Assembly (NCBI GenBank): GCA_002841435.1
Contig: PGZS01000003.1
Location: forward strand, 1 to 47,160
Length of the DNA stretch: 47,160 nt
Direction: 5' to 3'
Origin: Firmicutes bacterium HGW-Firmicutes-3
GTDB taxonomy: Bacteria; Bacillota; Clostridia; Lachnospirales; Vallitaleaceae
Both the position numbers and the translations under genes were made by a program. The notes under the pieces are model-generated. The model was not told the origin of the DNA, ran no database searches, and saw only the letters and a program-made list of their open reading frames with translations. How positions within the stretch are numbered: position 1 is the first letter of the stretch; the number at the start of each line of letters is the position of its first letter. This document shows, piece by piece, positions 1-47,160 of the stretch.

Positions 1-62
1 ACATTCGCAAGTAACTCGGAACAAACGATGAAGAAAGCCAAGCGAATCAGAATACATATCAG

Positions 63-95
63 AGCCCCGGAATGCTTGCATTCAAGGGGCTTTTG
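63..95 (+). terminator. Intrinsic terminator of an upstream gene
   Basis: AGCCCC (63-68) pairs with GGGGCT (86-91), and inside it AATGC pairs with GCATT. A TTTT run follows. It presumably ends a transcript that enters from the left of the window. The first 60 bases contain no coding end that I can assign with confidence. Confidence 0.8.
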
Positions 96-104
96 TTATA
101 CTAT

Positions 105-168
105 GGGAATTTTCATAATAGAGCAAATGACATTGAACCATTGTCATTTGCGTTAATGAAAAATTCCC
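105..168. repeat. Long imperfect inverted repeat in non-coding DNA
   Basis: The left arm begins at 105 (GGGAATTTTCAT) and the right arm ends at 168 (GAAAAATTCCC). The arms are about 27 bases each and pair through GGGAATTTT and GCAAATGACA blocks around a loop of about 9 bases. Smaller hairpins follow (CTTCC/GGAAG near 180-194 and GAGGC/GCCTC near 197-211). No convincing gene covers this stretch. It could be a structured RNA or the remains of a small non-autonomous element. Confidence 0.6.
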
Positions 169-277
169 TCCGTCAGAAACTTCCTTTTAGGAAGACGAGG
201 CGTTGCCTCTTTTCTCGATTCATTAGAATGCAAGAAATGGCCGAGGCGAAACGAAGTGAAGTAGAGGTTGTGTGTGT

Positions 278-310
278 GGTCCCATGAAAACCCTTCCACA
301 GTGTGTATGA
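278..310 (+). repeat. 33-bp dispersed repeat, copy 1
   Basis: The core is GGTCCCATGAAAACCCTTCC followed by ACA, four variable bases and GTATGA. The same core occurs at 1609-1641 and 43326-43358, always on this strand and always outside genes. A short stem-loop (GAATA/TATTC enclosing AGATT/AATCT, 309-337) follows directly. Its function is unknown. Confidence 0.75.
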
Positions 311-392
311 ATAAGCGGTAGATTTATAATCTTATTCATATTATAATGACTTATAGAAACGAAATAATTTAATCAAAGAAAAGAGGTAAGTT

Positions 393-1607
393 ATGCGTAA
401 AATATGGGGTGTAGTTGCAAGTTTACTCATCGTCATGATGTTGTTTTCAGGTTGTATGGATGTCCGATTAGATTTTTTCTTAAACAAAGATGGTTCGGGA
501 GGGATTCATTCATTTGTTGTGGCCAATCAAAGTCTAATGGGAGATGGTGAGTCGTCTGATATGGACTCGGATTTCATTGGAGAAATGGGTATCAATGAGG
601 ATTATGCTCAGATAGAACGCAAACCATTAGAATATTATAAAGATGAAATGCTCTTTAAAGGAGAAGAAAATAGGGTTCTATTCAACCATCCACTTATTGC
701 TTTTAACGATATTTCACAAGAGGAAGAGCTTCAGTGGTCCTATCAAGGTGATGGTGTGTATCGTTTTGAAATACCTTTAAGTGATTTAAGCAATGAGGTT
801 GATGGCCAGGAAATGGGTGATATGAGTGCTGTCTTTAAAGCTATGGGTGGCCAAATCGTATATACTTTTGAGACGGATTATGAGGTGATCCATCATAATG
901 CTGATTATATCAAAGAGAAAGGCATTTACTTTTGGAATCTAACGGATGATATATTCTCACAATCACCAGATCGAAAATTTGGATTTATGGAAATTCGTAT
1001 TAACATGGAGCCTAGCAAAAATCTATTGAGACGTAATCTTGAAGAAAAAAATGATTTAGACCGAGCGCATCTGGATTTCCACGGAGAGATATTAAAGGTC
1101 TTAGGTTACTTAAAAGGAACAGATGAAGGTCTAGAGCTAGACCGTGAACTTACAAGAGCAGAAGGTGCGATTATGTATTCAAGGCTTTTAGATTTAGAAG
1201 ATGAGGTCATAGCCTTTGCGAGTGAGCATTCGGATTATGTTTCAGGCTTTACCGATGTCCCGAGTTGGGCAAAAGACACCATCAATTACCTTCATTATAA
1301 GGGACTGGTTAAAGGTATTTCAGATAAATTATATGGATCAAATGCGAAAATGACAGAAGCTCAATATACAACACTTGTCTTAAGAGCGTTAGGGTATTTG
1401 GATAGTGAAGGGGATTTCATTTGGAATGCTTCAATAGATAAAGCAATTGAGATTGGATTATACGAGGATGATTTAAGAGATTATATATACATACATGATG
1501 GTAAAGATGATACAGAATTTACAAGGCGTAAAATGAGCTATGTATCCTATAATGCTCTTTTCTTTGAAAATATTAAAACGAAAGAAATATTGTATGAAAG
1601 TAATTAG
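393..1607 (+). CDS. Lipoprotein with C-terminal SLH-like domain
   Basis: The protein has 404 residues and starts with a lipoprotein signal peptide: a positive start (MRKIW), a hydrophobic stretch, and a lipobox ending in Cys21 (FSGC). It is therefore expected to be anchored to the outer face of the membrane. Residues about 22-235 are an acidic beta-rich region of unknown fold. Residues about 245-350 look like S-layer homology repeats (LTRAEGAIMYSRLL; FTDVPSWAKDTINYLHYKGLVKG), which in other proteins bind cell-wall polymers. A ribosome binding site (AAAGAGG) lies before the ATG. The gene stands alone and is flanked by direct copies of the 33-bp repeat. The exact role is unknown; SLH plus lipid anchor suggests an envelope structural or sensory protein. 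Confidence 0.75.
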   Translation: MRKIWGVVASLLIVMMLFSGCMDVRLDFFLNKDGSGGIHSFVVANQSLMGDGESSDMDSDFIGEMGINEDYAQIERKPLEYYKDEMLFKGEENRVLFNHPLIAFNDISQEEELQWSYQGDGVYRFEIPLSDLSNEVDGQEMGDMSAVFKAMGGQIVYTFETDYEVIHHNADYIKEKGIYFWNLTDDIFSQSPDRKFGFMEIRINMEPSKNLLRRNLEEKNDLDRAHLDFHGEILKVLGYLKGTDEGLELDRELTRAEGAIMYSRLLDLEDEVIAFASEHSDYVSGFTDVPSWAKDTINYLHYKGLVKGISDKLYGSNAKMTEAQYTTLVLRALGYLDSEGDFIWNASIDKAIEIGLYEDDLRDYIYIHDGKDDTEFTRRKMSYVSYNALFFENIKTKEILYESN

Positions 1608-1608
1608 G

Positions 1609-1641
1609 GGTCTCATGAAAACCCTTCCACAATCCGTATGA
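1609..1641 (+). repeat. 33-bp dispersed repeat, copy 2
   Basis: It begins two bases after the stop codon of the SLH lipoprotein gene. It differs from copy 1 at one base of the 5' block (GGTCTC for GGTCCC) and in the variable bases before GTATGA. A small hairpin (TAACG/CGTTA) follows at about 1643-1657. Confidence 0.75.
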
Positions 1642-1778
1642 CTAACGGGTGACGTTAATGTGTATTCCATTGACCTTATGATGTCAAAATGATATCATTA
1701 TAATGAAATTATTAAAAGTATAATATCAACTGGAGTATAACGTTATAACATATTACCAAGGTGAAGGGAAAGTGAATC

Positions 1779-2669
1779 ATGAAAATACGCAAAGTAATTA
1801 TTCCGGCTGCCGGGCTTGGAACAAGATTCTTACCGGCTACAAAAGCACAACCAAAAGAAATGCTCCCCATAGTAGACAAACCGACCATACAATATATTAT
1901 TGAAGAAGCTGTGGCTGCAGGTATTGAAGATATTATTATTATTACAGGTCGTAACAAACAATCTATTGAAGATCATTTTGATAAGAATATTGAATTGGAA
2001 CTAAGTTTACAAGAAAAAGGTGAGATGGAACTTCTGAAGATTGTAGAAAAGTCTACCAATCTTGCTAATATTCATTTTGTTCGGCAAAAGGAACCGAAGG
2101 GACTGGGACATGCTGTTTTGGTCGCTAAGAATTTCATAGGAGATGAGCCTTTTGCAGTCATGCTTGGCGATGACGTAGTTGTATCCAAAGAGCCTTGTAT
2201 TAAGCAGTTGATGAATGCGTATGAAATTTATGGTAGGAGCATATTAGGTGTTCAAACAGTAGCACCAAGTGAGGTTTCCAAATATGGTATAGCAGATGTT
2301 ACGATGGTCGAGGGACAGATTGCAAAGGTTAAAGGCTTAGTAGAAAAACCGAGCATAGATGTGGCACCAAGCAATCTGGCTATTTTGGGACGTTACATTA
2401 TCACCCCAAGAATATTCCATTATTTGGAAACTCAAACCCCAGGTGCAGGCGGAGAAATCCAGTTAACAGATGCTTTAATGGAGTTATCAAAGGAAGAAGA
2501 TATGTATACTTATGATTTTAAAGGTAAGCGTTATGATGTTGGAAACAAGCTTGGTTTTATATCAGCAACCTTAGAGTTTGCCCTAAGAAGAGATGATTTG
2601 AAGTTAGAGGTTTCTTCCTATTTAAGCAATCTTATGGAGGATATGGAAAAGAATCTTGAATACGAATAA
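1779..2669 (+). CDS. galU: UTP-glucose-1-phosphate uridylyltransferase
   Basis: GalU makes UDP-glucose from UTP and glucose-1-phosphate in the cytoplasm, feeding cell-wall polymers, glycolipids and galactose metabolism. The 296-residue length is normal for the family. The N-terminal nucleotide-binding signature [19 protein letters not shown] (from about residue 12) is intact. Further family motifs are GDDVV near 125, KYGIADV near 167 and the EKP motif near 188, followed by the LTDAL region. The gene is monocistronic, with a hairpin terminator just downstream. A purine-rich stretch precedes the ATG. Identification is firm because the glucose-1-phosphate thymidylyltransferase relatives lack this N-terminal pattern. 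Confidence 0.93.
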
Positions 2670-2686
2670 ATTATGATGAAGTGGTC

Positions 2687-2721
2687 AAGAAAGCAGATGA
2701 TAATAAGTCTGCTTTTCTTAT
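2687..2721 (+). terminator. Intrinsic terminator after galU
   Basis: AAGAAAGCAGA (2687-2697) pairs with TCTGCTTTTCTT (2708-2719) and is followed by T-rich sequence. It separates galU from the aconitase gene. Confidence 0.75.
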
Positions 2722-2816
2722 TCTCTAATAGGGTTCTATGATAGCTTTAAGCTAAGAAACATGGATGAAAGCATCATCATCTTCTTCTCAGGTTCTATTT
2801 TAGTACACGGGAAAAC

Positions 2817-2845
2817 TTGAGAAATACCAAATAAAAAGGTATACT
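2817..2845 (+). promoter_or_regulatory. Promoter of the aconitase gene
   Basis: TTGAGA (2817-2822) and TATACT (2840-2845) are separated by 17 bases. This is a good match to a sigma-A promoter and leaves an untranslated leader of about 65 bases. Confidence 0.6.
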
Positions 2846-2916
2846 ATAGACAACGTAAAATTATAGCTTAAATCAAAGCTTAATTAGAATTAATTAAAAT
2901 AAATGGAGGAAAATTC

Positions 2917-5622
2917 ATGTCAAAAGAGAAAATATTATCCTGTAAGAAGACACTTATAGTAGATAATAAAGAATATAACTACTATGATTTGAAAACATTT
3001 GAGGCATTGGGGTATGGGGATGTTGCACATCTACCTTATTCCATGAAGGTTTTACTTGAAGGTGCTATAAGACAGTTTGACGAAAGAACCATCACCCTAG
3101 ATCATATTAAACAAATTGCAGCATGGACATCAGATGATGAGAAAGTTAAAGAAATACCTTTTATTCCGGCCAGAATCATATTGCAGGACTTTACCGGTGT
3201 GCCGGCAGTCGTTGACTTAGCGGCCATGCGCTCTACAGTAAGCCGAGCAGGCTTTGATCCAAAGAAAATCAATCCGTTAATACCGGTGGATTTGGTTATT
3301 GATCATTCCTTGATGGTAGATGCCTATGGTACAAGTGAAGCACTTGAGATTAACAATAATAATGAATTCCTTCGTAATGACGAACGTTATAGATTTCTTA
3401 GATGGGCACAAATGGCATTTGACAACTTTAGAGCCGTGCCACCGGCGACCGGTATTATTCATCAGGTCAATCTGGAGTATTTGGCAACTGTGGCAGCTAC
3501 TAGAGAAATTGACAATGAGACCTGGGTTTTTCCTGATTCTTTAGTTGGTACAGATTCCCACACGACCATGATTAACGGTCTAGGTGTCGTGGGATGGGGT
3601 GTTGGCGGCATTGAGGCAGAAGCCGGTATGCTTGGACAACCCTTATACTTTGTTATTCCTGAAGTCATCGGGTTTAGATTGACAGGAACCTTACTAGAAG
3701 GAGCAAACGCTACTGACTTAGCACTCACGGTCACTCAACGTCTACGTGAAGAAAAAGTAGTTGGTAAATTTGTTGAGTTTTTCGGACCCGGTTTAGATAC
3801 CATGAGTTTGGCAGACCGAGCTACTGTAGCCAATATGTCTCCTGAATACGGGGCAACAATGGGTTTTTTCCCTGTTGATAAAGAGACATTAGATTATTTA
3901 AGGGCGACAGGAAGAAGTGAATCAGAGATTAATCTGGTTGAAGCCTATTATAAAGTTCAAGGTTTATATAGAGATCAGAACAGCATAGAACCACAATACA
4001 CGAAGGTTGTGGAGTTGGATATGTCAACAGTGGTCCCTAGCTTAGCAGGACCTAAACGACCTCAAGACCGTGTTGAATTAACACGCATGAAAGAAGCCTT
4101 TAATGCAGTAATTAGAAAACCTTTTGCAGAAGGTGGTTTTAATTTATCAGAAGAAGAAATTGCTAAAGCGGTAGAGATTGAAGTAGATGGACAAAAAGAT
4201 ACCCTAAAAACAGGATCTGTTGTTATTGCAGCCATTACAAGTTGTACCAATACTTCTAACCCAAGTGTTATGCTGGGTGCTGGGCTCGTGGCCAAAAAGG
4301 CTGTTGAACTAGGTTTGAAGAAACCGGTATTTGTTAAGAGCAGCCTAACACCCGGATCCCTTGTCGTAACAGAATACCTTAAAGAAGCAGGTTTATTGAC
4401 TTATCTAGAAAAGCTTGGTTTTAATGTAGCAGGTTATGGTTGTGCAACATGTATTGGTAACAGTGGACCTCTTAAAAAGCCCATAAGTGACGCCATCTTT
4501 GATAACGATATAACAGTAGCATCCGTTCTAAGCGGAAATCGTAATTTTGAAGGTCGCATTCATGCACAAGTAAAAACCAATTACCTAGCCTCACCAATGT
4601 TGGTCGTAGCTTATGCTCTAGCAGGGAATGTAAACATTGATGTGATGACGGAGCCTATTGGTTTTGGTCGTGAAGGTCAGCCCGTTTATTTGAAGGATAT
4701 TTGGCCAACCTCTCTAGAAATCAAGGAAGCTGTGGCTATGGCCGTTAAACCGGAGATGTTTAGACAGAAATATGCAGATGTATTCTCAGGGAATTTGAGG
4801 TTTAACAATATTCCAGTGCCTGAAGGTGATCTCTATGAATGGGATCAAGACTCAACATATATTCAGGAACCACCATTTTTTATGAATCTGAAAAAAGAAA
4901 TCGTTGATATAGAAGATATTAAAGGGGCAAAAGTACTGGCCCTTCTTGGGGATTCGGTGACAACCGATCATATATCACCGGCGGGTAGTATTGGGAAAAA
5001 CAGTTCTGCAGGTGCGTATCTGGAGGCATGTGGTGTTGAACCGGTTGATTTTAATAGTTTCGGATCCAGGCGTGGTAATCATGAGGTTATGATGCGAGGA
5101 ACTTTTGGAAATATTCGAATACGTAACCAAGTAGCACCAGGTACTGAAGGCAGCTATACAACGTATTTTCCAACTGGTGAAGTCATGTCCATTTATGATG
5201 CATCCATGAAGTACCAGGAAGAAGGAACAAATCTGATTGTTATTGCTGGTAAAGAGTATGGTACAGGAAGTTCGAGAGATTGGGCAGCAAAAGGTACAGC
5301 TTTGTTAGGCATTAAAGCTGTTATAGCAGAAAGTTATGAGCGTATTCATCGATCTAATTTGGTCGGCATGGGCATATTGCCATTACAATTTGTAGAAGGT
5401 CAAAATGCACACACCCTTAACTTAAAAGGTACAGAAATTTTTGAAATAAAAGGTCTTAACAATGAGATTCAACCGGGTGCCCTAATCGATGTGACAGCCA
5501 CATCAGAAGAAGGACAAATCACCACATTTAAAGCTAAGGTGCGAATGGACTCGGTTGTGGACCAGGATTACTATCGCAATGGCGGTATCCTCCATACGGT
5601 TTTAAGGAGAATGATTCATTAA
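2917..5622 (+). CDS. acnA: Aconitate hydratase A
   Basis: Aconitase interconverts citrate and isocitrate using a [4Fe-4S] cluster. The length of 901 residues fits the AcnA/IRP1 type. The cluster ligands are visible: Cys443 in the SCTNTSNP motif and Cys509 and Cys512 in [10 protein letters not shown]. The swivelling C-terminal domain carries [13 protein letters not shown] and the substrate-binding [10 protein letters not shown] segment. A GGAGG site lies 8 bases before the ATG. The gene has its own promoter and terminator. No citrate synthase or isocitrate dehydrogenase is adjacent, so it probably serves a general (possibly incomplete) TCA branch for glutamate synthesis. AcnA proteins of this class can also bind mRNA, but nothing here tests that. 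Confidence 0.95.
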
Positions 5623-5656
5623 TGAGTTCCTAAGCGATACCATAATCCATCAAAAA

Positions 5657-5697
5657 ATAGAAAGCACCGTGTAATCCGACGTGCTTTCTATTTTATT
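5657..5697 (+). terminator. Intrinsic terminator after acnA
   Basis: ATAGAAAGCAC (5657-5667) pairs perfectly with GTGCTTTCTAT (5681-5691). The right arm and the T-rich tail lead into TTTTATTATT. It closes the aconitase transcript and isolates the following purine operon. Confidence 0.85.
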
Positions 5698-5779
5698 ATT
5701 AGAAATACTCTCCATTTACCTATCTATGCCTTAGTATTGTCAGTATTGACTAAAAATTTAAGTAAAAAGTATAAAAAGT

Positions 5780-5809
5780 TTGACAAGTAAAATTTAATAG
5801 GTGTATAAT
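5780..5809 (+). promoter_or_regulatory. Promoter of the purine-degradation operon
   Basis: A consensus TTGACA (5780-5785) is followed after 18 bases by a consensus TATAAT (5804-5809). Transcription should start near 5816, about 200 bases before the first gene. A promoter this strong fits a system controlled downstream, by the leader RNA. Confidence 0.75.
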
Positions 5810-5815
5810 AACAAT

Positions 5816-5945
5816 AGGAATATTTAATGAGACTAAACTGATTATAAAGCAATAAAAGAGGTTTAGAGGCCTTTTATATAAGACAAGTTCTTTTATAAGG
5901 GGTTTTTTTGTTACATAAGAAGTTCTACTTTTTATGTAACAAAAA
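5816..5945 (+). promoter_or_regulatory. Attenuator-type leader RNA (antiterminator/terminator)
   Basis: Between the promoter and the first gene lie mutually exclusive structures. The terminator stem is CCTTTTATATAAGA (5870-5883) against TCTTTTATAAGGGG (5889-5902), 14 positions with one mismatch and two G-U pairs, followed by seven T (5903-5909). The left arm of that stem can instead pair with ATAAAAGAGG (5852-5861), giving an antiterminator. A further stem CTAAAC/GTTTAG (5833-5838 with 5861-5866) overlaps it. A second, 19-bp hairpin (5905-5923 with 5927-5945) uses the T-run as part of its left arm. The conserved elements of the classical purine riboswitch are not present, so the ligand or protein sensed is unknown. 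Confidence 0.65.
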
Positions 5946-6016
5946 GTTTGATTTAGCGCGTACTGTGCGCATGTGGAAAGAAGACAGATTTCTATAATCT
6001 AGAGGAGGAGGGAATT

Positions 6017-6586
6017 ATGTGTGATGGTATTGTATTGGCTGGTGGTTTTTCAAGCAGAACTCAGATGAATAAATTGGAATTGACGATAAAAGGAGAACCT
6101 ATTTTACGCATTGTTGTCATGACATTACAACAAAGTTGTCATAACATTATTGTTGTAGGTGGTCATTATTATAATGAAGTTGAAAAAATGTTTAAGGATA
6201 TGGAACACGTTAGAGTAGTAAATAACCCTAACTACAATGAGGGCATGTTCAGCTCAGTTTTAACAGGCGTAGCTTATATGACTCGAGATTTTATATTGAT
6301 TCCTGGTGACTACCCTTTAATTTTAGAATCAACTTATAAAAGTATCATAAATACTGAAGGTGAGATGGTTGTACCGACTTATAAAGGTAGGAAAGGCCAT
6401 CCCATATTCATTAGGCAACATTTGATTCATCCGTTGCTCATGGAATCTCCATTGTCTAATTTAAAGAAGTTTAGAGATCGATATCAAGTGACCTACTTAC
6501 CTGTTGAGGATGAAGGTATACTCATGGATATAGATACCATCGAAGAATATGAAAGTATAAAAGCACAAATAGAAGGGAGTAATTGA
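6017..6586 (+). CDS. MobA-like molybdenum cofactor nucleotidyltransferase
   Basis: This 189-residue protein belongs to the MobA/MocA NTP-transferase family. It probably attaches CMP (MocA type) to molybdopterin for the molybdenum hydroxylases encoded downstream. The N-terminal nucleotide loop is LAGGFSSRTQMNK (about residues 7-19), the usual glycine-rich GGxSxRMGxxK motif but with Gln-Met in place of the usual Met-Gly. Metal-binding IPGDYPL (near residue 97) and the late GHP motif (KGRKGHPIFI) are also present. A strong ribosome binding site (GAGGAGG) precedes the ATG. It is the first gene of the purine operon and ends one base before the next start. CMP rather than GMP as product is inferred from the hydroxylase context. 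Confidence 0.8.
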   Translation: MCDGIVLAGGFSSRTQMNKLELTIKGEPILRIVVMTLQQSCHNIIVVGGHYYNEVEKMFKDMEHVRVVNNPNYNEGMFSSVLTGVAYMTRDFILIPGDYPLILESTYKSIINTEGEMVVPTYKGRKGHPIFIRQHLIHPLLMESPLSNLKKFRDRYQVTYLPVEDEGILMDIDTIEEYESIKAQIEGSN

Positions 6587-6587
6587 T

Positions 6588-7391
6588 TTGAAGATTGAAG
6601 CATACACAGTACCTACAGACCTAGAAGAGGCATACCAATTGCTACAAAAGGAGGATGCTGGCATTATTGCAGGAGGCGCTTGGCTTAAGCTGTTACCTAA
6701 AACTTTGGTACATGGCATCGACTTATCCGGGTTAAAACTTGATACCATCAATGAAACCGAAGAAAACTATACGATTGGTAGTATGGTGACTCTTAGACAG
6801 ATTGAGACACACAGTAGCCTTCGTACGTACATGGGCGGCGTTTTACAAGAGGCAATCTCTCACATTATGGGTGTACCGATACGCAACATTGCTACTATTG
6901 GTGGTACGGTTGCCGGTAGATATGGGTTTTCAGATTTGTTGACACCACTTCTTGCCCTTAGGGCCAATTTAGTTTTTTATAAAAAGGGTCAGATAACCCT
7001 GGAATCTTATTTAAAAGAGGCACCAAAAGAAAAAGATATATTGCTTCAAGTCATTATAAAAAAAGAATACGGCAAAGCGAACTATACGACAGTAAAGAAA
7101 ACGGCTAATGATTTCCCTATATTGAATGTAAGCGTTATGAAGATTGGTACGCATTTCAGAGTAGCAGTTGGTGCAAGACCTTCTGTAGCTACGTTAGCAA
7201 CGAAGACGATGGCTTATTTAAATGAAAGTAAGGCTTTAACAGAGGAAGTCATTGAAAAAGCGGCTGCTATTGCCGTTGAAGAAATAAAATTCGGGAGCAA
7301 CGCCAGGGGTTCTAAAGCATATAGAACTCAGTTGTGTAAGGTTTTGGTAGAAAGAGGTATTAAGGAGGTGGCTTATGAAAACACAAATTAA
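6588..7391 (+). CDS. Molybdenum hydroxylase 1, FAD-binding subunit
   Basis: This is the FAD (medium) subunit of a xanthine dehydrogenase-type enzyme, which passes electrons from the Fe-S subunit to the acceptor. It has 267 residues. The FAD-binding GGAWLK region lies at about residues 24-31 and IATIGGTVAG near residues 102-111, followed by the CO-dehydrogenase-flavoprotein C-terminal domain. The start is TTG, with GAAGGGAG about 9 bases upstream. It ends 17 bases inside the next gene, so translation is likely coupled. The first loop (AGGAW) lacks the usual GGTD, so flavin affinity may differ from hydroxylase 2. Confidence 0.85.
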   Translation: MKIEAYTVPTDLEEAYQLLQKEDAGIIAGGAWLKLLPKTLVHGIDLSGLKLDTINETEENYTIGSMVTLRQIETHSSLRTYMGGVLQEAISHIMGVPIRNIATIGGTVAGRYGFSDLLTPLLALRANLVFYKKGQITLESYLKEAPKEKDILLQVIIKKEYGKANYTTVKKTANDFPILNVSVMKIGTHFRVAVGARPSVATLATKTMAYLNESKALTEEVIEKAAAIAVEEIKFGSNARGSKAYRTQLCKVLVERGIKEVAYENTN

Positions 7392-7830
7392 AATAAATGG
7401 TAAACTGAGAACATTTGAGGTAGAACCGGATGAATATTTGGTAGATACGCTTCGTAAGCATCATTACTATAGTGTGAAAAAAGGTTGTGATACCTCTTCA
7501 TGTGGTGTATGTACAGTGCTACTTGATGGTAAGCCTATCGCCTCATGCAGTTATTTGTCAGTAAAAGCCAACGGTCATGCTGTAACAACCGTTGAAGCCA
7601 TTGAAGAAGAGGCCACACATTTAGCTGAGCTATTTGGTAAAGAAGGTGCCGATCAGTGCGGATTTTGCAATCCGGGATTGGCTTTAACGGTTCATGCGAT
7701 GAAAAAAGAATTGACGGATCCTACAGATGAAGACATACGTGAATATCTGGTTGGTAATTTATGCCGTTGCTCAGGCTATGTATCCCAACATCGGGCAATT
7801 AAAGCATACATGGAGGTGAGGGAATCATGA
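7375..7830 (+). CDS. Molybdenum hydroxylase 1, [2Fe-2S] subunit
   Basis: This 151-residue small subunit carries two [2Fe-2S] clusters that relay electrons from molybdenum to FAD. Plant-ferredoxin-type ligands are Cys38, Cys43, Cys46 and Cys58. The second, helical-domain cluster is held by QCGFCNPG and NLCRCSGY. It overlaps the FAD gene upstream and the large-subunit gene downstream (ATGA overlap), as is typical of tightly coupled subunit genes. Length and motifs are normal. Confidence 0.92.
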   Translation: MKTQIKINGKLRTFEVEPDEYLVDTLRKHHYYSVKKGCDTSSCGVCTVLLDGKPIASCSYLSVKANGHAVTTVEAIEEEATHLAELFGKEGADQCGFCNPGLALTVHAMKKELTDPTDEDIREYLVGNLCRCSGYVSQHRAIKAYMEVRES

Positions 7831-10139
7831 AATGTGTAAATCATAATACCGGATCTATTGACGGAAAAGGTCTCATGTTAGGGCGTCCTGCATATACCAA
7901 TGATTTGGCTGATCCTAACGCTTTAACGGTCAAAGTGTTAAGAAGTCCTCATCCTCACGCAAAAATTCTAAATATTGACATCAAAAAAGCACAGTCCCTT
8001 GAAGGAGTAGAATGCGTTTTAACCTATAAGGACTTTAAAAGAATTCCGGTTACACGTGCCGGACAAGGATATCCTGAGCCTTCACCCCATGATAAGTTTG
8101 TACTTGATTCTGTCGTTAGGTATGTGGGGGATGACGTGGCTGTTGTTGCAGCGGAAACAGAAGCCATAGCCAGTAAAGCCCTTGAGTTGATACAGGTTGA
8201 CTATGAGATCCTTGAACCTGTTCTGGATTTTGAAAAGGCCTATGAAAATGAAAGTATCATACATCCTGAGCCGGAAATACACGAAATGTTTCCCATTGGA
8301 TTTGAGCCTCATAAGAATGTGGCAGCGGCTTACCACATGGAAATAGGCTCTGTTGAAGCGGTTATGGGTAAGTGTGATGTAACCATTTCAACAACGCATT
8401 ATACCCAAGCCCAAGCCCATGTTATGATGGAACCGCATACAGCTAATGCAAGGTTAGATTTCCAAGATCGCTTGGTAATCTACTCATCAACGCAAACACC
8501 TTTTCATGCCAGAAGGATTGTTTCCCAAGCCCTTGAAATACCTATGAGTAGAATAAGAGTCATTAAACCCAGAATCGGGGGCGGTTTTGGTGGTAAGCAA
8601 TGCCTACATGGAGAATTCTTTGTTGCAGCGGTAACCATGAAAACTAAGAAGCCCTGCAAACTTGTATATACGAGAAAAGAAGTCTTTGAGTCCAGTTATT
8701 CAAGACATCCAATGCGTATAGATGTCACCTTAGGTGCAACAAAAGAGGGACAACTAAAGGCCCTTGATGTAAAAGTGTTATCCGATACAGGTGCTTATGG
8801 CGAGCATGCACTCACTGTATTTATGGTAGCAGGCGCAAAGACATTGCCATTATATAATAAAGTTGAAGCTGTTCGCTTTGGCGGTAGGGTCGTCTACACC
8901 AATCATACACCTGGAGGTGCATTTAGAGGCTATGGTGCCATACAAGGCAACTTTGCAGTGGAGTCTGCGGTTGACCAGCTATGCGAACAACTAGGCATGA
9001 ATCCTATTGAGTTCAGGAAAAAGAACATGATTGCCGAGGGCGAAACTTCACCGGTATTTGCAAAAATGGGTGAAGGTACAGAAGGAACAGCTATGAATAT
9101 GGATAGCTGCAAACTGGATTATTGTGTCGATCGAGGCATGGAACTCATTGGTTGGAAAGATAAATATCCAAGAAAAGCAATCTCTAAAACAAAAGTAAGA
9201 AGTGTAGGCATGTGTCTTGCTATGCAAGGTTCCGGCATACCTTATATTGATATGGGTTCGGCCATCATCAAGCTCAATGATACAGGTTTTTATAACCTGA
9301 TGGTAGGCGCTACAGATATTGGACAGGGTAGTGATACAATCTTGGCACAGATAGCAGCTGAGAGCCTAAAAACAACCATTGATAAAATCATTGTTTACTC
9401 CTCGGATTCAGACTTAACACCTTTTGATACCGGTGCTTATGCTTCTAGCACAACCTATGTATCCGGAAATGCAGTTAAAAAAGCTGCAGATAAGATGCTT
9501 GAAATGATTATTGAAGAAGGCGCAAAAGCTCTAAGTGTTAGACCTGAAGACATCAATTTTGATGGTGAAATCCTAAATGTTAAAGATACCGAGGCTTCCA
9601 TGACATTGGAATCATTGTCGAATCGACTTTTTTATAACGAAGACCAAAAACAATTGGTAGCTACTCATTCTTATGTAGGCACTAAATCACCACCACCATT
9701 TATGGCTGGCTTTGCCGAAGTTGAGGTGGACCTTGAAACAGGAGAATTCAAAGTATTGGATTATGTAGCTGTTGTAGATTGTGGCACTACCATCAACCCA
9801 AGCTTAGCGAAAGTCCAAGTGGAAGGTGGTATTCTTCAAGGTTTAGGTATGGCAATGTTTGAAGAGGTTATTTACAATAAAAACGGTAGCCTCATTACCA
9901 ATAATTTAATGAATTATCGCATACCAACCCGTAAGGAAGTCACGAACATACACGTGGAATTTGCAGATAGCTATGAAGCTTCCGGCCCCTATGGTGCCAA
10001 ATCAGTTGGTGAGATTGGTATTGATACACCACCTGCTGTCATTGCCAATGCCATATACAATGCGATTGGTGTTAGAATTAATAGCCTCCCTATTACATCT
10101 GAAAAGGTATGGGCGGCAATACATAATAAGGAAATATAA
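7827..10139 (+). CDS. Molybdenum hydroxylase 1, molybdopterin subunit
   Basis: This 770-residue catalytic subunit binds the molybdopterin cofactor. It shows the glycine-rich GGGFGGKQ cofactor motif near residue 252, the GGAFRGYGAIQ substrate-channel segment near residue 362, GATDIGQGSDT, and the catalytic glutamate in KSVGEIG near the C-terminus. In the FRGYGAIQ segment, xanthine dehydrogenases usually have FRGFGxPQ, so the substrate may not be xanthine itself. By neighbourhood it should hydroxylate a purine or a purine-derived heterocycle. In clostridia that ferment purines such enzymes often carry labile selenium, but the sequence cannot show that. Confidence 0.88.
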   Translation: MKCVNHNTGSIDGKGLMLGRPAYTNDLADPNALTVKVLRSPHPHAKILNIDIKKAQSLEGVECVLTYKDFKRIPVTRAGQGYPEPSPHDKFVLDSVVRYVGDDVAVVAAETEAIASKALELIQVDYEILEPVLDFEKAYENESIIHPEPEIHEMFPIGFEPHKNVAAAYHMEIGSVEAVMGKCDVTISTTHYTQAQAHVMMEPHTANARLDFQDRLVIYSSTQTPFHARRIVSQALEIPMSRIRVIKPRIGGGFGGKQCLHGEFFVAAVTMKTKKPCKLVYTRKEVFESSYSRHPMRIDVTLGATKEGQLKALDVKVLSDTGAYGEHALTVFMVAGAKTLPLYNKVEAVRFGGRVVYTNHTPGGAFRGYGAIQGNFAVESAVDQLCEQLGMNPIEFRKKNMIAEGETSPVFAKMGEGTEGTAMNMDSCKLDYCVDRGMELIGWKDKYPRKAISKTKVRSVGMCLAMQGSGIPYIDMGSAIIKLNDTGFYNLMVGATDIGQGSDTILAQIAAESLKTTIDKIIVYSSDSDLTPFDTGAYASSTTYVSGNAVKKAADKMLEMIIEEGAKALSVRPEDINFDGEILNVKDTEASMTLESLSNRLFYNEDQKQLVATHSYVGTKSPPPFMAGFAEVEVDLETGEFKVLDYVAVVDCGTTINPSLAKVQVEGGILQGLGMAMFEEVIYNKNGSLITNNLMNYRIPTRKEVTNIHVEFADSYEASGPYGAKSVGEIGIDTPPAVIANAIYNAIGVRINSLPITSEKVWAAIHNKEI

Positions 10140-10181
10140 CAGTATATATAAAGTATGGCATGAAGGAAGGATAAACAAATC

Positions 10182-11009
10182 ATGGACATATATGATGAAA
10201 TCATAAAAATGAAGCAAGCCAATGAACCTTGTATGACGGTGACGGTTGTTGAAAAAATAGGTGACGGTCCGGTAGAACTGGGTAAAAAAATGTTGGTCGG
10301 TGGTACCGGCAAGCTGATAGGTACCGTCGGTGGCGGTGCTCTTGAACATCGTGCTATAGAAACGTGTAAGGACTTAATAAAGGTGCGAAAAAGTCATTTG
10401 GAAAAATATCTTTTAAAAGAAGGTGAGATTGTCGGTCAAGCCACCACATTGCCTATGACCTGTGGCGGTGTTGTCACACTTTTTTACGAGTACATTGGAA
10501 ATGGTGCCCATATCTACCTTTTTGGTGCAGGACATGTAAGTCAAGCGCTTTGTAATGTTCTAAAGACCATGAATTTTTATGTGACCGTCATTGATAATCG
10601 GAAAGAAGTTGTCGATCAGTTTGTCGGCGGTGACGAGGTGTACCATTATGATTTTGTAGATTTTATTGAAATGCAAGGCATAACAAAAGACGCTTATGTG
10701 GTGGTGTGTACACCTTCTCATAAGTTTGACTATGATGTCATGCATAAAATTATTGAAAAAAAATTGGAATTAAAGTATGTAGGTATGCTTTGTTCAAAGA
10801 ACAAATTAAAGGACTATTTAGTAAAGACCCATGAAAAATATGGTCAAACCCTTGACTTAACCAACCACTATGCACCTATTGGTATTGATACTGGTGGTGG
10901 ATCACCGGCAGAGATAGCAATATCTATAAGTGCAGAAATATTGGCCGTATACTACAACAAAACGGGCAATAAACATATGCGAGATGCCTATTTGAATATA
11001 AAAAAATAG
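10182..11009 (+). CDS. XdhC-family molybdenum hydroxylase maturation factor
   Basis: This is a 275-residue XdhC/CoxI-type protein. The family binds molybdopterin and inserts the sulfurated cofactor into the hydroxylase. The N-terminal XdhC domain has GTVGGGALEHRAIE (near residue 48) and MTCGGVVTLFYE. The C-terminal Rossmann-like domain begins with YLFGAGHVSQAL (near residue 111), and DTGGGSPAEIA lies near the end. GGAAGGA-like sequence precedes the ATG. It sits directly after hydroxylase 1 and probably serves both hydroxylases of the operon. Confidence 0.87.
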   Translation: MDIYDEIIKMKQANEPCMTVTVVEKIGDGPVELGKKMLVGGTGKLIGTVGGGALEHRAIETCKDLIKVRKSHLEKYLLKEGEIVGQATTLPMTCGGVVTLFYEYIGNGAHIYLFGAGHVSQALCNVLKTMNFYVTVIDNRKEVVDQFVGGDEVYHYDFVDFIEMQGITKDAYVVVCTPSHKFDYDVMHKIIEKKLELKYVGMLCSKNKLKDYLVKTHEKYGQTLDLTNHYAPIGIDTGGGSPAEIAISISAEILAVYYNKTGNKHMRDAYLNIKK

Positions 11010-11027
11010 GTAAAGAAGGAGAAAAAT

Positions 11028-12338
11028 ATGTATGATTTGGCAATATTAAACGGACAACTTTATATAGAGGGTAGTCTGAAAAAGCAACATCTCTATATCA
11101 ATGGGGATCATATTGTTGCCATAAGTGATGAGGTGCATCAAGCTAGAGAAGTTTATGATGCTACCGATAGGTGGGTCATGCCGGGGTTAATTGACCCTCA
11201 TGTTCATTTCGAGTTGGATTGTGGCAAATATACGTCTTCAGATGATTTTTACACAGGATCTATAGCGGCTGCATACGGTGGTATTACGACGGTAATCGAC
11301 TTCCTTGATCCTATATCCAGCGAAAAAGAATTAGAAAAAGCCTTCAATGACCGAAATCAACTTGCCGGTAAGTCCATGATTGATTATAGGTTTCATGTTA
11401 CTGTGAAAGATCCTGTGAATGAAGTCTCATCCATAGTAGAGACCATGAAAACATTAGGGCTAAACAGCATCAAATTGTTCACAACTTATTCAGACTCCGG
11501 AAGACGTACATATGACGGAGAAATCATTGAGCTTTTAAAGCTTTCCGGTGAGGAAGGTTTTATCGTTTTAGCCCATATAGAAAAAGATGAAAGCATTACC
11601 ATGGAGCCAAGTTATACAGCAGAAGATTTACCTATTAGTAGGCCGGAGATGGCTGAAACAGAGGAAGCCTTAAAATTGGCGACCTTTGCAAAAGAAACGG
11701 GTGGCCACTTATATATGGTTCATGTAAGCAGCGGTAATACATTAGAAGCATTGGTAAAAGAGTTTTCTGAGATACTTGGGGAAAATCTTTATCTTGAAAG
11801 CTGTCCTCACTATTTTGAATTTAATGAAGAGCGGTTTGAAGGTAAACAAGGGCATCTTTATACGATGGCACCACCACTGCGAAGTGAAGTCTCCAGAGAA
11901 AAGCTTATAAATGGTTTTGATCAGTTACACACAATTGCGACTGATCACTGTCCGTTTACAGCCCAACAAAAAAAACAAAAACATCTTTTGGGGATGCCTC
12001 TTGGTATCGGTGGAGTTGAACATAGCTTTAGTTTGATGGCGACCAGATACGGCATAAAAGCTATTGATAAAATGAGTACCATGCCGGCTAAAATATTCGG
12101 GTTGTATCCTAAAAAAGGATGTCTTGAGGTGGGTACGGATGCTGATATAGCCATCTATAACCCTCATATGACCCATAAGATTGATACGGATCATTCAAAA
12201 GCCGGTTATACCGTTTTTAAGGGCATAGAAGTTAATGGTCAGATTGAAAGCACTTTATGTAAGGGACAGTTTATCATTAAAAATAACACCTTGGTCATCG
12301 GAAGTGTAGGCCACTTTAACCACCTAGGTAAGAAATAG
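11028..12338 (+). CDS. Dihydropyrimidinase/hydantoinase-like amidohydrolase
   Basis: This 436-residue cyclic amidohydrolase is expected to open a hydantoin- or dihydropyrimidine-like ring by hydrolysing a cyclic amide. Metal ligands His58 and His60 lie in DPHVHFE. Lys149 in SIKLFTTY is the likely carboxylated bridging lysine. Further ligands are in LAHIEKDE and MVHVSSG, and the catalytic Asp is in ATDHCPFT. It resembles YgeZ/HyuA of the E. coli purine cluster in sequence type and context, so a uric-acid-derived ring intermediate is the likely substrate. GGAG lies before the ATG. Classical pyrimidine degradation is less likely given the neighbours. Confidence 0.85.
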   Translation: MYDLAILNGQLYIEGSLKKQHLYINGDHIVAISDEVHQAREVYDATDRWVMPGLIDPHVHFELDCGKYTSSDDFYTGSIAAAYGGITTVIDFLDPISSEKELEKAFNDRNQLAGKSMIDYRFHVTVKDPVNEVSSIVETMKTLGLNSIKLFTTYSDSGRRTYDGEIIELLKLSGEEGFIVLAHIEKDESITMEPSYTAEDLPISRPEMAETEEALKLATFAKETGGHLYMVHVSSGNTLEALVKEFSEILGENLYLESCPHYFEFNEERFEGKQGHLYTMAPPLRSEVSREKLINGFDQLHTIATDHCPFTAQQKKQKHLLGMPLGIGGVEHSFSLMATRYGIKAIDKMSTMPAKIFGLYPKKGCLEVGTDADIAIYNPHMTHKIDTDHSKAGYTVFKGIEVNGQIESTLCKGQFIIKNNTLVIGSVGHFNHLGKK

Positions 12339-12350
12339 AGGAGAATAATC

Positions 12351-13646
12351 ATGGTTGCACTGACTCATGTCAATTATTATGATTTTAACTCATATGAGAA
12401 GGACCAATATATTATTTTTGATGACAAGATAATTGAGGTTGGGCCCATGGCGAACTTTATGAACCAGGACTATGAAGTCATAGAGGGTATGGACCAATTG
12501 GTTATGCCGGGTTTGATTAATGGTCATCATCATATCTATTCTACTTTTGCAAGAGGCTTGGCATTGCCTTTTGACCCTGAGAATTTTCAAGAAATATTGG
12601 ACCAATTGTGGTGGAAGTTAGATGGCGCCCAAGACCTGGATAATGTTTATTATTCCGGTATTGTAAGTGGTATTGAGGGCGTCAAAAACGGTATTACCAC
12701 CATTATTGATCATCATGCCAGTGGTTTAGATATAATAGGCGCATTGGAAACCTTGAAAAAAGCCATATGTGATGAAATTGGTCAAAGGGGTATTTTCTGT
12801 TTTGAAAGCAGTGATCGATTTGATATTGATGCCTGTATTGAAGAAAATATAAGCTTTGCTAAAAAATATCAGTCAACCAAAACGGCAGGTCTATTTGGTC
12901 TTCATGCAGCTATGTCCTTATCAGAGGCGAGTCTTATAAAGATATCAAAAGTTATAGAAGATATGCCAATCCATATTCATGTAGCTGAAAGTCATATGGA
13001 CGAAGACTTAAGTTTGGAGCGATATGGAGAACGGATTATCCATAGACTGGATCGGCACCAACTCTTAAACAAAAACAGTCTTTTGGTCCATTGTCTTTAT
13101 ATTGATGAAGCGGAAGCAGATATTATTGGTAAACGCAAATGTACAGTAGCCCTTAATGTCACTTCAAATATGAACAATGGTGTAGGGCTACCGGATCACA
13201 ATCTACTTAAAAGAGCAGGTATACCGGTCATTATCGGTAATGACGGTATTGGAAGTGGCATAACGCCGGAATGGCTTAACTTGAATTTTGCTATGCATCA
13301 CCGGGATTTGACACCGGTTCAATTTGGTCTAGGTCAAGTTCTTGAAATGGTCAATCAAACCTATGTTTATGCATCAAGCATTCTAGGCTGTAAGCTTGGG
13401 CGGATTCAGACAGGTTATGAAGCCGATTTGTTGATGATACCATATATACCACCAACACCTATGAATAAGGATAATGCCTTTGGTCATGTATGTTTTGGTT
13501 TGGCAAATAGCTTTAGACCAAGCCATGTTTGGTGTGGAGGAAAGAAGATCTTGGATCATTATAAGGTTGATGATGATCTTATGGATACTTATAGAGAAGC
13601 ATCAAAATCAGCTGGGCAATTGTGGAATAGAATTCAAAAGGCCTAA
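12351..13646 (+). CDS. ssnA: SsnA-type aminohydrolase
   Basis: This is a 431-residue amidohydrolase-superfamily protein of the SsnA kind, recurrently found with selenium-dependent molybdenum hydroxylases. The metal site is His59 and His61 in NGHHHIYSTFARG. Later ligands are in LFGLHAAMS, HIHVAESH and IGNDGIGSG. The superfamily relatives are guanine deaminase and chlorohydrolases. The proposed role is deamination or ring hydrolysis in purine breakdown, which is inferred from context. It starts 12 bases after the hydantoinase stop, with GAGGAG upstream. Confidence 0.85.
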   Translation: MVALTHVNYYDFNSYEKDQYIIFDDKIIEVGPMANFMNQDYEVIEGMDQLVMPGLINGHHHIYSTFARGLALPFDPENFQEILDQLWWKLDGAQDLDNVYYSGIVSGIEGVKNGITTIIDHHASGLDIIGALETLKKAICDEIGQRGIFCFESSDRFDIDACIEENISFAKKYQSTKTAGLFGLHAAMSLSEASLIKISKVIEDMPIHIHVAESHMDEDLSLERYGERIIHRLDRHQLLNKNSLLVHCLYIDEAEADIIGKRKCTVALNVTSNMNNGVGLPDHNLLKRAGIPVIIGNDGIGSGITPEWLNLNFAMHHRDLTPVQFGLGQVLEMVNQTYVYASSILGCKLGRIQTGYEADLLMIPYIPPTPMNKDNAFGHVCFGLANSFRPSHVWCGGKKILDHYKVDDDLMDTYREASKSAGQLWNRIQKA

Positions 13647-13680
13647 TGATAAGGCATAAAATTAAAAGGGGGTAAATACT

Positions 13681-14760
13681 ATGAAATTGGATATAAGTTT
13701 TGATGGCTTAACGTTAAAAAACCCGTTAATGCCGGCATCAGGCCCTTTGGTAGGGGATCTTGAGAAATTGAACTTCATACGTGATGAAGGTGTAGGTGCT
13801 GTTGTTACCAAAACCATTTCATCAAAAGCGGCCATAGTCCCAAGACCTTGTATTTATGGTGATCGGTATTTTGTTATGAATTCTGAACTTTGGTCAGAAC
13901 ATAGCAAAGAAGTGTGGCTTGAAGACATATTACCGAATTATCGTAAAGAAGGGGCACCTTTGATTATTTCTGTAGGGTATACCAAAGAGGACATGGTACT
14001 CTTGATACCCTTACTGGACCCTTTCGCAGATGCATTTGAGATATCTACCCATTATGTAGGCAAGGACTTATCGGTGATTAGGGAAACTGTACGCACTATA
14101 AGAGCCCATACGACAAAACCTATCTACATGAAAGTCAGCCCACACATGGATGATCCGGTCGCTTTTGCCAAAGCAGTTAGAGAAGCCGGTGCCAGTGGTA
14201 TCGCGGCTATCAATTCCCTTGGCCCTACGATGAAAATTGATTTAAACACAAGAAAAATCATTTATGGTGGTGAAAGTGGTTTTGTTTGGACGTCCGGTCC
14301 AGCCATTAAGAACCTGGCTTTGGCAACAGTCTATAAAATCAAACAAGCCATGCCGGATTTTACCGTTATTGGTGTTGGCGGCGTTTCCAGTGCCGATGAT
14401 GTCATAGAATTCTTATTAGCAGGTGCCAATGGTGTTCAGATGCTATCAGCAGCACTTTTAAAGGGCAAGGATTTATACAGTAAGATTATAAAAGACCTAC
14501 CGGGAGCACTCGAAAAATATGGTTTTACATCTATTGAAGAAGTTACGGTGGCAGGACTTGGTAAAACACTAAGCTATGAACCGGTTGTACCAGAGGTAGA
14601 TACGCAACGCTGTACTCAATGTATGCTATGTGTGAAGATTTGTCCATATTTTGCCATCCGTTTTGAGACCCAGATTCTATTTGATCAGGATAAATGTTTC
14701 GGTTGTCATTTATGTGTCAGTAAATGCCCGGTAAAAGCCATATATGTAGAAGACAAGTAA
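13681..14760 (+). CDS. PreA-like flavin/Fe-S reductase (DHODH fold plus ferredoxin domain)
   Basis: The protein has 359 residues. Residues 1-300 form a dihydroorotate-dehydrogenase-type FMN barrel (NPLMPASGP near the start, FEISTHYVG, MKVSPHMDD, VIGVGGVSS). The C-terminus adds two [4Fe-4S] clusters: Cys311, 314, 317, 321 and Cys339, 342, 345, 349. This layout matches PreA, the NADH-dependent dihydropyrimidine dehydrogenase subunit, and could reduce a C=C or C=N bond in a purine-derived ring. Its PreT partner (the FAD/NAD(P)H subunit) is not encoded in the window, so the electron donor may be ferredoxin. GGGGG lies about 9 bases before the ATG. Confidence 0.82.
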   Translation: MKLDISFDGLTLKNPLMPASGPLVGDLEKLNFIRDEGVGAVVTKTISSKAAIVPRPCIYGDRYFVMNSELWSEHSKEVWLEDILPNYRKEGAPLIISVGYTKEDMVLLIPLLDPFADAFEISTHYVGKDLSVIRETVRTIRAHTTKPIYMKVSPHMDDPVAFAKAVREAGASGIAAINSLGPTMKIDLNTRKIIYGGESGFVWTSGPAIKNLALATVYKIKQAMPDFTVIGVGGVSSADDVIEFLLAGANGVQMLSAALLKGKDLYSKIIKDLPGALEKYGFTSIEEVTVAGLGKTLSYEPVVPEVDTQRCTQCMLCVKICPYFAIRFETQILFDQDKCFGCHLCVSKCPVKAIYVEDK

Positions 14761-14779
14761 AAATATTATTGGAGGTGGT

Positions 14780-16873
14780 ATGGTGTTAGACATTAGTAAG
14801 TCCATTAATAAAGTGGACAACTTTGAAAAAATAACAGGTACAGCCAAATATATTGATGATATCAAGCCGGAAGGGTGCCTTTATGCCAAAACGCTAAGAG
14901 CAACCATTTCAAGGGGGCGCATTGCTTCAAGAAAGTACCCGGATATGCCCGAGGGATATGCCATCGTTGATTATCAAGACATTAGTGGTCAAAATATTGT
15001 AAAAATCATTTTTGATGATATGCCTGTTTTTGTTGAAGAGACTGTCAACTATTATGGTGAGCCTATTTTATTGGTGGTGGGTGAGGATAAAGCTACTATT
15101 ATGAGCTTGATGAATCAGGTTAGCATCCAATATGAAACAGAGGAACCGGTTTATGACTATGTAGACAGTAAAATTCATAAAAGTTATATCAAAGGCCAAG
15201 GTGATGCTGTTTTTGATAAGGCTTATAAGATTATTGAACATACATATGAGACAGGCTATCAAGAACATGTTTACATAGAGCCACAAGGTGTCATTGCTTT
15301 GTATGAACCGGATAAGATTGCTCTTATTGGTTCCATTCAATGTCCTTATTATGTTAAGAATGCACTTGTGAATGTATTGGGTTGTAAAGAAGACGAGGTT
15401 AGGGTAGAACAAGCCACAACAGGTGGTGCTTTTGGTGGGAAAGAAGAGTTTCCGTCATTAATAGCCTGTCAGGTGGTTGTAGCTGCTAAGAAGATGAAAA
15501 AGCCTATTAAGCTGATTTATGGAAGAGAAGAGGATATGGCCTATACAACCAAGCGACATCCTGCAAAGATTAGAATCGAAGCAGCTATTTCAAAAGACCA
15601 TGAGATTATGGGCTTTAGAACCCATGTTGGTTTAGATGGCGGCGCTTATATTGGCCTATCAGGTGTTGTTCTATTAAGAGCTATGATTGCGGCAACCGGC
15701 GCCTATACCATTGATAACCTATGTGTCACTGGCGATGTTTTTATAACCAATACAGTGCCAACCGGCGCTTTTAGAGGTTTTGGCGCACCACAAATGATTT
15801 TTGCCGTGGAAATGATGATCCATCATATTGCAAAAGAACTAAAAGAAGATGCCTACAAATTAAGAATGAAATATTTAGCAAAAACGGGTGATGTAACATC
15901 TACCAGTGGTCATTTTATTGAACCCATTATCATGGAAAAGATGATTCAAAAAGCTATGATGATGTCCGACTATGAAGTCAAAATAAAAAAATACAGCCAT
16001 GAAAATATTTATAGAGGTATTGGTATGAGTTGGTTTTTACACGGATGTGGGTTTACCGGTAGTGGTGAGCAAGTTCATATCAAAGCCATCGTACGACTCA
16101 AAAAAGATGAAGCTAATAGAGTGCATATATTGGTAGCCAGTACAGATATGGGACAAGGCGTTAAAACGACTTTTAGGAAGCTGGTCGCTCACAAATTGAA
16201 TATACCTATGGAGCACGTTATCTTTGAAAATCCAGATACGGATAAAGTGCCTGATTCTGGTCCTACAGTAGCCTCTCGTACAATGATGATTGTCGGTGGT
16301 TTGTTGGCAAAAGCAGCAGATCAGCTGAAGCATCAATGGAGAGATCAAGAGGAAATAATGATTGAAGAACGGTATAAGCAACCGGAACATATACAGTGGA
16401 ATGATGAAACCTTGCAAGGTGATGCTTACCCGGCATATTCTTGGGGTATTAATGTTGTAGAAGTCGAAGTGGATCCGGTTACCTTCGAAGTAACTCTACG
16501 AGGTGTCTGGTCGGTTTATGATGTGGGTAAAGCCATTGACGAGCAGGTTATTCTTGGGCAAGCGGATGGCGGTTTACTTCAAGGGATTAGCTACGGCATG
16601 CTTGAAGTTATGAAGAACAAAGACGGACGGGTACAACAAAAGACTGTGACGGATTATATTATACCTACAGCCAAGGACACGGTATTTATGGAGACGGAAT
16701 TGATGGACAACCCTTATGCCCTCGGTCCTTATGGTGCAAAGGGCGCGGGTGAGCTCACTTTAATTGGTGGTGCACCTGCTGTTGCACTGGCTATAGAGAA
16801 TGCAATTGGTAAGCATGTAACTAGGATACCTGTGGTACCGGAATACATTATGGAGTTGATAAAAAATGGTTGA
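14780..16873 (+). CDS. Molybdenum hydroxylase 2 (xanthine dehydrogenase-like), molybdopterin subunit
   Basis: This 697-residue molybdopterin-binding subunit shows TTGGAFGGKEE near residue 215, TGAFRGFGAPQ near residue 332, STDMGQGVKT, and the catalytic glutamate in GAKGAGELT near the end. The FRGFGxPQ segment is the one seen in true xanthine dehydrogenases, so this set is the better xanthine-to-urate candidate of the two. It is shorter than hydroxylase 1 by about 70 residues. Two starts are possible, ATG at 14780 (4 bases after GGAGG) or GTG at 14783 (7 bases after). The next gene begins inside its last codons. Confidence 0.88.
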   Translation: MVLDISKSINKVDNFEKITGTAKYIDDIKPEGCLYAKTLRATISRGRIASRKYPDMPEGYAIVDYQDISGQNIVKIIFDDMPVFVEETVNYYGEPILLVVGEDKATIMSLMNQVSIQYETEEPVYDYVDSKIHKSYIKGQGDAVFDKAYKIIEHTYETGYQEHVYIEPQGVIALYEPDKIALIGSIQCPYYVKNALVNVLGCKEDEVRVEQATTGGAFGGKEEFPSLIACQVVVAAKKMKKPIKLIYGREEDMAYTTKRHPAKIRIEAAISKDHEIMGFRTHVGLDGGAYIGLSGVVLLRAMIAATGAYTIDNLCVTGDVFITNTVPTGAFRGFGAPQMIFAVEMMIHHIAKELKEDAYKLRMKYLAKTGDVTSTSGHFIEPIIMEKMIQKAMMMSDYEVKIKKYSHENIYRGIGMSWFLHGCGFTGSGEQVHIKAIVRLKKDEANRVHILVASTDMGQGVKTTFRKLVAHKLNIPMEHVIFENPDTDKVPDSGPTVASRTMMIVGGLLAKAADQLKHQWRDQEEIMIEERYKQPEHIQWNDETLQGDAYPAYSWGINVVEVEVDPVTFEVTLRGVWSVYDVGKAIDEQVILGQADGGLLQGISYGMLEVMKNKDGRVQQKTVTDYIIPTAKDTVFMETELMDNPYALGPYGAKGAGELTLIGGAPAVALAIENAIGKHVTRIPVVPEYIMELIKNG

Positions 16874-17339
16874 AGTAAGATTTGAGTTAAATGGAGAAAC
16901 AATCATAACAAAAGAGGACCCGACAAAAAGACTTTTGGATGTTATAAGAACAAGCTTTGGTTTAACCGGTCCTAAAGAAGGCTGTGGTGAGGGTGAATGT
17001 GGCGGATGTGCTGTTCTAATTGATCATAAAATTATGAATGCCTGTATAACACCCCTTGGCAACGTTCATGGAAAATCTGTTGTGACCATAGAGGCACTTG
17101 CCAAGACTCAAAGAGGACAGACGATTAGGAAGGCATTTGAAACTCATGGTGCTGTTCAATGCGGCATATGTACACCGGGTATGGTTATAGCTACAGAATC
17201 CTTGCTTCATGCCAACCCAAATCCAACTGAGGCAGAGATTAGAGAAGGTTTATCCGGTAACTTATGTCGATGTACAGGTTATAATATGATTGTCAAAGCT
17301 ATTTTATCCTTAGTTGAAAAGGAGGGTTCTTTATGGTAA
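16866..17339 (+). CDS. Molybdenum hydroxylase 2, [2Fe-2S] subunit
   Basis: This 157-residue small subunit carries two [2Fe-2S] clusters. The first is held by Cys40, Cys45, Cys48 and Cys60 (CGEGECGGC pattern), the second by QCGICTPG and NLCRCTGY. It overlaps the molybdopterin gene by 8 bases and the FAD gene by 7 bases. The gene order Mo, Fe-S, FAD is the reverse of that in hydroxylase 1 (FAD, Fe-S, Mo), so the second set did not arise by a simple tandem duplication. Confidence 0.92.
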   Translation: MVEVRFELNGETIITKEDPTKRLLDVIRTSFGLTGPKEGCGEGECGGCAVLIDHKIMNACITPLGNVHGKSVVTIEALAKTQRGQTIRKAFETHGAVQCGICTPGMVIATESLLHANPNPTEAEIREGLSGNLCRCTGYNMIVKAILSLVEKEGSLW

Positions 17340-18184
17340 ATACCCATTACCCGACATCGTATGAAGAAGCCCTAGAACTTTTGAGTATCTATAAACCGAC
17401 AATTATAGCAGGTGGTACAGATCTTATGGTCAGGAAAAGAGCATGGAGCGATTTGCCTACAAGCTTTGACAGGGATATATTACTTGTTGGACAGTTGGAA
17501 GAACTGAATTATATCGACCGTCAAGGCAGTAACATCCATATCGGTGCCGGTGTGACTTTGGAAGATATTATGGATCACTTTCATACACCGACTTTGTTAT
17601 CAGAAGCCGTCAAAATCATGGCGTCGCCGGCTATAAGACATAGCGCAACTCTAGCCGGCAATGTGGTGAATGCATCACCGGCCGGTGATACCTTACCCGT
17701 ACTTTATGTTCTAAACAGTGTGGTAGTATTGGAATCGGTAGAGGGTATAAGACACGTACCTATTGATACCTTTATAACAGGTCCGGGAAAGACAATCATC
17801 AATGACAATGAAATGATTAAGGAAATTATCCTATCCGGTCATAAGTTCAACCATAGTGTCTACAGAAAAGTTGGTGGACGTAAAGCAGATGCCATCTCAA
17901 AGTTATCGGTATGTATGATTATGGATATCAAAAAAGGTATCATTCAGAACTTTAGAGCTGCTTTTGGTGCTGTTGGGCCAACTGTTGTAAGAGATGTAAC
18001 AATAGAATCCAAACTCATAGGTAAATCATTAGTTTGGTTGGATGAAAATATAGAAGAAATCGGCAAATGGTATGAACAGATCATTAAGCCTATTGATGAC
18101 CAAAGGTCCTCAGCATCCTATCGAAAAGCATGTACCATTAACTTGCTCACTGATTTTATAAAGCATATAAAACATCATGCATAG
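17333..18184 (+). CDS. Molybdenum hydroxylase 2, FAD-binding subunit
   Basis: This 283-residue FAD subunit has the typical AGGTDLMVRKR loop (about residues 24-34) and HSATLAGNVVNASPAGD (near residue 103), both flavin-contacting motifs of the xanthine dehydrogenase family. GGAGG lies 10 bases before the ATG, inside the end of the Fe-S gene. It completes the second hydroxylase and is followed by a regulatory gene. Confidence 0.9.
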   Translation: MVNTHYPTSYEEALELLSIYKPTIIAGGTDLMVRKRAWSDLPTSFDRDILLVGQLEELNYIDRQGSNIHIGAGVTLEDIMDHFHTPTLLSEAVKIMASPAIRHSATLAGNVVNASPAGDTLPVLYVLNSVVVLESVEGIRHVPIDTFITGPGKTIINDNEMIKEIILSGHKFNHSVYRKVGGRKADAISKLSVCMIMDIKKGIIQNFRAAFGAVGPTVVRDVTIESKLIGKSLVWLDENIEEIGKWYEQIIKPIDDQRSSASYRKACTINLLTDFIKHIKHHA

Positions 18185-18216
18185 AATCTCAATGATTTAT
18201 AAGTGGAGGTAGGACA

Positions 18217-18753
18217 ATGTTAGGCGAAAAAATAAGACTAAAACGTATTGAAAAAGCCATGAGCTTAAAAGACCTTGCCGAGGCGTCCGGCTTAACTTCC
18301 GGATTTATTAGTCAGATAGAGAGAGACCTTGCCGAGCCATCCATTACTTCTTTAAGAAAGATAGCAGAAGCCTTGGAGGTAGCCGTATTTCATTTTTTTA
18401 TAGAAGAAATGAATGAAAATCCTGTGGTCAGAAAACACGAACGACAGCCCATTCAATTTCCCGGTTCAAAGGTTTCTTATGAGTTATTGTCGCCAGATTT
18501 AAACCGTCAAATGGAGACCTTTCTTGGTAAGCTTGAACCCGGTGGTGTCACTTGTGATGAACCAATGGCCCATGCAGGCGAAGAAGTGATTTTCGTTTTA
18601 GAAGGAGAAATGCTCATACGTATTGGAAATACTATCTATAACTTATCAGAAGGTGACACCATATACTATTACGCCAATATACCTCATCAGATTGAGAATC
18701 CCGGTAAAGATCTATTAAGTTTTGTATCTACAATTACCCCACCAAGATTTTAG
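18217..18753 (+). CDS. XRE-family regulator with cupin domain
   Basis: This is a 178-residue transcription factor. Residues about 1-60 form an XRE-type helix-turn-helix (MSLKDLAEASGLTSGFISQIERD), and residues about 100-175 a cupin sensor (HAGEEVIFVLEGEM, IPHQIENPG). Proteins with this layout, such as PuuR, repress catabolic genes and release DNA on binding a substrate-like ligand. Lying inside the purine operon, it probably controls it, perhaps from the promoter at 5780. No operator could be assigned. GGAGG precedes the ATG. Confidence 0.87.
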   Translation: MLGEKIRLKRIEKAMSLKDLAEASGLTSGFISQIERDLAEPSITSLRKIAEALEVAVFHFFIEEMNENPVVRKHERQPIQFPGSKVSYELLSPDLNRQMETFLGKLEPGGVTCDEPMAHAGEEVIFVLEGEMLIRIGNTIYNLSEGDTIYYYANIPHQIENPGKDLLSFVSTITPPRF

Positions 18754-18792
18754 AGTCTAGAAGTAAGTATTTAGTAAGGTAGGAGGAATGAC

Positions 18793-20499
18793 ATGCCGAT
18801 TAAAGAGATGATTATAGCAAGAGGTGACCAGAAGGCAGAGTTGGTACTAAAAAACTGTCAAGTTGTAAATGTACTGAACGGGCAGATTGAAACCGGCGAT
18901 ATTGCTATAGAAAAAGGTCGAATTGTGGGTGTAGGTGAATATGAAGGTATTAGAGAAATTGATTTGAAACACAAGTATGTATGTCCCGGATTTATTGATG
19001 GTCATGTCCATATTGAATCCTCTATGTTGACGCCATCACAATTTTCAAGATTGGTCATGCCAAAAGGCACCACCAGTATCATAGCAGATCCACATGAGAT
19101 AGCGAATGTATGCGGCTTAAACGGCATTGAATATATGTTAAAAGCCAGTGAAAAAGTACCCCTTGACATTTATATCATGTTACCTTCTTGTGTGCCGTCT
19201 ACAGAATTTGAAGCGGCAGGTGCCATTCTTTTGGCAAAGGATCTTAAAAAGCTAAAAGATCACCCTAGAGTCATTGGTCTTGGCGAGATGATGAATTATC
19301 CTGGTGTTATTGCCGGCAACCCAATGGTCCACGAAAAAATAGATATGATGTCAGATCGTTTGATTGACGGTCATGCACCGGAAGTGACAGGTAAGGCACT
19401 TAACGCTTACATATCTGCAGGCGTAAAGACTGATCATGAATGTACAACTAAGGAAGAAATGCTGGAAAAAGTTGGGAAAGGGATGTATGTCCACTTAAGA
19501 GAAGGCTCAGCTACTAGGAATCTTGATGAACTTTTAAAAGGCGTAACACCAAATAACAGCCGTAGGCTTATGTTTTGCTCAGATGATAAGCAACCCATTG
19601 ATATCATGAACGAGGGCCATATGGATCATAATGTAAGAAGGGCCATTGAACTGGGTCTTAGTCCTATCACAGCGATTCAAATGGCTACCCTAAACATTGC
19701 AGAATGTTATAGCTTAAAAGGCAAAGGTGCCATAGCACCAGGCTATGAAGCGGACTTGTTAATCTTGGACAATCTTGAAGAAGTCAGTGTCAGTCAAGTT
19801 TATAAAAAAGGCATATTGGTAGCATCTGGTAACCAACCCCTTTTTGAAGCGCCTCAGATTGAAGATGAAAGCGTACTGAATACGGTTAAGCTTGAGAACA
19901 TAGAGATGATTAATCTGGACCTAAAGATTGTTACGGGTATTGCTAAGGTCATCGGACTAAAAGAACGAAGCATCATAACGGATCTTGTGATTAGAAAAGT
20001 GGATACCAAGGATGATTTGTTTGTTCATAATCCTAAGTTAGATCTTCTGAAATTAGCCGTCATAGAACGTCATCAGAATACAGGTAATGTGGGCATTGGA
20101 CTTGTTGAAGGCTATGGTCTAAAACACGGAGCAGTGGGCCTCACCATAGCTCATGATTCACATAATGTCATTGTTATAGGTGATAACGATGCAGATATGA
20201 GACTGGCCATAGAAGAACTCAAAAGATGTGATGGCGGCATGACCATCTGTAGAGATGGTGTTGTTATTGAGACACTAAGGTTAGAAGTAGGTGGACTTAT
20301 GACCAACGCACCTCTTGAAGAGGTCATAGCCAAGATAAAAAAAATGGACCGTTTGGCCCTTGATAGTGGTGTCAGCACCAAGATTGAACCATTTTTAACA
20401 TTGGCGTTTTTGGCACTACCGGTTATACCGGAATTAAAGCTTACAGATCAAGGCTTATTTGATGTTACAAAGTTTGCCTTTGTAGAAATAGATGTATAG
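18793..20499 (+). CDS. ade: Adenine deaminase
   Basis: This enzyme deaminates adenine to hypoxanthine, supplying the hydroxylases. At 568 residues it matches the bacterial Ade/AdeC family. Metal ligands His71 and His73 are in DGHVHIESSM, followed by ADPHEIANVCG (near residue 98), LGEMMNYPG, DGHAPEVTGKAL, CSDDKQP and the C-terminal adenine-deaminase domain (TIAHDSHNVIVIG, GGMTICRDG). AGGAGG lies before the ATG. Its position inside the operon marks adenine as an entry point of the pathway. Confidence 0.94.
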   Translation: MPIKEMIIARGDQKAELVLKNCQVVNVLNGQIETGDIAIEKGRIVGVGEYEGIREIDLKHKYVCPGFIDGHVHIESSMLTPSQFSRLVMPKGTTSIIADPHEIANVCGLNGIEYMLKASEKVPLDIYIMLPSCVPSTEFEAAGAILLAKDLKKLKDHPRVIGLGEMMNYPGVIAGNPMVHEKIDMMSDRLIDGHAPEVTGKALNAYISAGVKTDHECTTKEEMLEKVGKGMYVHLREGSATRNLDELLKGVTPNNSRRLMFCSDDKQPIDIMNEGHMDHNVRRAIELGLSPITAIQMATLNIAECYSLKGKGAIAPGYEADLLILDNLEEVSVSQVYKKGILVASGNQPLFEAPQIEDESVLNTVKLENIEMINLDLKIVTGIAKVIGLKERSIITDLVIRKVDTKDDLFVHNPKLDLLKLAVIERHQNTGNVGIGLVEGYGLKHGAVGLTIAHDSHNVIVIGDNDADMRLAIEELKRCDGGMTICRDGVVIETLRLEVGGLMTNAPLEEVIAKIKKMDRLALDSGVSTKIEPFLTLAFLALPVIPELKLTDQGLFDVTKFAFVEIDV

Positions 20500-20513
20500 A
20501 AGGAGGACCATAA

Positions 20514-21770
20514 ATGTCCTATGTATCAGGTTATACTTGTACACTATGTGAAAAAGAATATACAAGCGACCAAGGGCCGATGACCACTTGCCCTATTTGT
20601 GGTGATCTGGGCATCTTAGATGTGAATTATGATTATAAAAGCATAGCAAAAGTCTTAACAAGAGACGCTCTAAAGAACAATGAAGATAGAACCATCTGGC
20701 GTTATGCACCTTTGCTGCCTGTTGAGTCCACCCATTTACAGAAAACCCTAAAAGTAGGCGGAACACCTCTATATCGTAGTCATCAACTGGCTAGGCATAT
20801 CGGTTTAGATACCTTATATATAAAAGATGACGGTGTCAATCCGACAGCCTCTTTAAAAGACCGAGCTTCTGTAATAGCTGTTGTTAGAGCCATGGAAGAA
20901 GGCAAGGACACCATAGCTTGTAGCTCGACAGGGAATGCAGCCTCATCCTTAGCCGGTAATGCTGCACATATGGGTCTTAAAACGGTCATTTTTGTACCTA
21001 AGCGCGCCCCAAAAGGCAAATTAACCCAACTACTGGTCTATGGTGCTAAGGTGGTTTCAGTAGACGGCGATTATAGAAGTACTTTTGAGCTGTCTAAAGC
21101 GGCCATTGATCATTATGGTTGGTACAATAGGAATGCTGCGATTAATCCCTATCTTGTTGAAGGTAAAAAGACAGTGGCTCTAGAAATAGCAGAACAGTTG
21201 TCCTTTGATGTACCGGATTGGGTAGTGGTGTCTGTAGGAGACGGCTGTACCATTGCCGGGGTGTATAAAGGCTTCTATGACCTTATATCTATTGGATTAA
21301 TAGATAAAATGCCAAGGCTACTTGGCGTTCAGGCAGAAGGTTGCGCACCCTTTTATCATGCATTTAAAGACAAAAAAGCATTAGAAGCCACAGAGGAAAA
21401 TACCCTAGCAGATAGCATCGCCGTTGGTGTTCCAAGGAATCCGGTTAAAGGCATTCAAGGGGTGTTGGCCTCAAAGGGTACATATCTAACTGTAACGGAT
21501 CAAGAAATATTGGCATCAATGGCTCTACTTGGAAGAACAGAAGGTATTTTCGGTGAGCCGGCAGGTGTGGCAGGCGTTGCAGGTCTTAAAAAAGCACTGG
21601 AGGAAGGTATTATACATAAAAAGGATGAAGTGACAGTAATCGTAACAGGTAACGGACTTAAGGACGTTGAGCATGGCATGGAGGCAGTGGGGGAACCTAT
21701 GCGTCTGAAGCCGGACATCCAGAGTTTTATAAAAAGAATGAACGAAGCGGAGGGCATGACAAATGAGTAA
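20514..21770 (+). CDS. Threonine synthase-like PLP enzyme with zinc-ribbon
   Basis: This is a 418-residue fold-type-II PLP enzyme. The N-terminus has a zinc-ribbon pattern (CTLC near residues 10-13, CPIC near residues 26-29). The PLP lysine is Lys115 in TASLKDRAS, and the phosphate-binding loops are CSSTGNAASSLAG and SVGDGCTIAG. The family makes threonine from O-phosphohomoserine, but the purine-operon context, with no other threonine genes, suggests another elimination or replacement reaction on an amino acid. It overlaps the next gene by 8 bases. It could be a diverged enzyme acting on 2,3-diaminopropionate or a related product; this is inference. Confidence 0.75.
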   Translation: MSYVSGYTCTLCEKEYTSDQGPMTTCPICGDLGILDVNYDYKSIAKVLTRDALKNNEDRTIWRYAPLLPVESTHLQKTLKVGGTPLYRSHQLARHIGLDTLYIKDDGVNPTASLKDRASVIAVVRAMEEGKDTIACSSTGNAASSLAGNAAHMGLKTVIFVPKRAPKGKLTQLLVYGAKVVSVDGDYRSTFELSKAAIDHYGWYNRNAAINPYLVEGKKTVALEIAEQLSFDVPDWVVVSVGDGCTIAGVYKGFYDLISIGLIDKMPRLLGVQAEGCAPFYHAFKDKKALEATEENTLADSIAVGVPRNPVKGIQGVLASKGTYLTVTDQEILASMALLGRTEGIFGEPAGVAGVAGLKKALEEGIIHKKDEVTVIVTGNGLKDVEHGMEAVGEPMRLKPDIQSFIKRMNEAEGMTNE

Positions 21771-23145
21771 AATACCATTCGGACCAACTTATGATGAGAT
21801 GTTGGATCCATCCAAAATCTCAGAAATGATTATGGAAAAAGTGATTTTGGCCAAAGAAGAAGAACTTGATCCTTTAAATCTTTTTAATATTACATGGCGG
21901 GATTCTAATAACGAAATTCGAAAAGTGGTACTGCCAAAAGCTATAACCGGCGTAGATGCTAATATTGTGGTTATGCTTGGCAAGTATTTTCCATCCGGTT
22001 CTCATAAGGTAGGACCGGCCTATGCAACATTAATTGAAGGTTGTGTGGATAAAGAAATTCTACCTGGAGAGCATACGATTTTAGGGCCATCTACCGGTAA
22101 TTTCGGTATTGGCGTTTCTTACATATGTAACCTCATGGGCTATGAGGCCATTGTCATCATGCCGGATAATATGAGCAAGGAACGTTATGAGAGAATCAAA
22201 AGATATGGGGCTCAGTTGGACTTAACACCCGGTACCGAGTCGGATGTTATCTTGACCCTTGAACGTACTTATGAATTAATGAAAGAGCCAAAGAATAAAG
22301 CTTTAGCTCAGTTTGAGTTGTTTCCTAATTACAGATTCCATAGACATGTTACCGGACATAGCGCTGTTGAAGCGGTTAAAGGTATAGGAAACGGTCGTAT
22401 AGCAGCCTTTACATCTGCCCTTGGTTCTTCAGGTACCATTGCTGCCGGTGATCATATTAAGCAGGTTTATCCCGATGCCAAAATTGTAGCACTTGAGCCA
22501 TATGAATGTTCTACTTTGACAGATGGAGGCCGGGGCCAACATAGAATTGAAGGTATAGGCGATAAGATGTGTACCTTAATTCATAATGTTCTAAATACAG
22601 ACTTTGTGGTGATGATCGAAGATGATGATTGTGTTAAAGGCTTAAAGGTGATCCATGATGGGGCACATATTCTTGTCGAAGCAGGTGTGGATAAAGATCT
22701 TGCAGAATGTTTAAAAGACTTATTTGGCGTATCAGGCATCTGTAATATACTAGGCGCTATTAAAATGGCCAAACATCTTAATCTTGGACCGGAAGATAAT
22801 GTGGTGACCATAGCTACAGATGGCTTTGACCGGTATGATTCTGTTATTCTAGATCTTGAAAGACGCTCTCTTGAGACATCTGATAATGTCTTAAGAAGAT
22901 GGAAAAAAGATGTCTTTGACGAAGCCGATACAGATAAAATAACAGACTTTAGAAGTCATGATAAAAAAGAGCAACTATTTAATCAAAAAGAAAAAGACTG
23001 GTTGCCCTTTGGTTATAAAAAAGAGTATTTGGATGCCATGAAAGTACAAGAATTCTGGGATTTGGAATATGCAAAAGTACAAGCCTACAATGCAAAAATC
23101 AAAGTACTAAGAGAAGAGGAGGATGACAATGACAATACCCTTTAA
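21763..23145 (+). CDS. Fold-type-II PLP-dependent lyase (cysteine synthase-like)
   Basis: This 460-residue PLP enzyme is related to the cysteine synthase/diaminopropionate lyase group. The PLP lysine is probably Lys82 in [10 protein letters not shown]. The substrate loop is [12 protein letters not shown], and the glycine-rich phosphate loop is [12 protein letters not shown] near residue 217. A C-terminal extension of about 90 charged residues follows. I cannot assign it to ygeX with confidence, although it sits where ygeX lies relative to ygeY and ygeW in related clusters. Coupled translation with the preceding PLP gene suggests that the two act together or in sequence. Confidence 0.72.
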
Positions 23146-24343
23146 TACGATACTGGAAAGCGCAAAAACTTATAGGGATGACATATCAACCTTTCTCAGG
23201 GATATGATTCGCATATCCAGTGAAAGCTGTGATGAAAAACTAGTCGTTCTAAGAATAAAGGAAGAAATGGAAAAAGTTGGATTTGATCGCATTGATATTG
23301 ATCCTATGGGCAATATTCTAGGCTATATCGGTCATGGATCGACTTTGATTGCCATGGATGCACATATCGATACAGTTGGTATCGGTGAACTTGCCAATTG
23401 GGATTATGATCCTTATGAAGGCTATGAAGACCATGAGATCATCATCGGTCGTGGTGCCAGTGATCAAGAAGGTGGTATGGCTTCTATGGTGTATGCAGGT
23501 AAAATCATTAAGGATCTGGATTTAGCCGATGATTATACCTTGCTTGTTACAGGAACGGTACAAGAAGAGGACTGTGACGGATTGTGTTGGCAGTATATCA
23601 TAGAGGAATCTAAGATCAGGCCTGAATTTGTCGTCATCACAGAACCCACATCTTTAAACATCTACCGAGGTCAACGTGGACGTATGGAAATCAAGGTGGA
23701 GACCATGGGTGTTAGTTGTCATGGGTCAGCACCGGAGCGGGGGGATAATGCCATATACAAGATGGCACCCATTATTAATGAACTTAAAGAACTTCATGTA
23801 AATCTGTTAGACAATGCATTTCTAGGCAAAGGCAGCTTGACCGTATCAGAGATTTTCTTCAGCTCACCTTCAAGATGTGCTGTGGCTGATGGTTGTGCCA
23901 TATCCGTCGATCGCAGGTTGACCCACGGGGAAACCTATGAATCCGCTTTGGAAGAGATTCGTAACCTGCCCTCAGTAAAAGCAGCAGAAGCCAAAGTATC
24001 CATGTACACCTATGAACGTCCTTCCTATACAGGTCTGGTTTATCCAACAGATGCTTATTTTCCTACTTGGGTATTGCCAGAAGAACATGAGGCTACCCAA
24101 ACGCTGGTAGATGCCTATAGAGGCTTATTTGATAAGGAACCTTTGGTGGATAAATGGACGTTTTCAACCAATGGTGTTTCTATCATGGGTCGATATGAGA
24201 TTCCGTGTATCGGATTTGGACCCGGTCATGAGGACCAAGCCCATGCTCCGAATGAAAAAACTTGGAAAGATGAACTGGTGTATGCTGCAGCTATGTATGC
24301 GACCATTCCAAAAGCCTATATAAAAAGAAAGAGAGGTTTATAA
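23129..24343 (+). CDS. ygeY: YgeY-type M20 family hydrolase
   Basis: This is a 404-residue M20 metallopeptidase/deacylase-fold protein of the kind annotated as a selenium-metabolism hydrolase. Zinc ligands and catalytic residues appear in [10 protein letters not shown] (near residue 77), RGASDQEGG (near residue 111), the EED pair near residue 146 and the TEPT segment. The late histidine is in [11 protein letters not shown]. The ATG at 23129 is chosen because GAGGAGG ends 6 bases before it; the in-frame ATG at 23123 abuts that site. It overlaps the PLP gene. It probably hydrolyses an amide or ureido bond of a purine ring-opening product. Confidence 0.85.
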
Positions 24344-24344
24344 T

Positions 24345-25331
24345 ATGCAGACACGATTTAAAGGTAAACATTTTATCACCCTTCAAGATTGGACCAAGGA
24401 AGAAATTGATACTTTACTTGAGGTATCTTTTGATCTGAAAAAGAAATTTGCTATGGGTATTACTACCCCATATCTACCTTATCAAACGATGTTTTTAATG
24501 TTTTTTGAGCAATCCACAAGAACCCGTAACTCTATGGAGGCAGGTTTTGCACAGCTCGGTGGACACGCCAATTATCTGGACACCTCAACCATGCAAATCA
24601 GTCATGGTGAAGTTGCCAAAGACACAGCCATTATCTTATCCAGTTATGGGCACGCAATTGCTTGTAGAAACTGCTTCTGGGGAGTGGGTAATAAATATCT
24701 AAGAGAACTGGCAGAACATTCAACCGTGCCGATTATGAATCTTCAATGTGATCTGTACCATCCAATGCAAGGGATTGCAGACTTAATGACCATTAAGGAA
24801 AAGGTGGAAACCACCAAGAACCTTAAAGTATCAATTATATGGGCATATGCAAAAAGCCATAAAAAACCTATATCCGTTCCTTTAACACAAGCCTTATTAT
24901 TCCCAAGATATGGTATGGATGTAATATTGGCTTATCCGGAAGGTTACGACTTACCGGACTGGGCGATTGAGCAGGCGAGAGAGAATGCAAGACAAAACGG
25001 TGGTAGTTTCAGAATTACCCATAACATGGAAGAAGCTTATAAAGATGCAGATGTGGTTATTCCCAAGAACTGGGGCAGTTGGGTGAACAATCAAAGTGAT
25101 GCAGTTATAGATGATCTTTTAGAATCTTATAAAGGATGGAAATGTACAGAAGAAATGATGGCACTAGCCAGTGATAACGTGATGTATATGCACGCTTTAC
25201 CTGCAGATAGAGGCAACGAAGTTGAAGACAGTGTTATAGACGGTCCTCATTCAATTGTTTTTGATGAAGCAGAAAATAGAATTCATACATCCAAAGCGGT
25301 TATGGTTCTTACCATGGGCGGCAAGGGTTGA
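24345..25331 (+). CDS. ygeW: YgeW-type carbamoyltransferase
   Basis: This 328-residue member of the aspartate/ornithine carbamoyltransferase family is of the YgeW (knotted) type. The carbamoyl-phosphate loop STRTR is at residues 57-61. The second substrate-site segment is HALPADRGNEVEDSV near residue 285, where ordinary enzymes have HCLP. E. coli YgeW is longer, about 396 residues. Together with the kinase downstream it should run in the catabolic direction, splitting a ureido compound with phosphate to give carbamoyl phosphate. The true substrate in this organism is not shown by sequence. Confidence 0.87.
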   Translation: MQTRFKGKHFITLQDWTKEEIDTLLEVSFDLKKKFAMGITTPYLPYQTMFLMFFEQSTRTRNSMEAGFAQLGGHANYLDTSTMQISHGEVAKDTAIILSSYGHAIACRNCFWGVGNKYLRELAEHSTVPIMNLQCDLYHPMQGIADLMTIKEKVETTKNLKVSIIWAYAKSHKKPISVPLTQALLFPRYGMDVILAYPEGYDLPDWAIEQARENARQNGGSFRITHNMEEAYKDADVVIPKNWGSWVNNQSDAVIDDLLESYKGWKCTEEMMALASDNVMYMHALPADRGNEVEDSVIDGPHSIVFDEAENRIHTSKAVMVLTMGGKG

Positions 25332-25363
25332 TACGGCATTAAATGATGGAGGCGAGGCACCAG

Positions 25364-26335
25364 ATGGAAAAATTAGCAGTCATTGCCATTGGCGGTAATT
25401 CCTTAATCAAAGATAGCGAACATCAATTTATTGAAGATCAATACATGGCGGTCTGTGAAACCGTCCGTCATGTGGTGGATCTGATTGAACTGGGGATAAA
25501 TGTGGTCATAACCCATGGCAACGGTCCACAAGTGGGTTTTATCATGAGACGTTCAGAAATCGCCGAAGAAGTAGAACATATGCATCCGGTACCTTTGGTA
25601 AGTTGTGACGCGGATACCCAAGGTGCCATTGGTTATCAAATTCAACAAGCCATGCAAAATGAGTTTAACAAAAGAGGAATGGCAAATAAAGCGGTTACGG
25701 TAGTGACACAAGTGGAAGTCGAACCAGATGATCCGGCATTTCTAATGCCTTCAAAACCAATCGGTACGTTTTATACAGAAGTACAAATAGAACGGATTAC
25801 CAGACAACATCCGGACTGGCATATGGTTAAAGATTCGGGTCGAGGCTACAGAAGGGTCGTTCCATCACCAATGCCAAAGAAAATTGTTGAAAGAGAAGCC
25901 ATAGAGACACTTATTCATGCCGGATTCTCGGTGGTGGCGGTTGGTGGCGGTGGTATTCCGGTAACAAGAGATGCAGACGGAAAGCTTGTTGGTGTGAATG
26001 CAGTTATTGATAAGGACTATGCCAGCAGTTTATTAGCCACTTTGCTTGGTGCAGATTATTTCATCATTTCTACGGCGGTGGATCAGGTCTATATAGACTA
26101 TAACAAGCCAACTCAAAAGGCTTTGAGTGTATTGACTTTAGATGAAGTAGAGGCCTTGAAGATGGATAATCAGTTTGCACCTGGCAGCATGTTGCCAAAG
26201 ATCAATGCGGCGTCGGATTTCATTAAGGCGGGTGGAAAAAAGGCGATTATTACCAGCCCGGCTTGTTTAAGCGATGCGGTTAAAGGCGTGGCAGGAACAA
26301 CGATCATCAACCGGGGGGACGGTTCTTCAGGCTGA
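25364..26335 (+). CDS. Carbamate kinase with altered C-terminus
   Basis: Carbamate kinase transfers phosphate from carbamoyl phosphate to ADP, making ATP. With YgeW it would give the energy yield of the pathway. Motifs are AIGGNSL at the start, THGNGPQVG near residue 51, VVAVGGGGIPV, and the C-terminal PKINAASDF. The ATG at 25364 is chosen because GGAGG (25348-25352) lies 11 bases before it; an upstream in-frame ATG at 25343 would precede the site. The product has 323 residues. The last eight (NRGDGSSG) are largely encoded by the first unit of a tandem 34-bp repeat, so the natural end has been replaced. The match is to the YqeA/ArcC family. Confidence 0.9.
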   Translation: MEKLAVIAIGGNSLIKDSEHQFIEDQYMAVCETVRHVVDLIELGINVVITHGNGPQVGFIMRRSEIAEEVEHMHPVPLVSCDADTQGAIGYQIQQAMQNEFNKRGMANKAVTVVTQVEVEPDDPAFLMPSKPIGTFYTEVQIERITRQHPDWHMVKDSGRGYRRVVPSPMPKKIVEREAIETLIHAGFSVVAVGGGGIPVTRDADGKLVGVNAVIDKDYASSLLATLLGADYFIISTAVDQVYIDYNKPTQKALSVLTLDEVEALKMDNQFAPGSMLPKINAASDFIKAGGKKAIITSPACLSDAVKGVAGTTIINRGDGSSG

Positions 26336-26376
26336 CAATTATAACCGGGGGGACGGTTCTTCAGGCTGACAATTAT
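26309..26376 (+). repeat. Tandem 34-bp REP-like repeat, two perfect copies
   Basis: The units at 26309-26342 and 26343-26376 are identical, each with the core CCGGGGGGACGGTTCTTCAG and then GCTGACA. The first overlaps the 3' end of the carbamate kinase gene and provides its stop codon. GGGGACGGTTCT-type motifs recur as dispersed REP-like elements in many Firmicutes genomes (from memory), so this is probably such an element rather than a local duplication. The high G content contrasts with its surroundings. Confidence 0.75.
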
Positions 26377-26382
26377 GAGATT

Positions 26383-26416
26383 GGTCCAATAGCCTCACGG
26401 TTATTGGACCTTAATT
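26383..26416 (+). terminator. Probable terminator of the purine operon
   Basis: GGTCCAATA (26383-26391) pairs perfectly with TATTGGACC (26402-26410), followed by TTAATTT. The T-run is weak, but this is the first hairpin after the 18-gene run and lies before the convergent AraC gene. Confidence 0.55.
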
Positions 26417-26496
26417 TGAGGGCAGCATTTTCCGAAAAACACTTGGAAAAGCTTTATGCGCAAGAACAAACTGACTTTTATAATGGTTGATTGGTT

Positions 26497-27396
26497 CTAT
26501 ATTTGTTCAAGGGTTTGGAAGTTACTTCTAAATCGTTTTGGTGTCATATTTTTATAAAGCTTGAACTGTTCTATGAAATAACTGGTGGTAGAGAAGCCGA
26601 CGTTTAGAGCGATGTCGGTGACACTAAGCTCTGAGGTGGTCAGTAGGCTTTCAGCTTTTGAAATCCTTATAAAATTTACATAAGCACTAAAATTTCGATT
26701 CATGGCAGATTTGAAAAACCTGGAAAAATAGCTATAACTTACAGCACATAATTTTGCCATATCTTGAATAGAGATTTCTTGGTCAAAATGTTCATCCACA
26801 TAATCAAAGACTTTTTGCAAGCGTTCTATATTGGTTTTGTCAAGGGCCTGAGTTAAGTTCAAGTCGAGACCTTTTTCCTGCCAACTTCTAAGAATCCAAA
26901 GAAATACTTCACCAATGTAGGTGCGAATTGCTAACTCAAAACCATAGGATCTTTTTTGATCTTCCATGAGAATTTTTTTAATTAAATCAGGTATGGGTGT
27001 GTCGGCTGTTTCTTCATAGGTAAATAATTTTTGGTGAACAGAGGTCTTCATGGTAAAGGGAAGCACATATCTGGATTCGAATACAGACTGGGTGGTGGTA
27101 TAAAGTAACTCAGGATCAAACCGAATGACGATGTATTTGTTAATATCTTCCGAAGCGGCAAAAATATTATGAACTTCCATAGAATTTATTACTACCATAT
27201 CGCCTACACCAAAGACATAACCTTGACCATCTAAAAAGATATTGATTCGACCGGACAAACAAAACAGTATTTCAATATGGTCATGATAATGTGAACCGAC
27301 AATCAGTTTACGACCTTCAATGGCCTGAGTATGGGTTCTAAAGGGGTAAGATATACCATCTTCAATAAATTTTTCATTTTCTAAGTAGCCTTCCAT
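26497..27396 (-). CDS. AraC-family regulator with cupin sensor
   Basis: This is a 299-residue regulator. The N-terminal AraC-type cupin (HYHDHIEILFCLSG and VFGVGDMVVINSMEVH) probably binds a sugar or related ligand. The C-terminal double helix-turn-helix (SIQDMAKLCAVSYSYFSRFFK; SVTDIALNVGFSTTSYFIEQF) ends with the usual MTPKRFR. The ATG at 27396 is preferred over 27411 because AGGGAG lies 6 bases before it. It is transcribed away from the oxidoreductase operon across a short AT-rich region and most likely activates it. Confidence 0.88.
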   Translation of the reverse strand: MEGYLENEKFIEDGISYPFRTHTQAIEGRKLIVGSHYHDHIEILFCLSGRINIFLDGQGYVFGVGDMVVINSMEVHNIFAASEDINKYIVIRFDPELLYTTTQSVFESRYVLPFTMKTSVHQKLFTYEETADTPIPDLIKKILMEDQKRSYGFELAIRTYIGEVFLWILRSWQEKGLDLNLTQALDKTNIERLQKVFDYVDEHFDQEISIQDMAKLCAVSYSYFSRFFKSAMNRNFSAYVNFIRISKAESLLTTSELSVTDIALNVGFSTTSYFIEQFKLYKNMTPKRFRSNFQTLEQI

Positions 27397-27420
27397 AGGA
27401 TTCTCCCTCATGACAAATAA

Positions 27421-27449
27421 TTGATATTTTTTTATGATTTTATTATATT
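27421..27449 (+). promoter_or_regulatory. Promoter of the oxidoreductase/isomerase operon
   Basis: TTGATA (27421-27426) and TATATT (27444-27449) are 17 bases apart in the gap between the AraC gene and the first oxidoreductase gene. The region is nearly all A and T. No clear AraC half-sites were picked out. Confidence 0.55.
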
Positions 27450-27518
27450 ATAAATAATGATGATTAGCTATACTTAAAACATGGAAAAAATCAAATGACA
27501 GATGAAGGAGTGAATGAA

Positions 27519-28595
27519 TTGAAAAAAATAAAAATCGGAATTATCGGATGTGGCGGCATAGCCAATAATAAGCATATGCCTGCGCTTCTAGAACTAGGCA
27601 ATGTGGAAATGGTGGCTTTTTGTGATATTGATGAAGCAAAGGCTCAAAAAGCGATGAAAGAATTTGGTGTTAAGGGTGCAAAAGCTTATGTCGATTACAA
27701 AGAGTTATTGAAGGATAAGGGAATACAAGCCGTTCACATTTGTACCCCAAACAAGTCTCATGCAGAGATTACCATAGCATCTTTGGAGTCAGATAAGCAT
27801 GTCATGTGTGAAAAACCTATGGCAAAAACTGCAAAAGAGGCAAGAACCATGTTAGAAGCAGCCAAAAAAACCGGAAAACTACTCACTATTGGTTATCAGA
27901 ATAGATTTAGAGAAGACAGTCAGTATTTATATAAAGCTTGTCAAAGAGGTGATCTTGGTGAAATTTATATGGCGAAGGCCCATGCGATTCGAAGAAGAGC
28001 TGTTCCCACTTGGGGAGTTTTTTTGAACGAAGAAGAGCAAGGCGGAGGACCTCTCATTGACATCGGCACCCACGCATTGGATCTTACACTTTGGACCATG
28101 GACAATTATAAAGTAAAGAGTGTTAAAGGCAGTGTTTATAGAAAACTGGCGGATCAAACACAAACAGGCAATGCTTGGGGTGATTGGGATACAAAAGCTT
28201 ACACTGTAGAAGATTCAGCTTTTGGTTTTATAACCATGGAAAATGGTGCCACGATATTCCTAGAATCTAGCTGGGCTCTTAACACTTTAGAGGTTGGTGA
28301 AGCTCAGACCACATTATGTGGAACCAAAGCCGGTGCAGATATGAAAGACGGTCTTAGAATTAATAAAGTGGATTTTAATGAATTAACAACGGTAAAACCA
28401 AGTCTGGGCGGCGAAGGTGTTGCCTTTTACGAAGGGACTGCAGAAGAGCCTGAAGTAATTGAAGCCAAAACCTTCTATAATGCTATAATAAATGGCACAG
28501 AACTTACAGTAAAACCGGAGGAAGCTCTGGTGGTCACAGAAATCCTTGAAGCCATCTATGAATCGGCAAAAACAGGGAAGACTATTGAATTCTAA
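27519..28595 (+). CDS. Gfo/Idh/MocA-family oxidoreductase
   Basis: This is a 358-residue NAD(P)-dependent sugar or polyol dehydrogenase. The Rossmann motif is IGIIGCGGIANNKH at the N-terminus, the cofactor/catalytic CEKPMAKTAKEA lies near residue 100, and the catalytic GGGPLIDIGTHALDL near residue 180. The start is set at TTG 27519, 8 bases after AAGGAG; an ATG at 27495 is in frame but lies upstream of the ribosome site. It is first of three genes (oxidoreductase, isomerase, oxidoreductase), a layout common in oxidation-based sugar or inositol breakdown. The substrate is unknown. Confidence 0.85.
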   Translation: MKKIKIGIIGCGGIANNKHMPALLELGNVEMVAFCDIDEAKAQKAMKEFGVKGAKAYVDYKELLKDKGIQAVHICTPNKSHAEITIASLESDKHVMCEKPMAKTAKEARTMLEAAKKTGKLLTIGYQNRFREDSQYLYKACQRGDLGEIYMAKAHAIRRRAVPTWGVFLNEEEQGGGPLIDIGTHALDLTLWTMDNYKVKSVKGSVYRKLADQTQTGNAWGDWDTKAYTVEDSAFGFITMENGATIFLESSWALNTLEVGEAQTTLCGTKAGADMKDGLRINKVDFNELTTVKPSLGGEGVAFYEGTAEEPEVIEAKTFYNAIINGTELTVKPEEALVVTEILEAIYESAKTGKTIEF

Positions 28596-28638
28596 TTAAC
28601 AATACATGGATAATGAATCCATTAGAAAGAGGTATATC

Positions 28639-29604
28639 ATGAAATTAAGTGTTTTTACAGTACCTTATAGCAGTCTATCTTTGGAAGAAACCTTAAAAAA
28701 GCTTAGTGCCATGGGTGTTCAAGCTGTTGAATTAGGCGCAGGCGGTTATCCGGGTAATGCTCATCTTAATGCAAAAGAGCTTTTGGCTGATGACGAGAAG
28801 GCGCAAGCGGTTAAGGCTTTGGCAAGAAAGTACAATATAGAGATTGCAGCCATATCCTGCCACGGGAATCCTGTCCATCCTGATGCTGCTATAGCCAAGG
28901 ATTTTCACGATCAATTTATCGATGCTATTTTATTAGCAGAAAAATTAGGTGTACAAACAGTCATCACCTTCTCAGGTTGTCCCGGTGATAGTGTAGGGGC
29001 CAAATATCCGAATTGGGTTACCTGTCCATGGCCAGATGATTTTGGTACGATACTGGAATATCAATGGAATGAAGTATTGATTCCTTATTGGAAGGATACA
29101 GTTGAATTTGCAAAACAACACAATGTCCATAAGATTGCTCTTGAAATGCATCCCGGATTCTGTGTATACAATCCGGAAACACTATTGCGCCTTAGAGATG
29201 CAGTTGGTGATGTTATTGGTGCCAACTTTGATCCAAGTCATTTGTTCTGGCAAGGTATCAACCCTGTAAGTGCTATAAAAGCTTTAAAAGGTGCTATTTA
29301 TCATTTTCATGCAAAAGATACCAAGATTGATGAAAGAAATGTAGGCATCAACGGTGTTCTGGATAATAAAAATTATGGTGATGTATTAGGACGCTCATGG
29401 GTGTTTAGAACAGTTGGTTACGGACATGATCAAGAGATATGGAATGATATGATCAGCATGTTAAAGGCTGTGGAATATGATGGCCCTATTAGTATCGAAC
29501 ATGAGGATGCATTAATGTCTATAGATGAAGGTCTATCAAAAGCCATTGAGTTTTTAAAAGAAGTGATTATTTTTGAAACCCCTACAAGTATGTGGTGGGC
29601 ATAA
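28639..29604 (+). CDS. Sugar phosphate isomerase/epimerase family protein
   Basis: This is a 321-residue TIM-barrel protein of the xylose-isomerase-like/AP-endonuclease-2 family. Likely metal ligands lie in ALEMHPGFCVYN, ANFDPSHLFWQG, HFHAKDTK and SIEHED. The ATG at 28639 is chosen because AGAAAGAGG ends 6 bases before it; an in-frame ATG at 28606 has no such site. In operons with Gfo/Idh/MocA enzymes these proteins isomerise, epimerise or cleave keto-sugar intermediates. The substrate is not known. Confidence 0.85.
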   Translation: MKLSVFTVPYSSLSLEETLKKLSAMGVQAVELGAGGYPGNAHLNAKELLADDEKAQAVKALARKYNIEIAAISCHGNPVHPDAAIAKDFHDQFIDAILLAEKLGVQTVITFSGCPGDSVGAKYPNWVTCPWPDDFGTILEYQWNEVLIPYWKDTVEFAKQHNVHKIALEMHPGFCVYNPETLLRLRDAVGDVIGANFDPSHLFWQGINPVSAIKALKGAIYHFHAKDTKIDERNVGINGVLDNKNYGDVLGRSWVFRTVGYGHDQEIWNDMISMLKAVEYDGPISIEHEDALMSIDEGLSKAIEFLKEVIIFETPTSMWWA

Positions 29605-29617
29605 TAAGGAGAAATAA

Positions 29618-30673
29618 ATGTTAAAGCTTGGTATAATCGGTTATGGCGGCATAGCGGCCTATCATTATAAAAATCTAAAAAAGTATAAAAGGCTAAAGGT
29701 AAAAGGTATATTTGACCTTAACCCACTTAGACAAAAAGCAGGAGAAAAGGATGGCCTCATAGCCTATACTTCAAAAGAAGCATTATTGGCGGATCCGGAG
29801 ATTGATATTGTTTTGGTGGCGACAACCAACGAAGTTCATAAAGAATTATCTATTGAAGCCATGGCAGCCGGTAAACATGTGATTTGTGAAAAACCAGTGA
29901 CAATGTCTTCAAAAGAATTGGAAGAAGTTATGAAAGCTACCAAGAAATACAACAAGGTATTCACCGTCAACCAAAATAGGCGGACCAATAAAGACTTTGT
30001 TCTCATGAAACGTTCAGTGGAAGCAGGTCTACTGGGAGATGTCTATGTAATAGAATCCAGGGTGGAAGGTTCAAGAGGCATGCCTAAAGGATGGCGCACG
30101 ATCAAAGCACTAGGTGGTGGAATGATGTTCGACTGGGGGGTTCATTTGATTGACCAATTGATGTATATGATCGATGAGCCTGTCGTAAATATCTTCTGTA
30201 AGATGTATAACATCGAGTATCCTGAAGTGGACGATAATTTTAGGCTAACCATGACCTTTGAAAGTGGCTTAACGGCCCATGTTGAGGTTTCCACCAATAA
30301 TTATATTACGCATCCTAGGTGGTATGTTCTAGGGACTCACGGCACACTGAGGATTGAGGATTGGGATTGTGACGGAAAAATAGTAAGGTGCCTAGATAAA
30401 GAAAGTGTATGGGAAGATGATATTGTCTATACCAAAGCCGGCCCTACCAAAACGATGGCTCCAAGACGTCCGGAGACGATTGAGACAATCATCTTATCTG
30501 AACCAATGGATGTAAAAGACAGCATTACTAAGGTCTATGACAATCTTATAGATGCTATAGAAGGTGTCAAACCACTTACCATAACAGCTGAACAAGCTAT
30601 GCGCGTCATGAGAGTTATGGAAGCCGCATTTGAGTCGGCAAAAAAGCAGCAAGCGGTTCAAGTTAAGATCTAG
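29618..30673 (+). CDS. Gfo/Idh/MocA-family oxidoreductase
   Basis: This is a second 351-residue oxidoreductase of the family. The Rossmann motif is LGIIGYGGIAAYHY. CEKPVTMSSKEL lies near residue 90 and the catalytic GGGMMFDWGVHLIDQ near residue 166. It is clearly diverged from the first oxidoreductase, so the two probably act on different intermediates, for example one oxidising and one reducing, with the isomerase between them. GGAG precedes the ATG. The operon is closed by a strong terminator. Confidence 0.85.
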   Translation: MLKLGIIGYGGIAAYHYKNLKKYKRLKVKGIFDLNPLRQKAGEKDGLIAYTSKEALLADPEIDIVLVATTNEVHKELSIEAMAAGKHVICEKPVTMSSKELEEVMKATKKYNKVFTVNQNRRTNKDFVLMKRSVEAGLLGDVYVIESRVEGSRGMPKGWRTIKALGGGMMFDWGVHLIDQLMYMIDEPVVNIFCKMYNIEYPEVDDNFRLTMTFESGLTAHVEVSTNNYITHPRWYVLGTHGTLRIEDWDCDGKIVRCLDKESVWEDDIVYTKAGPTKTMAPRRPETIETIILSEPMDVKDSITKVYDNLIDAIEGVKPLTITAEQAMRVMRVMEAAFESAKKQQAVQVKI

Positions 30674-30687
30674 AATGTTGCATTATA

Positions 30688-30746
30688 AATAAATTCAAAA
30701 CAAAACCGCCTTTGAGGATGCAAGGCGGTTTTGTTTTGAATTTATT
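30688..30746. terminator. Bidirectional terminator with perfect 25-bp stem
   Basis: The arms at 30688-30712 and 30722-30746 are perfectly complementary around a 9-base loop. The GC core is ACCGCCTT/AAGGCGGT, flanked by A/T tracts that act as the T-run in both directions. It sits between the convergent oxidoreductase operon and the GGDEF-EAL gene and can end both. Confidence 0.92.
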
Positions 30747-30760
30747 CTATATCAAGAAAT

Positions 30761-33322
30761 CTATTCGGTTATGGTTGCTATTTTTTCTAGTGAAAAATCT
30801 TTACAATAAAGAATGATTTCTTTTTCAGTCATAGGCTTGCCATAATAATAACCCTGTATAACATGACAGCCTTTTGCTTCTAAATACTGTGCCTGAAGTT
30901 CTTTCTCGACACCTTCAGCCACCACTTTTAGGTTAAGTGCTTGTGCCAACATGATAATGGAGTCAATAAGTATATAATCCGTATTTGGGTGTGTGATTTC
31001 ATCGATAAATTTTTTATCGATTTTCAGTTCTGCTAATGGTAATTGTTGTAGATAACTAAGGGAGGAATACCCTGTACCAAAATCATCCAGTGATAATGAA
31101 ATACCGTGAGCTTGAAGCTTCATAAGTTTACCCAAAATGACATCATAGGATTCAATTAGAATAGATTCTGTAATCTCTAATTGAAGATAGGCGGGTTCGA
31201 GCTCATATGAGGCGAGTGTCTCAATCAAATCATCAACAAAAGAAGCTTCTAAGAGCTGAATAACAGAGATATTTACAGAAACAAGGAAAGGCTCCTCCAT
31301 GTAATCCAACATATCTAGGGCAAAACGAATGGCTTGCTCAAGAACACATTGACCTATGGGTAGAATGAGACCACTAGACTCAGCTAGTGGGATAATTTTA
31401 AGTGGCGACACGTTGCCAAGCTCAGAGCTGTTCCACCTTAGTAAAGCTTCAAATCCTACAATTTTATGGGTTTTAGAATCTATCTGTGGTTGAAAGTTTA
31501 AAGCTAATTCCTTATTTTCATAAGCTTTTCTTAAGTGAGAAACCAAGATATAATCATTTTCCATTTTGTCACCCATTTGGTGCTCATAATGTCTGTAAGT
31601 AGATTTTCCTGTTTTTTTTGCATGGTACATGGCCATATCTGCTTGTATCAAAAGTTCATCCAGATCCTGGCCGTCATCGGGGAATATACTGTATCCGATA
31701 CTGGAGGTTAGTCGGATATTCTGGTCATCGATGTGGACAGGACGTATGAAAAGATTTTTGAGGCTATTCATGACTTGAAACAAATAGGCTTCCGTATCAT
31801 CTTGTCTTATTGGGATAAGAAGAATGAACTCATCGCCATTAAGTCTAATAGTAAAAGTACTTTCTTTAAAATCCTTAAGTCGAACAGCAATGACTTTTAA
31901 AACCCGATCACCAAAAGGGTGACCATAGGTGTTATTAATGTATTTGAAATTATCTAGATCTACAAAAACCAATGCAGTTTTTTGGGTCTGGTTATTGGAG
32001 GAAAGTACCATTTGATCAAAATGCTGGTTTAAAAAATTACGGTTAGGCAATGAGGTCATGGCATCGTGATAAGCTTCATGCTCTAAGTTTAATTGGTAGG
32101 ACAAAAGGGCATTATTTTGAGCTATAAGCTCTTCCTCAGAAGAAGTTAATTGCTCATTTAGAATCTGAAGGTTATTTTTTTGATGAAGAATCTTCTTTTC
32201 AGATATCCGGTATTTTCTAATACCGACGATAAGTAGAAAAATGAAAAGTGACATGATACCAAGAATGATTTCAATGGTTAAAACTAACTCTGAATAGGTT
32301 TCAAAAAAAGAGAACTGCTCATTTAATATCTCAATATCCTCAGAAAGGGCATTTTTATCCAGTCCAAACCGGTTTAACTGGTCTTCATCGACAGCGGTAT
32401 AGACTGTTGCTTCCTTTACATGCTCTAAGTTGTCGGCTTGTTGACCCTCTAGTATTTGGATAGCCAGTTTGCCCAGTTCTTGACCTTGTAACTGGCCACT
32501 TAAAAAAGTGCCCCCTGTAATCCCGGTGCCAAGCAGGAATTCATCAATTGAATAAACAGGTACAACACTAGCAGAGGAAATTAATCGACCAAAGTGTTCC
32601 GGCGTTTCTATTAAACCATCAATCGACCTATTATAAGAAATCATCATAATAGCACTGTCTTTTTCAAAAGTTGTGACTTCAAGAAGTAGGTCGTTAAATG
32701 ATAAATGGGAAAGGTTGTCTATTTCGTAAAAATCTGAGCCGAAGCGACTTAGCGCATCATAGAAAGCATTCGCTGTTCGTTGTCCGCTTTCACTTGTATC
32801 ATGAATCAAATGGATTTTTTTAACATCTGGTTGTAACCGAGCAATTAATCTAAGAGCACCCTCAGGATCCATCTCTTCATAGACACCGGTCACATTGTTT
32901 GCCCCGCCTAAAATATCTATTGCTGTAGACCCAATAATGCCACTAAAGACGATGGGCGCATCATGAAAGAATTCGAGGCGAGAATCCAAAGCAAAAATCA
33001 GTCCCATGTCATCCGTGGTTAATATGAGATCAATAGGTACATCTTTATATTTATTTTTGAGAAATTGACGGTTTTCCTCAAGAAGTGAAATCTCCGGAAA
33101 TCTTTTCCAATCCAAAAATTCAGTATAAATAATCGCATTTGGATAGTGTGTGTTTAGCACCTCAATTAAGCCTTGATTTTGATTGAGAGTCCACTCATAA
33201 GTAAAGTGATAGGCGTTAATAATTAATATGTTTTGGGACCTTGATGCTTCGCTGGCATTTGTATAACTAGATGCTAAAAGTAGTAAAAACAGAGACAGGA
33301 AAACAAGTATTATCTTTTTCAT
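30761..33322 (-). CDS. Membrane GGDEF-EAL protein with ABC-type periplasmic sensor
   Basis: The protein has 853 residues. A signal peptide (residues 1-23) is followed by a binding domain of the ABC substrate-binding type (about 30-330), a membrane helix (about 345-367), a short coiled coil, a GGDEF domain (about 420-590) and an EAL domain (about 605-845). The diguanylate-cyclase motif reads NGDEF at 495-499 instead of GGDEF, so cyclase activity may be weak or lost. The EAL site looks intact: EALLRW at 625, LEITES, DDFGTGYSS, the lysine of LKIDKKF and VAEGVE. The likely net activity is cyclic-di-GMP hydrolysis controlled by an external ligand. It is monocistronic, with AGGAGG before the ATG. 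Confidence 0.88.
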   Translation of the reverse strand: MKKIILVFLSLFLLLLASSYTNASEASRSQNILIINAYHFTYEWTLNQNQGLIEVLNTHYPNAIIYTEFLDWKRFPEISLLEENRQFLKNKYKDVPIDLILTTDDMGLIFALDSRLEFFHDAPIVFSGIIGSTAIDILGGANNVTGVYEEMDPEGALRLIARLQPDVKKIHLIHDTSESGQRTANAFYDALSRFGSDFYEIDNLSHLSFNDLLLEVTTFEKDSAIMMISYNRSIDGLIETPEHFGRLISSASVVPVYSIDEFLLGTGITGGTFLSGQLQGQELGKLAIQILEGQQADNLEHVKEATVYTAVDEDQLNRFGLDKNALSEDIEILNEQFSFFETYSELVLTIEIILGIMSLFIFLLIVGIRKYRISEKKILHQKNNLQILNEQLTSSEEELIAQNNALLSYQLNLEHEAYHDAMTSLPNRNFLNQHFDQMVLSSNNQTQKTALVFVDLDNFKYINNTYGHPFGDRVLKVIAVRLKDFKESTFTIRLNGDEFILLIPIRQDDTEAYLFQVMNSLKNLFIRPVHIDDQNIRLTSSIGYSIFPDDGQDLDELLIQADMAMYHAKKTGKSTYRHYEHQMGDKMENDYILVSHLRKAYENKELALNFQPQIDSKTHKIVGFEALLRWNSSELGNVSPLKIIPLAESSGLILPIGQCVLEQAIRFALDMLDYMEEPFLVSVNISVIQLLEASFVDDLIETLASYELEPAYLQLEITESILIESYDVILGKLMKLQAHGISLSLDDFGTGYSSLSYLQQLPLAELKIDKKFIDEITHPNTDYILIDSIIMLAQALNLKVVAEGVEKELQAQYLEAKGCHVIQGYYYGKPMTEKEIILYCKDFSLEKIATITE

Positions 33323-33345
33323 ATATAACCTCCTAAAACCCTCAT

Positions 33346-33388
33346 ATGTAGTACCCTTATACTACAAACATAACCTTCCACTTGTATG
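33346..33388. promoter_or_regulatory. Two inverted repeats between the GGDEF-EAL and NUDIX genes
   Basis: GTAGTA/TACTAC (about 33346-33365) and CTTCCA/TGGAAG (about 33371-33388) are short palindromes upstream of the minus-strand GGDEF-EAL gene. They may be operator sites for that gene or for the divergent NUDIX gene. Nothing else in this roughly 195-base gap was recognised. Confidence 0.35.
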
Positions 33389-33517
33389 GAAGTTAAGTTA
33401 ATAGTATTGTACCATTACTAGAACAGGTATTCAAACATAACCTTTAGGACAAGATTGATTTTTTACAAGGGTTATATTATGATGATAATATGCTTTAGAG
33501 ACAGAAGGAGGTTTATT

Positions 33518-34294
33518 ATGTTCAGGGAACAGATAAGCAGTTATGCACCAGTGAATGAACAAGAGCGAAGCGATAAGAAACATATCTATCATTATATTGA
33601 ACAGTTTCCATATAATATTCTTCATAGAGAAAACACCCTAGCACATATCACAAGTTCGGGCTTAATAATGAATAAAGATTTAACGAAGGTCTTGGTTATC
33701 TATCACAAGATTTATCAGGCTTGGGGATGGACAGGAGGTCATGCAGATGGAGATGAAGATTTATTGAAGATTGCCTTAAAAGAGGCAAAAGAAGAAACCG
33801 GTTTAAAAAGTATAGTGCCTTTATCTAAGGGGATTATGGCGATGGACATATTACCTGTTTGGGGTCACAAGAAGCAGGGACACTATGTCAGTGCCCATCT
33901 GCATTTGAATGTAGCGTATGTCCTGATTGCTGACGAGTTGGAGGCGATTTGTGCCAATCTAGAAGAAACCGATGGTGCAAAGTGGATAGATATTGAAGAG
34001 ATGGGGCACCATTCTTCAGAACCGAAATTAATATACGTCTATGAAAAACTTATAAAAGCAGCTCAAGCATTTGATCCTAAAAAAGAGGACATAAAAGTTA
34101 GCAAAAGGGAAACGAAAAAGACCAGTGCTTACGATGCAATAAAAAATGCTGCGATTCCTATTGCCATCCATGAGACGAAAAGCGCTTACTACAAAGCAAA
34201 GCTCGTCAAAGAAATTGTAGTTAGAGGTGGTGGTGGCATTAAAGGCACTTCAAGTACCATTATTCGACAAATTATGAAACATAAAAAGAAATAA
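33518..34294 (+). CDS. NUDIX hydrolase
   Basis: This 258-residue protein has a NUDIX box in residues about 85-107: GHADGDEDLLKIALKEAKEE then TGL, fitting the GX5EX7REUXEEXGU pattern with Lys for Arg. The family hydrolyses nucleoside diphosphates linked to another group. The ATG at 33518 is chosen because AGAAGGAGG lies 6 bases upstream; an upstream in-frame ATG at 33455 would add 21 residues that include the ribosome site. The last 60 residues are basic and not part of the NUDIX fold. The substrate is unknown. Confidence 0.85.
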   Translation: MFREQISSYAPVNEQERSDKKHIYHYIEQFPYNILHRENTLAHITSSGLIMNKDLTKVLVIYHKIYQAWGWTGGHADGDEDLLKIALKEAKEETGLKSIVPLSKGIMAMDILPVWGHKKQGHYVSAHLHLNVAYVLIADELEAICANLEETDGAKWIDIEEMGHHSSEPKLIYVYEKLIKAAQAFDPKKEDIKVSKRETKKTSAYDAIKNAAIPIAIHETKSAYYKAKLVKEIVVRGGGGIKGTSSTIIRQIMKHKKK

Positions 34295-34311
34295 ATATAA
34301 AACAATCATAC

Positions 34312-34347
34312 TTCCATCACAATTCCATCACAATTGGTTTGTATAAT
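34312..34347 (+). promoter_or_regulatory. 11-bp direct repeats and -10 box before the secreted-protein gene
   Basis: TTCCATCACAA occurs twice in perfect tandem (34312-34322 and 34323-34333), followed eight bases later by TATAAT (34342-34347). The 11-bp period and the placement at the -35 region are those expected for an OmpR/PhoB-type response regulator acting as activator. Such a regulator is encoded about 700 bases downstream. Confidence 0.6.
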
Positions 34348-34399
34348 ACAGACATAAAGTTAATCATACTTTAAATCAAATCATAAGGAGATGGAAAAA

Positions 34400-34882
34400 A
34401 TGAAAAAAGCAAGAAAATTGGTCGCAACAATGGGTGCTTTAGTATTAGTAGCAGCAACAAGTATTGGTGTATATGCGGCCGAAAGTATGAGTCCGGTACA
34501 AAGTCTATCAGAATTAACAGGTAAGAGTGTTGAAGAACTGTATGAAGCAAAAGGTGACTTGACATTTGGTGCATTAGCACAAGAGCTTGAAGTTGCAGAT
34601 GATTTTAGGACAGACATGGTAGCGAACAAATTGGCAATCCTTGAAGAACGTGTTGCCCAAGGCGCACTAACAAGAGAAGCAGCGGATGAAATGATAGCGG
34701 TTATTCTCGAAAAACAAGAAAACTGTGATGGTACAGGCTTAAATCAGGGGGATGCAAAACTTGGATTGGGACTTGGACGAGGTAATGGCATGGGTAATGG
34801 CAATGGCGAAAAAGTTGGTGGTGGCAATGGGTTTGGAACTCAAAGTCGATCCTGTCAAGGGCAAGGAACACGCAATAGATAG
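34400..34882 (+). CDS. Small secreted protein, DUF2680-like, with Gly/Asn-rich tail
   Basis: The product has 160 residues. The signal peptide (residues about 1-27) ends near VYAAES. Residues about 30-110 are helical (LTGKSVEELYEAKGDLTFGALAQ), resembling DUF2680-type exported proteins of Firmicutes. The last 40 residues are rich in Gly and Asn (GNGMGNGNG), with a single Cys. The ATG at 34400 is chosen because AAGGAG lies 9 bases upstream; the ATG at 34391 abuts it. It probably belongs with the two-component pair that follows and may be its target. The function is unknown. Confidence 0.72.
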   Translation: MKKARKLVATMGALVLVAATSIGVYAAESMSPVQSLSELTGKSVEELYEAKGDLTFGALAQELEVADDFRTDMVANKLAILEERVAQGALTREAADEMIAVILEKQENCDGTGLNQGDAKLGLGLGRGNGMGNGNGEKVGGGNGFGTQSRSCQGQGTRNR

Positions 34883-34915
34883 CACAATATTCTAGAATAG
34901 TTCATTAATTTTCAG

Positions 34916-34950
34916 GAAGTCCTCAATAGAACTTTGGGGGCTTCTTTATT
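34916..34950 (+). terminator. Terminator after the secreted-protein gene
   Basis: GAAGTCCTCA (34916-34925) pairs with TGGGGGCTTC (34935-34944), including two G-U pairs, and is followed by TTTATT. It separates the secreted-protein gene from the two-component operon. Confidence 0.75.
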
Positions 34951-34971
34951 AATTAGGTAATTATACTAAGG

Positions 34972-35001
34972 TTCACGAGATAGGTGAATAAATGATATAA
35001 T
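34972..35001 (+). promoter_or_regulatory. Candidate promoter of the first two-component operon
   Basis: TTCACG (34972-34977) and TATAAT (34996-35001) are 18 bases apart, just upstream of the response regulator gene. The -35 box is weak. Confidence 0.4.
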
Positions 35002-35024
35002 AAGAAAAAGAAAGAGGTAATTAT

Positions 35025-35717
35025 ATGGAGCCTGTAAAAGTTCTAATTGCAGATGATGAAAAAGGTATACGTAACATTATTATAGAGTACTTAAGTCAAG
35101 AAGGTATTGAAGTAATTGAAGCTGTTGATGGTGTGGATGCATTGAATCAGTTCAAAAATCATGGTATAGACCTTGTAATTTTGGACGTGATGATGCCGAA
35201 AATAGAAGGTTGGACGGTATGTAAAGAGATTAGAAAAGTCTCAAAAATACCAATCATCATGTTAACAGCTCGGGGAGAAGAATATGATAAACTATTAGGT
35301 TTTGAACTGGGGATTGATGATTATGTGGTTAAACCTTTTAGCCCTAAGGAACTAAGAGCCAGAGTCAAAGCTCATTTAGCAAGAAGTCAGGGCTTGTTAG
35401 ACGTGGCACCAAAAAAGAAGGAGTTTATTTTTGGTGAACTTAGAATTGATATGGACGCAAGAAGTGTTTGGCTTATAGATGGTTATCTGCAATTAACACC
35501 TAAAGAATATGAACTGCTTATTTTTTTGGCAGAGAATCCCAAAAAAGTATTTAGTAGAGAACAACTATTAACGTCTGTATGGGGTTATGATTTTTTTGGT
35601 GATGATAGAACGGTAGATACACATATTAAGACTTTGAGAGAGCATCTAAAAACCTATAGGAAATGGATAGTGACCGTATGGCGCATTGGGTATAAATTTG
35701 ATCCGGAGGTTAAATGA
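35025..35717 (+). CDS. OmpR-family response regulator
   Basis: This is a 230-residue DNA-binding response regulator. In the receiver domain the acidic pocket is Asp10/Asp11, the phosphoacceptor is Asp54 in LVILDVMMP, and the conserved Lys is in VVKPFSP. The C-terminal winged helix (about 130-228) includes LTPKEYELLIFL and RTVDTHIKTLREHL. It overlaps the kinase gene start by 4 bases (ATGA), so the two are co-translated. The tandem 11-bp repeats upstream of the secreted-protein gene are a plausible target. Confidence 0.92.
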   Translation: MEPVKVLIADDEKGIRNIIIEYLSQEGIEVIEAVDGVDALNQFKNHGIDLVILDVMMPKIEGWTVCKEIRKVSKIPIIMLTARGEEYDKLLGFELGIDDYVVKPFSPKELRARVKAHLARSQGLLDVAPKKKEFIFGELRIDMDARSVWLIDGYLQLTPKEYELLIFLAENPKKVFSREQLLTSVWGYDFFGDDRTVDTHIKTLREHLKTYRKWIVTVWRIGYKFDPEVK

Positions 35718-37153
35718 TGAAGAAAATAGGTATGAAACTCTGGGTGGGTATGATGTTGTTGGTAGTCTGTATGCTTCTTCTATTGTGGCTTTTCCAAGTT
35801 GTATTTCTAGAAAAGTTTTATATGACAATGCAGATTAACAAATTAGAACGAAGAAGTGAACAAATCGTATCCAATCTGATGACCCAAGAAGGTGACTTAA
35901 ATAATGCTCAAGTTATGAATATACTAGAAGAGCTTGAAGCTTTTGTATACACCTATAACACAAGTTTACAAATTGTTGATGCTACCGGTGAAACTATCTA
36001 TCAGATGGATAACAACAATGAACAGCCTTTTTCAGGCATGGTCAGAAGACAAAACACTCAAGTTCTAATCAACACTCTAGCAGGAGAAAAGGCTAGAAGT
36101 CTTTTTAAACATCCAAGGTTTGATACAGATTATCTGATCTTAGGTTTACCTATTATGAGTATGGACAAAAATCACATTCAAGGCGCTCTATTGATTACAA
36201 CAACGATGGCGCCTGTATCAGATACTGCCGGTATTATTAAGCATCAACTCATTTATATTACAGCAATTCTGTTCATGATATCGTTTGGAATTGCGTATAT
36301 AATCTCATATCATTTGAGTCGACCAATCATGAAAATCAATAGAGCAGCCCAGGAAATAGCCCATGGGAAATGGGATATTAGTATGGATAAAATGGGAGAA
36401 GATGAAATAGGGCAGTTGGCGGATACCATAAAAAATATGGCTGCATCCTTAAAACAAACGGACAGATTGAGAAAAGAATTGATTGGGAATATATCACATG
36501 AACTTAGAACGCCCCTTAGCCTTATTCGCGGATATGCAGAAACCATTCGAGATATAAGTGGGGCAGAACAAGAAAAAAGAGAAGGGCATTTGGAGATTAT
36601 TATAGATGAATCAGAAAGACTAGGACGTTTAATTGATGATATTTTAATCTTATCTCAATTAGAAGTTGATGGGGTCAAGTTAGTTCAAAAACCGATAAAT
36701 ATAAAAGTCCTCCTCGAGAGTATAGGGAATAGGTTTATGGATTTGGCACAAAAAAAAGCCATAAAACTTGAATTAGAACTTGAAGAAGACCTAATTGGTT
36801 TTGGTGATTATAACCGCATCGAACAAGTTATGATGAATCTTGTGGGCAATGCTTTTAATCATACCCATAATGACGGTAGAATCTCTATAAGAGCCAATCA
36901 GGTTAAAAATTACATAAACATAGAAGTCATCAATGAAGGTGTTAGAATCAGAGACGAAGATATAGAACATATTTGGGAACGCTATTACAAAGTCAATCGA
37001 ATTACAGGTGAAAATCCAATTGGTAGTGGCTTAGGGCTCGCCATTGTAAAAAATATTCTGTTGGCTCATGAGGTTGATTTTGGTGTAAATAGCCATGATG
37101 ACGGTAAAACTGTTTTCTGGTTTCGGCTAAAATCAGGCGTTATTGATGTCTAA
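35714..37153 (+). CDS. Sensor histidine kinase
   Basis: This 479-residue kinase has a first membrane helix at about residues 8-30, an extracytoplasmic sensor at about 31-172, and a second helix at about 175-197. A HAMP domain follows (YHLSRPIMKINRAAQEIAHG). The dimerisation domain carries the phosphoacceptor His262 in ISHELRTPL, and the ATPase domain has NLVGNAFNHTHNDG and GSGLGLAIVKN. It pairs with the preceding regulator. Its stop codon overlaps that of the convergent small membrane protein gene. Confidence 0.92.
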   Translation: MMKKIGMKLWVGMMLLVVCMLLLLWLFQVVFLEKFYMTMQINKLERRSEQIVSNLMTQEGDLNNAQVMNILEELEAFVYTYNTSLQIVDATGETIYQMDNNNEQPFSGMVRRQNTQVLINTLAGEKARSLFKHPRFDTDYLILGLPIMSMDKNHIQGALLITTTMAPVSDTAGIIKHQLIYITAILFMISFGIAYIISYHLSRPIMKINRAAQEIAHGKWDISMDKMGEDEIGQLADTIKNMAASLKQTDRLRKELIGNISHELRTPLSLIRGYAETIRDISGAEQEKREGHLEIIIDESERLGRLIDDILILSQLEVDGVKLVQKPINIKVLLESIGNRFMDLAQKKAIKLELELEEDLIGFGDYNRIEQVMMNLVGNAFNHTHNDGRISIRANQVKNYINIEVINEGVRIRDEDIEHIWERYYKVNRITGENPIGSGLGLAIVKNILLAHEVDFGVNSHDDGKTVFWFRLKSGVIDV

Positions 37154-37350
37154 AAAATAAGACGAATTAGACCAACAGCTATTACAAGACAGATAATAGG
37201 TATAATAAGTGCTAAACCGACAGGTATGAGTACGAAAAATAACAGTACACCAACAATACCCAGTGCAAGTCGAATAATACCGATGCTGACTTTAAACATT
37301 AAGCTTATTATAAGACCTAGGATAGCGAAAAATAACAATAGTTCTAACAT
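37150..37350 (-). CDS. Small hydrophobic membrane protein
   Basis: This 66-residue protein is almost entirely hydrophobic and probably crosses the membrane two or three times (about residues 5-20, 24-44 and 46-66). An AAAGGA ribosome site lies upstream; the ATG at 37350 is chosen, though a TTG two codons earlier (37356) is also possible. It is convergent with the histidine kinase and overlaps its stop by a few bases. No family was recognised. It may be a membrane-stress or envelope protein, which is only a guess from its neighbours. Confidence 0.55.
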   Translation of the reverse strand: MLELLLFFAILGLIISLMFKVSIGIIRLALGIVGVLLFFVLIPVGLALIIPIICLVIAVGLIRLIF

Positions 37351-37582
37351 ATTCAATCATCCTTTCTTGTTCTTCTCTAGGAAAGTCTTAGACACAGACC
37401 ACTCTTTTATTATTTGAGTATAAGATGTTATATTTATCAGGCCCTTAGTATAGGATTAAGATTTAATTAAAAAATTAAGTTATCAATCTTTACAAATACG
37501 AAGGCGTATGGGATTATTAAAGTAAGCAAAATACTGACATAAATTGCAGTCTCTCAAAAGAGAGATAAGAAAGGGTGACGGG

Positions 37583-40500
37583 ATGAAAAAGGATTGGAAC
37601 AACCCATTAGTGATTGGTATAAATAAAGAGAAAGCAAGAAATGAAGCTGAGAGTTATAGTTCTTTGGAAAGCTATTTGAATCAATCCTCAAAAAGACAGT
37701 CTTTAAACGGGGTTTGGAAATTTTATTATTGTAAAAACGCCACAGAACGACCAAAAGATTTTTATGATAGAGACTTGAACACCAAGGACTGGGATCATAT
37801 TAATGTGCCTTCTGTTTGGGAAACGCAAGGATATGACAAACCCTATTATCTAGCCTTTGATTATCCCCCGGCAGTTAGTAAAAAGACCAAAGAGATTCCT
37901 TGGATTGATGAAGAAAAAAATCCGGTAGGTATATATAGAAGAGATTTTATTTTAGAGGAAGCATGGGATCAAAACGAGATTTATTGTCATTTTGGAGCGG
38001 TAAAATCAGCTTTTTATCTATATATAAATGGTCACCAGGTAGGGTATTCACAAGGTTCTATGACACCTTCTGAATTCAATATCACCGGGTTTGTTACACC
38101 GGGTGAAAACCAATTAACCGTTGAGGTTTATAAATATAGTGATGGTACATACCTTGAAGATCAGGATATGTGGTTTATGGCCGGCATCTATAGGAATGTC
38201 TATATCTATCAAGAGTCAAGAAGTGGCATCAAAGACTTTTATTTCTATAATACCTTTGATGCAACTTATGAGAATGCTTTTTTGCATAGCGAAATAGCGC
38301 TAAAATCCTTTAGTGATGTTCACAAACTCGAATTGTACTTAAGTGAAAAAGAGGGTGAACTGGGTGCGTGCATCCTAGAAAAATCTGAGTTATCAATGGT
38401 GAACCAAGATGTAATTCAGATTCAAAATCCCAAAAAATGGAATCATGAAACGCCAAATCTTTATTTTTTAACGTGTATCATCAGGAACGATGTAGGAGAA
38501 ATTATAGAAATAAAAGGAACATCTTATGGCTTTAGAACCGTTGAAATAAAAAATGCAAGGTTTCTAATCAATGGCGTTCCAATCATTTTCAAAGGCGTTA
38601 ATCGACATGAATTCAATCCGGATACAGGTTGGTACTTACCACGCGCTCTGAGAGAACAAGATATTAAGATTATAAAACAACATAATATTAACGCAATTCG
38701 TACAGCACACTACCCCAACGATCCTCATTTGTATGATCTTTGTGACCTTCATGGTTTGTATGTGATTGATGAAGCGGATATTGAAACCCATGGTGTTCGT
38801 AAAAAAAATGTACCGGGGGATAACCCTATGTGGACCCATGCTGTTGTAGATCGTATGAATCGTATGGTCCTTAGAGATCGTCACCATCCTAGTATTATCA
38901 TGTGGTCTCTTGGCAATGAAGCTGGCTATGGTGATAATTTTCGAATTATGAAAAATGAGGCTATGAAATTAGATCAGACAAGACCGTTTCATTATGAAGG
39001 CGACTTGGATTTGAAAGTCTCAGACGTTCTTAGTATAATGTACCCTTCTCCGGAGAAGGCGGCACGGTATGGCAGATTAGAAAACACGAAAATAACCCTC
39101 GTCCAGAACTTGATGAACCAACTTGCTTCTGATCAGAAGGCTTTTAAGCGGGAGCAATACATGGACAAACCTGTTATGAGTTGCGAATTTGCCCATGCAA
39201 TGGAAAATAGCTTAGGGAATTTTGCTGAGCATATTAAAGTTTTTGAAACATATGACAACTGGTGTGGTGGGTTTATATGGGATTTTGTAGATCAATCCCT
39301 ACGAAAAGGCACTAAAGAAGATAAAGATTACTGGACCTACGGTGGTGACTATAACGAAGAAAAACACCATGGCCATTTCTGTGCGAATGGTATAGTTTCA
39401 GCAGATCGAATGCTACACCCCGCAATATTTGAAGTGAAAAAGGTTTATCAAGATTTTGAGATTCGTAAAGAAGATGAAGGTTATGTTTTGCATAACAAGA
39501 GATTCTTTACAGGGCTTGAAGATTATGAGTTTAGTTTCATTAGAAAAGTAGAAGGTTATGTGGTAGAAGAAAAAGTACTTCAGATACCATGGATTGGTCC
39601 GGGGACATCCAAGTTGATATTAGTGCCAGAAGATATTGAAAATAAGGATTGTATTGTCCATGATGTATTTGTTGCTAAGCTTATAAATGATAATTGGTAC
39701 GCAAAAGCCGGTTATGAAATGGGCTTTGAACAGTTTTGTATTCAAGAGGCAGGAACTGGTGCTATTAAGGAAGGTGCTAGAGTCCAAGTCAAAAAGACGG
39801 AAGAAGGTTTATCAGTTAAAGGTGGGGACCTAGTGGTTCATTTTATGCGTGAAGATGGATTGATACACAAAATCCTATTTAAAGGCCAAGTCATCTTGGA
39901 CCATAAGCTTCAAATGAATTTCTGGAGACCGCCAACAGATAATGATATGGGATTGGCTAATTTCAGACCGGAGCTTATGGGACTTATAAATAACAGTGTC
40001 TACAAAAAGTTGACGGATCATCCGCCAAAGGCTGTTCGTTTTCTCGTCAATAGAAAAGAGAACAACGTTATCATAACATCTATGTATGATGTTTCGGCTT
40101 TTAAAAAGCTAGAAATCAGATACTATGTGAACAGTCTTGGTGACCTTCAGATACGAACCATAGCGGTACCCAAAAAAGATATGATTAGGCTTGGTTTTAC
40201 TACAGAGTTTAGTAATGCCTTCAATCAAGTGGCTTGGTTTGGTAGAGGCCCACATGAAACATATATGGATAGAAAAACCAGTGGTAAGTTTGGAAGGTAT
40301 CATCAGGATGTAGAGGATATGCCCCATCAGTATATGCGCCCTCAAGAAAATGGTTTGAGATCGGATGTATATGAAGTCAAACTTATGGCACCTAATAACT
40401 CTATAAAAATAAAGTCTGACCAAAAACTGCTATATTTTTCCGTCTGGCCTTATAGGATGAAAACCTTAGAGAAAGCGCGACATACCTATGAGATAAAGAA

Positions 40501-40657
40501 TGAGGGCATGGTTACACTTAATATTGATGGGTTTCATAGAGGCGTTGGTGGCGATGAGCCGGGAATGCTATCTTTACTTGAAACCTACAAGTTACTTAAA
40601 CATCAACTCTATGACTATCGGTTTGTGATGAACTTTTCAAATAATGATGGACAGTAA
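37583..40657 (+). CDS. lacZ: Beta-galactosidase, LacZ type (GH2)
   Basis: This 1024-residue enzyme is almost the same length as E. coli LacZ. N-terminal jelly-roll and immunoglobulin-like domains precede the TIM barrel. The acid/base is Glu446 in WSLGNEAGYG and the nucleophile Glu535 in MSCEFAHAM. The C-terminal beta-galactosidase small-chain domain contains FWRPPTDNDMG and WFGRGPHETYMDRK. The ATG at 37583 follows AAAGGGTG; an in-frame ATG at 37544 lies upstream of that site. No signal peptide is seen, so it is cytoplasmic. No sugar transporter is adjacent. A small palindrome (ATACG/CGTAT, 37496-37509) lies upstream. Confidence 0.93.
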   Translation: MKKDWNNPLVIGINKEKARNEAESYSSLESYLNQSSKRQSLNGVWKFYYCKNATERPKDFYDRDLNTKDWDHINVPSVWETQGYDKPYYLAFDYPPAVSKKTKEIPWIDEEKNPVGIYRRDFILEEAWDQNEIYCHFGAVKSAFYLYINGHQVGYSQGSMTPSEFNITGFVTPGENQLTVEVYKYSDGTYLEDQDMWFMAGIYRNVYIYQESRSGIKDFYFYNTFDATYENAFLHSEIALKSFSDVHKLELYLSEKEGELGACILEKSELSMVNQDVIQIQNPKKWNHETPNLYFLTCIIRNDVGEIIEIKGTSYGFRTVEIKNARFLINGVPIIFKGVNRHEFNPDTGWYLPRALREQDIKIIKQHNINAIRTAHYPNDPHLYDLCDLHGLYVIDEADIETHGVRKKNVPGDNPMWTHAVVDRMNRMVLRDRHHPSIIMWSLGNEAGYGDNFRIMKNEAMKLDQTRPFHYEGDLDLKVSDVLSIMYPSPEKAARYGRLENTKITLVQNLMNQLASDQKAFKREQYMDKPVMSCEFAHAMENSLGNFAEHIKVFETYDNWCGGFIWDFVDQSLRKGTKEDKDYWTYGGDYNEEKHHGHFCANGIVSADRMLHPAIFEVKKVYQDFEIRKEDEGYVLHNKRFFTGLEDYEFSFIRKVEGYVVEEKVLQIPWIGPGTSKLILVPEDIENKDCIVHDVFVAKLINDNWYAKAGYEMGFEQFCIQEAGTGAIKEGARVQVKKTEEGLSVKGGDLVVHFMREDGLIHKILFKGQVILDHKLQMNFWRPPTDNDMGLANFRPELMGLINNSVYKKLTDHPPKAVRFLVNRKENNVIITSMYDVSAFKKLEIRYYVNSLGDLQIRTIAVPKKDMIRLGFTTEFSNAFNQVAWFGRGPHETYMDRKTSGKFGRYHQDVEDMPHQYMRPQENGLRSDVYEVKLMAPNNSIKIKSDQKLLYFSVWPYRMKTLEKARHTYEIKNEGMVTLNIDGFHRGVGGDEPGMLSLLETYKLLKHQLYDYRFVMNFSNNDGQ

Positions 40658-40726
40658 TCACATAATGTGATAATATGTATTATATAATACTCATTGTCAT
40701 TTAGCGTTCATAAGGGGGCTTGAATT

Positions 40727-42520
40727 ATGAAAGAAATTAGTAATAAGATTTTATATCATGCATATAGAGCAGGTGCTCAAGAAGTGATTCGACACAGAAA
40801 CCAACTTAATAGCATCAATGTTTTTCCGGTAGCCGATGGTGATACGGGATCAAATCTTTCTTCCATGATGCATAGCATTCTAAATGAATCCAAACTGGAG
40901 AAGGATGTAGGAAATACCATGCGCTCTATAGCCGATGCAGCTATTATCGGAGCGAGAGGTAATTCAGGTATTATATTTGCCCAGTATCTAAGTGGTGTAA
41001 GCATTGGGTTGGAAAACGGTGCAGGCATAATTAATATTCATCATTATGTTGAAGCCAACAAAACCGCTGTAGATTATGCTTATGATGCTGTAGAAATTCC
41101 TACGGAAGGTACAATGCTAACCTTAATTCGCGTCTGGTCGGAAGCTTTATACCGTTTTATGAAAAAAACAACGGATTTTGGTGAACTACTTAGCTATGCG
41201 TATGGTGACATTGAAGAAGCGCTCTCAAAAACCCAATACCAGTTGGCCAGCCTTAGAAAAGCTGCTGTAGTGGATGCCGGCGCCAAAGGATTTGTTCATT
41301 TCGTAGATGGTTTTTTACGATTTCTAAAAGGTGATTATGACGCTGAGATTGAAAGTGATTTTACGGATATAGATCAAGAGTTAGAACCATTGGTGAAAAT
41401 AGATCATCATGAGGAGATTGATTTGGCTCATCGTTATTGTACAGAAGCGATGTTGAAAGACTTAAAGATACCACTAAAAGATATTAAAAAAGAACTTCGT
41501 GTTTTAGGGGATTCATTAATAGTAGCCGGGAATGAACGAAGGATGCGTGTCCATATTCACACCAACCAACCGGCCACTTTTTTTGAAACACTTCGCGCGT
41601 TGGGTCAGATCACGTATCAAAAAGTAGATGACATGGTTATGCAAAGTAGTTTAGTGAATGAACGTAAATACAAAGTTGGATTGGTAACGGATTCTATTGC
41701 TGATCTTCCACAATCATTTATTGAGGCACATCAGATACAAGTCGTTAATTTAAATATTCTTCATAAGGAGGATATATATATTGACAGAATCACCATTGAT
41801 AATGAAAGGGCCATACGTCTCTTAGAAGAAAGTGATGAGCGCGCGACCTCCTCTCAACCGGACAGGCAGGCCGTCCTTCTACAACTACAGAGTTTACAAG
41901 CTTATTATGATGAGATTATTGTAATTACCGTTTCAAAGGCTTTAAGTGGTACTTTCAATGTTTTTCAAAAAGCGGCAAATGAATTAGAAGTTTATCCATC
42001 AAAAATTACGGTTATTGATTCTAAACAAAATTCAGCGGCTCAAGGCTTATTGGTTATGGAATGTGCGAATCTCATTGAACAGGGTATGCCTTATAACCAG
42101 ATCATAGAGACAATGCAGACATTAGTAAGTAAAAGTAAGATTCTAGTTAGTGTTAAGAACCTTAATGCGATGATTATGTCAGGTAGGCTAAGTACAAAAG
42201 GCGGTAAAATTGCTAACCTCATTAATCTTAAGCCAATCGTGACATTAGATAGCAAAGGGGAAGGTGGACTCGGTGGGTTTGCTTTTAGTCATGAGGCAAG
42301 TCTTAAGAAAATCAAGAAAAAATTGATTAAAATCAATGAGACTGTAGGTTTAAAAGCTTATTGTGTGGTCCATGCTAAAAACCTGGAAGCGGCTATAGCT
42401 TATGCAGATGGTTTGGAACAAGCTTTAGAAATGCCTTCGGCTTACTTAGAAGACGTATCCTCAATTATTGCAATAGGTGCAGGTGACGGCGCAATAGCCG
42501 TAGGTTACATCACCCACTAG
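40727..42520 (+). CDS. DAK2-DegV fusion protein (fatty acid kinase-like)
   Basis: The product has 597 residues. Residues about 1-200 are a DAK2 kinase domain with the nucleotide/metal loop [14 protein letters not shown] (near residue 27) and [13 protein letters not shown], as in FakA. Residues about 310-597 are a DegV fold: TDSIADLP from Thr321, [16 protein letters not shown] and [14 protein letters not shown], as in the fatty-acid-binding FakB. The usual FakA C-terminal domain is replaced by DegV, so kinase and lipid-presenting partner are one chain. The likely role is phosphorylation of exogenous or recycled fatty acids for phospholipid synthesis. It is followed 11 bases later by a DUF1295 membrane protein. 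Confidence 0.87.
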
Positions 42521-42531
42521 GAGGAGATATT

Positions 42532-43296
42532 ATGTTTATACAAGCTTTAATAATACTTTTTGTATATTTTTCATGCTTGTTTCTACTCGGACAGGTTTTA
42601 TCGGACAACTCCATTGTTGATATCGGATGGGGTGGTGGTTTTGTGCTTCTGGCTATTGCCGGATTGATACTAGGCAAGCAGATGAGTGCAGTACATATAC
42701 TCACAACGTCTTTTGTTCTTTTGTGGGGCGTTAGATTGGTTATACACTTAGGAAAACGTAATATAGGAAAACCGGAGGATTATCGATATGTTCAGATGCG
42801 GGTCAGATGGGGCAAGAATTGGCCCAGACTAAAGGCTTTTTTGAATGTATATATGCTTCAGATGGTGGTCATGTATGTTGTAGCTCTACCGATTATTGCC
42901 CTTGCAGGTAAACCAGTTGACGGTTTAGGTATTTTTTCCTTAATCGGTAGTATTGTTTTTATTATGGGGTATCTTTTTGAAGTGGTTGGCGATGAACAGC
43001 TAAGACGTTTTAAAGCCATGCCAGAGAATAAAGGCAAGATTATTACGACAGGTTTATGGCGCTATACCAGACATCCTAATTATTTTGGTGAAGCTATGAT
43101 TTGGTGGGGCATATATTTGACCGTGTTGGAGGCATCCGGAACAGCTTGGACTTTTATTGGTCCGTTGTTGATTAATTTGTTTTTAAGGTATGTATCCGGT
43201 GTTCCATTGTTAGAGAAGAAGTATAAAGATCGAGAGGATTTTAAAGCGTATAAGGCGGTGACGCCGGTTTTTATTCCTTGGTTTCCTAAAAGGTGA
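42532..43296 (+). CDS. DUF1295 / steroid-reductase-like membrane protein
   Basis: This 254-residue integral membrane protein has about six or seven hydrophobic segments. It carries the family's C-terminal signature [20 protein letters not shown] and the [18 protein letters not shown] tail, seen in DUF1295 proteins and related to 5-alpha-reductases and isoprenylcysteine methyltransferases. It is co-transcribed with the DAK2-DegV gene, which suggests a lipid-related role. A strong terminator follows. Confidence 0.85.
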
Positions 43297-43325
43297 ATTA
43301 AATTAAAAGAAGTTCTATATAAATA

Positions 43326-43358
43326 GGTCCCATGAAAACCCTTCCACACTCTGTATGA
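43326..43358 (+). repeat. 33-bp dispersed repeat, copy 3
   Basis: It has the same core as copies 1 and 2 (GGTCCCATGAAAACCCTTCC, then ACA, variable bases and GTATGA), 29 bases after the DUF1295 stop codon. It is identical to copy 1 through the 5' block. Confidence 0.75.
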
Positions 43359-43389
43359 CCTTCGAAATATTTTAATATTAGTGTATAGT

Positions 43390-43452
43390 AACAAGTGTTC
43401 ATTTGTCGCATCTCTCTATGAGAAAAGATAGAAAATGAATGCTTGTTTTTTT
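43390..43452 (+). terminator. Strong terminator after the DUF1295 gene
   Basis: AACAAGTGTTCATTT (43390-43404) pairs with AAATGAATGCTTGTT (43433-43447) over 15 positions, including two G-U pairs. A T-run to 43452 follows. Confidence 0.85.
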
Positions 43453-43483
43453 ATCCCCTTTAATCATAATAAGATCAAAATCC

Positions 43484-43680
43484 CAAAATTAAGTTTCACA
43501 GATTGCCTACATCTATAGATTGCGTTGAAGCGTTCGCAACTATAGGATGTATGCAAAGCTCAACTATATAATTTTGACTGTCAAAATTAAGTTTCTCTAA
43601 TTACATAGAACATATAGTTGCGTTGAAGCGTTCGCAACCATATATCCTATGTAATAGTTCAACTATATAATTTTGACTTT
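43484..43680. repeat. Two tandem ~98-bp palindromic hairpin elements
   Basis: Units at 43484-43581 and 43582-43680 share CAAAATTAAGTTTC at the start, GCGTTGAAGCGTTCGC in the centre and CAACTATATAATTTTGAC at the end. Each unit folds on itself. In unit 1 TTGCCTACATC... pairs with GGATGTATGCAA; in unit 2 ATTACATAGAAC... pairs with ATCCTATGTAAT. The outer CAAAATT/AATTTTG ends pair as well. The stem sequences differ between units but remain complementary. A third start (CAAAATCATATTTG) lies at 43681. No gene is present. A -10-like TATAAT at about 43711 follows. Confidence 0.8.
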
Positions 43681-43758
43681 CAAAATCATATTTGTGCCAT
43701 ATTTTGATTTTATAATAAGGGTATAGCAAAAATACATGAAAAAGAAGGAGGTAGTACA

Positions 43759-43941
43759 ATGATGATATTTGTATGGGTACTGATTGGATTTGGTATCTAT
43801 TATATGCTTAAAGAACAAAGAGGGACTGGGTTTAGAAGTGGTGGTCAGTCAGGTCCGGAAGAAGTATTGAAGCAAAGGTACGCAACAGGCGAAATAGATG
43901 AAGAGACTTTTGTCAGAATGATGAAGACCATTAAAGGTTAA
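43759..43941 (+). CDS. Small membrane protein with SHOCT domain (1)
   Basis: This 60-residue protein has one N-terminal membrane helix (about residues 2-17), a short linker rich in Gly, and a SHOCT motif at the C-terminus (PEEVLKQRYATGEIDEETFVRMM). SHOCT segments are short helical oligomerisation motifs. AAGGAGG precedes the ATG. The second SHOCT gene follows after 13 bases and the two-component genes follow that, so all four may form one operon. Confidence 0.75.
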   Translation: MMIFVWVLIGFGIYYMLKEQRGTGFRSGGQSGPEEVLKQRYATGEIDEETFVRMMKTIKG

Positions 43942-43954
43942 GGAGGAATATAAG

Positions 43955-44218
43955 ATGATGATGTTTCAAAGAGGTTTTCAAGGTGGTTATAGAGGTGGTG
44001 CATGTTGGTCAGACGGTTACATAGGTGGCGGATGGCATATGCTTTTTATGGCGGTTGTCCTACTAACAGTCGTTTTTACAGTTATTTACCTGGTTAATAA
44101 ATCAACGCATAGACAGGACAACAAAGATGTTCTTGATATTCTAAAAATGAAATATGTTCAAGGTGAACTGACTGAGGAAGAATATATGAAGAAAAAAGAT
44201 CTGTTGTTAAAAAAGTAG
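43955..44218 (+). CDS. Small membrane protein with SHOCT domain (2)
   Basis: The product has 87 residues. The N-terminus is Gly/aromatic-rich (FQRGFQGGYRGG) with a Cys and His. A single membrane helix follows at about residues 27-49, then a SHOCT motif (VLDILKMKYVQGELTEEEYMKKKDLL). AAGGAGG lies before the start, where three ATG codons occur in a row. It resembles the first SHOCT protein in its C-terminal half. It probably forms complexes with it, and could sense or buffer a membrane signal for the following kinase. Confidence 0.75.
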   Translation: MMMFQRGFQGGYRGGACWSDGYIGGGWHMLFMAVVLLTVVFTVIYLVNKSTHRQDNKDVLDILKMKYVQGELTEEEYMKKKDLLLKK

Positions 44219-44283
44219 GTAGAAAGATTTAGGATGATGGACAATTCAGTCATGCTCCTGTAAAATCAAAGTGAGGTGATTGG

Positions 44284-44964
44284 ATGAAATATCAGGTTAT
44301 GATGGTTGAAGATCAAAAAGATATTCGAGATATTGTAGTCAAATATCTAGAAAAAGAAGATTATGAGGTGCTAATAGCAGAGGATGGATTTTTTGCACTA
44401 GAACTTTTTAGTCAGTCTTTGATTCATCTGGTCCTTTTGGACATTATGATGCCCGGCATTGATGGATTTGAAGTCTTAAAAGAGATTCGAAAAATTTCTG
44501 ATGTGCCGGTGATTATGTTGACAGCAAAAAAAGAAGAAATAGATAGAATAAAAGGGTTTGATCAAGGTGCCGATGATTATGTACTTAAACCTTTTAGTCC
44601 CAGAGAACTTATGGGAAGAATTAAAGTGCTTTTAAAAAGGGTTTATCATGAATCAGAGAGCATGGTATACAGGTTTAAAGATTTAAGCCTACATATGGGA
44701 AGCATGAAGCTATATAAAGATCAAGAGGAAATCACCATTACCTCTGCTGAGTATGGCTTATTGTGCGTATTTTTTAAAAATCAAGGTCAGGTTCTAAGTA
44801 GAGAACAGTTGATTAGATTGGCTTATGGTCAGAATTATGAAGGGTATGACCGCAATGTTGATAGTTATATCAAGCGTATTCGTCAAAAAATAGAAGTTAA
44901 TCCCAAAAAACCAAAAATATTGATAACGAAATATGGCGCCGGCTACATGTTTGGAGGTAAATGA
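44284..44964 (+). CDS. OmpR-family response regulator (second system)
   Basis: This is a 226-residue regulator. In the receiver domain the acidic residues are Glu9 and Asp10, the phosphoacceptor is Asp53 in LLDIMMP, and the conserved Lys is in VLKPFSP. The C-terminal winged helix includes ITSAEYGLLCVFF and RNVDSYIKRIRQKI and ends with ITKYGAGYMF. It overlaps the kinase gene by 4 bases. It is a paralogue of the regulator at 35025 but clearly diverged. Confidence 0.92.
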   Translation: MKYQVMMVEDQKDIRDIVVKYLEKEDYEVLIAEDGFFALELFSQSLIHLVLLDIMMPGIDGFEVLKEIRKISDVPVIMLTAKKEEIDRIKGFDQGADDYVLKPFSPRELMGRIKVLLKRVYHESESMVYRFKDLSLHMGSMKLYKDQEEITITSAEYGLLCVFFKNQGQVLSREQLIRLAYGQNYEGYDRNVDSYIKRIRQKIEVNPKKPKILITKYGAGYMFGGK

Positions 44965-46352
44965 TGGTATCGATAAGACAACAATGGCTAGGTGTCCTCA
45001 TTTTTATTGCTATACTATCTGTTGCAGTTAATGCTCTAGTTCTTAGTGCGCTTATTAATCGATATTTTGTTGAATATACGACAAAAAATTATGAGGCACA
45101 TGTGGAACAGATTGCATCTTATTCAAAAAGAATTTTGGAAGGATCAGATACCAATAGAGAGCAAATGGCCATGGATTTAGAAACACATCTAAGTGACCCG
45201 ATTACAAGTATCAAGTTGTATGACGTTGAAGGCAGGCTTCTGATTGAAGCATCACGTAATCAGAGAATTGGCCCTGATATGATGCGTGATGGTATGATGT
45301 CTAGAATGATGGGTAGTTTTTTTGAGGAAATGGATTATGTCGAACTACAAGATGAAAGCGGTATAAAAATAGGTCAACTTAATATCTTGCGTTATAGCTC
45401 GCTAGAGAATTCTATGGCCACAAGGATGTTTAAAGTGGCGCTTTTTACAAATAGCCTTATTTCCGTAGGGTTGGTATTAATACTATCTGTTATCGTAGGC
45501 TTAATTGTAAGTAAAAAAATGAGTAGGGATCTTAGGGATACTTCTGTTTTGGCACAAAAAATCGACATTGGAGAAGATTTAGAAATCCAGTCATCCAAAG
45601 TCATGGAGATTCGAATCATTCAGGAGCGCTTGGAAGCACTTAGATCCAAGTTGAAGCTTAAACAGAGAAGTCGGAAGAATCTGACAGATGCTTTACTGCA
45701 TCAAACAAGAACGCCTTTAACGATTTTGAAGTCTCATTTTGAAGGCTATGAAGATGGTTTAATTCAATTTACTGAAGATGAAATCAAAACATGTGAAAAT
45801 CAGATTGAAGATTTAACGGTAATTATTGAGAACATGAGCGGTATGATTGATGCAGATCAAGATATGGATGAAGTTAGAGTTCAGGAATTTGATCTACATG
45901 CTATGCTTACTAGAATAGTAAAAGGGCTGTCGGTTCAATTTGAAAGAAAAGGCATTGCTTTGCTACTTAATAATCATGCAAAGATTAAAATAAAATCAGA
46001 TCCATATAAATTAAGCCAAGGAATTTATAATATATTGACCAATGCTTATAAATATACACATGCAAAAGGTCAAGTTGTCGTAGACTATCAAGAAAAAAAC
46101 GGGCATGTCAATATAACCGTAAAAGACGATGGCATGGGCATAGAAAAAAAGGAAATAGATCAGATATTTAATGCATATTATAGAGGTAGTAATGCTGTGG
46201 GAACAGAAGGTGAAGGCATAGGGTTACATGTTGTGAAAGAAAATATGAAAAGCATTGAAGGCACAGTTGATGTGACTTCAATGCTAGGGGTTGGTACTGA
46301 ATTTAGTATTTGGGTTCCTAAAGTGATTGGGTGTAAACCACTTAATCTTTAG
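44961..46352 (+). CDS. Sensor histidine kinase (second system)
   Basis: This 463-residue kinase has membrane helices at about residues 9-31 and 155-180, with an extracytoplasmic sensor between them that is rich in Met in one stretch (PDMMRDGMMSRMMG). The phosphoacceptor is His247 in LLHQTRTPLT, which departs from the usual SHELRTP. The ATPase domain has NILTNAYKYTHAKG and EGIGLHVVKENM. The Met-rich segment might bind a metal such as copper, which would fit the Cys/His/Met content of the nearby SHOCT protein; this is speculation. Confidence 0.88.
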   Translation: MMVSIRQQWLGVLIFIAILSVAVNALVLSALINRYFVEYTTKNYEAHVEQIASYSKRILEGSDTNREQMAMDLETHLSDPITSIKLYDVEGRLLIEASRNQRIGPDMMRDGMMSRMMGSFFEEMDYVELQDESGIKIGQLNILRYSSLENSMATRMFKVALFTNSLISVGLVLILSVIVGLIVSKKMSRDLRDTSVLAQKIDIGEDLEIQSSKVMEIRIIQERLEALRSKLKLKQRSRKNLTDALLHQTRTPLTILKSHFEGYEDGLIQFTEDEIKTCENQIEDLTVIIENMSGMIDADQDMDEVRVQEFDLHAMLTRIVKGLSVQFERKGIALLLNNHAKIKIKSDPYKLSQGIYNILTNAYKYTHAKGQVVVDYQEKNGHVNITVKDDGMGIEKKEIDQIFNAYYRGSNAVGTEGEGIGLHVVKENMKSIEGTVDVTSMLGVGTEFSIWVPKVIGCKPLNL

Positions 46353-46707
46353 TTAAACCGACAATGGTATTCCACAAGTCCTTTAAAAAGAATTCCACCT
46401 CATCATCAGGGTCATAGATCAAACAGGGTTTGCTTTGATCATGAGCAGCTTGAGCAAAATCAATAACCTTTTCAACATTTCCATCTACTAGGATTAAGTA
46501 AACAAAAGGCAGATTAGATTTATATTGTTTTGTTATTGAAGTCTCAATACCTTCAGGTATTTTTAGCCCTTCGTCTAAAACAATTAAAATAAAGGTGTTT
46601 TCCGACAAAAGGTTAAAACAGTGGTAGCTTATAACGTTTTCTATGTTAGTTGCAGTAACAAGATAGCCATAATCTTCTATATGCTGTAGAACTTTTTCAT
46701 GTTTCAT
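46342..46707 (-). CDS. Hypothetical protein
   Basis: This 121-residue soluble-looking protein has no signal peptide or membrane helix. It is acidic, with alternating strands and helices (TFILIVLDEG, FVYLILVDGN), suggesting a small alpha/beta domain. I do not recognise the family. A GTGAGG ribosome site precedes the ATG. It converges on the histidine kinase and overlaps its last codons by 11 bases. It faces a very AT-rich region shared with a divergent gene at the window's end. Confidence 0.6.
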   Translation of the reverse strand: MKHEKVLQHIEDYGYLVTATNIENVISYHCFNLLSENTFILIVLDEGLKIPEGIETSITKQYKSNLPFVYLILVDGNVEKVIDFAQAAHDQSKPCLIYDPDDEVEFFLKDLWNTIVGLTKD

Positions 46708-46816
46708 ATATATACCTCACTTAATTTTTGGTGAATAAAGAAGTGCATTAGAATCAACTCTCACTATAGCATCTCAATCCACTTTTTAAAAGATAAAGAT
46801 AAAAAATCATAAGGTG

Positions 46817-46853
46817 TAAATAAAAAGACGATTAATAATTGTCTTTTTATTTA
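46817..46853. terminator. Perfect 13-bp hairpin with A/T tracts
   Basis: TAAATAAAAAGAC (46817-46829) pairs with GTCTTTTTATTTA (46841-46853). It looks like a small bidirectional terminator, but it lies in a divergent intergenic region where neither neighbour ends. It may block antisense or leader transcription, or be an operator-like palindrome. Confidence 0.45.
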
Positions 46854-47018
46854 TGTTATTAATTTAATTAGAAAATATGTTAATAATATAAAAATAAAAT
46901 AAGTTAAAAATAAAACATATAAATACTAAAAAATAGTCAAAATAATAGCATATATTAATACAATAAAAAAGATTATTAAAAATAAGATAAAAAAATATTA
47001 AAAATTGATGAAAATAAA
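46854..47018. other. Extremely AT-rich non-coding stretch
   Basis: About 165 bases are nearly all A and T, with many A-tracts and no coding potential. It lies directly upstream of a promoter. A-tract DNA could act as an UP element, a bent-DNA site or a target of nucleoid proteins. No iterated origin-like repeats were seen. Confidence 0.5.
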
Positions 47019-47047
47019 TTGTTTTTTCCCAAAACTTATGGTATGAT
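47019..47047 (+). promoter_or_regulatory. Promoter of the truncated last gene
   Basis: TTGTTT (47019-47024) and TATGAT (47042-47047) are separated by 17 bases. A ribosome site GGGAGA and an ATG follow within 35 bases. Confidence 0.55.
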
Positions 47048-47078
47048 AATTCTAATATTATTTCGGGAGAGTGATGAT

Positions 47079-47160
47079 ATGTTACGTTTCAAAAACATGC
47101 GCCAGCGTGTTGAGTTTGCCTACGAAAGAATGAACATCGATATCTACTATGAAGGTGATT
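47079..47160 (+). CDS. 5' end of a gene cut by the window edge
   Basis: The ATG at 47079 lies 8 bases after GGGAGA and 31 bases after a promoter-like -10 box. The 27 visible codons read MLRFKNMRQRVEFAYERMN and onward, without a stop. Base composition rises sharply to coding-like GC at the start codon. The family cannot be told from this fragment. Confidence 0.6.
   Translation, partial: MLRFKNMRQRVEFAYERMNIDIYYEGD

Follow-up and report, generated by a model that had tools for sequence, protein, structure and literature searches.

The leader that precedes the 20-kb purine-degradation operon in the window is most probably an ANTAR-type transcription attenuator of a purine/uric-acid operon, acted on most likely by a NitR-like protein. 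From sequence comparison, this explanation as a whole was given a probability of about 0.78. The window (the whole stretch of DNA analysed, 47,160 nucleotides) belongs to a draft genome of Petrocella (Vallitaleaceae), for which three congeners were found for comparison.

By default, the nascent RNA would fold into the terminator at 5867-5909 and the purine/uric-acid operon would be off. An active ANTAR protein, for which the likeliest candidate is the NitR-like response regulator with its gene between two glutamine synthetase genes, would bind the AANGRR hexaloop of a competing hairpin (P2), hold the left arm of the terminator and permit read-through. In this way, nitrogen would be drawn from purines as nitrogen status requires. 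The genus and most related leaders have only one well-formed hexaloop. In the window's genome, the A1 base of the loop is lost and an extra hairpin follows, and this copy is probably poorly responsive or set toward termination.

The mechanism itself is a known one. Within the literature searched, both the pathway targeted and the one-hairpin form seem new, and no description of NitR-type ANTAR control of purine genes was found. If true, the explanation would provide RNA-level nitrogen control for anaerobic uric-acid degradation, a pathway that matters for purine balance in the gut, and would add purines to the ANTAR regulon.

Promoter and downstream operon

A sigma-A promoter on the forward strand comprises TTGACA (5780-5785), an 18 bp spacer and TATAAT (5804-5809). 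It matches the consensus at 12 of 12 positions, as the sequence-only reading had stated, and 37 of 40 columns of the promoter region are invariant across the four Petrocella genomes. Transcription is predicted from this promoter to start at approximately 5816. The promoter is followed by a leader of approximately 90 nt, the terminator (5867-5909), a 19-bp hairpin (5904-5946) and mocA at 6017.

The downstream operon (6017-26335, forward strand) was annotated from Pfam domains. It encodes a MocA-like transferase, two molybdenum hydroxylases, XdhC, amidohydrolases (SsnA/HyuA-like), a DHODH-FeS protein (UacX-like), a cupin-HTH regulator (18217-18753), adenine deaminase, two PALP enzymes (YgeX-like), an M20 peptidase (YgeY), a carbamoyltransferase (YgeW) and a carbamate-kinase-like protein. 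A gene for an AraC-type regulator follows the operon (26497-27411). The predicted products of the 20-kb operon correspond to those of the reductive uric-acid degradation gene cluster, with the same enzyme set as in PMC12507026; term searches of that paper showed no RNA-level control of the cluster.

Terminator and competing hairpin

An intrinsic terminator is predicted on the forward strand, with its stem at 5867-5905 and a run of seven T at 5903-5909. The P2-like antiterminator hairpin, AAGAGGU[UUAGAG]GCCUUUU (5856-5875, forward strand; bracketed loop, 5863-5868), shares 5867-5875 with the left arm of the terminator. Through this overlap the two structures are mutually exclusive, here and in the sister leaders. 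Both had been proposed from the letters of the window, the competing structure as a pairing of 5852-5861 with 5870-5879, and both were borne out. The proposed pairing forms at nine of ten positions, and its better-supported core is 5856-5862 with 5869-5875. The fold z-score was −2.16 for the 97-nt leader alone and −4.24 for a long fold, the latter in part because the 19-bp hairpin is included.

P2 was supported by congener alignment, pair counts and shuffles. Of 1500 dinucleotide shuffles of the window leader, one gave a hexaloop hairpin of at least 6 bp overlapping a terminator; for a congener leader (L012) the count was 2 of 1500. With A1 and G4 added, the same arrangement occurred in 0 of 1500.

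The congener hairpin is AAGAGGU[AAUGRR]GCCUUUU, with a 7-bp stem, loops AAUGAG, AAUGGG and AAUGAA, and a right arm that is also the left arm of the terminator. These loops fit the eut consensus AGCAANGRRGCUY (Ramesh 2012, PMC3369931) and carry A1 and G4, which matter in both hexaloops of eut leaders (PMC3369931). A1 and G4 are also present in the P2 hexaloops of the leaders from five other genomes described below (G004, G042, G055, G024 and G068); the window's own copy departs from this, with G4 kept and A1 replaced by U. The class, which the sequence-only reading had left unrecognised, is thus recognisable from the congeners as an ANTAR-type hexaloop, the kind of loop to which ANTAR antiterminators bind. 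Of the RNA-level control by a ligand or an antiterminator protein that it had implied, attenuation was supported and the protein option fits, and the ligand (riboswitch) option gained no support.

The leader is conserved above its flanks, as two strong blocks around a variable linker. In the four-genome alignment, invariant columns numbered 23 of 23 in the 5' block, 1 of 8 in the linker, 36 of 41 in the terminator (over 5870-5911) and 19 of 31 in the spacer before mocA. The 5' block, AGGAAUAUUUAAUGAGACUAAAC (5816-5838, forward strand), contains a second AAUGAG at 5826-5831.

The closest known systems are the EutV-controlled eut leaders of Enterococcus faecalis (PMC3369931, PMC8934654), which have the same A1/G4 P2 hexaloop (AANGRR), the same use of its right arm as the terminator left arm, mutually exclusive folds and a nitrogen theme. 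Three differences were noted. Petrocella and most of the sister leaders have a weak P1 (the upstream hexaloop hairpin) or none; the loop is closed by U-G in Petrocella, in G004 and in the mogA leader of G042, and by C-G in the others; and the target here is uric-acid/purine degradation.

Leaders in other genera and families

Other genera and families have the same layout ahead of molybdenum-cofactor and purine-degradation operons, and the stems show compensatory changes. Conservation of the alternative pairing in leaders of related operons, the absence of which had been named as a refutation, was seen in the congeners and in other genera. The mocA leader of another Vallitaleaceae genus (G004) is a textbook dual hairpin comprising P1 AAUUAA[AUAGUA]UUAAUU, a 7-nt linker and P2 AUAAGGU[AAGGAG]GCCUUUAU; its terminator is otherwise unrelated to that of Petrocella. 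G042 and G055 also have a hexaloop-terminator ahead of mogA and further Moco genes. In G024 one precedes a moeA-like gene and moaC, in G055 another precedes ygeX-ygeY-amidohydrolase, and in G068 one lies before the ygeX operon. Over 14 P2 hairpins (glnA and glnN included), 90.5% of cells were paired, double-sided changes occurred in five of six pairs, and the covariation score of 0.689 was above every shuffle and slide (0.360 for shuffling, no more than 0.367 for sliding). Because the filter used to find some of these leaders demanded paired stems, the pair counts are biased towards structure and are supportive, not independent.

A DNA search of the family for further copies of the leader gave chance matches only outside the genus. 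Most matches to the exact P2 pattern across the order were chance matches in coding sequence, at approximately the control rate, and the only leaders among them were those of G004, G042 and the congeners. No hexaloop-terminator was found in the mocA leaders of Mycoplasmatota-like genomes or in the ygeX leaders of more distant families, most distant ygeX genes being without one. Several more distant genomes with both ANTAR genes and mocA had no such leader near mocA.

Three further observations were made during these searches. A hexaloop-terminator leader, AAAAGGC[AAGGGA]GCCUU, lies before a gene located after the purine genes of G042 (L126:13837). Mollicutes-like genomes (L064, L068, L070-L072, L074) have a recurrent GTAAGCG(C/T)TT-like, cre-like box just before mocA, in place of an attenuator. 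In two f24 genomes (L141, L142), the ygeX-like gene contains one in-frame TGA in the match, which is either selenocysteine or a sequencing error.

Number of hexaloops

A P1 hexaloop 5 to 12 nt upstream of P2 was found in G004, and no canonical P1 was found in the other leaders of this set. In Petrocella, the upstream AAUGAG is too distant and has no stable stem, so the leader is not filed as a dual-hexaloop member. A conventional P1 built on this invariant AAUGAG was not supported; at best it has a 7-nt loop and four A-U pairs, and it extends well only in L012. The 5816-5838 block, whose AAUGAG (5826-5831) repeats a congener P2 loop sequence, may be a candidate P1 or a recruitment site. In the glnA leaders of two genomes (G003, G000) and in the G068 leader, the predicted transcription start falls within approximately 20 nt of P2, which leaves little or no room for P1.

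These one-hairpin leaders bear on the need for P1, on which the genetics of eutP and the structural study of EutV with RNA do not point the same way. P1 is required in E. faecalis eutP, whereas Walshe et al. (PMC8934654) revised the definition of the minimal ANTAR site to one hexaloop and suggested that sites of this type could occur. The one-hairpin leaders are candidate natural sites of this kind. We tentatively propose, at slightly less than even odds, that NitR-type ANTAR proteins, acting on single-hexaloop leaders without P1, tie anaerobic uric-acid/purine degradation and its molybdenum-cofactor genes to nitrogen status in several families of Clostridia-like bacteria. If this is true, such leaders would be naturally occurring cases of the single-hexaloop antiterminator to which the EutV-RNA structure pointed.

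ANTAR proteins

Each Petrocella genome encodes two ANTAR proteins above the Pfam cut-off. In the complete congener genome (G003) there are exactly two: EutV, encoded in a eut operon, and the NitR-like response regulator, the gene for which sits between glnA and glnN (the type III glutamine synthetase gene). The name NitR is used here for the ANTAR type beside glutamine synthetase, as at clostridial glutamine synthetase loci. NitR matches the solved structures of EutV (6wsh/6ww6) and of another putative antiterminator (1s8n). The glnA and glnN leaders of G003 have P2 hexaloops AAAGGC. These NitR-type glutamine-synthetase leaders are like the purine leaders in having P2 hexaloops over a terminator, in the same genomes, with the ANTAR gene beside them; they differ in their loop, which is AAUGRR in the Petrocella purine leaders.

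In two relatives with the leader, G004 and G055, only the NitR-type ANTAR protein was found (61% and 51% identical, respectively), although the G004 genome, at 89% completeness, may have a further ANTAR gene in its missing part. A family member without an ANTAR gene (G006) has mocA and no such leader. Both results favour nitrogen-status antitermination by NitR, and the NitR-like regulator is most likely the cognate protein.

In the receiver of the NitR-like protein (L057:7491-8072), the usual acidic pair near the N-terminus seems to be missing in the alignment, and the positions of the phospho-acceptor Asp and the Lys are kept. Activation may therefore not be by ordinary phosphorylation. No kinase gene was present among the flanking genes scanned near the NitR-like gene.

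The window's own copy

In the window, the P2 loop reads UUAGAG; barring an assembly error in this draft genome, AAU has become UUA at 5863-5865, and A1 is lost. This change creates a pairing of CUAAACU (5833-5839) with GGUUUAG (5860-5866, forward strand) that was found by predicted folding and congener alignment in the window's species only, and that coexists with the terminator. It was considered as a functional P1 and rejected, as it can form only in this species. An A1-to-U change in loop 2 (L2) weakens eutP induction in E. faecalis (PMC3369931). Taken with the loss of A1 and the new pairing, this suggests that the window's copy may be impaired, responding poorly or being set toward termination. 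The three adjacent loop substitutions also make a perfect 6-nt inverted copy of CUAAAC (5833-5838 and 5861-5866), little over 20 nt apart, and a short template switch is a possible origin of the loop change.

Alternative explanations

A small-molecule riboswitch for a purine, xanthine, urate or the molybdenum cofactor, with the expression platform described above, was judged very improbable. The operon makes and uses molybdenum-cofactor enzymes that act on purines and the 5' block (5816-5838) is invariant, but the approximately 40 nt ahead of P2 have no stable aptamer fold, some sister leaders (G068) have almost no RNA upstream of P2, and what is conserved corresponds to an ANTAR hexaloop. The covariance search against Rfam that had been recommended gave no match at the gathering score for the window or the congeners, and none relevant at a relaxed threshold. 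This silence about riboswitches and other Rfam classes means little and is not decisive alone, since the eut leaders (L056) were also missed. An ordinary terminator with a chance alternative pairing upstream, and no regulation, has an equally slight probability. The non-consensus loop of the window's copy would suit it; the absence of the A1/G4 arrangement from all 1500 shuffles, and the repeated occurrence of the layout, with altered stems, ahead of this pathway in several families, argue against it.

Two other readings accept an ANTAR-type leader in the genus. EutV, which is ethanolamine-responsive, could be the cognate protein in place of NitR, as it is encoded in the genus and one purine leader (L011) has the same P2 loop as eutS, AAUGAA. 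This is unlikely, given that G004 and G055 carry the leader with only a NitR-type ANTAR protein and that the nitrogen/purine logic favours NitR. A distinctly stronger candidate, although still short of an even chance, is that the window's switch has decayed to a constitutively weak, partly terminating leader, with DNA-binding regulators (cupin-HTH or AraC-type) in control. The lost A1, a CUAAACU/GGUUUAG pairing that would stabilise the terminated fold, the added hairpin and the regulator genes in and after the operon are consistent with decay. Against it, the P2 stem, terminator, promoter and upstream AAUGAG are all intact, and the genome is a draft. Decay of this one copy is compatible with NitR-type ANTAR attenuation as the best explanation for the genus.

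The 19-bp hairpin and a dispersed repeat

The 19-bp hairpin (5904-5946, forward strand), which the sequence-only reading had described as trapping the T-run, is present in the window. It and the sequence after it, to approximately 5976, are missing in three of three congeners, in which the left-arm sequence GTTACA (GTTATA in one) is present without a partner arm. The hairpin also adjoins a dispersed repeat, and would form only after the polymerase has passed the T-run, probably too late to prevent termination. It is not part of the conserved switch, whether gained in the window or lost in the congeners, and the role assigned to it did not hold.

The repeat copy in the window (5946-5985, forward strand; core 5952-5973) lies directly after the hairpin. 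The repeat comprises a TTTAGCGCGYRCTNTGYRCATG core followed by AAGAAGA(C/T)TGACTT and is dispersed in Petrocella at two to four copies per genome, with 0 in a reversed control; further copies are in G000 (C55, C68, C214) and at L184-L193. Most copies are directly preceded by a palindrome, different in sequence each time, and some of these palindromes start in a terminator T-run. The repeat is possibly a small mobile element.
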